The position numbers and the translations under genes were made by a program. This document shows, piece after piece, positions 1 to 64,000 of a DNA stretch of 64,000 nt. Source of the stretch: Bryum argenteum (lineage: Eukaryota; Streptophyta; Bryopsida; Bryales; Bryaceae); the NCBI GenBank assembly GCA_037043015.1, contig CM073324.1, positions 1,729,413-1,793,412 of the forward strand, written 5' to 3'. The notes under the pieces were generated by a model. That model made no database searches and was not told the DNA's origin. It saw only the letters and a list, made by a program, of their open reading frames with translations. Positions within the stretch are counted from its first letter, which is position 1. Each line of letters begins with the position of its first letter.

Positions 1-660
1 TATACTTCAAATACATCAATCCTTTAATACTTCAATACTTCAGCACTTCAATACTTCAAATACTTCAAATTCTGCAAGTACTTCAATTACTCCAATTACT
101 ATAATTACTCCAATTATTTCAGTTCTCAATACCTCAATTACGTCAATACTTCAATACTTCAATACTTCAATACTTCAATACTTCAATACTTCAATACTTC
201 AATACTTCAATACTTCAATACTTCAATACTTCAATACTTCAACACTTCATTACTTCAATTTACTTCAATTATTTCAAATACTCCAAATACTTCAATTACT
301 CCAATTACCCTAGTTCTCAATACCTCCATTATGTCGATACTTCAAATACTTCAATTACTTCAATCCTTCAATTACATCAAATACTCCAAATACTCAAATA
401 CTTCAATTACTCCAATTACATCCAATTCTCAATACCTCAATTACATCAATACTTCAAATACTTCAAAACTTCAATACTTCGAATAGTTCAAATACCTCAA
501 ATACTTCAAATTCCTCAAATACTTCAAATACTCTGAATTCTCAATACCTCAAATACCTCAATACTTCAAATACTTCAAATACTTTGAATACTTCGAATAC
601 TTCAAAAAAATTAATACTTCATTAATACAATACTTTAAATATTTAATTCTTTGAATACTT
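1..660. repeat. CAATACTT microsatellite and degenerate flanks
   Basis: The stretch is built from the 8-bp unit CAATACTT and variants such as CAAATACTT and CAATTACTC. It is nearly pure from about 142 to 240 and degenerate on both sides. The left end is cut by the window edge, so the array may be longer. There is no coding potential. The units are too short and contiguous to be a CRISPR array. Confidence 0.95.
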
Positions 661-1470
661 AAATAACTCCAATCACTCCAATCGCCCAAATTACAAATTT
701 TACCCAACTTGCTATTTGAAGTCTATTCAACACTTTTACATAGATTATTGTTTGAGGAATCATATTTGAACAAACATCCTTGGAGTAGATGCTAAATATG
801 GTGTTACAGATGCATGTTGGCCGGATCATCATAAACCTATATATTGTGCTTTTAAACCACCAACTATATTACCAAGGTTTTTAATAAATGCAACCTCATT
901 TTGATTTATTTGAACAAATACACATCAATCAAAATAAATAAAATATAATTTGTAAACTCTTCAATGTTGGGTATTTTTATTGGAAACAATTGTGTATAAT
1001 CCAAATACAACTTTTGTAATAAATACACTATGTAAATATTAAAATTGAAACAAATGTCTATATATAATAATGTTCAATCATATTTTAAACTAAGTATTTG
1101 ATTTTCAACATTTAATAGTGAGCAAGCATAAAATACCACAACCAAATATTAGACATTGAACATTAGGGATATCATTTAATAATTTAAAAATAAACATTGA
1201 AAATTGCATGTTAGATATTAATCATTGAATATAAGATATTAATTATTGAAAATTGAATATTTCATTTTGTATAGATATTGTGGTTGTAAATAATTGGGTA
1301 TAGTTTACATAAAGTTTATATTCTTTCATATTCAATTTTTGTCAGTGAATCAAATGCACAAAGAGTAACCCAAATACCAAATTCACTATTTTGTATTACA
1401 TTGATTAATGTATGATTTTCTTTTAAATGTAAAGTGTAAGACAGAGCCCTTACGGTCCTACCGTTTTCTT
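661..1470. other. AT-rich intergenic DNA
   Basis: I see no gene or clear repeat here. The sequence is strongly AT-rich, with many short direct repeats of the type ATATTAATTATTGAA, as expected for plant intergenic DNA. Confidence 0.6.
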
Positions 1471-1700
1471 GTTGGGTTGCCAAGCAATCCTTCATACTGT
1501 CATTATCATCATGTGTAGATCATAATAAGAAGTGGAAATGGAGGTTGTGTACTTATCACGCTATTTTATGATTGGGTTGCCAAACGACCCTGCATATTCT
1601 CATTATTGTGATAAATGAAAATCACAGTAACGAGTGGAAATGGAGGTGTTGTAATATCACAATATTTTATTATAGGTTTACCAAACGTAGCCTTAGTGTC
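1471..1700. repeat. Tandem repeat of about 100 bp, 2.3 copies
   Basis: A segment beginning TTGGGTTGCCAA recurs at 1471 and 1571 and, more degenerate, at about 1671. Each unit carries the shared inner block GTGGAAATGGAGGT and ends in an AT-rich TATTTTAT motif. It looks like a duplicated fragment of a small transposable element. No open frame is supported. Confidence 0.6.
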
Positions 1701-1995
1701 TATGAGATGAATGTGGATATCTTACAAGTTGGATATTTTCATATTGTACACGGTTTGTAGGTAGTACTTCCACTCTTTTCAGTTTGCTAAAACCTGTAAT
1801 GAATATCAATATATTATAATTTTGCAAATCTATGTACCCTTAGTGCTCCAAATTTGACTTTATAATATTCGCAATAATACTATCAAAAGATTGTATAGCC
1901 AAGTTTACCTTCAATATCATAAATGAGTATTTTCAAGAAATATTGTGTTGAGGTAAAGAAAGCATATCACTTATATAGAATATAATTTGTGACAT

Positions 1996-2932
1996 TTAAC
2001 CCCTAAAAATCCAGGAAAGCCGATTCGGTTTTCTGAGATTTCGGGCAGCTCATTTTAAGCATTTAAACTGATATTTTTGCCTAAGATTTTTATTGGGTGC
2101 TCCACATACAGTAATGTGTATGTGGAAAAATTTTCAAAGTCAAATTTTAATTTTATAACCTTCATCTAGAAATTTTAGGTTTCAAGTCCAAATCGGGCAG
2201 TTTAAAATAATTTTTTTTAATTTTTTTTTTTTTAGAAATATGTTCATTACCAAATTACTATTCAAATTCCAATGTGTCCGAAGTCAAAAAGTTTACCAAT
2301 TTTACAAGGGCAGCCTCCAAAACTTTCAAAAACAATCTTCACAATTTCTAGTAATTTTACAATTTTTTCTTTCAAAAATTGCCAAAATTCGAGATTTTGG
2401 ATTTTTTCCAAGATTTTTTTTTTTCAAAATTCAAATTATCATAAATGCACCTTCTCACCGTCGAGATTTTTCTCAAACTAAATATATCATACGTGGTGCT
2501 TGTTTTACTATATGGTTGTTTTTAGACCTTCTTTCATAAAATATTTTACATTAAGGTCAAAAAGTGGAATTGGTCTCTAAAATTTTGCATGAGCATAACC
2601 AACTTGATTACCTACATGAAAAAAAATGAGGGAAAAATATTTGGAATAACAATCATCAAGTTGCCCTTGGCACCATTTAGACAATGCCTCTCACGCAGTG
2701 GCAAAAAAAAAGTGTTGGTCAAACTTTGATTGTTATGATCTCACAAATGAAAAACATCCAACGGTTGAAATTTTGACCAGTCCTTTGTATACAAGTTAGG
2801 TACAAGATCTTACGGTTCAAAGTCTAAAACCAGAAAAAAAAGTTTCTCCATTTCCCCATCTCCCAACGAAGGTGAAAAATGGCAGTTTTTGGTTCTGGAG
2901 GTCGAGGAAACCCCTGGATTTTTAGGGGTTAA
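1996..2932. mobile_element. TTAA-flanked inverted-repeat element, copy A
   Basis: The element is bounded by TTAA at 1996-1999 and 2929-2932. Directly inside are perfect 16-bp terminal inverted repeats: CCCCTAAAAATCCAGG at the left and its complement at the right. The 929-bp interior has no plausible transposase, so it is non-autonomous. A second copy lies at 11618-12550 in the opposite orientation and a shorter one at 3381-3983. TTAA target sites with ends starting CCC are typical of the piggyBac superfamily. The same bases can also be read as a TA duplication with ends starting ACCCC, as in Tc1/mariner, so the superfamily is not settled. Confidence 0.8.
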
Positions 2933-3068
2933 GGCAAGAACAATTTAAGGATATTCAAAGGTTATGATCTTCTATGAATAAAGTATTGGTGTTATATTTT
3001 GTTAGATTTAAGATATTGCATGTGTCATTGTGAGAAGTGTGGCGAAGAGAGGTTATTGGGTGAAAGCT

Positions 3069-3278
3069 AACATTCTCATGAACAAAAGGTAACATGCTCA
3101 TGGAGGAAAGGAACATTCTCGTGGAGGAAAGGTAACATTCTCATGGACAAAAGGTGACATTCTCGTCGAAAGGCAGACAGTCTTGTGGATGAACGGCAAC
3201 ATTCTTGAGGACGAATGGCAACATTCTCGTGGACAAAAAGAAACATTGACGTTGAGGGAAGGTAACATTTTGTTGACG
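3069..3278. repeat. 22-bp minisatellite, about ten units
   Basis: About ten consecutive degenerate units of roughly 22 bp start with ACATTCTC and continue with TGGACAAAAGGTA or GAGGAAAGG variants. The open frame on the minus strand across this block (with repeats of the form FLHENV) is a product of the repeat and is not called as a gene. Confidence 0.85.
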
Positions 3279-3380
3279 GAGTGACAAAGAGGTGAAGGTG
3301 GAATCCATTAGAGTGTGATTGCATAGGCAATTGGAGGCGTAAAAGCTTCAAAGTCTCTAAAAGTTTGGCTTGCTTTTGCT

Positions 3381-3983
3381 TTAACCTCTAAATTTCCTTG
3401 TTTGTTTTTGGAACTTGAAACCTCAAAACTCCAATTTTCTAACTCTATACACTCTTAGGAGTGTGAAGCAAAAATTTAATTATTTGTAGAATTCTAACTG
3501 TAAGATCTTATTTAAGATCTTATTTTTAGTCACTCGCTCAAAGTTGACCGTTGGGTGTTTATCATTTGCAAGATCATTACAAAAGTTTTGTTCAAAAGTT
3601 TTATTGAAAATTTTAAAAGCTTTGAAGCTTGCTCTTATAAAGTTTGGAGGCTACCCTTGTAGAATTGGTAAATTTTGACTTAGGGCCCTTAGGAACTCAA
3701 GTAGAGATTTGGTTATGAACATATTTTTAATAATAGAAAATTAAAAAAATCTCAAAAATAAAAAAAAAATTATCTGCCCCCATAGGGTGTAAAATTTAAA
3801 ATTGGAATTTGTGTCAAAAACTCTAAAATTGAATCTTGACTTTCCAATTTGTTGCACACACACCTTGTAGTATAGGAACACCCAGTAAAAATCTTAGTCA
3901 AAAATATCAATTTTAATGCAAAAACCTAAGTTGCCCAAAATGGCAAAAGACTATATGAGTCTGCAAGGATAGTTAGGGGTTAA
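3381..3983. mobile_element. TTAA-flanked element, copy C (divergent, shortened)
   Basis: The segment runs from TTAACCTCTAAATTTCC at 3381 to AGTTAGGGGTTAA ending at 3983. Its interior matches copy B in order: a TTTGGAGGCTACCCTTGTA block, a block around CCAGTAAAAATCTTAG, then AAGTTGCCCAAAAT. It has the same orientation as copy B but is about 330 bp shorter and has weaker terminal repeats, so it is an older or internally deleted relative. Confidence 0.6.
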
Positions 3984-4485
3984 ACTAGATTTGCAAATCT
4001 TACTCCTTTAGAACATCACTGTTGAGTTTTTTATATTTATTATTTTGATAAAACATACTCCCTACTTCACATATACCCTATAAAGTTTCTAGTGTTGTTC
4101 CACTTTCTACTATTTGTTTCTTTACGCAATGTCCATGGTGATTTTAGGAGCGTGGCTTGTACTTTGTGAAAGGTGAAGAAGAACAAGTATTTGAGGTTTT
4201 TTTGGTCTGAAAAGTTCCCAATATAGATAGGCATATACCTAGAATGAAGAGTGAGTACTTGAAATTGTATAGAATCCTTGGAGGATTGCTCCACATGATG
4301 AAATTAAGAAGGCTTAGACAGTTAGTGGATGGAGGCAATGAAAAATTATCTCCACAAGGGTGGAACTCCTGAAAAGGTCAACTATGCTTTTTACTTGAAA
4401 ATGCTTTTAAAGTCATATAATTATATCTATAAATCTCAAAATATGTTTAAATTTTTACTTGGTAATAACTGTATAATAATAGTTA

Positions 4486-4640
4486 TACAAGTTGAAAAAG
4501 ATTCATGAGGATTATGAAGTATTAGGCAACTCCAATGAACAAGATATGTATGATGACTATGGTGAAGAAGTTCTCAAACAAAAGTGGGGCAGAGGTGGTG
4601 ACTGGCACAACCCATACAACTACTTCAAAGACTTTTCACT
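4486..4640 (+). pseudogene. DnaJ/HSP40 fragment (end of J domain and start of Gly-rich region)
   Basis: The reading frame encodes a block with DYEVLG, then MYDDYGEEVLKQ, then a short glycine-containing stretch and HNPYNYFKDF. This follows the order at the end of a plant type-A DnaJ J domain (YEVLSDPEKR, YDQYGEDALKEG, Gly-rich, HDPFDIF). The HPD-containing N-terminal part, the zinc-finger repeats and the C-terminal domain are absent, and no introns are evident. It is best read as a decayed gene fragment or retrocopy. The assignment rests on motif resemblance only. Confidence 0.55.
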
Positions 4641-6645
4641 GATAACAATTATTTTGATTCCATATGATAGTATGGTTTAATCTAGAGAATCTTTGCCACC
4701 TCACCACAATAAGTTGAGATCATTATCTTCTTAATTTGGCAAGTACGTTCTTTCTAGGCGCTAGGTGTAGACAAGAGGGAATAGGTGAAGATGTTATTTT
4801 TCAACCGTGGGTTTCTTTAGAAGAGATGTACTATAGTTGTTCAAAGAAGCTAACTTACTTCAAAAATTTCATTTGGTTTACTTGCAAAGGGTTAGTTGTT
4901 TAGTCGTTGTTTTTCAAATAAAGTCTTTTAACTAGATTATTTTACTAAGTCCTTTCAGGACTAATGTTATAAATAAGTTTATTGACTTTTTTCAAATTAT
5001 CTCATTCAATAAAAATTGTAGTTAGACTAAGCTTTCATGATTCTTAAAGAGCAAAGAAAGTTGTATTTGTTAGTAACTAATCAATATCTCTTCCACAATG
5101 ATCATTATTTTCTATTGTACTGAACAAAATCCATGATAAGTATATTAGTGGGTGCGGTAATGTGTCAAGGTGCACGTCGGTCAATCCATTCAATCACTAC
5201 CCATTCAAACACACTTATATTCACCTATTTGGTTCACTCTCTTGAATAAGTCCTAGCAATACGGTCTTATATAGTAGTCGCATGATTCTTGATTCCCTTG
5301 AGTTGAGTATGTCCTTTTAGATTGAGTAATGTAATCTCTTGGTGTGCAGTGTTAGAAGTTGTAGGTAAAAGGCTCAGTGGAAGTATTGTGTTGCAACACC
5401 TCTTGTATGGCGTAAGTATGTGTAAGCGGTGTTAGAGATGATTTTTCAAGAAAGTAGTGTTGTAAATCCTTATTATGTGATCACCTTTTTTGTGTAGAGG
5501 TTGCTACAATTTTGGAGGAGACGGTGCACAATGTATTTGAAAGCGATTAAATTTATCATAAGTGTTGGTGCATTGGTGAGATACTCTTGTCGTTCACAGG
5601 TGTTTTGGTAATCTATATATATTAAAATTTTAAAAATGAAACTCAATGAGCAAGTGTGAAGAAATAAAATTATCAAATTTCTTGTCTTAACTTTTGATAG
5701 CAGACAATTGCTACCTCTCCCAATTCTTCCTTACTTGAGAAAACTTCGCACTAGTTATTGTTGAGCTTTATAAGATGAACAACGAAGCACTTTATAAATA
5801 ACCATGTCAATAGTTTGTGAGCTTCTATGCCTAGTTAGAGTCTTTTTGTTACAGTGATTATGATGCAATCATTCAACAATCTCGGTGTCTCGGCGATGAG
5901 TGTCATGACAACTTCAAAAATGGAACGTTTCAAGTCTATGAAGAGCATGTCGGAGTGTATCACAATCCCAAAATCTGGACATTTCCAAGGTCTTTGAAGA
6001 AGGAGAAGATGAAGACCGCAAAATTTCATATTGAGGCACAACACGATATTCAAGCATTCAAGGCTTTAAGCGGACCGCACAAAATCACAAGATATCTTAC
6101 CCATGGAAATAATCATTCAACAACAATCTACACATTTAGATTTAATAAAAGTGTAAGTATCTCTTTGTTAAGTCCCCTAAAAGCCCATTGCAATGGCTAT
6201 CAACTTCAATTGTCCACCACTGAAGTAATTTCTAGAATGACAAGCACGTGAGGTTGGATACACACTTAGTAAAGAAAATCTGTTGAATTGTTGGAAGGAC
6301 CAGTAAGAGAGGTCACTCGGTTCAGTTTTTTCATCTATTGTTGCCGAAGTTCAAAATCACGAACTTCATGAAGATCATGAGCTCGCTTTCATCTTGAGGT
6401 TGAATCGTCAGAAAGCACGGCAAGAGCTCGTTGATCACATTCAAGGCGATCCTATTACCTCAATCTAGGTCAAAAGATCATTGAATGATTCTTGATGCAA
6501 TACCTGGCTGAAGTATGAAAATTAAATTTGGGAGACTATCATGGGGATTCACTCGTCATCCGAAGTCCAAAATTGTGGTATTGGGGCCCAAGGAATGCAT
6601 CCCTCATCCCATAATGCGGTGTAGTCGATGAATCAAAACGGAATC
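4641..6645. other. Intergenic DNA with no supported gene
   Basis: Short open frames exist on both strands, but none shows a recognisable domain, splice-site support or protein-like composition. The last few hundred bases probably include the 3' untranslated region of the transporter gene on the minus strand. Confidence 0.5.
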
Positions 6646-9000
6646 TCACAAGAGGATGTGCGATTCAGGGAGTCGTGGTTTCGTGGGATTGATGTTGATG
6701 AACTCTTTGTACACGTGATTGCGGGCGGCGAGCAAGTAGATGGCGAAATTCAACAAGCTCATGACGGCCATGAGCAAGAAGAAGTAATTGAGGTGATTGC
6801 TGTCAAGGTCGGAATTCTGCAACCACCCACTGAATCCATTCACAGCTTCCATGAATCCTCCGTTCTGGAACAGGCCCATGGAGATCGGGAGCATCGACAG
6901 CGCGGTACCCGTGGTGCGCATCCGGGGCGGCGACTCGTAGTAGAAGAACTCGAACAGTCCGGCGTGCGCGAAGAAGATGGCCGTGCCCATGATCACCAGG
7001 ATCGGTAGCTGCCAGAAAATGCTCAGTTTGACGCCGCGCTGATCGAGCCGGATGGATTCGAGCAGCGCTGCGTAAGCTAACGCCACCACGGAGAGAGCTA
7101 GACCTGTGCCGATCCGCTGCAGGTGCGATAACCCGTGCGGACTACCCGTGTGACGTTGGAGGAGTGGCACTAGAAAGAAGTCGTAGGCTGCGAGCTCCAC
7201 TAGCACTATGGCGATCGCGATCGCGCTCACTGTTGTTGGTGGGATCTGGTACCCTGATGATCCTATGTGCCTCTCCATCGCGTACCCTTGCGTTGTTGTC
7301 CATGTCTGCACCTGCGCTAATATCTGCACGCCCACAAAAATGTTACGTTGATTCTGTTCAAATTTACCGCTTACCCTCAATTGCTGGAAATAGCGCAACA
7401 TCAAAAGAAATGAAAGATGGTAGAGTCCAGAGTACAAAATGGCACATGTAAGATTGCAGAAATAACAGAAATGAGGTTCGCTAGTCTATAGAATGGGTGC
7501 GTACCATGTAGAGTAGCATGGTGCTCAATGCGATGGGCAAGCATCGGAGAAGGCCTTTCACTTCCTCCACTTGCGTCACCGTGCAAAGTCTCGCCCTCTC
7601 CCAACCATGTACAATCGCTGCTTTGTCGAGCCACCTTCGGAAACAGGGGCAACCATCAGTACAAATTGGGAGGTTGAAGCTTACCGAGTCTATCCCAATT
7701 TCGTTCATATATTAACCCACTCACATTCATTGTGCAACTGGAGGACGCCATGTTTACGAAGTGATCAACTTGCACATAAGATAGTAGACGTCGACTGGAT
7801 TCCAGGGCGAGAACTCAGTGTCTGCGAGGTGGTACTATCTAAGAAATCCGCTGAAATGTGCTCATGGGGATTGGGAAGGATCGAGATGAGTGTACCGTAG
7901 GCCACTGGTGTGGCGGAGCAAGTAATAGGGTGTGCCGTCGGGCACGAAGTCCACGGACGCGAGTTCATGGAGCAAGCGGTGATCAGCTGGGAGTTTAAGG
8001 TTTCGATTCCGAAACGCGGAGGCGAACACGTGCCCGATGCGCGGCAGAGGGCTGCCGGCGGGTTTTTGATGACGGTAGCGGCCAATGCCAGCGAGGAAGC
8101 AGAGCGTGGCGAGCATCATGGCTATGCCGATGGAGGTGAAGGACCAGGTCCAGGACACATTCTCCCCGAGGTGCACCACGAGCGTGGTGGCGACGATGCC
8201 GCCAAACGTGATAGACACCACCAGCCAGTTGAAGAAGCTGGGCGTCCGCGAGCGCTCTGTCTCCTCCTCCTGGTCGAACTGGTTGCCTGCGAACGCCGAC
8301 AAGCACGGCCGAATGCAGCCCGCGCCGATGGCGATCAAGTAGAGCGCGAACATGCACACGTTCCACTGCCTCTTGGTCGCCGGCATGCACCCCCTGTGCT
8401 CGTCGCTCACACACTCCGGCTCCAGTGGCGGGATCGTCGATGAAATTATCAGTAACACCACACCCTGCATGCGGGCACTCGATCAGTCCCCCATCCAAAT
8501 GGCCAATGCAAGGATGGAGACAAGCTAGCTATGTGCATACCACAAGCTCGATGAGCATGGCTACGACGATGGTCCAGAAGTTGCCGAGGAAAGCATCGGA
8601 CATGAAGCCGCCCAGTAACGAGGTGAGGTACGAAGCGGCCCAGTAGTTCGAAACGGCAGTCAAGGCGGGCATGGCAGGCATGTGCATGGCCTTCTGCAGA
8701 TACAAGCTCAGATTGAATGCAATTCCCAAGTTCACCACGCCCTCGAACATCCCAGCTCCTGCACACACAATAAGCAAACACAGCAGTTACAATGCCAATC
8801 ATCAATGATACAAATAAAGCAGCGATCCATTCTTACTTTAACTTACCAAACAGAGTTGGTGCAGTCCTCCACCCGCCCGTGGTGGCCGCGTCCGCAGCTC
8901 GTCCTCTGAAATCCACGGACCCATCCGCAGTCACACCAGGCTTGCTTGTCGATTCCGAAACAACACTCTCTGCTCGACTACTTGGCTGTCGGGGCTGCAC
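6646..9000 (-). CDS. NPF: NRT1/PTR family (NPF) transporter, NPF4-like; N-terminal exon not found
   Basis: This is a multipass plasma-membrane or endomembrane transporter of the proton-coupled oligopeptide/nitrate family. Five coding exons join in phase: 8847-9000, 8541-8758, 7896-8464, 7505-7634 and 6646-7323. Together they give 582 residues, close to the usual family length. Visible family blocks are GGWRTAPTLFG at the start of the first membrane segment, YLTSLLGGFMSDAFLG, LRWLDKAA, CTVTQVEEVKGLLR, LAQVQTWTT and SHLQRIGTGL. The spacing and the MHMP and LLGGF(L/M)SDAF blocks most resemble plant NPF4 members, which move nitrate, abscisic acid or gibberellin; the substrate cannot be read from sequence. 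The ExxER proton-coupling motif is not intact: the region reads GAGMFEG, with only the second Glu kept and the Arg replaced by Gly. The frame at 9000 has no start codon and is preceded by an acceptor (ttcag), so a short first exon lies upstream of 9000 and was not identified. Confidence 0.9.
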
Positions 9001-9381
9001 CTGAATAGCAAAATCCTAACATAAGCGCCATGCAAGGTCGACCACATTTTAAATAAGAAACCGCAACACATGCTCGTATTAGTTCAAGCCCTCACAAAGA
9101 ATGTAATACACATTCAGCTCATCGTTTTCATACTAGCTTCGAAAACTGCAGTCACCTGTCGAGTTGCACAAGGAACCCATTCTGCAGGCGAGCACACAAA
9201 GGCCATGATAGCGATTGACCACTACGGTTGTATCATCGCTGAATAAGTAGAAGACGGAATCGATGAAACTAGGACAGGATTGATCGAGCTTCACAGAGGA
9301 ACTGGCACGGCGGAGCAGGGGCTTTGAAGCTCCATTTGCGTTCCTGCACAAGTAGAAAAGGCTGAATCAATGAGCTAGCTC

Positions 9382-9483
9382 GATGCAAGGACAGGAGTGA
9401 TCGAGCTCTGGCATGGCCCTGTGACGGAACACGATGCAAGGACAGGAGTGATCGAGCTCTGGCATGGCGCTGTGACGGAACAG
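9382..9483. repeat. 51-bp tandem duplication upstream of the transporter
   Basis: Two 51-bp units beginning GATGCAAGGACAGGAGTGAT lie head to tail at 9382-9432 and 9433-9483 and differ at very few bases. Degenerate relatives of the same unit occur at about 9262-9340. The block is in the likely 5' region of the NPF gene and may be in its untranslated leader or first intron. Confidence 0.8.
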
Positions 9484-10479
9484 GGAGCAGGAGCTTTGGA
9501 GCTCCATTCACGATCGATGTACCATCTGAGCCTGATCGAGCTTGATCGATCTCACCCACCGCCTGGCCATTGGAAGCAAGCATGATTGAGCTAGTAAACG
9601 CTGGCTTTTAAGTTTCACGCATGTTAGTAGTTTCTATCGATCAAGCCTTGATTACAATCTTACACAGATATTGTAGCAGGCAGTCAGGTTCAGGACTGAC
9701 CTACTGAGGGAAGAACCTTCTTCGTTATCACTGCAGTAAGTTTAGTGAGAGTACAGTAGAGTACGATTACAGAGTGAGAAGCCAAGAGGGGAAGGATTTC
9801 AGAGGACTAGAAACTGAGAAGCCAATGAAGAGAGGTTTTACGTAAGCAAATTTTAATTCAAGGGAGAGCGGGAGCCAAAAATGACATGGTGAGCACTTTT
9901 TGCCTTGTTGGCACAATAAATTGCTTTTCTTGACGCCAGCTATAGAATTGTAGTTAGGTTTATCTCAGTGGGATGGGCCTAACTTAAAATTCGGAGGGTC
10001 TTAGGGCAAAAAACCACAACCAATCATTTAGTATATTTTGAGTTCCACTTGGGAGTCTTTGGCCTTGTCACTTTACACGACGCTTCTCAAGGATAGGCTT
10101 CTTTAGTATGGGACATGGCCCAAGTGGGGTTTGGACGGAGGCTTCTCATTTCTAATGGAAAGAGGGCGTGAGTAGCTGATGAGCGGGGCAACCTTGGCAG
10201 TGTGCAACGAAGTTCTACTTTCCTACTTCATTGTACTGATACACAAGGGGCGTACGGAATGTGTAGGACCCCATTTTTAGAGGACCAATTACCATGTGAG
10301 CTCCATGAGTTCATGTAGACAATACAAAAATCTAATTATATAAAATCTTATTCAAAAGATAATGTTGCTAATCAAACATTGGAGTTGCTCATGAAAAGTT
10401 AACTCGGATGATCAACCGATGAAATTGCTTAACAAATATTAACTTTGCTTACCAAACAATAACTTGTTTATCAAATGAT
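9484..10479. other. Upstream intergenic region of the transporter gene
   Basis: There is no supported gene. This stretch should contain the transporter promoter and perhaps its first exon on the minus strand, but I could not place a TATA box or start codon with confidence. Confidence 0.4.
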
Positions 10480-11310
10480 AATGTTCCTCAACCCCGTGAG
10501 TGAGGCCCAAATCAAGTCGATGGGACTTTAATGAGCCTCTGATTTACAATTTTTAGATCGTAAACCTTCTGAGTGAGAGTTGTAGAGTTTTTCCATAGCT
10601 TTCCGAAAAGTCATCTCGTACTCCAAAATTTCTCATACTTAAGGAGATATTAACGGTCAAAGTTTGAAAACACTATTTGAAATCTCTGAGATTGCTTGAA
10701 CTGCAGTATATGCTCTTTCATTCTTAAAATCTGCCCAAAATTGATCAAAACAGAGAAACTTCAAAAAATCACCAAAACTTTGAGATTTTACTTTTTTTCA
10801 AGTTTTGTTTTTTTCACATGTAGAGAAAGTAGTAAGGCATGATCACACAATTTGATTTTCAATCCAATAATTTTTTACATGCCTTTCTAATGTTGAAATT
10901 AGGCCTTTGTAATTTGAATTTCAGCATGCGAAAGATCAAGCATTTATTCAGAGTCTTATAGGTCCTACGAAGACAATATTACACAACTCAACTAGGAACA
11001 AGAATTTGAAGAGCCTCATGTGAACTTTCCTTTCCAAAATGGTTATTTTAGGTGCCAAAACTTTACTTTGTCATTTCACAACATGGAAAATAATTTTTTT
11101 TCAAATTTGAACATTACGATCTCACAAATGGTGAAGAATTTGAACCTAAGATTTGGAGGAAATGTCCATGTACAAGTTAGGTACTAGTTCCTATGGTTAC
11201 ATACTTCAAAGCTTATCAAAATTCAAAAATTTGCACCTTACATCAAAGTTGGGCAATTTTCAAGGTTTTTGGTTGTTTTGAGGCTTCTTACCTTCGGGGT
11301 CAAGTAAAAA
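10480..11310. mobile_element. Divergent relative of the TTAA-flanked element family
   Basis: Several blocks match the interiors of copies A and B in order and spacing, notably GATCTCACAAATG followed by a (GTACAAGTTAGGTAC) block and a CTTCAAAG block. The ends are weak (CAACCCCG at left, CGGGGTCAA at right), so exact limits are uncertain. It probably represents an older subfamily. Confidence 0.35.
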
Positions 11311-11617
11311 CGTTGCAAATGAGTAGATTATGTTGCTTATAAGAAATAATGTGGCTTATCAAACAATAACAATGTAAATCCCTAAATTTCCTTGTTGCAA
11401 AGTGGTCTAAGTCACCAAAATTGACCTTTCTTCAGATTAAGCTAAAAAAATCTCAATCTAAGCATTATTTAAAAGATTCAACTGTAAGATCTCAAAGTTT
11501 ACTTGACATTCTTCTCATATACCAAATTTGAACCATTCATTCTTTCTCATTTGTGAGATTATAATGGTCAAAGTTGGCTGAATTTTTCTCCTGAACCTCC
11601 AATACCCGTTACGGGTT

Positions 11618-12550
11618 TTAACCCCTAAAAATTCAAGTGTTTCCTCGACCTCCAAAACGAAAAACTGCCATTTTTCACCTTTGTTGGGAAATGGGGAAAT
11701 GGAGAAACTTTTTTTTTTCTAGTTTTAGACTTTAAACCGTAAAATCTTGTACCTCGCTTGTATACAAAGGACTGGTCAAAATTTCAACCGTTGGATATTT
11801 GTCATTTGTTAGATCATAACAACCAAAGTTTGTCCAACACTTTTTTTTGCCATTGTCTAAATGGTGCCAAGGGCAACTTGATGATTGTTACTCCAAACAT
11901 TTTTCCGTCATTTTTTTTCATGTAGGTTATCAAGTTGGGTACGCTCATGCAAAATTCTAGAGACCAATTCCACTTTTTGACCTCAATGGAAATTATTTTA
12001 TGAAAGAAGGTCTAAAAACAACAAATGAATATAGTAAAACAAGCACCACGTATGATATAATTAGTTTGAGAAAAATTTGGACGGTGAGTAGGTGCATTTA
12101 TGAGAATGTGAATTTTGAAAAAGAAAAATCTTGGAAAGAATCTAAAATCTCAAATTTTGGCAATTTTTGAAAGAAAAAATTGTAAAATTACTAGAAATTG
12201 TGAAGATTGTTTTTGAAAGTTTTGGAGGCTGCCCTTGTAAAATTGATAAACTTTTTGACTTTGGAAACTTTGGAATTTGAATAGTAATTTGGTATTGAAC
12301 ATATTTCCAAAAAAGAATACTTCAAAAAAAAATAATAATAATAATCTCCCCGTTTTGGACTTGAAACCTAAAATTTCTAGATGAAGGTTATAAGTTTAAA
12401 AATTGGCTTTGCAAATTTTACCACATACACATTAAAGTATGGGAAGCACCTAGTAAAAATCTTAGGCAAAAAAATCAATTTAATTCCTTAAAATAAGTTG
12501 CCCAAAATCTCAGAAATCCGAATCGGTTTTCCTGGATTTTTAGGGGTTAA
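11618..12550. mobile_element. TTAA-flanked inverted-repeat element, copy B
   Basis: TTAA occurs at 11618-11621 and 12547-12550. The right end carries the 16-bp terminal repeat CCTGGATTTTTAGGGG at 12531-12546, identical to that of copy A; the left end reads CCCCTAAAAATTCAAG with three mismatches. The interior is copy A reversed, with clear similarity throughout. A further TTAGGGGTTAA lies at 12557-12567, just outside, as if the element sits beside or inside an older relative. No transposase frame is present. Confidence 0.8.
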
Positions 12551-12789
12551 GGAAGGTTAGGGGTTAAATGGAAAATGATGTTGCTCAATTTACTCAATTG
12601 CACACATGAAAATTTGAATAACCGTATCATTGTAGTTTCTGCAGGCAATCCGAGTGTACCTACAATAAATCACAAGTGCTCCAAAACTTGGTACAAATTC
12701 GACCAAGTGTTAAAAGTCTTGAATGATGTTGATACCCTACCCATTTTTCGTTAAGAAATGTGGTACGTCAATAATCATCGTATACGGTC

Positions 12790-13173
12790 GAAGTACCCAT
12801 AACCACCAACATAAGAAAATTCGCCCATTTGTAGCTGGTCTATTTATAGTGGTAATTTTTTGGGGGTGACAAGATAGTTTTTAGTAATTTTTTAAATTTT
12901 TTTCGTAAACACATGAATTAATACAAATTTTCAAACAGCAAAGTACTGCAAGACCCATAATCAACTTATAGGGTATGCAAAAACCACCTTAGCTTGTACA
13001 AATTTCCATTCATGATTCGACCCAAAACCACCAGCTTTTTGATTGTTTTGATTGGTCAGTTTGAATTGAGTGTTCTGACAATGTTAGTTCAAGCTAGGTG
13101 CAGTTATGGGGAGACCTATAGGTTGATACTGGGGTGCTGGTGGTTTTGGGTGCTGGTGGTTTTAGGTACTTCT
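12790..13173. mobile_element. MITE with CCACCA-rich inverted ends
   Basis: The left end GAAGTACCCATAACCACCAA is complementary, with few mismatches, to the right end GCTGGTGGTTTTAGGTACTTC. The element is about 384 bp long, has no coding capacity, and contains a second internal GGTGGTTTTGGGTGCT copy next to the right end. No target-site duplication could be fixed. Confidence 0.6.
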
Positions 13174-13586
13174 ACCTTAGTCATCAATGCTATCAATGGA
13201 CTGATGTGAAAGAAAGAAGGGGGAACCTAATGTAATTCAAACTTCATAAATTCCGCCTGTATTGAGCATTGACTCACAGAATGGAGTATTGACTCAAAGT
13301 GAAATGGAATCATTACAGGAAAGTGAAGCTTGATGATGTACATGAAAACAGCTAAGAATTTGGATTTGCACGGAAAGATGAGTAGTTTGAAAGCACCATG
13401 CTCTAAAAGCACCAATCCCTCCCTGTACTCTCTGAAACTGATTGCCTTTGGGCTTTTGGGTTTGTGGCTCTGAATAACATTAGCAATGATTTTGGAAACG
13501 GAATTGGTACTCCCTATGTAACTGACATGCCTCCAGACCTAAAACATGTCCTTTCGACACAATGGAAATCATCCATTATAGTGTAC

Positions 13587-14015
13587 GTAACACACTTTCC
13601 AATTTCGGGCCGGTTCATTTGACAGGAGCTCTTGTCCTGTGATGCCCGGGCAATGGTTCGTGGCAGCTACCAAGAAGGCACCCTAGAATCCGTGGGGTCG
13701 ACCCAAGGCCGTTTCTGATAATTTTGAATTCAAATTTGAGGTCTGCGACCCCAAGTTACCCTAGGAAGCCTACTCCTTGGCATTTAATGTCTATACATCA
13801 AAAAAATAGGGGGCTCATTACCCCTCCTCCATCCTCCTTGGTAGCTGCTACGAACGCTTACCCATAATGCCCGCTCTAGAGAGATGATTACGGCATAATT
13901 CCCTCTACGATTCTCATTTTACAGAAAAAAAACCCCATGCAACACAAGAAATTTCTATGGAAATTGTACGATGAACATTGTAATACCGGGCAACCGAAAC
14001 TGGAAAGTGTGTTAC
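13587..14015. mobile_element. MITE with GTAACACACTTTCCA ends and nested inner inverted repeat
   Basis: The terminal inverted repeats are GTAACACACTTTCCAATTTC at 13587 and its near-complement ending at 14015. Inside is a second inverted pair, GTTCGTGGCAGCTACCAA at about 13656 and its near-complement at about 13838-13857. The element is 429 bp and non-coding. Confidence 0.7.
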
Positions 14016-14732
14016 GCCGCAAGAGCCCCCAGCGGTATACCCTCCTGTTGGAGGCTCCTGCTATACATAAAATTCATGGCATGGGATGTTTCATAACGTG
14101 AGGTCTAACCCTTCACCGGGCCGAGTATGGAATGTAGACATTTTGAGTTGACTGCAGCAACTTTTGAAGAGGGGTAAGTTCTTCGTTCCAAGTTTGTTTC
14201 GGATGATATCACTTGGGTTGTGTTCCAAATCAAGTCTAGTTAGTGTGGTAAATTTTTCAGATTTATTAAATGAAGTGTGAATAAATGGTATGTATTTTAG
14301 TGAAGGCAACTCTTGTTTTTGAGGGCATATTTTGCTGTTGGGAGGCTTTTTTGGGGAAATCCAAGAGGTGTTTTCATGAATGCTTTTTTACATAGTCGTA
14401 ATTGTAAAATGAAGGCTAGGAATTTTCTAGTTGGAAGATTTTAGATCCAAATGTTTTTGATATCGTATTTGCAATGAGCTTTTTCCATTCGAAAAAGCAA
14501 ATAAATGAATGATTTTTAAGGAGCTATATCTCCTTCATTTACTTTTGGATTTTGACTTTATTTTTTTGGGATGGATTCCAATTAGAGTCTAGTTTTGGTA
14601 GTAGAAACCTTGAGAAAATTGAAGATGTATCAGAGATGAGGCGTAGATTTGAGTGCAGAGGGTTGAGTTTGAACTAATTTTCCTTTGTAAATTTTTTGGC
14701 AGTTTTCACAGTTGAGAGGTCATTATTTGCGC

Positions 14733-14770
<38 letters not shown>

Positions 14771-15472
14771 TCGCATGGATTTCTTTTTGTCCAAGGGTGA
14801 TATTGAGATGAATGTAAACATCTTTGTAGTAGGTGGCTTTTTCATTGAAATAAGTCTATTGGTAGTCTTTTTACTTCAAAGTGAAAATGCTGAGATTTGT
14901 GATGTTTTTTGAGTACTAATATTTTGTTATCTCACAATCTTTGAGGCCTCATGACTCAAAATTTGAGCCACATGATGTACAATATGTCTACTAAAAAATT
15001 GTAAGGTTGAGATTTGGATAACATACCTTAATTTTCACTTATGACACTTTTTCTCATAATGTCTTCTTTTCTTTACCAATGAGTCAAACCATTTAGGGGT
15101 CAACCTCAAAAAAATCTTAAAGCGTGAAACGGGTTTATAGATTTTTTGTAGGAAAAGAGTTTGGTTAATTTTGACAATTATAATCTCACAAATGGAGGAG
15201 AATCCACTGTTCAAATTTGACATGCAAGTAGTGTATCAAATTATCACTACGATCCTACAGTTGGATTTTCTTAGATTGAGCTTTTTTATTCTTGAATTAG
15301 AAGAGGTTATTTTTGTGATTTAGGCAATTTTGCACCAAAGATCTTTAGGGGTTGATAACAAAATGCATGTAATGTAAGCATACTATTGTTTTCCTTTTAG
15401 AAATAACTTTTTGGTTTAGGCCTACTCAACAAATAATAGGATGTGGCTTATATGTGTTAGTAGGACACAAAT
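14016..15472. other. Intergenic DNA with an A tract and an old element relic
   Basis: An uninterrupted run of about 33 adenines lies at 14735-14768; it could be a retroposon tail or simple sequence. From about 15020 to 15360 there are blocks (AATCTCACAAATGGAGGAG, TAGGGGTCAAC, TTAGGGGTTGAT) related to the TTAA-flanked element family. No gene is supported. Confidence 0.45.
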
Positions 15473-15725
15473 CCCCAATTCCGTTAAAATGGCGTTATGC
15501 CGCTAAAATGGCACATCTCAACTTTTTAACTGCACTTCAAAAACCATGTGATATAACAGAATCTAAAGGGGATATTATAGAAAAATGAGTGACAATGTAT
15601 ATAAAGGAGTAATATTATTGAAGAAATTGTGATATCACAGACTACGCCATTCCATGTGAGCACATATATAAGATTTGGTGTGACAAAATGGCACATGGCA
15701 TAGTGCCATTTTAACGGAATTGAGG
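15473..15725. mobile_element. MITE with CAATTCCGTTAAAATGGC ends
   Basis: The left end CCCCAATTCCGTTAAAATGG and the right end CCATTTTAACGGAATTGAGG are inverted copies. The 253-bp element is non-coding. The motif AAAATGGC recurs just inside both ends. The target-site duplication is unclear. Confidence 0.75.
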
Positions 15726-17176
15726 TTACAAGATATATAGAGGTGAAATGTCAGGTAATTTCTAGCGGATAAACAACATTAATCATTTTATATAGCAGTT
15801 AGAAGAGCAGAATAACTCGCAGGGAAATATAATTTGCATATTAAAATGGCGGAAGAGTGCATTTCTTGACGTAATAAGGGAGAGTGCTCAAAAATGGCTC
15901 AAATTTCAGACTTCCCAATCTGTAGTGAAGATAACAATGGAAGCAATTTTTATGCATGGGAAAAGTAAGTGGAACAACAGTCAAAGTGGATTCATTATTT
16001 TTGAACTCTTCTACAATTTACTATGAATTTTTGAAGGTAAACGTATAGGTGTCCCTAATTTTGCACTCTATAATGTTTGCCGTGAGTTAATACTACTATT
16101 GAGTGAAAAAGCTATTATCTACCTCTAGGTTTAGAAGCCTAGTGCTTCATTAATAGTACCACTTGAGTTTTGAGCACTCTTCCTTATGTGTTGTTGATTT
16201 TCCGGTTCATCTTCACGGAAGATTATGTCCCAAAGCAATGGCCAGCAGGAAAGAAAAATTGTGAAACGAGTAATTACAGGTTTATCATATGCACATGGAT
16301 GAATTATAGATTAGGTAATGGGAGCTTGGAGCAGTGCTACGGGGCGTAATGGAGCGGCGCGTTGGAGCTGTGAAAGGGCGCCCCAACACTATGATAGGCC
16401 TCCATTACCGGGCGTAATTAACCAGCTGAAAACGTGGATGAAACTTTTGAATCATCATGCCGAGCTTTTCGAGCTGCCTTTTTGCTTCAGGATTATTGCA
16501 TGGGATGGTGGAGATTATGTCTCTGCCAATTGCTTTGTCATGAACTACTACAGTTTCTTTGTTGCACCAGTTACTTGTTTACTTGGTAAAACAATTTCGA
16601 GTTTTCTATCAGGTTGATACTCTTATTTCAATTTCACTCATCCTCACATACCACAAGTTTTTCATGCACAAATTAGCGCATTGTTTTCATTCACAAATCC
16701 GTGCATTACATTTAACTTTCATCCATAAACTCATTAATTATGGGATGTAATGTGTAAGCCCAGAACAAATAAAATTCTGCCACGTCAGTAAATTTTTGAG
16801 GCCGGTTAATTACATTAAGATGTGCGAAACTTTCATGTTTGGAAATCCCTTTTTCAATGAGAGTTACCAAAATGATCGCATCAATGAAGAGGGCGAGTGA
16901 GCTTCTCAATAGTGCAATTATAATCATAACTTCCTCCTCAACGGAGATTACCCTATACTCCTAATGGAATAAGACCTTCCTAGATGTACAAGGTCATTTT
17001 ACAAGATTTTTGTCGCCTTGCAGATTAATTATGCAAATGAGCCTCCTAGGGCATAGCCATCCGTATACAAAACCGACAGTTGCCGAGCGTTACTATTCCA
17101 TTTGCTTTTTGAGATAATGCCGTAATCTCCAATTATTCCTCGATTGAATTACTCCATGAGCCAATTACACCAACTA
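15726..17176. other. Intergenic DNA, possible inverted-repeat fragment near 16315-16410
   Basis: A short inverted pair, GGTAATGGGAG at about 16316 and CTCCATTACCGG at about 16401, flanks GC-rich sequence and may be a MITE remnant. No gene is supported in the rest. Confidence 0.4.
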
Positions 17177-17402
17177 AGGTAGGAGTGGCTAAAACTGTCC
17201 AGCCCCAAAAGCCGCACAGCAGGGTTCAAATATTCATAGGAAATTATAGGATTACTCAAAAAATGTCTTTTTTTTGGGGATGGATTTGCACTAGCTTTGC
17301 ACACTATCCGAAAATAATTAAAATTTTACACCACTATTCCAAGTATGCAAAGCTGAAATTCGGACGGTTTTTGGGGCTGGACGGTTTTAGCCACTCCTAC
17401 CT
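17177..17402. mobile_element. MITE with 30-bp inverted ends and TA target site, copy 1
   Basis: The ends AGGTAGGAGTGGCTAAAACT and its complement extend for about 30 bp (through GTCCAGCCCCAAAA) with few mismatches. TA lies directly outside both ends, consistent with a TA target-site duplication of a Tc1/mariner-type MITE. A second copy follows at 17458-17913. Confidence 0.8.
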
Positions 17403-17457
17403 TAACTGTCAAAGCTAATAACGTTTGCATATGAAAGCAAGCTGGACCGGGAGATAA

Positions 17458-17913
17458 CGTAGGAGTCATGAAAACCGTCCAGCCCCAAAAACCGCACAAA
17501 AACCGCACAGTAGGTTTATGGGTAGGGGTTGTAGAACCGTCCGTTCATGGTAAACTGACAGGTTTTGGGAACCATCCATTGTTTTTAGCTCAAACCATGC
17601 ATGCTGACCGGTTTAAGACAACTCCTATGTTAGTTCCTAAACCTATTTTAATTAATTTTGGGACATTCAATCCACAGTTTTCAAAATACAACCTTGCATA
17701 AAAGCCATCACTCTATGGTCGGGTAGTGGGACTCCTAAGACTCGAGATTCAAAAATACATAGGAAATTATAGGATTACTCAAAAAATGTTTTTTTTTTTT
17801 GGGGGATGGATTTGCACTAGCTTTGCAGACCATCGAAAAAAATAATTAAAATTTTACACCACTATTCCAAGTATGCAAAGCTGAAAGTCAGACGGTTTTC
17901 ACCACTCCTACCT
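17458..17913. mobile_element. Second copy of the 17177 MITE, split by a nested insertion
   Basis: The left part, up to the CCGCACAG block at about 17510, and the right part from about 17747 match copy 1 in order. The interval 17511-17746 interrupts them and contains its own inverted pair (GTAGGGGTTGTAGAACCGTCC and AGACAACTCCTAT). This is a nested insertion: a MITE within a MITE. Confidence 0.65.
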
Positions 17914-18252
17914 TAAACAAAGACGAAGAGGTATTAAGTGAACCGGGAGATAAACAAAGACGAAAAGGTATTAAGTAAATGGAAACATGACAGGCACAAA
18001 GCAATTTAAAGAAGGCTCTAAGCAGACTCTGAGGCGCCGAAAGATGTTTGATCAATAGTTATTACCTTCCAAAGTACTTTCATTATTTGGAATCTGAGAT
18101 TGCCAGCATTTGGTGGATTAGCTTGATCGAATCATGCAATAAATGTCCAAATTAATTAATTTGTGAACGTCCGTACTAATAAGCACTAAGAGAACACCTG
18201 GATATCATAAGAAATGATATGTGAAGCAAATTTACATAAGAACTAAATAATA

Positions 18253-18354
18253 CTCCCTCTGTCCCATTATGATTTTCCGGTAGGTTCTCTCAAATCTACC
18301 TCCAAAGGTAGATTTGAGAGAACCTACCGGAAAATCATAATGGGACAGAGGGAG
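18253..18354. mobile_element. Stowaway-type MITE, near-perfect hairpin
   Basis: Two 49-bp arms are perfectly complementary and are separated by only 4 nt (CCAA). The ends read CTCCCTCTGTCCCATTATGA, matching the Stowaway consensus CTCCCTCCGTCCC, and TA flanks both sides. The perfect arms suggest a young copy or a very short family. A transcript through it would fold into a long hairpin. Confidence 0.95.
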
Positions 18355-19697
18355 TAACTTACAATATGTCAATACAGTTGAAGTCTCATATGCATAGCAT
18401 GGATACCATACCTAGGATGCTAATAAAAGCATTTACTTGCTAACCATTTACTAAGCATCTAAGCTTTTACTTGCTAACCAAAAGCCTATTTTTAGGCCAG
18501 TAAGGAAAAATTTCAAAAAAATGTACGAAGCCATCAAGCTTCATCCCAATAGAGGAAAATATAGCACATGGATGCTAAAATGATGTAAATGAGGACTGTC
18601 CCATCAATGATTGTACTGTCTAGTGGATTATAATAGAAGAAAGAATATGAGGAAACGCAGGCCTCAAGATCTTGAGAAAAATCAATTCCATACAGTATGG
18701 TTGAGCAGCCCAAAATGGCGCAGTGCCGAAAATGGAGCCCTAGTAATCTTCACTGTCACGTACATAATAGCTTCTCCATACAACAGTACCATGTACACAC
18801 TGCAAAGATTATAGGGCGTCACTTTAGGGCACCATTTTAGGAACACCTATATTTCCATCTTTAGAAATTCATTACTCACTGTAGAAGAGTCGAAAAATGA
18901 TGATTCCACTTGCTCTAGTTTTCTACTAATTTTCCACATGCACAAAAATTGCTTGCACTGGCAACATTCCTCTAGATTTTCTGTTCTGAAAATTGCGCCA
19001 TTATAGGACACCTTACCATAATTCCTTGTAAATAGACGCTTCAATGAGTTCAGAGAAAACAACTTCCATTAAAAAACTCCTGCAAAATCACCACAACACG
19101 GCATTAGCCTTCTAGCGCATTACGTAGCAGCTGCCTCCATTTCCATACAAATTGTGATACAAACCTATGAAGAACATTGAAGTCATACATATATACCAAC
19201 AGAGAAAAGAAAGCATACCCTACAAGAGTGATATAATACATCGCTTCAACAATCAACAATCAGCATCTACTGCTGCAATTCGCGTGCAAACATAAAAGTA
19301 ACTATGGTAGCAACCTCTAAGATTATTAGAAGAGAGGATGTCTGAGTACACTCTCCAAAAATAAGATATCGAAATATAACACTGTCCTTCATAGCACAGT
19401 TGGTGTCTGATAAGAAACGAAGTCTACCCTACTCGCCTGTAACAAGAAAAGTGACGTAGGAAAACATTAAGCCCTCCATGTACTAACAATTTTGAATGAG
19501 CTAATATTTACTCGTATAGCAATGCACTTACATCGAAATTCAGCAGCGAAAACGAGAAGTTCAGAAAAGGAAGTGCTCCACCCAACAAGCACCAGAAGAC
19601 CTATATCCTAAGACCTGGGTCTGATAAGAGTACCTCTTTTTTTGCAGCTGGGTATATGAAAGTTTTCTTCTCTAGAAACACCCGTAGATTTGGGTGA
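18355..19697. other. Intergenic DNA and downstream region of the metallophosphoesterase gene
   Basis: There is no supported gene. The segment next to 19697 is expected to hold the 3' untranslated region of the minus-strand gene. Confidence 0.5.
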
Positions 19698-22600
19698 TCA
19701 ATAACTGCTGGAGCTAGCATCGCTTTCGCCGCTAGTATCATACATTTTGACGAGGTTTTTACCATAATGTACAACGGAGCTGAAATTCTCACTACTGTCT
19801 GCTGAGGGCCACTCTGAGTCCTGTGGCGATGCTAAGGAACGTAGACCGCTGTTGCCCCGACCAGCATCACCATCGACGTCCTTGTTCACCTTCGCGTTCA
19901 GAGCATTCGCAGCCATCACTACCGGATCATCCGGGTCATATACCTTTCCCATTGGGCTACTGCTCGCCACGCCTTTCTCACAAGCTTTGTTGCTCACCTT
20001 CGAGCGTTGCTTGGGAATGACAAACGAGTCGATCACATGAACCTTTGAAAACCTGTCACGCAGATCTCCTACTGGTGTCCACTGGCTTGGACACTCCCAA
20101 TCGTAGGACAACTTGTCTTTCTGCTCCGACTCCCATTTTGGATCCAAGGCCCACTCCTTCGGCACCTGTAATAACATGACCAATTTGAGCTTCCAATGAA
20201 CTGACAATGCAATGGTGAAAGCCCTCCGTTCAATACCCAAATGGAAGTGTTACCTTGTCTACTGCCAGAGTAAATACACGCAAGTCACCGTCGGAGTTGA
20301 TATGGAAACGATTGAAAGACTTGTAATTGGCGATGCGAAGTGATGAGAAGGCTTCATCGAAGTGGAGATGGAACCAATTTATACATGCATACAAGTAGCT
20401 TCCGAACACCCACGAAACTACAGGCGTGGAGAAGACCCAATAATACAAGAACACCGAGGTGTAGTACGCAAGTACGAATCCTCTTGGCAACGAGTCCATT
20501 CCGCTTTTGCAGATGTTGGCTCTCGTAACCGCCATAACCTGCCACAGCAAAAACGATTAGACCCTCGAAAAAACTATAGAAACTTCACCTTCCTTGCACC
20601 AAAGTATGTGTCTACTGAATGGTTAATACCTCAGGTACATCAAATGCTGCCATCAGGTATTTTATACATGCCGGATAGAAACCCATAGTCCAATACTCTA
20701 TACGCGCCCTTAGACCAGTCGGATCTGGAAAGTGCTCGCCTTCCTTGGTGTGATAAAATGAATACAATGAGTGATATCCTGCCAAAACCAGCACCATATT
20801 AATCGACCATAATTCAGAGAATGCTGACTTATTAGCAGGTGAACCTAAATAACTGACAACTGAATAGAAATGATATTGTCCACTGTCTCGCACATGGTGG
20901 TCAAAAATGAAGGGATCCGGCTCTTAATCCCACGATCTCTTCGATGACTGTGACTCTTTAAAATTCACACTCCTAAATATGTTAAGTAATGCAAATAGCA
21001 TCTCATTAGAATGGAAAGTGGAGTTTATAGCTGTACCTGATGTGCCAAGGAGACCATGGCGTACACAAGTCTCGATACCAATCTCCAACAGGATCATATA
21101 AGCGATCGCTGAGGTAAGATGAGCCGCGAAGTGCAGGAGACCAATCACAATGCGCTTGCTTCGCGATACTTTCACCGGAACGAAGGACACGGAACAAAAA
21201 GCGAGAACCAATGCTCCTGTCACCGACACATAGCTGTGTTCCAGCATATCTAAAAACGCCCGGCCCATGGTGGCTCCAAATTCCCAAAAATGACTAAACA
21301 TCGTATCACCTTGAAGTACCTGGTCCAATTCACACTGATGCCAACCACCAGGTTCGCCCTTGTTAATAAGGCTCTAACAGGTAATCAGTAAAATACATAC
21401 ACCAGAAACGCAGAGCACAACTAGTCTCACCTGTGGGAACATTGAGAAAACCAAAATAAAGTACACGAGACCACCAATAACGTCAAATCGCCAATTCTTC
21501 TTGCGAAACTTCAAGATGTTCCCCCATGCAATCTGTAGAAGAGGTAAGCATGAACACGGACAGTCAATATGAGACTTGCACCTTGCGCAATTGCAATATG
21601 GGGTTTGATACAGGAAGGCACGGGAGTCGTGTGGTTTACATACTTGTTCAGACTCTTTGAGGGAAGGATAGGCAAATCGTTTCTCATACATGCCGTCCTG
21701 AAATTTGTTGAAGCCTCCAAAGACATGAGTTGGATGAAGAAAAGCACCACCACAGCCATTCACAATTAAATGCTCAACTGAAGTGGGTGAATCAGACACA
21801 AGTTGGTGTCGCATGTAATTGTGAAGGTCACCTGCGATGCGCAGGCGGCACCGCCCCTTGAGGTGATCCTTAACAAAATGAGCAACGTTATTCCCGGTGC
21901 CACTGTCCCAATACCAATCTAGCAACCAGTTCGGCTCATGGGTTACCAGTATGACGTTATCATCTTTCCTCACCTGATCCACATGCCAACGAATGTGATG
22001 AGACTAAAGACCTTTTGTTTAACATCTAATATATTTTACCACTAAAAGATTAATCATCTTATGTATACGACAACGTCAAACAGGACCCATGATGAAGCGA
22101 TAGGATGATATACACTGTTTGTCACCATAAGCGTTAAAATCTTGATATTTGCCTTCAAAAGTGACTCAAACTCACATGCTCCCTGACGATCTCTGTGAAA
22201 TACTTGAACTGGAAAATGTCAATATCACCATGAAGGGCTTGATCAAGGCCAAAGACCCACCAACCGTGTGGCAGCTGCAATGCGAAGTAGCTCTTTGACT
22301 GAGGTAGCAACCAACCTCCAAGCCAACTCCTATGGCATATATACCTCATAAATGTATCAAGCCCATCAAACCAATCTGTGCTCAGCACAAGCAGTTCGAT
22401 GTCAACTCAAAACGTCAGTACGGCAAAAAGACATTAGAACTCACGACCACATGGCACTCTTTAATTAGGCCATGTAACAAATTAAAATTTACTTCAAAAA
22501 GGATCCAATACGTTCACTACACTGATTACCACAAGATACGAATCATACACAACCTGGATTATAATTTTAAATAAAAAGATGAATCGAAAAGCTCTAGAAG

Positions 22601-25600
22601 GTCAGAAGTGTTACCGTGATTGCCAGGAATAGCGAAACATTGTGGCCCTTCATATTTCTCCAAAGAATCCACACCATCAGGAAGCTCAGGCTTTGACACT
22701 GCTATATGCTCTGGCTTGTACCACTTTGGCGGCTGCAACGCGTATTCAAAAGGCTGAAACAGGCGTCGTTCATAAGAGTACGTAGACGGATTTGGATAGC
22801 TGTTGAACATTTACAGTGAAAGCGAAGTGAGATACTACCAGCAACTAACATCAGTTTTCAAACTCACGATCTGAAGAGCTGCGATGCAATAATCAGATTC
22901 ATATCCATGTTCATTAATTCACGCAGTTGAGGTCAACTCCAGATATTGCATTTTCAGCTGCAGGAAGCGTTTTTTGGCAACTAGGTATTAACTGTAATAC
23001 TTTCCTTCTTTGAACGATTAGTGAGATAACAAAAAGGAGTCCAACTGTAGAGGATCGAGAGCGCTTACGCAAGATCTCCACCAATAATAAGCAACCGACC
23101 CCGCGGTAATTCTAACTTGCCCATCTTCAGGAAGGGTTGAGCAAGAAGCCGTGCAACGCTGTAGGTGGAGTTGCCACCATCACCGGTGTCAGCCATAAAG
23201 TCAAACCAAAGGTCATCTCGCTTGCTCAAATGCTCATAAAGGAACCCGTCATCCTTATTATATTGATTCGCCTGTGTCATTGCTGCCTGCAGTGCAGAGA
23301 TGCATGTCAAAACGGATGACTCAGACGCATTTTTGTGAAAACAACAGTTCTATCAAGCAACGTAACTATATTTCTCCGGACAAGTGCAATGTGAGGGGCA
23401 GCTAGCATCACCGACTCTCAAATAGAGTGAAACAAACTATTCAAACATCAAAACAAGATAATCCTAATTTACTGATCGTACCTGCATAGTCCTCATATCA
23501 AATCTTCCTAAAAAGAGCGTCACTGACACGAGAAGGTCGAATGCTGTCTTGAACAGATCCGCAGAGGTTCTGACTCCAGAATAAAACCATTAACACCACG
23601 TAAGTTAACAAGCTACATGACGATCTGACCAGGCAAGAAGCAGTAGGACTGCGATGATGTCACGTACCCTGAATACCAAGGAACCATATCCAGAAAATCA
23701 GGTGCAGTAACAGTCATTTTCTGCGGTCCATCTTTGGGCTCCGGTTGAGGATGTGTCAAAGCCCATCTGTTCCAGTATCGCTCAACACACTTTAGTAGAA
23801 GGCTTAGAATAAAAAATAGCCGACGAGAAGTTACGATGTTGAGCATCCAAGAACAGGAATGAAGCAGAGCATACCCCGTTGAGCGCTCCACCACATAGTT
23901 GGCAATGTATAGTCCGATGAAAGTCGCCCACAGAGAGTAAACAGGAGAGATGATATCCGTTGGCCCCCCGACACATGCATCATTGCACACTCGCTGCATC
24001 GAGATACCATTCAACAATTTTAGTATTCTTAAAGTTCAGTTTGATATGTATGCACAAGATTCACAATCTAATCATTCTATAATTCATGACAGGTAGCTCT
24101 CAGCTGCAAAACCTTCGAAAATGTGATCATGTCCGATCAAATTGAGACTGGTACCTCGCCATAAAGAGCCCACTTAGAGAAGACGGGGTAATCTGCAGCA
24201 GTGCCAACAGGACCCAACCACTCAGTGCACATCTGCTCTTTTGCATGGTGCATATTCGGCAAGTTCGCAAACCACTTGGGCAGATCCTTGATCACGGACC
24301 GCTGCCGTTGAAAAATCCCAAGCTGTTCCGGCGCTTGGTTGCCGCAATGGCTATAGAATGCGCAACAAGCAATACTCAGCACCTGCATTAATATACGTAT
24401 TAAACATCAGATCCTTCGAGATGACCTTAACATCGATTGAGAAGAATACCATTCTTCGATGATAGTGCTTCTGAGATCTGCCCAGTGAGAGAGTACACCT
24501 TTAGAACAACAGCTAGAGTCGGAATCACGACTACCTACTCAAGCTTCACGCTTACTAGCAAGAAAACAAGTTCTGCAACATCGTAACTGAAGTAATTACT
24601 TTTCTGGCTCATTGTTTCATTCCGATGGAGAGAAGCTAAAGCCTAATGCTTGGATTGGTAGTTCAAAGAGTCACCAAACACTAGGATTACAATTGCTAAA
24701 AGAAACATGATGTGGATTTGGTACAAGAACATGGAGAGAGAAGAATACCGCACTATTTTGGAGAATCGTTAATATTTCGGGTCGTTTCCCTGCAAGCCGA
24801 GTTACGAAGCCGAGATACCAAAGTCCCAGAAACCCAATGTGGAATAGGACAAGAGCCAGCACAGATGACAAGAATAAAGTCAAGAAGAGAGAGAGATTCA
24901 TCCGAATATCCACTCCCATAGACTGGAAGCTTGGCAGATGATACACAGCTGCAATCAGCAGCCATCCCACGTACCTGCAGAATGTAGCAGATAAGCTCAA
25001 AACCCTAATTCACAGAGTGGTCGCAGAAGCTCTTCTCTCCACACTTTGCATTTTCTTTACACAAACGTCTATCAATGTACAGACGCTACTAAGACCATTA
25101 TAAACTCAATCCTATCTCCTGCAACGAAATATATTGATCACCAACTCCTGCTAATGACATAAACTCATTCATTCATGCGCTTGCTTGATTGACTTAACAG
25201 TAAAGATTTCTAAAATGTACAACCACCGATCTTTGAAGGAAATGCACGTTTCCAATACAGTAGTTGTTGTCTACAACCTCCTGTGAGAAATCTTTTTAAA
25301 GCAGGGAATATTGTTCATCCCTAAGAAGGTTCGGCTGTCGTACGCGAAGGGATTTCTCCACTCTAGTTTTACACTCCGCACAGGTAAAAATGACGCATAT
25401 ACCATCCTCTACTTTACCAGCTCCTTGATAAAAAAATTGATCAACCTTTTGATAGTTCAAGCTCTTGAAGTTCTTGAAGCGTTACTACTCAATCGAGTGA
25501 CGAGCACAAGAATACGATTAGTGTTCACAAAATTAGGTTTGAAGCGCGACGCACCATCGACTGAAATTGGAGTAGCTCGGCTGGATAGTGCGACCGAAAA

Positions 25601-25844
25601 AAGGCGACGAGAAGAAATAGAAGAAGCCCAACAAGAATCCGTAAATAGACCACCATTTGATATTGGCATCCAGTTTCTGCAACACAATGTGCAGATTATC
25701 GGAAAAGATGAAGAAGGTGATGACGGCTACCACCGCCAGCACCGCATGCTGCGAGTGTTCATGAGGGTACGGGTACTCGTGTTGGAGCATTGTGCGAACG
25801 GTGCGCGCCGTCCTCTTCCGCACCCTCTTCATCGCCTTCCCCAT
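19698..25844 (-). CDS. Plant multipass calcineurin-like metallophosphoesterase, 15 exons, intact
   Basis: A complete 1,094-residue protein is reconstructed from 15 phase-compatible GT-AG exons: 25555-25844, 24749-24974, 24155-24382, 23875-23993, 23668-23766, 23482-23569, 23069-23286, 22615-22799, 22176-22375, 21644-21973, 21431-21532, 21037-21334, 20630-20778, 20254-20538 and 19698-20165. The N-terminus starts MGKAMKRVRKR and has several hydrophobic membrane segments over the first 320 residues or so, including NIKWWSIYGFLLGFFYFFSS. The metallophosphoesterase core follows: GGDLAYPNPSTYSYERRLF at about 420, GNHDWFDG at about 482, THEPNW at 562-567 and GDLHNYMRH at 599-607, giving the expected metal-binding Asp, Asn and His residues. 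More membrane segments and a basic, Ser-rich tail follow. It closely resembles an uncharacterised conserved land-plant family; the substrate is unknown. No frameshift or missing motif was seen. Confidence 0.93.
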
Positions 25845-26570
25845 TTACCTATCCACATACACCTCAATTGCTCTAATACAAGCTTCAATCAAACCCACCA
25901 CACGATGAACCTCCTTTCCATCTCAGCCTTTGCCCGCAAGTAAGCTGAATAGTCCAATTCCACGAGCCACCTCTTCAAACCTCCTTGGGAACTAAAAGGC
26001 TGCACGTACAAAAAAAGGTAGCTGCTACACACACTACCACGAGCACCACGATGGAAAAAGAGCACCAAGCAATGGTATCGTGTCGATGCTCTGATGCTCG
26101 TAATTTGTTGGCAAAGCGGGGGCGGCAAGCAAAGCGAGGAGCGTTTGAATGCAGGACGACGCAGACTGTGAGGAGCTTCGAAAAAGGACACTTTCGTCTT
26201 TTCAGGATTACTTTTTGGTGACTTTGATTTCCTATTAGTAACTACTCCCGTTGGCACGTCATGTTTTCGAAGGGTGTGAGCGAGTAGTAGAATGCCACGT
26301 GGAAAAAGGCTTATAGTCTGGTTTTTCGGGAGTGGTGAGGAGTACACTTTGAAGGCGTCAGTTAATCTAGGGCCACGTGGCGGACTTTTGTGGGCTGACT
26401 TGTGCTTCGAAGTCTAATTTGTGGGCTGACGTGGACCTATGGTTTGGAATGGAGTCAAGCTGTGCTTTGGGCGCCTATCACGTTTCAGGCTTTCCTGGAG
26501 TCTGGGGTTGCTATAAGCGAGCTTTTCTTTTTCTTTGTCTCTTCCTTTCTCTCAACATCACTTAACTTAT
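25845..26570 (-). promoter_or_regulatory. Upstream region of the metallophosphoesterase gene with two palindromic G-boxes
   Basis: Two copies of CCACGTGG (26295-26302 and 26373-26380) lie about 450-535 bases upstream of the start codon at 25844. A CTGACGTGG and a GGCACGTCA motif lie nearby. ACGT-core elements bind bZIP and bHLH factors and often mediate light or abscisic-acid responses. Which gene they serve is an inference from distance. Confidence 0.45.
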
Positions 26571-28926
<2,356 letters not shown>

Positions 28927-29947
28927 AAAACTGATTGAGCTTTCCTACCTTGAGCAGAAACTTCAATGGCAACAAGGACTCACTAAGCCATGGGTGATTC
29001 AGCAGCTCTCGAAGTCTTCTGCTGGTAAAATGCCTGACAAGAGGGAACTTGCTGTTGCTGACTGTCAGAATTGACAGCCAATTCGTCTTTCTTTTAGAGA
29101 CGCGTATGGTGTTAGGCCGAAGAGTAGATAGTGGTTAATGAGAATTCTCAAAGAATTGTCGTGCATTAGAAAATGGCAGTAATAATTTCTTTCGAGTTAG
29201 TCAGTGAATATTTAAATCATTCCTTTAGTATTCATGAAGGTAAGCACACAATTCATGCACAGGTCACGGTTCGTGGCTTCAGAACTAGTCTCGGTATTAC
29301 AGGTGCTGCTGGTTAGCTTCTGTAGTTACAACCCGCTTTTGGTCAATTTTGCACAATCGAAATGCGGTGTCCAGAAGAAACTACTCTTTAGACGCAAACT
29401 ATGGAATACCTCTAAGACCAAAGGGGTCCGGCCTAATTCATTCATGGCATCAGGAACCTGCTTCCGCGAGCTACGATCTACTTGATGTGCATCGCTTAAT
29501 TTCATTGCTTTTAGCTACTGCACTTATCAAGGAACATGTAGGGCCTAGAATTGACTGTCACACTGCTCGATACTGCACTAGCAGCTCGAGATAGAAAATC
29601 ACTCATTCAAGACAAAGAATTCGGGATCAACTCATTCTAAGGAGATGATCACAGTAGCTACGAAAGCGTGACAACTGGGACCTAATATAAGAATTTCTGG
29701 TGCGCTCCTATCCGCGCTGAAGAAGCACGAACACAGTAACCTGCGTAAATCCAAGTCTCTCGGTAATTGTTTTCTATGTGCAGTCGTAGATACAGCTGAA
29801 GACTGGTTAATTGTACATTCTGTTCACCTTTCGTGCCATCTGCGAACGAGGCTAATGCCTTCGTGTATTTTTTTCCGTGACTGTGACGTGCAGATAAAAA
29901 CGCAACTCTGCTGGCAGCAGACTCCAGTTGTCGCTGTGTCACGCAAT
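28927..29947. other. 3' region of polyubiquitin and spacer to the kinase gene
   Basis: The two neighbouring genes converge here. There is no supported gene; short open frames lack recognisable domains. The segment should hold both 3' untranslated regions. Confidence 0.5.
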
Positions 29948-32179
29948 TCACCTGTTACGCCTAGCGTAGCTCTTGATGCTCTGAAGATCGTCAGCAACTA
30001 CCCTCATGGTAGGACGATCCTTCCTCTTGTCTGCCAAGCAGTCCAGAGCAACCTCTGCAACGAGCTGTATAATCGGCAAAGACTGCCTAAACTCGTCGTA
30101 CTGCTCCCTCAGCTGCGGATCAACGATCATATCCAGATTTCCTGCCTTAATGATAGGTATAGCATACGCTGCTAAGCTATGCTCATCTCCTCTATTGTAA
30201 TCCAGCGGTTTCTGTGATGTAATAAGTTCCAGCAATACCACACCAAAGCTATAAACGTCGCTCTTATCTGTCAAGTGATAGCTGTGGAAGTACTCGGGGT
30301 CCAGGTAACCAGGTGTGCCCTGCACGGCCGTTGAAACATGGGTTTTGTCTGGGTTGGTCAAGCGAGATATACCAAAGTCGGCCACCTTGACAGAGAAAGT
30401 GTTGCTCAGCAAAATATTTGCTGACTTCACATCACGGTGATAAATAGGAGGCTGAGCAGCAAAATGAAGATAGGCCAGTGCATCAGCAGTCTCAGATGCA
30501 ATTTGCAGACGCTTGACCCAGTTGAGATTCACTCCGAACCTTAGTCTATGCAGATGTTCAAATAGATTGCCGTTGGGAATATACTCGTACACAAGAATCG
30601 GGACCTCAGTCTCAATGCAGCAACCGAAGAGCTTCACCAGATTGGGATGATTTGTCTGTGACAGTATAGAGATCTCATTCATGAGCTGTTTCTTGCCACT
30701 CTTGCTGGCAGAGTTCGACACTTTGATTGCGACATGCACCATCCCGTTCCGCAACGTGCCCTTGTACACAGTCCCGAATCCGCCAAGACCAAGAACTAGA
30801 TGCTCCCCAAAATTCTCCGAGGCTTTTTCAAGCTCTTTCAAGGTAAATACAGTAACTTGTCCATTCGATTGCGAGATCGAACTTATCACCTCCTGCAGAT
30901 TTGTGCTAGACGTGCTTTTGCGGAGTGGTACTCCATTTCTCCGCTTCCGTTGATAGCAGTACCATACCGTAACTGCTCCGATCACAATTATCAAGACGCA
31001 AATGATAGCTGCAAGAATTCAACAACAGTAAGAACACATGTGCAACTTCCACCTTTTAGCAATATTAGGCAGTCTCTCTGAGGTTCGACGCTCTAACCAG
31101 CAATGGCCGTGGTACTGCTGCTGCTTTTCTTTGATTCAGGGACGGTCGGAGCAACTGTCGAGTCTGCAGATGGCGAGTCTGCAAGTTGTCGTCGGATCTC
31201 CGAGCTCTGAACAGCCACTGAGAACCTTTGGCCTAGTTGACAGAGTGAAACTCCACTGGCCGTCTCCTGCGCACTCCCAAAGAAGTAAACTCCTGGAGCT
31301 CCCAATGTAACCTGGCACAAAAAAGTGGAATTCAGAAAGATATTATGCATGTACTTTTTTAAGACAATTGAGTTTCTCCAATTTCACAAAAAACATCGTA
31401 TCCCCAGTTGAATAGTTGGCAATGAATCAAATTGCAATTTGTGCTGGAGTAGTGAAGTGGTACAAAAAAGGAAACATCGACTCGAAAGTGCTCAATGGCA
31501 AAATCTGTTCACTTGTATATCTGCAGGAGCTGAAACATACCTTACTGACGAACTTATTTAGGATTTCGCTTTAACTAAATAATCTTCCTAATGAATTTAA
31601 TGTGGTTTACTTTCTAATTCAATTCAGGGCTTGGCAGGAAAGGGGGTTGAAACTTCTTACATAGATAGGGCTCGAGGAATGAAGGTCAAAAATGGACACA
31701 CCGCGCGTGAAATTGCAGGCATCAAGCGCTGCTTGCGAGTCAACTTGAAACAGACCGTAAGTACCGGGTGTGAAATGAAACTCTGGAACAAACCGATATG
31801 TTAATCACAGAAACAACAGTCAGGAAAAAATCAAGAGATTAATATCATTCAACATGTTGTATCCTGATATCCACTTTTGAGCTAATTCCTCTGCAGCACA
31901 ATTGAAGAACACCAACAATGTATCTTGGGCAACACGGGTTTTGAGCGATTCACTTCAGGCAATCTCACCTAGTGTATCGTTCACAAACAGACTATCAGAG
32001 GCAGCCCAACCGGCATAGTCTGGAACAAGCCCCGTCGCTGGATCGGCATCTGTCCAGCCGACATCCCCGCCAACTCTAACCGACTTCGCATTTGCCAGGC
32101 GACAGGAGGAATACAAGCCAACCACGACAGCTAATTGAAAAAATGCCTGGTACGAATTGGGAAATCTCATAGCAGCCAT
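29948..32179 (-). CDS. Receptor-like kinase with a phytocyanin-like ectodomain
   Basis: Four exons join in phase (31969-32179, 31661-31782, 31098-31311, 29948-31008) into 535 residues. Residues 1-31 form a signal peptide ending ANA. Residues 32-150 or so follow the phytocyanin plan: VRVGGDVGWTDAD, YAGWAASDSLFVNDTLEF, ALDACNF, SSPIYVTLGAPGVYFF and CQLGQRFSVAV. The two structural cysteines (in DACNF and LCQLG) remain, but the copper ligands of blue-copper phytocyanins (His in the HN motif, Cys after YFI, and the His before the second structural Cys) are replaced, as in early-nodulin-like proteins. A Ser/Pro-rich linker leads to a single membrane helix (IICVLIIVIGAVTVWYCY, about 183-200). The kinase domain (about 245-520) has GLGGFGTVYKG, VAIKV, HRDVKSANILL, DFG and GTPGYLDPEY, so it is a complete RD kinase, closest in feel to the WAK-like/LRK10-like group. 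Phytocyanins are normally separate GPI-anchored proteins. Confidence 0.88.
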
Positions 32180-34662
32180 GGCGACCTACTTCGTCTCTGC
32201 AAGCGGTTCTTCAAATTCGAGGTCAGTTAACAAGTTCACTTTCACTGCTGGATCGCGGCGCAATTTTACTGTAGAATGTAGTAGTGAGAAAGGCTGTATC
32301 CGCGCAATCCCCTACAAATCCTAAAATTCCGCCATGTTCTTGAACATCTCCTACTTTAGCATATGCACAATAGAGAAGCTTAGGCGGTTAAGGAGGGTAT
32401 TGAACTAGTGCTGGGAAAGACCTCCGGAGATAGCCAACTACATGTCTAGATTCGGCGTTTTGCCACATTGCGGCTTAGAGTTGTTGAGAATGATACGCGT
32501 ATGTACATTCTAAGGGGGGAGTATGATCGCTCAGTTGAACATTAACGAGTTCCTAAGTTCTAAACTCACCTTCCGCATGTAAACGGAGCTTGCAAACTGG
32601 AGCTTCGCCAACATCACCATCCACTGGCGTTGCTGCTGCGTTGCCGAAACCTCGTGACCAGATTCATGTTTTCGGCACAGCCGTCCACCGCACGCAGATG
32701 CGTGACAGATCCCTGAAAATCAACTCCCTGTGACAAAATCTCTGCGCAACCCAAACTTTCAAGAACCATCGGACGAATGTTAACCAATATTTCTACGTTC
32801 GTCAAATCAGGTAAACAACGCGCATTGCTATAGAGAGAGCTTGCTTGATGGCATTTCCGAAATCTCGTGTTGAAGCAACCAGTATTGTAGATCCACTAAC
32901 TTAGGTAGACCGACAGTGAATGAATGTTGGTCCCTCCTTCCTGCGCTCTAACTTACAGCCTCCAATGATCCAAAGGCCTTTGCAGTCTTGTGATGCTCAG
33001 AAACGAAACAGACAATGCAACGCTCGCACGTCCGGAGTTGGTGCCTGAGAAGACGGCTCGTGCCATGTCCATTTGGCGCTCGATTCACCGGTTCATACCT
33101 GCTTTTCCTCGTCCTGTTGTCGTAATAGTCTCCATGTCGTCTATTTGTGGAATGAAGGTCAGGATGCGTTTCTCACGGGCATGACTTTGAAGATCTACCG
33201 TATTAGATCTTTGCTGAAGTAATATAATAATGAGGGATCTGGAGCTCTGCAAGCCTCCCAGCCAGTGGTGATTTTTGACGAACACCTCAAGTGGGTTTTG
33301 GGACATGCAGGCAAACTTTTTTCAAGTGGTCATGGGACAAGTGGAATTTCAATTTGCAATTCACCGATCGAATTTCAATTTCCTTCATCATTCCTAAAAC
33401 GTCCGTAAGTTTTCTCACACCAAGAACGTGAAATTCAAGCCGTGAAGCTTCATAGAGTGCAAATCATGATGTTTTAGTGCCCTAAGAAGGTTACAAAATT
33501 TCATCATTTTCCAATTTGAAGTTCAATTGCTACCAACAAAACTATCCCAATCATAAAACCTCCACTTAAAAAGTTCACCGTCATGTGAAACCATATCAAA
33601 AAGGACCCAAATAATTCATGAAATCACCTCAAATTATAGTTTTGCAAATTGAAACTACTTCAAATTTTACAAAAGAGATTATATTCATACTTAGTCGACT
33701 TGCATTAAAATGCATATCATGTCTTCAGAGTATTTTGGATTGAACCAAGCTGTCTACTTAACCTTTTATCCACTCTACTAAATAACATTGAAATTCAACG
33801 GTGGATGAAGGATACTCACTTCCTTAAGGACAATACGCCATTTCTCTTTTTTTTAATATAAGCACCAATTGAAAATCTATGACTAAATGAAAGGAATGAA
33901 AATCTACAAACTAGAAAGTTCTTACACTTCATTTTAAGATTACACAGGTGTAAAGGAGATTCTAGAAAATGATTTTTGAAACAGGATTAGAATAGTAAAA
34001 CATGCCCCATGTTTTTGAAAGTAAACTTTGTTTGACATTAGCTCAAGAATGCATGTAGTAGTTTCGTACCACCTTGGACTAGGACAATACTTTTACCACA
34101 AACTAGTACTTATTAGAAGAATTTTGGGGTCTAGGAGTGGCCCCAACGACGCTGTTGCGGTCAGCTGTTGTGGTACACTGCCCGGTTGACATGTCGGTTT
34201 AGGCAGTGGTTACCAATGGTGCCACTCATTCTGCATGCATGGGTGCGGCCAATGGCGATTCGGTTTTTGTTCCAGCATAGGACCTACGTGGAAGCACAGT
34301 CTCCCGTACTCACGGGTGCATGGAATAAATTTAATCTGCTTAATGTACACCATGTACCATGGCGGATGCATAAATATTCATTGAGTGTACGTAAAGCCGT
34401 TGGAAATTCCTTTTTTTAATCCAACCGTAATTGTATTTTAAGCTTTACGGAAGAGCCTAGTCGGCATGAATAGCGACGTGAAGGCGCGGGAGAGGAGATG
34501 ACAAGACAGTTGAAGCGGATACAGTCAGCGGGTGACCACATGCAAAGTCATTAGCGCCAAATTTTGAGGTCAGCTCAGGAAGTCGTAGTGCTTCAGCAGC
34601 GCATAACTTCCCATTGCAACGCTCGGGGCAACGCTTCGCTTATCCGCTATAGGTTCATTGGA
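32180..34662. other. Spacer upstream of the kinase gene; no supported gene
   Basis: The first few hundred bases beyond 32179 should hold the kinase promoter. Two minus-strand open stretches (32614-32805 and 33085-33306) have protein-like composition but no recognisable domain and no convincing splice partners. From about 33300 to 34560 the sequence is AT-rich and empty. Confidence 0.4.
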
Positions 34663-36007
34663 ATGGCAACGGTTCGTCGGCCACGGGCGGAGGTGCAATC
34701 AGTTCTCATATTCAACGATCAAGATGCGTACGGTCAGTGGATTCCATTGCGATTAGAGGTTGGGAGTTGGGTAACATTGAAGCCTGCATCAAGTGGTCCC
34801 TGGGCAAGAGATTCTCGGAGGTATGGCGATGAAAGCAACGCGGGTGCATGGAAGGCGAAGATCATGGAGTTTCGATGGGATTATAGCACTGTTCGTGACA
34901 AAGTGGTGATGACACTCGATTCCATTTTGGTGCGACATGCATACCAGCGCCGACAGCTTCAACTGAACCCACTAGCTGCAGCTAGCGAGCCCCACGTATG
35001 CAACTACTTGTATGCCTCTTACTGGGAAGACTGGGTGCCTCCAACATCAGTTTTGGACGTGATATTCGTGTTGCATCATGAGGTTGGCGAGGCAACTCGG
35101 AACGGGAGAGGATACAAGGAATTGATGGCGGATGGAACTTTCTATTTGCGGGCTGTGTATGTACCTCGGTCTGGGAACGAGTTGTATGGCAGCTTGGAGA
35201 TGCTTCCTCTATCGGAACTAACAGATTCTGAGTGGCCTCTCCCTGACATGCACACTTCAGAAGTGTTTCGCAGAAAGTTGGCTATCGACATTGCTGCCGC
35301 AATGAAAGGAGGGACATGTAGCAACGCCGTCCATGTCCAGTGGTTTATGCCAGTCCATGTGATGGTGGATTTGTTTGCTTGTGCGGATAGCATACGTAGA
35401 ACAAAGTCAATGTACATCTTCAACGAACCGTCTGATAAGCTCATGTGTAGCTTGATGGACGCTGGGTGGGACGTGAAGTATGAACGTGGGCAAGATGTCC
35501 TGAAGTGCGAGGTTAACCGCGGCAGCATGAGATTTCGTTACCATTTGGGGCGGCAGATGCTGTATGGTAATTTCCAGTATGTGAGATATAGACGCGTAGA
35601 GGGACAAACTTGGATAGCCATTGATCAAGCTCATGCAGTGGAGATGGTAAGGACTAGAGTGATATTTGGAGACACTTTGCTCCCGGCAATTGAGGTAGGC
35701 AAAACATGGTCTGTGTCACACATACGTAACGAGATTTCAATCATTGTGTCAAGAGACTCTCTTCCGGAGGAGTATGACCTTGTCATTCAACGGCTTGGCC
35801 ACCTTGATGCAAAGGTACGCGCTTGGGAGTGTAACGTTGTTTCCTGTAGGCTGCAACATCATGATGTGCGCATCGCAAATGGATAGACCAAAGTCAAAGC
35901 TAACTTTGTGTTGCTTAATTTTGCAGATAAATGCTCGGCATGAAAAGGTCACGGTGATTGGTGCAGTGCTCGCTAGCAATGGTCTATTCAAAATTGTTCC
36001 AGCATAG
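34663..36007 (+). CDS. Protein of unknown family, two exons, possible BAH-like N-terminal region
   Basis: Exon 1 (34663-35814) ends at AAG|gtacgc and exon 2 (35927-36007) begins after ttttgcag; the join is in phase and gives 410 residues. The first ATG of the open region, at 34663 (MATVRRPRAEVQSV), is used; the frame is open further upstream, so an earlier exon is possible. I do not recognise the family. Residues of roughly 25-125 contain VGSWVTLKP, a stretch of the form WKAKIMEFRWD, VVMTLDSILVRHAY and VCNYLYASYWEDWVPPTSVL, whose order loosely recalls a BAH chromatin module; this is weak. The rest has no clear motif, signal peptide or membrane segment. GC content is higher than in the spacers, which supports real coding. 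Confidence 0.6.
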
Positions 36008-37580
36008 ATAACTTGCTAGAAATTTAAGGGTTTAGGCTATGCTTCAGCAAAGAGCCATTGTAGACTATGGTTAGTGGTGCCCGAACCCAACACTAGATCA
36101 CAAAAATAGTGACTATTGACATTACAATTTTTGTGAGATTTTACAAGTGTATGAGATTTGTTATTCATTGTTTTGTTTGAAAATTCATCGTGACTAGAGA
36201 AATCTTGACTTTTGTTGTTCTTATACAATAATACAATCTAAAAATCCATAAACATTACCTAGGGAATTGAGAAACATAGAGGTGCTGAAGCACAATCCGT
36301 GTTTTCAGCAAGCTATAATGACGTAACTGGGACATATAAAGGATATACTAAAAATATTTAAGAATGTAATAAGATAATTATGGACATGGATTTGCAAATT
36401 GAGCCTCTGTTTAATAACATCCGCATTGAGAATCTAAGTACATAATTCAACACTCAAGTGACATGCAACAGAGTTTCAGAACATCTGTTTTGAAGGGGTT
36501 AATACGATGACATGCAATAACATGCAATAGTATGTCTTGGAGTTTTTAGTGCACTGAATGATGAGTTTTTCATATAAGTGAATTTTTTCTATTGAAAGTC
36601 AACTATAACATTTGCCCTTGACATTGATTTTTGAAAAATGTGATGATCATTGCAGTGACTACTTACGAACTTTATCTGTTTCTTGATACATCGGATATAG
36701 ATCAAGCTATTAATATTCTTGAAGCAGGCTTTAGTGACTCTCAGCCTAGCTATAGTGACTCTCAGCCTAGCATAGAGGATATCACTGTTTGATTCAGTTG
36801 AACCCGCTTTCACGCACCAACATCTATATTCTAATGGTGGATGATTTTTACCATTTACCACATACAACTATCATCCATGCATCCATCCATTTTATTTTAT
36901 TATGAAATCTTCTATTGCTTAAATACCATTTGTGCGGTCTAGATCTTTGAAACAAATTAATGTGAAATGAAGAAATTACAGAAGTAATATATGTCAAATT
37001 TTAATCTTGCCATTAAAGAGTGATAGACAATTATATGATTATGCAAAATAATTGAAGACTAAGCAAAATAGTCATCAATAAATAAGCACTGTAAGTAACC
37101 GCTAAGGCGCTAAGTGCATACAAATATTGATAATCATGGCATACATTAATATGTCAACAAAGGTGTTTTGCGCTTCTATTTCATTAAGGGGATATTTGCA
37201 TGATATGCACATTTCAGTACACTAAGTAGCCAAACACTCTACTGTTGATTCATCTCCTAGCTACAGCAAGTATTCTAAGTTCATATTTGTTGGCGTTTAA
37301 GTAGCTTAAGTAATGAACATGTTTCCTTCATGTTGCACAAGTGGGATCTGCTTCTGCTGCTACAGCACTTGCAATGTTCAAGATCTCTTCATAATCTAAA
37401 GGTCCAACTTCACGTAAAATTTCAACTCCTATGTCTCCCTCTGTACAGTCAGGTGGCATTGAGCCAGATGCTGCAACGTTCTCGCCTGTTGAGTTCACAT
37501 TGGCTTTGACATCGTCGCCAACTAATATATTTTTGACAACATCATTCGCGACAACAACTCTGTCTCACCAAAGACTTGCT
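36008..37580. other. AT-rich spacer with no supported gene
   Basis: I see no domain-bearing frame or clear repeat apart from a short duplicated CTAGCTATAGTGACTCTCAG-like motif near 36740-36770. Confidence 0.5.
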
Positions 37581-39639
37581 TCAATCAGTAGTGCCACTTG
37601 CTACGTCGTTGCAAACTTTCAGCTGAAGCCCACTGTGGCTAACTATCTTGCAAGGCGTTGCTCCCAAGTTGACAACGTGTACAGCAACGCTTGCTAGACT
37701 ATCAGCTTCCGCAACAATGTGCCTGGCAACTTCAACGTCTGATGCAACCCCCTTCTGTAGTGGGTGACAAGCTCGCTTGGAGGAGGAAAATTTAGAAGAT
37801 GGCACTTCAAACTTTCGTTTGGTATTCTGCAGCTTTGTCTCAATGAGACTTAATGGAGGTGCCCATCCTTCTTTGTAGACCGTCGCAGCAGCAACCTCTT
37901 GAGAAGCAATGTCGGACTTAAAACCCCATTGGCCCATCCATCCTCCAGAAGGCTTAACATCACAGCCAGGACAGCAAGGTTCCGTAGATAAAGCAATCTG
38001 AAACAAGCAAATCGGGTGAAGAAGACATCCGCAAGGGAGGCAGGCAAAAGCCATGTTAGCCCAATAACGTCCGCATCCTACGCATGGGAGGTGTTGTTTC
38101 AATGGTACCATTTCCTCACGATTGTGAGAAATCTTTGAATAAAACTATTGTGGGCGGATACAGCTCTCTTGAACAATTATGACGTCAATTTTGGTGCTAA
38201 TGTTGTTGATGGAATCCTGCAGACAAAGCAACTGGGCTCGCAAATCGGTAGTAACTCCAGTAAAGTGCTCAATCTGTGGGCTCAAAGTTGTGGTGAGTAG
38301 TCACGAATAAACATCCTCCATGAGAGATCGCAAGCGTGCATCTACCACCTTTTTGGAGCGATCATCCAAGACCATGTCTTGCTTAGATTGTTGGATCCTT
38401 GCAAACTCCTCCGACTTGGCTTGCTCGGTGTGCGCCAACTCTTGTTTCTTGGTCTGGACCATCGTCAACGACATTTCTGCATGTTCCAGTTGATCTTTGA
38501 TTGATAGCAGCTCCGCCTCTATCTTTGAACGTTGCTTCATCAATTGTGCACTTCCCCGGACCGTTGACTTCTCGAGTGCCGCCTCTGGTTGTGTTTGAGA
38601 GGGCTTCTTTCCACGATTTGCCAATGCTCCAGCAGGCCTAGCCGCCTAGGTGATGTCTGGTGTAGTGGTCCTCCAGCTTGACCCTTAAGTACTATTGTAG
38701 GCTTCGTTGGTAATTTGCGGAGCGGCGCTTGGTTGACATCTTCTGTAGTGGATGGCTTCGACGAAGATTTTTGGAACACAGTTTTGGTGACATCGTGCTG
38801 ACGCATGGTACGATTGGAACGCGGCCCAGTTCCCTCAGATATTGTCTTCATTGTTGCATTTCTATCTCGTAAGAGCTTGTCGACCACTCCCCTAAACACG
38901 TGCAATATGGCTTGGATTTGCTCTCGCAAGCATGGTGGAGTGAACTTCACTGGATTGATGCCAGGATTTCTGAGACGGCTCTACATAAGCATCAACAGAA
39001 GTCAAACAGTATTTTAAAGTCTGCAAATGAACAACTTTGAGCTAACAATGATCGAGATTTAAAATCAGTAAAAATAAGAAGCACATACTTAGTGGACCAG
39101 CTATTTTTGCTCAAGGTATCTGCTACAAAAATATGGAACTTACCTTTGCTATCTCAACCGCACCCTCAGCCCAATTTATCTTCCACTTCTTGGATTGAAG
39201 CATCAAGCCTCTCACAAAAGCATTTCCAAATTTCCCATTGTCCGGGCATGTACCTCCGTAAACGCGTTGATACATCCTTAGTGCTGTAGCAGCAACTTCG
39301 TCATCCATAAGCTTAAGCGGATGGCGGTTCTCATTCCTGTTCAAAGGGTAGGTGCTAGCAATTGCCTCCACAGGGAGATTATGCTCTTCCTTCAAGCGCT
39401 TGAATGGGACACCTTTCATCGAAAGTCCGCCTATCTCATGGAAGAAGTTCATATTGTAACACGCGGCATCACCAAGCAAAAATGGAGCTACAGTGGTTAA
39501 ATGCTTCCTCAAATTCTCTCCTATTCCTCCGAAATCAAAAGGCTCAGCCCAAATAGAAGGACTTTGTGAAGCAGAAGTGAGCTCAGGACTTTCATCGCTG
39601 CTAATCATACTACTAAAATCACAACACCCAGCTGGACGT

Positions 39640-40170
39640 TTACTTTACCTTTTACTTTATCTTAACCCTAAACCTTTTACTTTATCTTTTACTTTATCTT
39701 TTACTTTTACTTTTACTTTACCTTTTACTGTACCTTTTACTTTATGTTTTACTTTACTTTTACTTTACTTTTACTTTTACTGTTACCTTTTACATTTTAT
39801 GTTACTTTTTACTTCTATACATGTTTACTTCTTAACTGTACTTTTACTTCTCCACAGTGTTTTTGAACGTTGAGTTTGTGGGTTTGTGAAAATGCACTTG
39901 TATGTTGCAATTTGAGCTTACACACAACACATTGCAAACTTTTTTGACACATTTGAGTTCAACACTTGAAGATTTATGACAAATTGTGAAATTGTGAAGT
40001 TGTGAAGTTGTGAGGTTGTGATCTTGGAAGTTGGAATTTACAAACTTGGAGTTGCAAAATTGCAAGTTCAAGTTGTGGAGATTGAAATTGCAAGTTTTCA
40101 AGTTGAAATTGCGAGTTTTGAGGTGAGATTGCAAGTTTTGAAGTTGAAATTTCACAAATTGAAGTTCAGC
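39640..40170. repeat. TTTTACTTTA simple repeat and GAAGTTGTGA-type repeat in the Helitron
   Basis: From about 39645 to 39850 the sequence is a degenerate repeat of CTTTTACTTTA. From about 39970 to 40165 it changes to degenerate repeats of (GAAGTT/GCAAGTT)GTGA type. Both lie in the 5' part of the Helitron, upstream of its Rep-helicase. Confidence 0.85.
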
Positions 40171-40197
40171 TGCTGCGCGAGACAGCAGCTGGCGCAG

Positions 40198-40359
40198 TTC
40201 TGCGTTTCACAGAACTGCGCCCGCGCGAACGAACCGAGCGCGCAACTGCGCGCAGTCGCGTGGTTCTGCGTGAGTTGCGCAGTTCGCGCAGAACCGCGCG
40301 ACTGCGCGCAGTTGCGCGCGCGGTTCGTTCGCGCGGGCGCAGTTCTGTGAAACGCAGAA
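40198..40359. repeat. GC-rich 73-bp inverted repeat inside the Helitron
   Basis: The arms 40198-40270 and 40287-40359 match as inverted repeats at 71 of 73 positions and are separated by a 16-nt loop. The arms are dominated by GCGC and CTGCGCGCAG-type words in an otherwise AT-rich setting. It lies between the Helitron 5' end and the Rep-helicase, not at the 3' end where the canonical small hairpin is found. Confidence 0.95.
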
Positions 40360-40806
40360 TTGTGCCGATTGATGTTCCTGTTTTTTTTTTTTTTTTTTTA
40401 TTTATTTAAAACCTAAATTTATTATTCTTTTGGAATGATGATTGGTGAAGCACAGTGCATTGGAGGTAAACTTCTTGGAGTGGAGCAAGTGGTGGTAAAC
40501 TTCTTGGAGTGGAATCTCTTGGAGCACAAGTCTAAAAGGTATTATCATTGACTTTACTCTTGTGATTTTAAAAAGATTGAATTTAGGATTTATAGTAGGA
40601 TTTTTTTCCTACACTAAATCCTACTTTATAATAATTTTTGAAATCTTTGTTGGATTTATAGGGTTTAGAATAGGATCTTTGTTATCCTATATTAAATCTT
40701 ATATTTTTGATAACCTTCGTTGAAATTTTGTAGACTTTATATGATTTATGATAGGATCTTCATCATCCTATCATAAATCCTACTTTTTTTATTGTATTTT
40801 TAGACA

Positions 40807-43800
40807 ATGGCACGTGCTTTGTCTACCATTGATAATTTTCTAGATGTCAATGTTGATAGTGTTGGATCAATGTGCATCCAATGTCCAAAATGTTTGGCAT
40901 TTCGTTTTAAAAAAGAAAAAAATACCATTTGTTGTTACAATGGCAAAATTGCCAATGAACATGTTAATCACCCAATTGTCCATCCAATGCTCAATGAGCT
41001 TTATATGGGCACTACACCTAAATCTCGAGAGTTTATTAAACATATTCGAAAGTATAATCAAGCTTTTGCATTTACGAGTATGAGAAGTAAGTTTCAATCT
41101 AGCCAAGTTGAAGGTAGAGGGGTATATACTTTTCGTGTAAACGGAGAATTATGCCACCACATTGGAAATTTACAACTCGATTTAGACCAAGGTGCTAAAT
41201 TTGCACAAATTTATTTCTTGGATGATGGTTTACAAACGAATCGTCGTATGGAGATTTTTGATGATCTTCATCGTGATACTCTTGATAACATTCAAGAAGT
41301 TTTAGAATCCGTAAATACATTAGTTCGAGGTTTTAAGTCTTCGCGTGATGTTCTTCAAAGGGGATCAAACATGGGACTTCGTATCTCCGGTGAAGTTCTT
41401 TCTGGAGAACATCCCCGTCGATATAATCGCCAAGTAGTTCCAGAAGTTGCTGCTATTGTTCTTGACAAACAGTACATGAATTTAGGTAGAGATATTATTC
41501 TTCACCAACACGGTGGAAATTTACTACGAATAAAAGAAATTCACCCAGCGTACGATGCTTTATCCTATCCTTTGTTATTTCCTGAGGGACAATGTGGATG
41601 GTCACCGACTTTTAAAGCAAATACTGGAGTGACTTTAAAGTCATATGTCCAATATTTGCTTCAAAAGCGGCCGGAATCTAATGTACTACATAGGGCTCGT
41701 AGATTATTCCAGCAATATGTGGTAGATCAATATTTACGTGTAGAACATGAAAATTTGTTATTCATTAGACAACATCAAAATGAACTTCGTGCAGAATGCT
41801 ATCAGGGGATTGTAGATGCTTTGCAGGAGGACAATAGAGCACGCATTGGGCGTCGCATTGTCTTACCCGCAACATTTATTGGCTCCCCTCGATACATGCA
41901 AAAACTTTTTCATGATAGTATGGTTTTGGTTAGAGTTTTAGGAAAACCCGATTTGTTTGTGACAATGACGTGTAATCCGACCTGGCCTGAGATTCTTAAT
42001 GAGCTTGAACCAGGTCAAAGTCCTCCAGATCGTCCAGATGTTGTTGTACGTGTTTTTGAACTTAAATTAAAAACTTTGATGGATGAGATTACCAAGAAGA
42101 ATGTCATGGGAGAGACAATTGCTTTTTGTTACACTATTGAGTTTCAAAACGTGGTCTTCCTCATGCACACATTCTTCTTTGGTTAAAAGACAAGGTCAAT
42201 GATTTGTCACCTTATAGATAGAATAGTATGTCTTTGAGATTCCCGATTTAGATAGACAACCTCAATTGTATGCCATAGTTTGCCAAACATATGATGCATG
42301 GACCTTGTGGTTTGGACAATCCCAATTGTCCATGCATGGAAGACAATAGTAGATGTACAAAAAACTATCCTATGCAAGTTCGAGATACTACTGAGGTAGA
42401 TGGTGATGGTCATGTTTTATACCGTCGTCGAAACCAAGGTCGATATGTCGAGAAACGTGTACATGGACAAATCGTTCGCTTAGACAATCGATGGGTTGTA
42501 CCATACAATCCATATTTGATAGGTCGATTTAATTGTCACATTAATGTGGAAATTTGTAGTTCGGTAAAAACAATCAAATACCTCCACAAGTATATTTTTA
42601 AAGGTCCGGATCGTAGTGTTGTAGAAACAGGATGAAGTTGTAGATGAGATTAAAGATTTCTTGGAAGGTCGTTATGTGGTCGCCCAAGAAGCATGTTGGA
42701 GACTTTTGGTTTTGAAACTAACAATAAGAGTCATAGTATTTGTCGTTTACCCGTTCACCTTCCTGGTCAACAATATGTTACTTTTGAGGAGGCAACATCT
42801 TTGCAAACGGTGATTGATCAAAAATTTGAGACTAAACTCACTAAGTTTTTGAGCTCAATCGCCACATTCGTGCCTTGATTGCTTCTCGCAATCAAGGCAA
42901 TCATATGCTTCTTCGTTACATGGATCTTCCACTCCATTACAAGTGGGATGTGAAGAAAAACATGTGGGAAAGAAGACTACGTAATATTAAAGTTTTGGTA
43001 GGATAAATATGGTTCCCATGGGTACCGAAGTATTTTACTTACGTTTGTTGTTGACTCATGTTGAGGCACCAACTTCATTTTATGACCTACTTTGTTTTAA
43101 TGGTATTGTGCATTTAACGTACAAAGCCGCTTGTATTGCAAGAGGACTTTTACATGATGATATTGAGTGGGAAAATTGTCTACAAGAGGCAACTCTCATT
43201 GCGTTGCCTAAGCAAATTCGGCGGTTGTTTGCAACACTTCTTGTGTTTGGACAACCACTAGATCCTCTTAGTTTATTAAGGAGTCATCTTGATGCTATGT
43301 CTGATGATTGGCGCAATGATCAAAATCACTATTGCAAAGCGATTTTGTCCATTGAAGAATATTTGTCATCATCGGATAAACATCTTCTGATTTTTTAATA
43401 TCGAAGAATTGAATGAGTTTGGTTATCCAAACATTGTTGATGTTGGTAGTGATACCAATGACAATATTGATTTCGATAACCAAAACATTACTTTTCTAGA
43501 AGAGGATGTAGGTAGACTCAACGAAGAACAAAACATTGTTTTTAATGCAGTGACCTCTCTTTGTTTTAAATTCTGATTCTTCAAATAGGCTTTTCTTTTT
43601 AGATGGTCCTGGTGGTACAGGTAAGACTTTTTTGTATAACACCATATTAGGTTATCTTCGTGGTCGTAATGTCAAGTGTATGGCAATGGCAACAAGTGGA
43701 ATTGCCGCATGCCTTTTGAATGAAGGGCGAACGGCACATTCATCTCTTGCTATTCCTTTACAGTTGCGCGATGCATCAATTTGCAACATTAGTGCCCAAT

Positions 43801-44858
43801 CTACATTAGGTCAAAGCTTACGTGAAGTACAATTGATTGTACTTGATGAAGCTTGTGCTGGACATCGTTTTATGTATGAAGCTATAGATAGATCTTTGCG
43901 AGATATACGCGGTATAGACAATCCAAATGGTGGTGTTGTAGTTTTATATGGTCGTGATTTTCGCCAAACTTTGCCTGTAGTTGTACGTGGAGGTCGCAAG
44001 CAAACTGTTGAGGCTTGCTTGCGACATTCATATTTATTTCCACTGATGCAACATTTTCATCTGACCACTAACATGCGTTTGCAAAGTCAACCGGACTTTC
44101 AACGATTTTTGCTAGATATTGGTGAAGGCAAAACCGGTCCAAAGGTAGATTTACCGCCCGAATTAGTTGCTCCTGGAAATTCTTTAGATGGTCTCATTAA
44201 TGCTATTTTTGATGATCCGGTTGATTTTTCTGAACGTGTCATTTTGGCTGTTCGAAATGATGATGCTCAAGAAATCAACCGAAAAATTACCGATCGTTTA
44301 CCCGGTGATGTGCATCAATGTTTTAGTGCTGACTTTGTTCACGAGAATGATGAACATGCTCATCATTATCCTGTAGAGTTTTTGAATTCTTTACAATTGA
44401 GCGGTTTGCCTCCTCACCAATTAGATCTTAAATGTGGTCAATATTTGATGTTGCTAAGGAACTTGAATCCGGCAAAAGGTTTGTGCAATGGTAGTCGTTT
44501 GCGTCTTTTGCAAGTGTCTTCCAATGTGTTGTTGTGCAAAATTGTAGAAGGACGCTATCGTAGCCAAGAGGTGTTGATTCCTAGAATCACCCACCATTGC
44601 AATGATAGCCGCTTGCCATTCACACTTTGCCGGAAACAATTTCCTGTCACTGGTGCATTTGCCATGACAATTAACAAATCGCAGGGCCAATCATATGATC
44701 GAGTCGGCATTTATCTCCGTAATGAAGTATTCAGCCATGGTCAATTATATGTGGCATTGTCTCGTGGTAGACATCCTGCAAACATTAAGGTTGCCAATGA
44801 CAACAATGAAGCCGTGAGAACGGTGAAAAATGTTGTTTATCATGAGGTTTTTACATGA
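40807..44858 (+). pseudogene. Helitron Rep-helicase (RepHel), broken by frameshifts
   Basis: The frame opens at 40807 with a zinc-finger-like CIQCPKC block, runs through the Helitron-like N-terminal domain (LLFPEGQCGW) and CNPTWPEI, and breaks at about 42147, where one A appears lost from an A run. The rolling-circle HUH motif (PHAHIL, 42159-42176) continues in the shifted frame. A further frame (42291-42635) holds MMHGPCG, CTKNYP and the two catalytic tyrosines in KYLHKYIFKG (codons at 42579 and 42591). More breaks follow near 42640-43000 and 43400. The Pif1-like helicase has Walker A GPGGTGKT (43605-43628), a Walker B-type LIVLDEA, a GRDFRQTLPVV block (normally GGDFRQ) and the C-terminal INKSQGQ and VALSRGR motifs, ending at 44858. 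The protein is non-functional as it stands. Confidence 0.93.
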
Positions 44859-45938
44859 CATTGTCATGTATAATATATTATTAATTCCTCTTAATTTTTA
44901 CACCTGAAACAAGTGGATGGAAAAGTTAAGAGTTTGTTTCAAACTCTGCATGTTTAGGGTTCATGCACGCTTCGGCGACGTCCCCTCCCATCCAATTGTA
45001 TTCTTTTGGTGTTTATCATTATCATGTTATTGTTTCAAATTGTTTCAAATGAGACATCTTACAAGTTGTGTAAATGAAGATTGCTATACATAACCAGTCA
45101 AGAACCACAATTGACATGTAACACACAAAAAACATGCATAAAAACAAATGTGATGAACATATTCTCAAGCCTTCAAAGTTTAGACTCTAAATTATTCTTT
45201 TTGAAGACGCTATAAAATGTCGATTTTTGAAAAAAATTGTCACAATCTTTTTTCTATTCTTCAAGATGAAAATGCACCTAATAAATTCAAATCCGAAGTC
45301 AGAATTCAAAAAAAATATGTATTTTGGGAGATAATAACTCACTGTTAAATTAATTCTGCTCAAAATACAGTTTCATCCACACTGGATGAAAATATGTGCG
45401 ATAGATGAAAAATCGCGAAGGGATGACAAATCTCACAGTGGATGAAAATTGCGCATTGAATGGAAAAAATGTTGGGATGCAATGGATGAAAAATAGGTTA
45501 TGGATGAAAGTTGTTGCAACCTCGCTCCCCACTTCAATTCTTTTACCACTCACATTTTGCTCAAAAATGATCGAAATGAAGCGCCGTTTGTTGCATCATA
45601 CTTGAAAATGTTAATATTTTGTTTGAGGAATGTCTGCTTTGGTCATATTGCATTCTTTTGGTGTTCAATTATATTGTCTCCCATGAAGCAATGTATCATT
45701 CAATTGAAAAAGGTTATACTTTTGATTTTACAATTCAATGAATGTATATTTTCCAATGCAAACATTCTTTTGTTACCTTCTTTATTTTTTTACTTTCCTT
45801 TTGTGTAATATAAAAACCACATTAAAATGGTTGCACTAATGCGTTGCAACGCAAGTGCCAACCGCTAGTCTCTTCTGAAATTTCATCGACTTCTGGCACA
45901 GCCACTCTCTGTTGTATCCTAGTTCTACCCATTCTCAT

Positions 45939-47504
45939 GACCTGCTACAGCAAATGTATGGAGGACGTAAATGTAAAGAGTTGAGCCTAAGCTTGTGCAT
46001 TAACAAAGGCTTAGAGGTTGAGATTTGAGAATAAAAAGTGTGGGGAACGGCACTTATGGGCTTAATATGGCTTCAAGAGTCCATGTGTCTAGATGTTTTT
46101 TATAATTAAAACTTAGACATCCAGATGGGTCAATTGAATGTACCCTTGATGTCGTAGATTCAATCAATGAATCTAGTGGGTACTTTGATAATCTCTCCCG
46201 GACCATTTGGTACATTGCTTTTATCCATCATGATTTTGGTAGGGTTGAAAAATTTACATATACAACAATTTGTACAGTACCCTCTAACAAGTCTTACAAT
46301 TCCCTTGTGAGTTCCTACTAAATCTTTTTCCTTATAAACCCATTACGTGTACGTGAAATTGGTCAATGTCCAAAAATAAATACACTAATTTTTGTGAATT
46401 AACTAAATTATTCTCTTTATTTCACAAAAATCTATTTAGAAATATGTAATGATTTTTAACTCATCCGATTGGACTAAATAGTATGTTACCATGTGATTTT
46501 GGGACAAATAATCTATTCAATGGCTAGATTATGAGGGCTCGTAAGAGTAAAGTACAAATTCTTTTAAAGATTATGGTAGAGAACTTAAATGGTAAAGCAT
46601 CTTAATTGGGCACTATCTTATATGCATGTAGATTCCACATTATTATGTTGAGAATGACTACCGGGAACCCCATATTTGTTAAATTGGCCTAATCCCCTTT
46701 ATATTTGGCCGCACAGTATTTAAATAAATGCACTAAAAAGAAGCATAGTGAGGGTCCTTAATACAATGGTAATGGAAAATAGAAATACTTCTGGTTCCTA
46801 TACTTAGTTTTAATCTAAATATCTACATGGCATTTTATTCATTTATGCTAAAGATAGATAGATAGATAGAAACTCCGGTCCCTTTCTAAGGGGCCGGCGT
46901 GAATGAAGTGTTCGTATGCTAATGTCCTGATGGCCACCGGACAAGGAGAAATTTGAACTTTTTATGCTAAACACACTATTTCACGTCGCCAACATAACAG
47001 GGATTGGCCAATTTAACGAATATGGTGTTTGGGGTTATATAGTTTTGTTGTCCAAGTGCTAACCCTTTGACATACCATAAGTTACTAGTTCTTCATGTAC
47101 TAAAATGAGCAAACAGTCGGAAGTTGAAAAAAACAAGTTGAAAAAAACACCAAAAAAAAATGGTTGATATTCTATTTGCTTGATTCCATGGATTTTAGGT
47201 TATTGGAACATGACTTTTTCAACTAAAAAATCAAATAAAATTACTTCAAAATATTCACTAGATTAATGTGACAAGATTAATGTCACATGTAATTGGAAAC
47301 TAAAACTAGTCTCAATCCCTAGTTCCCTACAATAAAACTCCAACTTGATCAAATTACCCAATACCAGTTATCACCTGTCACTATGATACACTACATGATA
47401 TTCAAAGATTCAAAATATAGGCAACCATCTTAATATAAAAAAACCACGGTGAATCAAAAATTTAAAAAAAAAAGAAAAAAAGAAAAAAAAATGAGCTATC
47501 TTCC
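45939..47504. other. AT-rich spacer with no supported gene
   Basis: This follows the upstream side of the split gene and may include its leader exon and promoter. A GATAGATAGATAGAAACTC block at about 46856-46874 resembles one at 27338-27356, so it is probably part of a dispersed short repeat. Confidence 0.45.
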
Positions 47505-48527
47505 ATCATCATCAGGAAAATGCGGGCTTAGGTATTCCGTATATGATCAGTACTCTTCCCATATAGAAAAAACGGCTGCGGAGTGATATATACTTCCCAT
47601 ATAGAAACTCAATTACAACTGTCTTCCAACGGGACCCATATAGTTTCCATATAAGCTAACCCATATAGTTTCTATACAAGCTAATCAATAGGATTCTTAT
47701 ATGGTATTCAGCATACTTTCCGTATGGTTCAGTTACGTTTGTAGTAATGTAGCTGTCTCATATCTTACACGAAATCTGCATTATCTTAATATATTTAAGG
47801 AGATGTAAGATATATTAGAATTGTAAATTACATCAAAAACTTTGCTAGTTTGTGTAGTGAACTGGCCCCCAGGATCTGTCGTGTCACCACTTGGAATCGA
47901 TCCCTCTACCTCAACCATCCCACTCTCACGCCCTCAGCTGCACCACCCCCTCAGCTGCACCACCCGCACCCAATCTTCCAATTTGCACCTAATCCACTCC
48001 GGTACATCGCGTGCACATTTGGGGGACAAGAATTAAAGTATACACCGCTGGAATAGAAGAATTTCAACTTAAAAGATTACTTAGCCTTGAACCTATATGA
48101 TTGGGTATCAATTTAGTCTCAAAAATCATATATGTTTAGTATAAAAACTAGTATGGCTTTGAGACAGAAACTATATTGAATCAATATGGTAACTCCAACA
48201 AACTATAAATACTAATTTTGTATAAGAACCATACTAGAACCATTGCAAGTACTACTCAAGTAAACAAACCATATTGATGTAGACCCATATAAAAGCAATA
48301 TTAGCTCTAAAGCAATACAACTTCATGATGGTTCTTATACAGGTGACAATTCCCATATATGTACCTTATTAACTGATATTGTATAGAAACCATTGGCATG
48401 TTTTCAGTATTGGCTTGGTACAGCTCCGATACAGTCCCCATATGGGACTCATACATCAGTCCATATGGATGAAAGTTGTACAGAAAATATACATAATTAG
48501 TCGCCTCCCAGTTTCCTGATGATAGCA
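47505..48527. mobile_element. Possible inverted-repeat element with CCATATAG-rich interior
   Basis: The left end ATCATCAGGAAAATGCGGG and the right end (complement of GTTTCCTGATGAT) form a short imperfect inverted repeat. The roughly 1-kb interior is filled with CCATATAG, TATATGG and TTTCTATAC words on both strands. There is no coding capacity. The evidence is weak because the ends are short. Confidence 0.3.
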
Positions 48528-49099
48528 TTTAAGAGATTGCAGTTGACCGAAAGTTGACCACAGTTGACCACTAGTCACATGTTCACCTCGCAATCATTGA
48601 GGCTTACATCGAATTGGTGATTGTTTCTGTGTATTAGAGGTCATTCTAGTTTCAACCGGCCGTGACTGATCTGATAGTTTTAAGTACAGAGATGAGGAAG
48701 TATCAATCAGACCTTTGTGTAGCGAAATTAGATGAGATTCTGATACATATACTTAAAAGCAGAATTATTTTGATAGTTTACCTGTACATTAAGCTAGGCA
48801 CATGCACTTCTGATTACTATCTCAAACCTTAAGCACATTTGAAGGACGTCTAATTGTCTTAACTGAGTGTAAATGGCTAAAGAGTGGGGAAGGTGGAGAG
48901 TATGAGAGTCTAACTCTGGATTCACCCCTTCAGTTTAAGGTGAGATTTTCACCAGTTTTCGGCCTTATTATGCATGCACAGCTTTGGTTAAGCGGCTCTG
49001 CTTGGTCCTAGTTACCGCATCACTTGTCACTGAATTTCAACATACAAATTATAGAAGATAGAAACTAAGAATTACTGAATCACTTGGAGTTTCTATCTT
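48528..49099. other. Spacer, downstream region of the RING-like gene
   Basis: There is no supported gene. It probably includes the 3' untranslated region of the minus-strand gene that ends at 49100. Confidence 0.45.
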
Positions 49100-50536
49100 C
49101 TATAGTTTGGGGTTCGATGCTCCAACACGCTTGACAATCTCCACTGTTTGCTCAACCCAACGATCCTGCTCAGGAGTTAGATTCCCCCCCCACTGTGCCA
49201 CCCACGCTGCGTCGAGATCTGCGTTGCAAGAGAGGCAACGGTGACAGTTGGATTCAATCATCTCTGCAACACATGTGTTATGGAAAAGACAACCACATGA
49301 TCCGAGGACAGCCGCCCTAGCTACGAATCCCTTTGAACACATTGGGCAGCATTCCTTCAAGATTACTCCTCCGACCGGAGGTACCGAGTGTTGATGCAGG
49401 TACTGGAACAAGGATTTGGGCCGCAATACCATATTCTCTTGCCTTGCTTTCTTGAATGCCGCCTCTGCTACAACACGTGCCACCTGGGATTGCTTGAAAT
49501 CCATGGTAGCCATGGCGAGTGGCCCACTCTCAGCTGCAAGATGGTCAATGGTGAATCGAGCCGTCATCAAGGCCTCCTGCAATTCAGCTAACTTTTTGGA
49601 ACTGGCCCTAACCACTTCTACCTGAGCCTTGTAATCCGTTGGTGTCCCCATGCAGAACAACCTTTTCTGCTCCAACACAGCTGCGGCGGTCGATTCTTCA
49701 GCATCCGCTAAGTACTTTGTAGAGCACATTCCCAGAACTGCCTCGGCGTCATCCTTCTCCTTTTGAAGTGCTTGCAGCCTCTCCGATGCGGATGTCTCAG
49801 CTGCTGCCGCAAGTTTCGCCTCCTTTTCTGCTGTATCCACTGAGGTTTCCACTGTCGGTAGAGATGGAGTTCCTGTGGACAAGGTTCGGATGACGTTGCA
49901 TAAGCCCTCAACCTGGCGGCGGAGTGCGATGGGGCCAAGCTTGCGGGGGTTCTTCAATGCCATTGCGATGCGTCTGCTCCGACAATGCAGTGCTTCAGCC
50001 ACCCAGTTCACCTCCAAACCATGTACGAATGTTGCGGTGGCGGCCTTCAAAAATCGCATGGAGTAGTACTTGTTGTCGGGGCTGTGTCCATAGACTTCGT
50101 AGCAGTGTTTACTGAATAACCGAGCCTGCTCCTTGTCGGTGCAATTGACAATTTCAAAGCGGTTTGGTTGATTTCCAACCCTCCAGATCTTGGTGATCTC
50201 ACTCTCCACAATGTGCGGGTAAGCCATGCCAATGTCGTCGACCATGGCACCTCTGTCGCACAAGCCAACCTGCTGACGAAAAAAGAGAGCATCGTACTCT
50301 GCTTCGCGGCCAACAAGCGCTGGAGCTACCGCAAGCATGGAAGCTTGCAACTGCCCTGGGATTCCCGTGAGATCAAATGGGACATCCCACTCCAAGTTTG
50401 CTACTTCGTACGCTTGGGCGATCTCAACCAAATCAGCTTCCCCTTCATCGCCATGGTTGGAGTCGATCACATTGCGGCTGGATCTCCTGCTTTGTGAGCT
50501 CTCGGCTCTAGATTTCCGCTTCTTTTCTAGCACCAT
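49100..50536 (-). CDS. RING-like coiled-coil protein of unknown family, apparently intact
   Basis: A single coding exon gives 478 residues. The start chosen is the ATG at 50536 (MVLEKKRKSRAESSQ), because an acceptor (ttttcag) lies 15 nt upstream, the same arrangement as in the paralogue at 45938. Residues 1-30 are basic and Ser-rich and could act as a nuclear signal. A conserved domain follows (PFDLTGIPGQL, APALVGREAEY, NPRKLGPIALRRQVE). The middle (about 230-370) is Ala/Glu/Lys-rich and likely coiled coil. At about 395-440 is a cysteine-rich block, CCPMCSKGF, GSCGCLFHNTC and CHRCLSCNAD, resembling a RING or RING-like zinc finger with irregular spacing, then WVAQWGG. A ubiquitin-ligase role is possible but not shown. 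It is a paralogue of the Helitron-split gene 37581-45938. Confidence 0.75.
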   Translation of the reverse strand: MVLEKKRKSRAESSQSRRSSRNVIDSNHGDEGEADLVEIAQAYEVANLEWDVPFDLTGIPGQLQASMLAVAPALVGREAEYDALFFRQQVGLCDRGAMVDDIGMAYPHIVESEITKIWRVGNQPNRFEIVNCTDKEQARLFSKHCYEVYGHSPDNKYYSMRFLKAATATFVHGLEVNWVAEALHCRSRRIAMALKNPRKLGPIALRRQVEGLCNVIRTLSTGTPSLPTVETSVDTAEKEAKLAAAAETSASERLQALQKEKDDAEAVLGMCSTKYLADAEESTAAAVLEQKRLFCMGTPTDYKAQVEVVRASSKKLAELQEALMTARFTIDHLAAESGPLAMATMDFKQSQVARVVAEAAFKKARQENMVLRPKSLFQYLHQHSVPPVGGVILKECCPMCSKGFVARAAVLGSCGCLFHNTCVAEMIESNCHRCLSCNADLDAAWVAQWGGNLTPEQDRWVEQTVEIVKRVGASNPKL

Positions 50537-51538
50537 GGCGACACAATCAACCTGAAAATGACACCAAAGCACGATATTAGCCACACTGATTTAGCAAGAA
50601 GGAGCTGAATACAAAATCAAAAACTTCCAAAGCTTCAAGTCCAATGGAATCACCTCAATCTTTGCACTGGACAGAAGCACAAGTGATATGGGCCGCAATC
50701 AATTACGGGTGGAATTGAACTTTTTTTTTTGGAATTTGCTTCACGACCTCTCAGCCTTGCGTCGACGCAAGGCTGAGGGTGAGCAGCCGGATTTGCTAAC
50801 TGGTTCCTCTTTCAGTTTGAAATGCTTCTCGCACTTTGGTCGATTGTTCACTTTTCTGTCGCTTTTGCATGCACCGTGGGTTAACTGAGGGTGACCTCGG
50901 GAGGTTGAGTGTCGATTTCGCGCCTTCGAACACACCTGCTTGGGCCTGAGGCATCGGCCACCATCCCGAAGCAAACACAGGGAGGTCGACTGTCGATGAT
51001 GGCTCGTGGGCTATCAGATGATCGGCCTGAGGCATGTTCGGCTATCCCGAAGCTGACACGGGGAGGTCGACTGTCGATGATGGCTCGTGGTCTCGCTGAT
51101 GGATCGGGCCGCAATCAATTACGGGTGGAATTGAACCTTTTTTTTGGAATTTTCTTCACGACCTCTCAGCCTTGCGTCGACACAAGGCTGAGGGTGAGCA
51201 GCCGGATTTGCTAACTTGTTCCTCTGTTCTTTCAGTTTAAACTGCTTCTCGCACTTTGGTCGATTGTTTACTCTTTTGTCGCATTTGCATGCACCGTGGA
51301 TTAACTGTGGGTGGAACCGGGGTGTTTGAGTTTCGATTATGGCTCCTCATCATTGAAGTAACAGTGAATTTGAACTCGGCTGAGGCTTACTACCCCAGCT
51401 GTGATCAATTGAAATAATTTTGTTATTTTTATTGTCCTTGTATGATATAAGAAAATTAGTTCCATGATCGTTTTTAGTTGAATGTTGGTGAATGTTTGGT
51501 GACAATGGACTTAGCATTGGTTTCGTGTCATATTGCAG
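50537..51538. promoter_or_regulatory. Divergent intergenic region
   Basis: This lies between a minus-strand gene starting at 50536 and plus-strand exons starting at 51539. It should contain both promoters and leader exons. Most of it is occupied by the duplicated blocks described at 50690-51318. No TATA box could be fixed. Confidence 0.4.
50690..51318. repeat. Duplicated 210-bp block with a 28-bp perfect palindrome
   Basis: A block beginning GGGCCGCAATCAATTACGGG at about 50690 recurs at 51107 with high identity over about 210 bp. Each carries a palindrome: CTCAGCCTTGCGTC and its exact complement at about 50752-50779, with one mismatch in the second copy. Between them are two tandem units of about 77-80 bp containing GGAGGTCGACTGTCGATGAT. 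Confidence 0.85.
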
Positions 51539-51856
51539 GATCCGTTGAAGCAAAATGGAGTTGTTCTTGAAGAAGAATCGGACGCTGACAGCGACTTGAC
51601 TGATCTGAAAGATCATGTCATGGCTGTAGTAGAGTCCCGTCGTTTAGTGGTGGCATTGTCCTCCGTTCCTGAAACTCCTCCTCCTACTTCCCTTGTCCGT
51701 CACAAATTACGTGTTGACGTTGATCGGGTTGCACGAGCAGTGAACATGCGAATCAAACAAAATGAGGCCAAAGCTAGACGTATCGAAGAGAAAGCGTTAG
51801 CTAGACTTGCACCGAGACGTTCTCCGCGGCTTGCGTCAAAGTTGCAAACATATTAG
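51539..51856 (+). CDS. Partial coding exon, acidic then basic, ending SPRLASKLQTY
   Basis: An open segment follows an acceptor (atattgcag) and ends at TAG 51854-51856. It begins DPLKQNGVVLEEESDADSD, is highly acidic, then becomes strongly basic with RRIEEKALARLAPRRSPRLA, a pattern seen at the ends of some chromatin-associated or transposon-encoded plant proteins. No upstream exon could be joined. It may be the last exon of an otherwise unseen gene or belong to the gene that starts at 52003. Confidence 0.4.
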   Translation, partial: DPLKQNGVVLEEESDADSDLTDLKDHVMAVVESRRLVVALSSVPETPPPTSLVRHKLRVDVDRVARAVNMRIKQNEAKARRIEEKALARLAPRRSPRLASKLQTY

Positions 51857-52002
51857 TTCTATTCTCAGATGATATGATGTGTTTAACATATATACTTAAT
51901 TATAAAATCTTTGTATTTCCTTAATTTTATTTCATGCTTAATATGACACGTTCTTATTGTTCTAGTGGTGTGTTGTATTGTTGTGTTGTATTGGTTTGCC
52001 AG
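51857..52002. other. Short AT-rich gap ending in a splice acceptor
   Basis: It ends with a pyrimidine-rich tract and an acceptor (tttgccag) directly before the ATG at 52003. Confidence 0.4.
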
Positions 52003-54600
52003 ATGAACTTAGCTCAAGTCCAAACCCTTGAAGATGACGAAAGCATCCCCCTTGTTCTTCCTTCTCCACCAAATCAATCTCTCGATGGAGATGAACAAGT
52101 CCGTGATACTGTCGCAAATGTTGAAAACATTTGCACTCGTGACCCTGGAGAGAGTCCCTCGAAAACTCAACGTCAACAGGAAGCCCTCCTCGATAATGCA
52201 GAACAGGACGCTCTTTCAGAGGATGAAGACACTCCTTTGCCCGGGAGTGTAAATGTTGGAATCGTCCATATGCCAACTCATCTTCAAAACAAGGATCCAG
52301 ATTGGAGTGCGAATGAAATGAGAATGATTCACAAAAGTGACTCCATTGCGATCATTAATAGGTTTCGGTTCAAACCTGTTAAAAAGTCCCGCATGCTAAT
52401 TCCTTTGTGTCGTCTCGTCTGTTATCCTAAGGTTCGTCCTATTTCGGAACAAGACGTGAGGAAGTTGGAGAATGAGTTTAACAAAGGTTATCGGGAAGGC
52501 GACCGAGTCATGTACGTTTCTCCCTTCGATAAGAAAGGGAGAGATAAACTCGTTGGTGACGAAGATGCAGTCTGGACAAATCCACTGTGGAAAGCTGCAA
52601 ATGAAGAGTTTGAGACGATGCTGAAGTCCGATCCAGATCTTCAACATCTCCGTGGCAAGTATTATTATGTGTACGAAGGTAACCACCGTGTTACCGCTTG
52701 GATGCGTCATATTGAACGGTACCACAAGATGGATCCTCACTGGTACATCTCCGTGGATTGCATCGTTCTCGATGCTCGTGGCGAGAGCAATCTTCTCCTA
52801 GACGCTATGAACGACATAAATTGGTATGTAATTGTCTCGAATCCAAATCGTTTTCTTAATTTTCTTTGAACACAATTTTTCTAATGTTTGATCCCGCTCT
52901 CTAGGTCTACCGAACATGACCATGTCGAGGACGGTTTGTGTGCAAAATTGCAACGCATGCGAAAGTTCGGGAAGTTGAAACTCGAAGACTTCAAAGACCT
53001 CATCTCCCCGGAGGATTACAGAATTTGCAAAAATGCCAAAGCTAAAAAAGAAACTTGGTATCCGGTTACACTCGATGTTTTCGTCAAATTCTTGTATGCG
53101 GTAAGTTGAGTTTTATGTGTCTTATCGTAATATTTGAATTTCGTTCTTCACACCTTACTGCTTTTGATATTTTCTACAGAGGAGGTTAGCGAAAGCATCG
53201 GACGAGGCAGAAGCAACTTATTACGCCACTGTCCCTAAGGATAAACAAACAGGGCCGGGAGTATGGAGTGCCATGGATAACGCCATCAAATCAGAAATTA
53301 AATCGATTCGTGGCAAGAATTTCGACAAGATGGTCGCTGTCGCCAACAACAAACTTGGAAAAGTTTTTCCAAAAGAGGTATGCATCGCTTTCTTATCGAT
53401 TTCAATATAAGCATAATCATCTTTGTGTCCTATATTACAATTGAACTTTGACAATCTCATTCATGTGCAGATATACTCTCACTATAGTAACAATCACAAA
53501 CCGGATATGACAATTGATCGTTTGCAAATGGTGGCCACCACAAACGTTGACTCCGATTTCAAGGGAAAATGGCTGCAATGGTGGAACTCATCGTCCGAAG
53601 TTCGTCGATCTGTTCACTTTCCAGAAGAACGTCCAATGAAAGATAAAACATTGCTTGCTTTCCTACACCGCGCATCTCTTTGGGCACAGGTAACTTTGAG
53701 CTTTTGAAAGTGTTATCTAAATTTTTGTCGTTATGATTTTTTAAATTCTAACACTATTTCTTCTTTTCCAGCTAGAGCAATCCCTTTCAACCGAATTGCA
53801 GAAACTCGTGGAGGTTGACAATCTCAACATTCAATGGAATGATTCTGTCTTAAGACCATCCGCGTACGTTGAGAAGTGGAGGTTGCTTTATTGGGAGAAG
53901 GCATTTGGAACTACCTTTCTCTTAATGCAAGCCCGAGATTCATTAAAGGCTCCGATCTTCGAAAGATTGGTGGTGGCAAAGTTACCATAAAACGTCTTTT
54001 ATTCCGGTAAGCATTTCGATTGTCTTTTCAATGTAACAATTTTTTTGTAAAACATTCAATTCTGTCATTCTAATATACTCCTTTGAATGTAGGTACTTGA
54101 AACAAGAGCTTGTTGCGAAAGGAGCACTAGCTTCTTGGTCCATTCCAGTCGAGTTCGAAGACGTCTCTGTGTCCAACGATCCCTCCACCTTCTTCTCTAG
54201 TGACCAACAGAGGCGGTTTGACACAACACAATTATTGACTGGCGGTTGGTTCCTTGAGTGCCAGGAGAACTACGTGCATAAGGAGGAGAAGCATCTTCTT
54301 CCAAACCTCCGTACAAACGCTGCTGGCTCCGCACCTATGGAGATCGACAACGATGACGAAGATGAGGACTTCTCAATTTTGCCAGACGCGCCTGCCCCTC
54401 TCTCTTCACCTCCTTCTGCTCAGCCGCTCAAACGCCGAGTCAACAAAAAACGACGCAACGCTATAGCGGAGCCTGTAGTAGATCTTGAAGACGAATCTGA
54501 AGAAATTCCTCCCGTCACCGAAGACATTCCAGGTCCAGAAGAAGCTGATTTGACTCAGGCATCAGATGGAGCGACCAACAACGCTGGTAGACGCGGTTGA
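52003..54600 (+). pseudogene. Six-exon gene with a ParB/sulfiredoxin-like segment; one frameshift
   Basis: Exons 52003-52823, 52905-53100, 53180-53377, 53471-53689, 53772-54006 and 54093-54600 have consensus GT-AG borders. Phases agree except in exon 5, whose 235 nt are one base out; the frame changes at about 53840-53900, so either there is a one-base indel or an unseen intron. The product would be about 725 residues. An acidic N-terminus is followed at about 140-270 by RPISEQDVRKLENEFNKGY, VMYVSPFDKKG and YYVYEGNHRVTAWMRH, then ISVDCIVLDARG. GNHRVTAW resembles the ParB/Srx signature (G-x-H/R-R-x-x-A). The middle is unrecognised (TYYATVPKDKQTGPGVW, FKGKWLQWWNSSSEVRR). The C-terminus is acidic and contains KRRVNKKRRN, a likely nuclear signal. 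The function is unknown. It may still be a working gene if the indel is a sequencing error. Confidence 0.6.
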
Positions 54601-55019
54601 AAATTGACTGAGATTTCTACAGGCGCTCTTACAAATGCGGGGTCTCCTCCTCAATCTGTCACGGTCGACCACAACTCCGGAAAGAAGTTCGTTTCACTCC
54701 CATTTCTTGAGCCGAAGCATGTTGGAGAGTGTTTGTCTTCTGAGATTACTATTTCTCTCCCTATGTACTTGGAAAAAGGCAAGGTTGTCATATCGGGCGT
54801 GTTGAGGCAATCGGGCGGACAAAACGGACGTACGAGTTGTCCCGGACGGACGGGCGTGCCCGCCCACCTTGTTTGAAGGGGGCGTGTAATTTTTTCATGG
54901 GTAAGAAACTTTGCAGTAAAAAGCCACGTAGGATGTGACGTGTAAGTCCATCGTGGCGTCGGGTAGTGAAATCGTGCCATGGCGAGTGAACTTTTGTTAG
55001 GGCGAGTGAACTTTTGAGA
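54601..55019 (+). other. Region after the ParB-like gene, open frame of uncertain status
   Basis: An open stretch 54604-54876 continues past the stop of the preceding gene (GALTNAGSPPQSVTV and so on). It has no recognised domain and may be 3' untranslated sequence or the remnant of an extended C-terminus. GCGAGTGAACTTTTG-type direct repeats start at about 54980. Confidence 0.35.
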
Positions 55020-55335
55020 GGCGGGTGAACTTTTGAGGCGGGTTACATTGGTGGCGGGCGGGGGGGGCGGGCGGGGGGGGGTAGGGGGCGGGGAGGGGGT
55101 AGGGGCGGGGGGGGGGGCGGGGGCGGGGGGGGGGGGGGGGGGGGGGGGGGTAGGGCGGGGGGGGGTAGGGGGTGGGGAGGGGAGGTAGGGGGGGGGGGGG
55201 GGGGGGGGTAAAGGGGGTAAGGGGGGTTAGGGGGGTAAGGGGGTTAGGGGGGTAAAGGGGGGTAAGTGGGGTTAGGGGGGTAAGGGGGGGTAAGGGGGTT
55301 AGGGGGAGGGGTAAGGGGGAGTAAGGGGGGTTGAT
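55020..55335. repeat. G-rich tract with GGGGTAAG/GGGTTAGG repeats
   Basis: The plus strand is almost entirely G with interspersed GGCGGG, GGGTAGGG and GGGGGTTAGGGGG motifs over more than 300 bp. Many four-run G motifs could form G-quadruplexes. It is not a plant telomere array, because the units are irregular. It lies downstream of the hAT transposase on the minus strand. Confidence 0.9.
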
Positions 55336-56067
55336 GCGTTTTCATTTATTTTTTTAAATTTTTCTTGAATTTTTCTTTCGAGAATTTTTTTAAATAGAAA
55401 TATCGTAGTATTTACAAATTGATTCATGCATAGGTTGAGTGGTATTAGGCAAGGTATGCATATGAGCGGTTGGAAGAGTGAGGAGGGGTGGGAATAAGTA
55501 AATATGTGCACCCAAATCAAAACAATGTAATTAAATATGTCATAGGACTAAGTACACATGCATCGAATAAGAGAAATTGCCTTATTTTTCATACATAAGG
55601 CGAATGTAATGTAGTAAAAAGTAGAAAGCATGAATAATAATATGATATAATATAATTCATAGTGAATAACGATACAACGTAGATATAAGGAAATTATATA
55701 TATTCTCACAACACATAATCGAACTTCTCTTTTTTTTTCTTTTTCAATAAACTTATGCACTATAATAGACTAATAATAGTGTCTAATGAAGGACTACAAT
55801 AATGATGAGAAGTTCTAAAATACCCAAATAGATAATATAAGTCCGTTCTACTTATTAAAACGATTTGATCGCCGCACCCTTTTAGTGGATGTACCCTCCA
55901 TGTTGGGATCTCGGATAAGGTCTTGGAAAACAACGTCATCATCATCGGGCGCCTCATCGCACCGTGGGGGTCACCATCATCGTCGTCGTCGTCGTTGTTG
56001 CCACGTTCAATATCATTGTCGTCGTCGCTACCACTTGAAGAACAAGTAGACTCATTGCGAAGAAGGG
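55336..56067. other. AT-rich sequence between the G-rich tract and the hAT coding remnants
   Basis: There is no supported gene. It probably belongs to the non-coding 3' part of the hAT element. Terminal inverted repeats could not be located. Confidence 0.4.
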
Positions 56068-59000
56068 CTATTTTTTCGCCGTATAGATTTTCCTCAAGTC
56101 TAATAACCTTGTGTCTCTTTGCTCTAGGACACTCCCCATCCGATTCACCGGCGGTCCTCTAGGAACAACAAAAGCTGGTGTTGATGAAGTGCGACCAGGA
56201 ACATATGTGTCCACGAATGGTTCAATTACCGTGTTTGGGTTCCTCCCCCCTATTCCTAATGAACAACGTCTGCTTGGCCTGGAAGACAAGACATCGCCAA
56301 CATTCTGTCCCCCTCCATCTACAGTGTCTGCAATGCCTCTAGGCCGTATCCATTTTGTAGTGGATGTTGAGCCTCCAAACCCTCCGCGGTCTATGTTTCC
56401 GCTAGGAGTGTTAGTTCCCCCACGTCCTCTAGCTCCGTTTCTTCCACGTGCTTGGTGGTATTGTCCCATTGGATGATGGATAGCTGGCATAGGGATAATA
56501 GGAGGCCTCCCACGGGACCCATCAGATTGGGAAGCTCTTCCACTAGCATTTGTTGCTCCTCCACTAGTATTTGGTGTAGGTGTATTTAGCCCAGAGACTG
56601 TTCTGGCGACCGGAATATCCGCGTGCATAGGGTCAACATCATCGGTGAATTCGAATGCATCGTGAATCCTACTGATATTCGGATCAAGACATTGGGGCGC
56701 AACAACGGGTGTAATAGTTCTCCCAATCCCTCCCAATCTTGATGCATTTGGGCTATTTCCCACTTCTCGCGGGGCCACATCTTCAAAACGATCCACAATT
56801 GTTGTATAGGTATTGGGAGTTCCAATAGTACCAATTGTGCCATCTTCTCCCTCGTTTTGCTCATTATCCTCATTGTTTCCGAAAGAGGGGTGGTTGTAGT
56901 TAACATCATGAGCGGGTATGGTTTGATTTGCTTCACGATCTAGCCCATGATCCGAATCTTCGTTTTCGAATCCAACATCGTAATCCGCGCTTGATTGATG
57001 ACGACATTAGGGCGATTGTCCGGCGATGGAATGCGACGAGTAGGACTTGTACTCCATGCTCCAAAGACCCCAACGGATTGGCTCTTGGTCATCGTCCATT
57101 GCATCGTCTTCACCGTAATATTCCCTACTCTCCCTAGAAGGTCCGCACCTTCACCCCGAGAGATCCGGATTTTGTCGGTACTCTCTACCTTCCCAATTGG
57201 CTTCCATGTCACTATCGTCCCTCTTCGATAGGAACTCTCGGTTGGGCTCATCTACCGGGAATCTGGGCCGAGGCATCTCGGGTCTCAATCCTCCGAGTTG
57301 GCATTGTCTTCATACCGAAGTGGTTCGGCCCCTGGTCTTTTTTCGTAATACACGGCCATTGGTATAGATATACACTAATGTCTCTCGCTTTTTCGGGCCT
57401 AACCGATTTCGGCTCTTATTGTGCACAAATGAGTAAGCACTCCAATTACGCTCACATGAACTAGTCGAACATGTGAGAGACAATATGCGTACCGCTATTT
57501 TGGAAAGGTGCGATCTCCAATCCTATACCACCATTGATGGGGAGCATGTTCATTGCACGGATGTCGAAGGCAATGTCGGGGCTATATGGCCCTGTACCTT
57601 CGTCATACTCTTGTAATTCGGATATGACGTCTTCATACTTCACACACCACGTCTTTTAATTTTGAATTACACGATATAGCGCACGGAGGGCTACGCCATC
57701 TTGCTTTTAGCGCCGCATTCTCCTTGAGATATGGATTCAAGAGGCAGTGCGAGTGAAGATCCGTAAAACACATGGCCCTCCTCGCTTTGAATGAATCCTC
57801 CAATATTGTTGCAATATCTGGTCGGACGCTAAATGGTGGATCCCTGAATGAAGTCACATGTTGATGCAATCCTTGTAGTATGAGCCATGCCTTACCCATT
57901 GCGGGTTCTCGGCCATCAAACACGCGTAATGCTTTCAAAACCTCCTCCGTCATGTAAATGAAATTCTTGCACCGCTGCCAGAAGGCCCCATCCTCAATGG
58001 TGCGCACGATATTGCGCCAGGCGGTGGCTGCCCGCTCCCCTCCCATCCTGTCCCTCAAGGTATTGGTATAGTTCTGAACTCGAGGATGGTCTTTCAGTGC
58101 CTCTAGGACAGGCTTGAGTTTGACGAGTCGGTCCATCATCAACATATTGCATGCAAAGCGCGTCTCCCCCGGCACCAGGATTGAGAGTTTAGGACTCAAT
58201 TCACGAAATGTTGCCATTGTTGCATGATGGTTCCTAATATAATGGCACAACTTTCTTGCCCTCTCGATAAGGTCCTTGAAGATGTCGATTTTTGCCCAAT
58301 CTTCCAATAGGAGATCCAAAGCATGAGCCATGCATCCTTGCGAGAAAATCCATGGATACTCCTCGATGATACATTTCATTGCTCCAAGCATGTTTGCAGC
58401 GTTATCCGTACACACTGCAGTCACATTCTTAGGTCCCACCTTCTCAATGAATACTTTGAGTTTGTTTGCTATATACGTCGCAGATTTTGTCTGCCCAGTG
58501 GTGTCAATGCTTCCTAGAAATACATCTCCGGTGGGCACGTCATCATCACATTCATGAGGGGCCTACGATTAACATCGTCCCAACCATCGGTGCATATGGA
58601 CACCCCATACGCGGATTTTGCAAATCCGATTCTTGACTCAATCTCCTTCTCGACTCGCAATCCTTTGGGTTCTATGAGATTAGTCCTGAATTGGTGATAA
58701 GATGGAGGAACATAGTCAAACCTCGCCTTGGAAGTTGCTAAAACCGCTTCAATAAAAAAAAACGGGTTCCCCGGCCACGTTGAATGGGATATTTGCGTTA
58801 TAGAAACAATTTGCCCACTTTTCATCCAATTCTCTTCTCTTCGCGGTGTTCAAAGATTCCTCCATGCTACGTTGGCGTCATCGCACTACGGACCTCGTAG
58901 AATTTGATGCGCCTCGGGTAGCCGACATGGAGTGTGGATTCTCACGTCCCTCTACCACGCACGCATCCCGGCCTCCTCCTCGTGAGGACTTCCACCCCTC

Positions 59001-59130
59001 ACTCCAACCCCTGTGTTTGTATCAACACCTACATGGCATGAAGAACCACTAGGAATTCCGTTGGAGGCACCATGTGTAGTAGAATCTCCACCGTACATGT
59101 CTTCATCACTCATTCGCGGGAACTATGCCC
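56068..59130 (-). pseudogene. hAT-family transposase (DUF659 type), decayed
   Basis: Reading from high to low coordinates: an N-terminal block at about 58860-58750 (RRELDEKWANCFYNANIPF, typical of this group), then YGVSICTDGWDDVNRRPLMN (about 58620-58560), a frameshift near 58535, and a long frame 58538-57633 with DNAANMLGA, GCMAHALDLLLEDW and GETRFACNMLMMDRL. Another break leads to ELQEYDEGTGPYSPDIAFD (57640-57500), a stop, and the dimerisation motif CERNWSAYSFVHNKSRNRL (about 57460-57400) in a shifted frame. A low-complexity Gly/Asn/Arg tail (GARGRGG, GNIDRGGFGG) occupies 56796-56068. At least three frame breaks make it non-functional. A BED finger upstream (59200-59330) is only faintly recognisable. 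Confidence 0.85.
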
Positions 59131-59639
59131 CCACAATTTGCAAACTGCCGCGAACACGATGCGGTACAAGGGAACACACACTCTTCTCGGATTTTCGGCA
59201 TGTAGCCTAGGTGCATGAATGCTCGAATTCGTTTGTAGGTGAATGTTGTGTTGCAAAAACACAAGTAATGTTCCCATCATCATGAAATTCATACCACGAA
59301 TTCCACTCTCTTGTTGTCCTCCGTTGGCTTCCCATCGCATTCGAGCCTAAAGGATGAAGGTTCTAGTGGCCAATTTGGTATATCATGTAAACCCTCTTAA
59401 TAATTCTTTGCTCTATTCTCTTGCCCGAACCAATTTTGACATTACCTCCTTTGTCGCCGCCTAGCGTTTGGTTGCCATCGTTGTAGAAAAAAATTGAAAA
59501 CCTCCTCCCAATGTGCTGAAACGCCCTTCCCCAATCCCCAATCCAACCCTCACGAAGAGAAGTGGATCTTGAGAGCTAGGAGGGGCGGGTTACAAATGAG
59601 AAGTTCGCCCCTTATATAGTGGTTGTACTCCATGGTACA
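59131..59639 (-). other. 5' part of the hAT element
   Basis: Degraded sequence that should encode the N-terminal zinc finger; frames are interrupted. No promoter motif was assigned. Confidence 0.35.
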
Positions 59640-60180
59640 TGGATGGGAAGATGGGGATTTCAATGGGGTAGGGCCGTAGGGGCGGGTTACGGGGCGGGGA
59701 AGGGGGGCGGGAGTAGGGGCGGGGGAAGGGGGGGAAGGGGGCGGGTGAGGGGGCGGGTGAGGGGGAGAGGGGAGTAGAGGGAGGGATAAGGGGGTAGGGG
59801 GTAGGGGAAGGGGGGGGAGGTAGGGGGATGGATAGGTTATAGGGGGGGGGGGGGGGAGAGGGGGGGTAGAGGGAGGGATAGGGGGGGTAGAAGGGGGTAG
59901 AGGGAGGGATAAGGGGGTAGGGGGTAGGGGAAAGGGGGGGTAGGGGGATGGATAGGTTATAGGGGGGGGGGGGGGAGGGATAGAGGGGGGTAGAGAGGGA
60001 GGGATAGGGGGGTAGAGGGAGGGATAAGGGGGGTAGAGGGAGGGATAAGGGGGGGTAGAGGGAGGGATAAGGGGGGGTAGAGGGAGGGATAATGGGGGGG
60101 TAGGGGGAGGGGGGAAAGGGGGGGAAGGGGGGGGAAAGGGGGTGGGAGGTGGGAGGTGGGATAGGAGAGGGAGTAAGGAC
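59640..60180. repeat. Second G-rich tract with GGGATAAGGGGG and GGTAGAGGGAGG units
   Basis: The plus strand carries repeating GGGGGTAGAGGGAGGGATAA units and long G runs. Open frames on the minus strand here encode only Pro/Ser/Tyr repeats and are composition artefacts. The tract has the same orientation as the one at 55020-55335 and shares GGCGGGTTAC near its start. Confidence 0.9.
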
Positions 60181-60242
60181 ACGCGTCTTTGCGTTTTTTA
60201 AATGTTGTTTAAATTTTTTAATTTTTTAAATAAAATGTTATT

Positions 60243-61300
60243 TGAAGAAGAATGAATTAAACATAATACCACCCACCAGTACATTCTTTAGTCCTAATAT
60301 AAATTGTGATCGTAAAATCAAATATATGATTAAACCATTAGGATGATAAATTTATTTGTAATATAGTATTGGGAAGAAGAATGAAATAAACATAATACCA
60401 CCCACCAAAGACATTCTTTAGTCCTAATATAAATTGTGATCGTAAAATCAAATATATGATTAAACCATTAGGATGATAAATTTATTTGTAATATAGTATT
60501 GGGAAGAAGAATGAAATAAACATAATCCCACCCACTAGTACATTCTTTAGTCCTAATATAAATTGTGATCGTAAAATCAAATATATGATTAAACCATTAG
60601 GATGATAAATTTATTTGTAATATAGTATTGGGAAGAAGAATGAAATAAACATAATACCACCCACCAGTACATTCTTTAGTCCTAATATAAATTGTGATCG
60701 TAAAATCAAATATATGATTAAACCATTAGGATGATAAATTTATTCGTAATATAGTATTGGGAAGAAGAATGAAATAAACATAATACCACCCACTAGTACA
60801 TTCTTTAGTCCTAATATAAATTGTGATCGTAAAATCAAATATATGATTAAACCATTAGGATGATAAATTTATTTGTAATATAGTATTGGGAAGAAGAATG
60901 AAATAAGCATAATACCACCCACCAGTACATTCTTTAGTCCTAATATAAATTGTGATCGTAAAATCAAATATATGATTAAACCATTAGGATGATAAATTTA
61001 TTTGTAATATAGTATTGGGAAGAAGAATGAAATAAACATAATACCACCCACCAGTACATTCTTTAGTCCTAATATAAATTGTGATCGTAAAATCAAATAT
61101 ATGATTAAACCATTAGGATGATAAATTTATTTGTAATATAGCATTGGGAAGAAGAATGAAATAAACATAATACCACCCACCAAGACATTCTTTAGTCCTA
61201 ATATAAATTGTGATCGTAAAATCAAATATATGATTAAACCATTAGGATGATAAATTTATTTGTAATATAGCATTGGGAAGAAGAATGAATTAAACATAAT
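60243..61300. repeat. 129-bp tandem satellite, eight units
   Basis: Units beginning GGGAAGAAGAATGAAATAAA start at 60371, 60501, 60630, 60759, 60888, 61017, 61146 and 61275 (partial), with a slightly divergent first unit from 60243. The spacing is 129-130 bp. Units are nearly identical; differences are single bases such as AGTACA versus AGACA. This is a recently homogenised local array. Confidence 0.97.
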
Positions 61301-61507
61301 AGAAGGTGGGATTGGAGAAAAATAGCACACATTTTAAGAATATCATTTTTTTGGGACGTGGTAGCTCGACTTTGAAATAGAGGGGGAATTGGTTTGTAGT
61401 GGGGCAATCTTGAATAAGAGAGGAAATACGGAAACTTCATTTCTCTCTTTCCTTGATCCCCCTTGGCTCCTTCTTCCACCTACCGGGTATTTTTAAAGTA
61501 ATGAAGT

Positions 61508-62740
61508 CCAAACATTCCTCACTAAAGCCCGGATTTGGACTTTCCCGGATATAGTGGGGGAATGTTTGACTTTTCTACGATTGTATTGAGTATGCCTTCC
61601 CTTCCCTCCTCTTCTTTCCCCTCACCCCCTCATCCTCACCCCCTCACACCACCCCTCACACACCACCCCCCACCCCACCACCACCCCCTCACCCCACCCC
61701 ACCCCCTCACTCCACCCCCTCACCCCACCCCCACCTCACCTCACCCCTCACACTCACTCCCCTCATTCCCCTTACCATCTCCGCCCCTACCCCCCTCGGA
61801 CCCGCCCCTACCCCCATGGTACCCGCCCTACCCCCCATGGTACCCGCCCTACCCCCATGGTACCCGCACCTCCCCGTAATCCGCCCCTCCCCGTAACCCC
61901 CCCTCCTCTCTCACCCACCCCACGTAGTTTTGAAAAAAATTTGCCTTCTCTCTCACCAATCTTGTGTTTTGCAAACAAGCATTATTAATGGGATAAACAA
62001 ATCCAAACATTCCCTCATTAAAGCCGGGATTTGGAGTATCCCGGATATAGTGAGGAATGTTTGGATTTCCAATGATTGGATTGACCATCATTCCACTCCT
62101 CTTCCACTTCCTCCCCTTCTCTCCTCTTCCCTCCCCACTCCTCCCTTTCTTCTTTCTCCTCCCCCTCACCCGCCCCCTCATCCTCACCCGCCCCTCATCC
62201 TCACCCGCCCCTCATCCTCACCCCCTCACACCACCCCCTCACCCCACCCCCCCACCCCACCCCCCCCCCCTCATCCTCACCCCCTCACACTCACTCCCCT
62301 CATTCCCCTTACCATCTCCTCCCCCTACCCCCTTGGTACCCGCCCTACCCCCATGGTACCCGCCCCTACCCCCATGGTACCCGCACACCCCCCCGTAATC
62401 CGCCCCTCCTCTCTCACCCACCCCACGTAGTTTTTTGAAAAAAATTTGCCTTCTCTCTCACCAATCTTGTGTTTTGCAAACAAGCATCATTAATGGGATA
62501 AACAAATCCAAACATTCCTCATTAAAGCCGGGATTTGGAGTATCCCGGATATAGTGAGGGAATGTTTGGATTTCCAATGATTGGATTGACCATCATTCTA
62601 CTCCTCTTCCACTTCCTCCCCTTCTCTCCTCTTCCCTCCCCACTCCTCCTTTCTTCTTTTCTCCTCCCCTCTCCACCCCCTTACCCACCCCCCTAACCCC
62701 TCCCTCCTCCTCACTTCCCTCTCCCCCTCACTTTGGATTG
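61508..62740. repeat. Tandem units of about 500 bp with C-rich tract and 62-bp hairpin
   Basis: The sequence CAAACATTCC(C)TCA(C/T)TAAAGCC, followed within 60 bp by its imperfect complement ATAGTGAGGAATGTTTG, occurs at about 61509, 62008 and 62509. Each is followed by a C-rich tract of CCCCTCACCCC and CCCCATGGTACCCGCC words. The second and third copies are preceded by the unit end TTTGCCTTCTCTCTCACCAA. Two full units and one truncated unit are present. Proline-rich open frames are artefacts of composition. Confidence 0.9.
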
Positions 62741-63579
62741 ACATCCGCTACCGGTATGTTTATTTTTTTATTGTCCTATCATGTTTATAAGAAATTTATT
62801 AATTATTACAAGATTTAAAATAATTTTTTCTCCCACTTAACTATTTATCAAGCTAACCATACAATGACACCATGATAATTAGCATTCACATGATCATATG
62901 ATTATAAACACATGCATAGAGTGTGCCAACAAGTTTGCAAAAGAAAAGCATATGTATTTCAAAAGAGTGTTTAACGATATAGAAAAAGAGAAGTATATCT
63001 TGGTTGCTACATTAGAAAATCGACAATTAGTTCTCGTCCATTCTTTGCCTTTTGCTTGGGGCGGCGTCGGCATCATTCGTACCCTCCGGCAAATCTTCAC
63101 CCCGCCAATCGAAGTCTACGAATGGCGATCGAGTCCTCCTCGCAGCCCGTCTTCTTCAAGAATATCCCTCGGGAATTGCGATTGTTGCATGGCTCAAGCA
63201 TGCGTCCGGTTTGGGGACTATGTTGTTCCATCGTAAAATCAATGCTTCGGTGGTGTAAAAGGTCTCCCGGTCGGATTCATCCGTTGCCCAATTCATCTCG
63301 TAATCGCGGTCGGAACGCTCTTCCGATTTAATACATCATTCCATCGGACTTCCATTTTAGCCCTTCGGATGAATCCCAAATCGAAACTCCTTGTGCGCTT
63401 TGTCCCAATACCCGTTGTAAACCTGGTAGAAGAAGTTTCGCTTGCCATTGGCATTTGAGACATTTGATGGAATTAAATGATGGCAGGCCCTCGTAATTGC
63501 CTCCGGATCCCTTTCGGGCCGAATTCGGGGCGGCCAATCGCTTCTCTATAGAAGTTAGAGACAATTTCCAACTCCATAC
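62741..63579. other. AT-rich spacer then weakly coding-like sequence
   Basis: From 62741 to about 63000 the sequence is AT-rich. From about 63330 the minus strand has coding-like fragments that may continue the RING-H2 region at 63580-63933, but frames shift repeatedly. Confidence 0.35.
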
Positions 63580-63933
63580 CAAGTCTTCTCCCATTTCCCT
63601 TTGTGTTTAGGGGCATTGGTTTCATTATACTCCCAATGCGGTGGCATGTAATCCTCTAATCCAAAAAGATTGTACAAGCGCTCGTGGAAGGGAGATTTAC
63701 ATAGCGGACATCGTCGTCGAACAACCATGAAGCCAATCGAGACAAATCGGATGAAACACGTGGCGGCAAGTGCCTACAAAATCCTCCTTCCAGGTCCAAA
63801 TGGGTTGCAACACATCGCACAATTTTCACCATCCGTCACGAACGTTCTTTGGTGTTGGCCACAAATTTGCTTTCTTGATGTCCATCGTGTTTTCAAAATC
63901 CCACTCGTGACCGGGCCCGGTCAATTGTTCCAT
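63580..63933 (-). pseudogene. RING-H2-like gene remnant with frameshifts
   Basis: Reading from 63933: a segment starting MEQLTGPGHEWDFENTMDI leads to ENCAMCCNPFGPGRRIL, then the frame shifts to TCRHVFHPICLDWLHGC and shifts again to RRRCPLCKSPFHERLYNLF. Together these supply the C-x2-C, C-x-H-x2-H-x2-C and C-x2-C ligands of a RING-H2 finger. The downstream part (MPPHWEYNE) has no known domain. Two frame changes within 60 codons indicate decay, unless very short introns were missed. Other exons may lie beyond the right edge of the window. Confidence 0.5.
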
Positions 63934-64000
63934 CCGGTTTTTTGGCAATTCGTCCAGGAAACATCTCGTCTACAATTGCCCATGATGTCAAACCAAATAC
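63934..64000. other. Right edge of window
   Basis: The sequence is coding-like on the minus strand but too short to interpret. Confidence 0.3.

Follow-up and report, generated by a model that had tools for sequence, protein, structure and literature searches.

A predicted receptor-like kinase with a phytocyanin ectodomain, apparently exon-shuffled, in the moss Bryum argenteum

The phytocyanin domain is a small domain of cell-surface proteins, best known for binding copper. Early-nodulin-like (ENODL) phytocyanins have the phytocyanin fold without the copper ligands and are GPI-anchored. In Arabidopsis, the GPI-anchored phytocyanins ENODL14/15 interact with FERONIA (PMC6726743), and the interaction of ENODL14 with FERONIA is also described in PMC9223364; the ligand and the downstream parts are listed as unidentified in the first of these papers (PMC6726743). 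A survey of phytocyanins from ten plants, including a moss and Selaginella, used the signal peptide, the domain, the AGP-like region and the anchor signal to distinguish ten types (PMC4499708). Its main text mentions no kinase among these types, and the word "kinase" occurs there 0 times. In the main text of a receptor study of 350 genomes (PMC10834447) the terms phytocyanin, plastocyanin and Cu_bind are absent, which is weak evidence since seven named ectodomain types were sought. As far as the accessible text of the open-licence literature goes, no phytocyanin receptor kinase was found; unpublished or merely annotated relatives may exist.

PK-like chimeric arabinogalactan proteins (AGPs), reported from 46 of 47 species, resemble the gene described here in that an AGP-type region and a kinase occur in one protein. 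They are, however, a class separate from the phytocyanin-like AGPs, and the available text describes no protein with both a phytocyanin domain and a kinase (PMC5266747). In animals, the ephrins have a cupredoxin-type fold that has lost its copper ligands, and they act in cell-cell signalling (PMC6485061, PMC6993872). Ephrins are ligands of a receptor kinase, whereas the phytocyanin domain of the present gene would be the ectodomain of one; the likeness is one of analogy, not kinship.

The present gene is predicted on the minus strand of a 64 kb stretch of B. argenteum DNA, which we refer to as the window. A sequence-only reading had proposed four exons at this position, and the borders, phases and open frame were all as it stated: the exons (211, 122, 214 and 1061 nt; intron phases 1, 0 and 1) join into one open frame of 535 aa, and all borders are GT..AG. 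The parts of the gene, in the order of transcription, are:

31969..32179, minus strand: exon 1, signal-peptide-like start and first phytocyanin strands (residues 1-70), with 42-44% similarity to exon 1 of the C3 phytocyanin gene.
31783..31968, minus strand: intron 1, phase 1, in the position typical of phytocyanin genes; all nine other genes compared, of 19 other places known, share this position and phase.
31661..31782, minus strand: exon 2, middle of the phytocyanin domain; Cys93 is the first structural cysteine and Tyr79 replaces the first His ligand.
31312..31660, minus strand: intron 2, phase 0; among nine genes compared, common only to the non-kinase phytocyanin gene at C3:25.745 Mb.
31098..31311, minus strand: exon 3, end of the phytocyanin domain (ligand positions Gly123, Leu134 and Gln139; Cys135 is the second structural cysteine) and Ser/Pro-containing linker.
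31009..31097, minus strand: intron 3, 89 nt, phase 1, immediately 5' of the membrane helix; phase and place match two C2 GUB_WAK receptor kinase genes.
29948..31008, minus strand: exon 4, membrane helix, basic stop-transfer stretch, juxtamembrane part, complete RD kinase and stop; the nearest kinases are GUB_WAK-type.

Elsewhere in the window, a polyubiquitin gene of five 228-nt units (27718-28926, plus strand) lies tail to tail with the receptor gene. A Helitron-type transposon with Helitron_like_N and PIF1 helicase frames was found at 40804-44858 (plus strand), a frame with a DUF659 domain match at 57633-58562 (minus strand), a frame for a PTR2/POT-family transporter at 6646-7485 (minus strand) and a tandem repeat of 129 nt (8.2 copies, 97% matches) at 60244-61301. 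DUF659 is associated with transposon-derived genes. Rfam gave 0 matches across the window.

The predicted protein matched both Cu_bind_like and PK_Tyr_Ser-Thr (162 bits) above the Pfam cut-offs, in agreement with the earlier claim of a phytocyanin and a full RD kinase in one protein. Of the architecture claimed, the domains, the Ser/Pro-containing linker (~35 residues), the kinase and the single membrane helix (Kyte-Doolittle maximum 2.92 over 19 residues) stood; the signal peptide, in contrast, was assigned by eye, the N-terminus being under the 1.6 hydropathy threshold that the membrane helix alone passed. The front of the protein also carries two N-glycosylation motifs. With an ectodomain, one membrane helix and an RLK/Pelle-type kinase in one protein, the model is that of a receptor-like kinase.

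The Cu_bind_like match (PF02298) covers residues 54-125 and scores 24.9 bits on the N-terminal 182 aa, just above the curated cut-off of 20.8, and 22.2 bits on the whole protein. In a phmmer search against PDB, the front matched cucumber stellacyanin (2.1e-9), mavicyanin (2.5e-7) and umecyanin (0.0015). A profile of ten phytocyanin domains, all of them from the same genome and nine of them other than that of the window gene, retrieved mavicyanin (1.2e-33), followed by umecyanin, stellacyanin, cucumber basic protein and plantacyanin. By Pfam, phmmer and alignment alike, phytocyanin matches fall within the first 150 residues, where the domain had been placed from the sequence. The alignment also bears out the claim that the structural cysteines are kept and the copper ligands lost: Cys93 and Cys135, the disulphide pair, are present together with the axial-type Gln139, and the ligands His, Cys and His are replaced by Tyr79, Gly123 and Leu134. 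The phytocyanin fold is likely to have been kept, and the domain most likely has no bound copper. The domain can be assigned to the phytocyanins by its Pfam match and its two structural cysteines; it is not classed as a copper protein, because it has no His, Cys and His. Nor is the protein an ENODL, since the ligands are gone but a membrane helix and a kinase stand in place of the GPI tail; by analogy it may nevertheless work like one.

All kinase motifs sought (GLGGFG, VAIK, HRDVKSAN, DFG and DPE) are present, which is the motif set of a predicted competent RD kinase, and the best PDB matches of the kinase were FERONIA and SymRK. The kinase was 58% identical to an array on C2 and, in a kinase scan in which 115 of 960 candidates were scored, 49-50% identical to a pair on C6. 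A kinase tree was built of 29 rows from this genome only, consisting of rows from the best matches to the window kinase, together with L053; L033, L043 (one of the nine C2 genes, not spliced) and L041 (the same gene as L017) were excluded. In this tree eight C2 rows and two C6 rows form one clade with the window kinase (support 99/97). Support for pairing the window kinase directly with the C2 rows is 94/91, and its branch is long (0.55); the program gave a long-branch warning that covers the rows of the window and C5 genes. Pfam supplied the ectodomain labels of L023, L053, L017 and the C2 gene of L054, and all other labels in the tree were assigned by eye.

Both fronts of these relatives that were scanned, one from C6 and one from C2, matched GUB_WAK_bind above cut-off, and Pfam found no GUB_WAK_bind (PF13947) match in the window protein. 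The window gene thus shares its kinase clade with the GUB_WAK-type receptor kinases but has a phytocyanin domain where the two scanned relatives have a galacturonan-binding-type ectodomain. We take "LRK10L" to be the name for the GUB_WAK_bind receptor kinases of this analysis; Pfam itself gives GUB_WAK_bind. The C2 relatives, the closest kinase relatives of the window gene, form an array of at least nine kinase genes at C2:7.787-8.025 Mb (L028-L032, L034, L035, L038 and L043), in which two genes were seen with GUB_WAK-type fronts (L054 and L055). The C2 genes are split within the kinase, whereas the kinase of the window gene is unsplit.

Comparison of the introns pointed to a separate origin of the two halves. 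The front is nearest to the gene at C3:25.745 Mb (33% identity), a three-exon phytocyanin gene, non-kinase, that shares the domain, the structural cysteines, the signal-peptide-like start and introns 1 and 2 with the window gene; intron 2 is absent from the eight other genes compared. The C3 gene differs from the window gene in retaining His, Cys and His, and six of the eight non-kinase phytocyanin models end, by eye, in a hydrophobic anchor-like tail, unlike the window gene. Intron 3 has its counterpart, in phase and place, in the two C2 GUB_WAK genes whose upstream sequence was read; both have a phase-1 intron just 5' of the membrane helix. Each intron of the predicted gene is therefore matched in the family that would have supplied that half. 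The gene looks like an exon-shuffled receptor with a phytocyanin front and an LRK10L/WAK-like back. An LRK10L/WAK-like (GUB_WAK-type) receptor kinase would have contributed the exon for helix and kinase, which would have been joined at a phase-1 intron to three phytocyanin exons. Both halves are distant from their nearest relatives (33% to C3 for the front, 58% to C2 for the kinase), so the shuffling cannot be seen directly.

The third junction decides between one gene and two. With exons 1 and 2 and the start of exon 3 fixed and a minimum intron length of 60 nt, the frame is kept by 68 GT-AG pairs. Just two of these preserve the helix together with the end of the domain; they share acceptor 31008 and use donor 31098 or 31116. 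The donor of intron 3, GTTAGA, deviates from the usual GTAAGT, and when reading continues beyond it (frame 31093..31383) a stop follows at most two codons from exon 3, so that an unspliced message would yield a soluble protein. This would suit two adjacent genes, one encoding a copper-free phytocyanin that is secreted and has its end in exon 3, the other a separate receptor kinase starting elsewhere. Against such a pair, exon 4 has its first Met at residue 272, beyond the glycine loop (residue 256), which leaves the kinase exon without its own start; tblastn with two queries (E<=1) detected no front exon of GUB_WAK type within the 64 kb window; the end of exon 3 has no hydrophobic GPI tail; intron 3 corresponds to a homologous intron in two genes of the kinase family; and a second gene, on C5, has the same join without an intron. 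We consider two separate genes very improbable.

This second phytocyanin receptor kinase in the genome is a two-exon gene at C5:14.2166-14.2184 Mb (L017), in which the main part of the phytocyanin domain, a membrane helix and the kinase are contained in one open frame of 497 residues (Pfam: Cu_bind_like 74.7 bits, kinase 154). It resembles the window gene in its order of phytocyanin domain, membrane helix and RD kinase. It differs in having no intron between domain and helix, in an L-lectin-like kinase and in its retained ligands His, Cys and His; the axial residue in the alignment is Leu. Its kinase groups with two L-lectin kinases (support 100/99); of its four best other matches, with 126 of 936 candidates scored, L061, L062 and L064 are L-lectin-receptor-like by eye and L060 is without visible ectodomain. 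Forcing both phytocyanin kinases together cost 130 log-likelihood units and a single origin was rejected (AU p = 1.4e-5), in a test made after inspection of the tree and involving long branches. The join of phytocyanin and kinase most likely arose at least twice, and receptors appear to have acquired the phytocyanin domain as their outer part on more than one occasion. An ordinary phytocyanin lies ~15 kb from the C5 gene and an L-lectin kinase ~27 kb from it; local assembly of the C5 chimera was considered, and each half has a closer relative than the neighbour of its kind.

A kinase was present at two of the 20 phytocyanin places checked (18 Pfam matches, the C3 gene and the window gene), and at the 18 non-chimeric places none was found in the stretch examined, with flanks of ~1.5 kb for some. 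The genome-wide Pfam scan reads exon by exon and missed both the window gene and the C3 gene, so further split genes may exist. Six of the phytocyanin matches are clustered at C10:4.918-4.964 Mb (L019, L020, L021 and L058), one of them with two internal stops.

The proposal that the window gene represents a new receptor class gained weight from this second, independently formed gene; loss of the copper ligands is no rule for phytocyanin receptor kinases, since the C5 gene retains them. As a model, a predicted receptor-like kinase with a new type of ectodomain is well supported by the sequence and by the twofold occurrence. The C5 ligands, and the axial-place Gln139 retained in the window gene, are what a sensor of apoplastic redox state, with a domain that still binds copper, has in its favour; the window gene has none of the three strong ligands, and we regard such a sensor as extremely improbable there.

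Taken as a whole, the window gene is best explained as an exon-shuffled single-pass receptor-like kinase with a copper-free phytocyanin ectodomain that most likely binds a wall-derived or secreted partner, to which we assign a probability of about 0.72; the confidences given to this and to the rival explanations are not mutually exclusive. The gene is presumed to be expressed, and the phytocyanin fold, without a copper site, would be exposed outside the cell. By analogy with ENODL14/15 and FERONIA, its partner would most likely be a glycan, a peptide or a partner receptor. Here the domain would act in cis, fused to its own kinase, whereas the GPI-anchored ENODLs are reported to act in trans with FERONIA. 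Binding would bring the kinase domains together, and ordinary RD-kinase phosphorylation would follow. Ligand binding as a general property of copper-free phytocyanins rests on few cases.

The outer part could instead be a wall tether or spacer, held through O-glycans on the Ser/Pro linker, or a dimer interface, in either case with no specific ligand and with a kinase that reports tension or crowding. The Ser/Pro-containing linker and the two N-glycosylation motifs would fit this, and chimeric arabinogalactan proteins with kinase domains have been described (PMC5266747). The linker is, however, shorter than the Pro-rich tails of the C7a, C7b, C4d and C3 phytocyanins, though not shorter than all, and the core of the domain is retained, which a mere spacer would not require; we hold this to be unlikely. 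A similarity search found no close second copy of the window gene in this genome, and this, together with the long branch in the kinase tree, could also mean a little-used chimera without settled function that is heading for loss. Although the gene differs greatly from its nearest relatives, the frame, the splice borders and all kinase motifs sought are intact; this speaks for prolonged maintenance by selection, and we consider impending loss quite unlikely.

Alongside the receptor with a partner-binding ectodomain, a broader reading can be put forward tentatively, as doubtful at present: the phytocyanin fold would be a repeatedly recruited ectodomain, taken up at least twice in one genome by different receptor families, as a copper-free partner sensor in the window gene and as the C5 receptor, which keeps His, Cys and His and could use a type-1 copper site to sense copper or redox state in the apoplast.

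A natural fusion of a phytocyanin to a receptor kinase would be a direct hint of the part of this fold in signal reception, and it offers a single-gene system in which that role can be tested. With two independent fusions in the same genome, only one of which retains the copper ligands, the copper-dependent and copper-independent readings could be separated.
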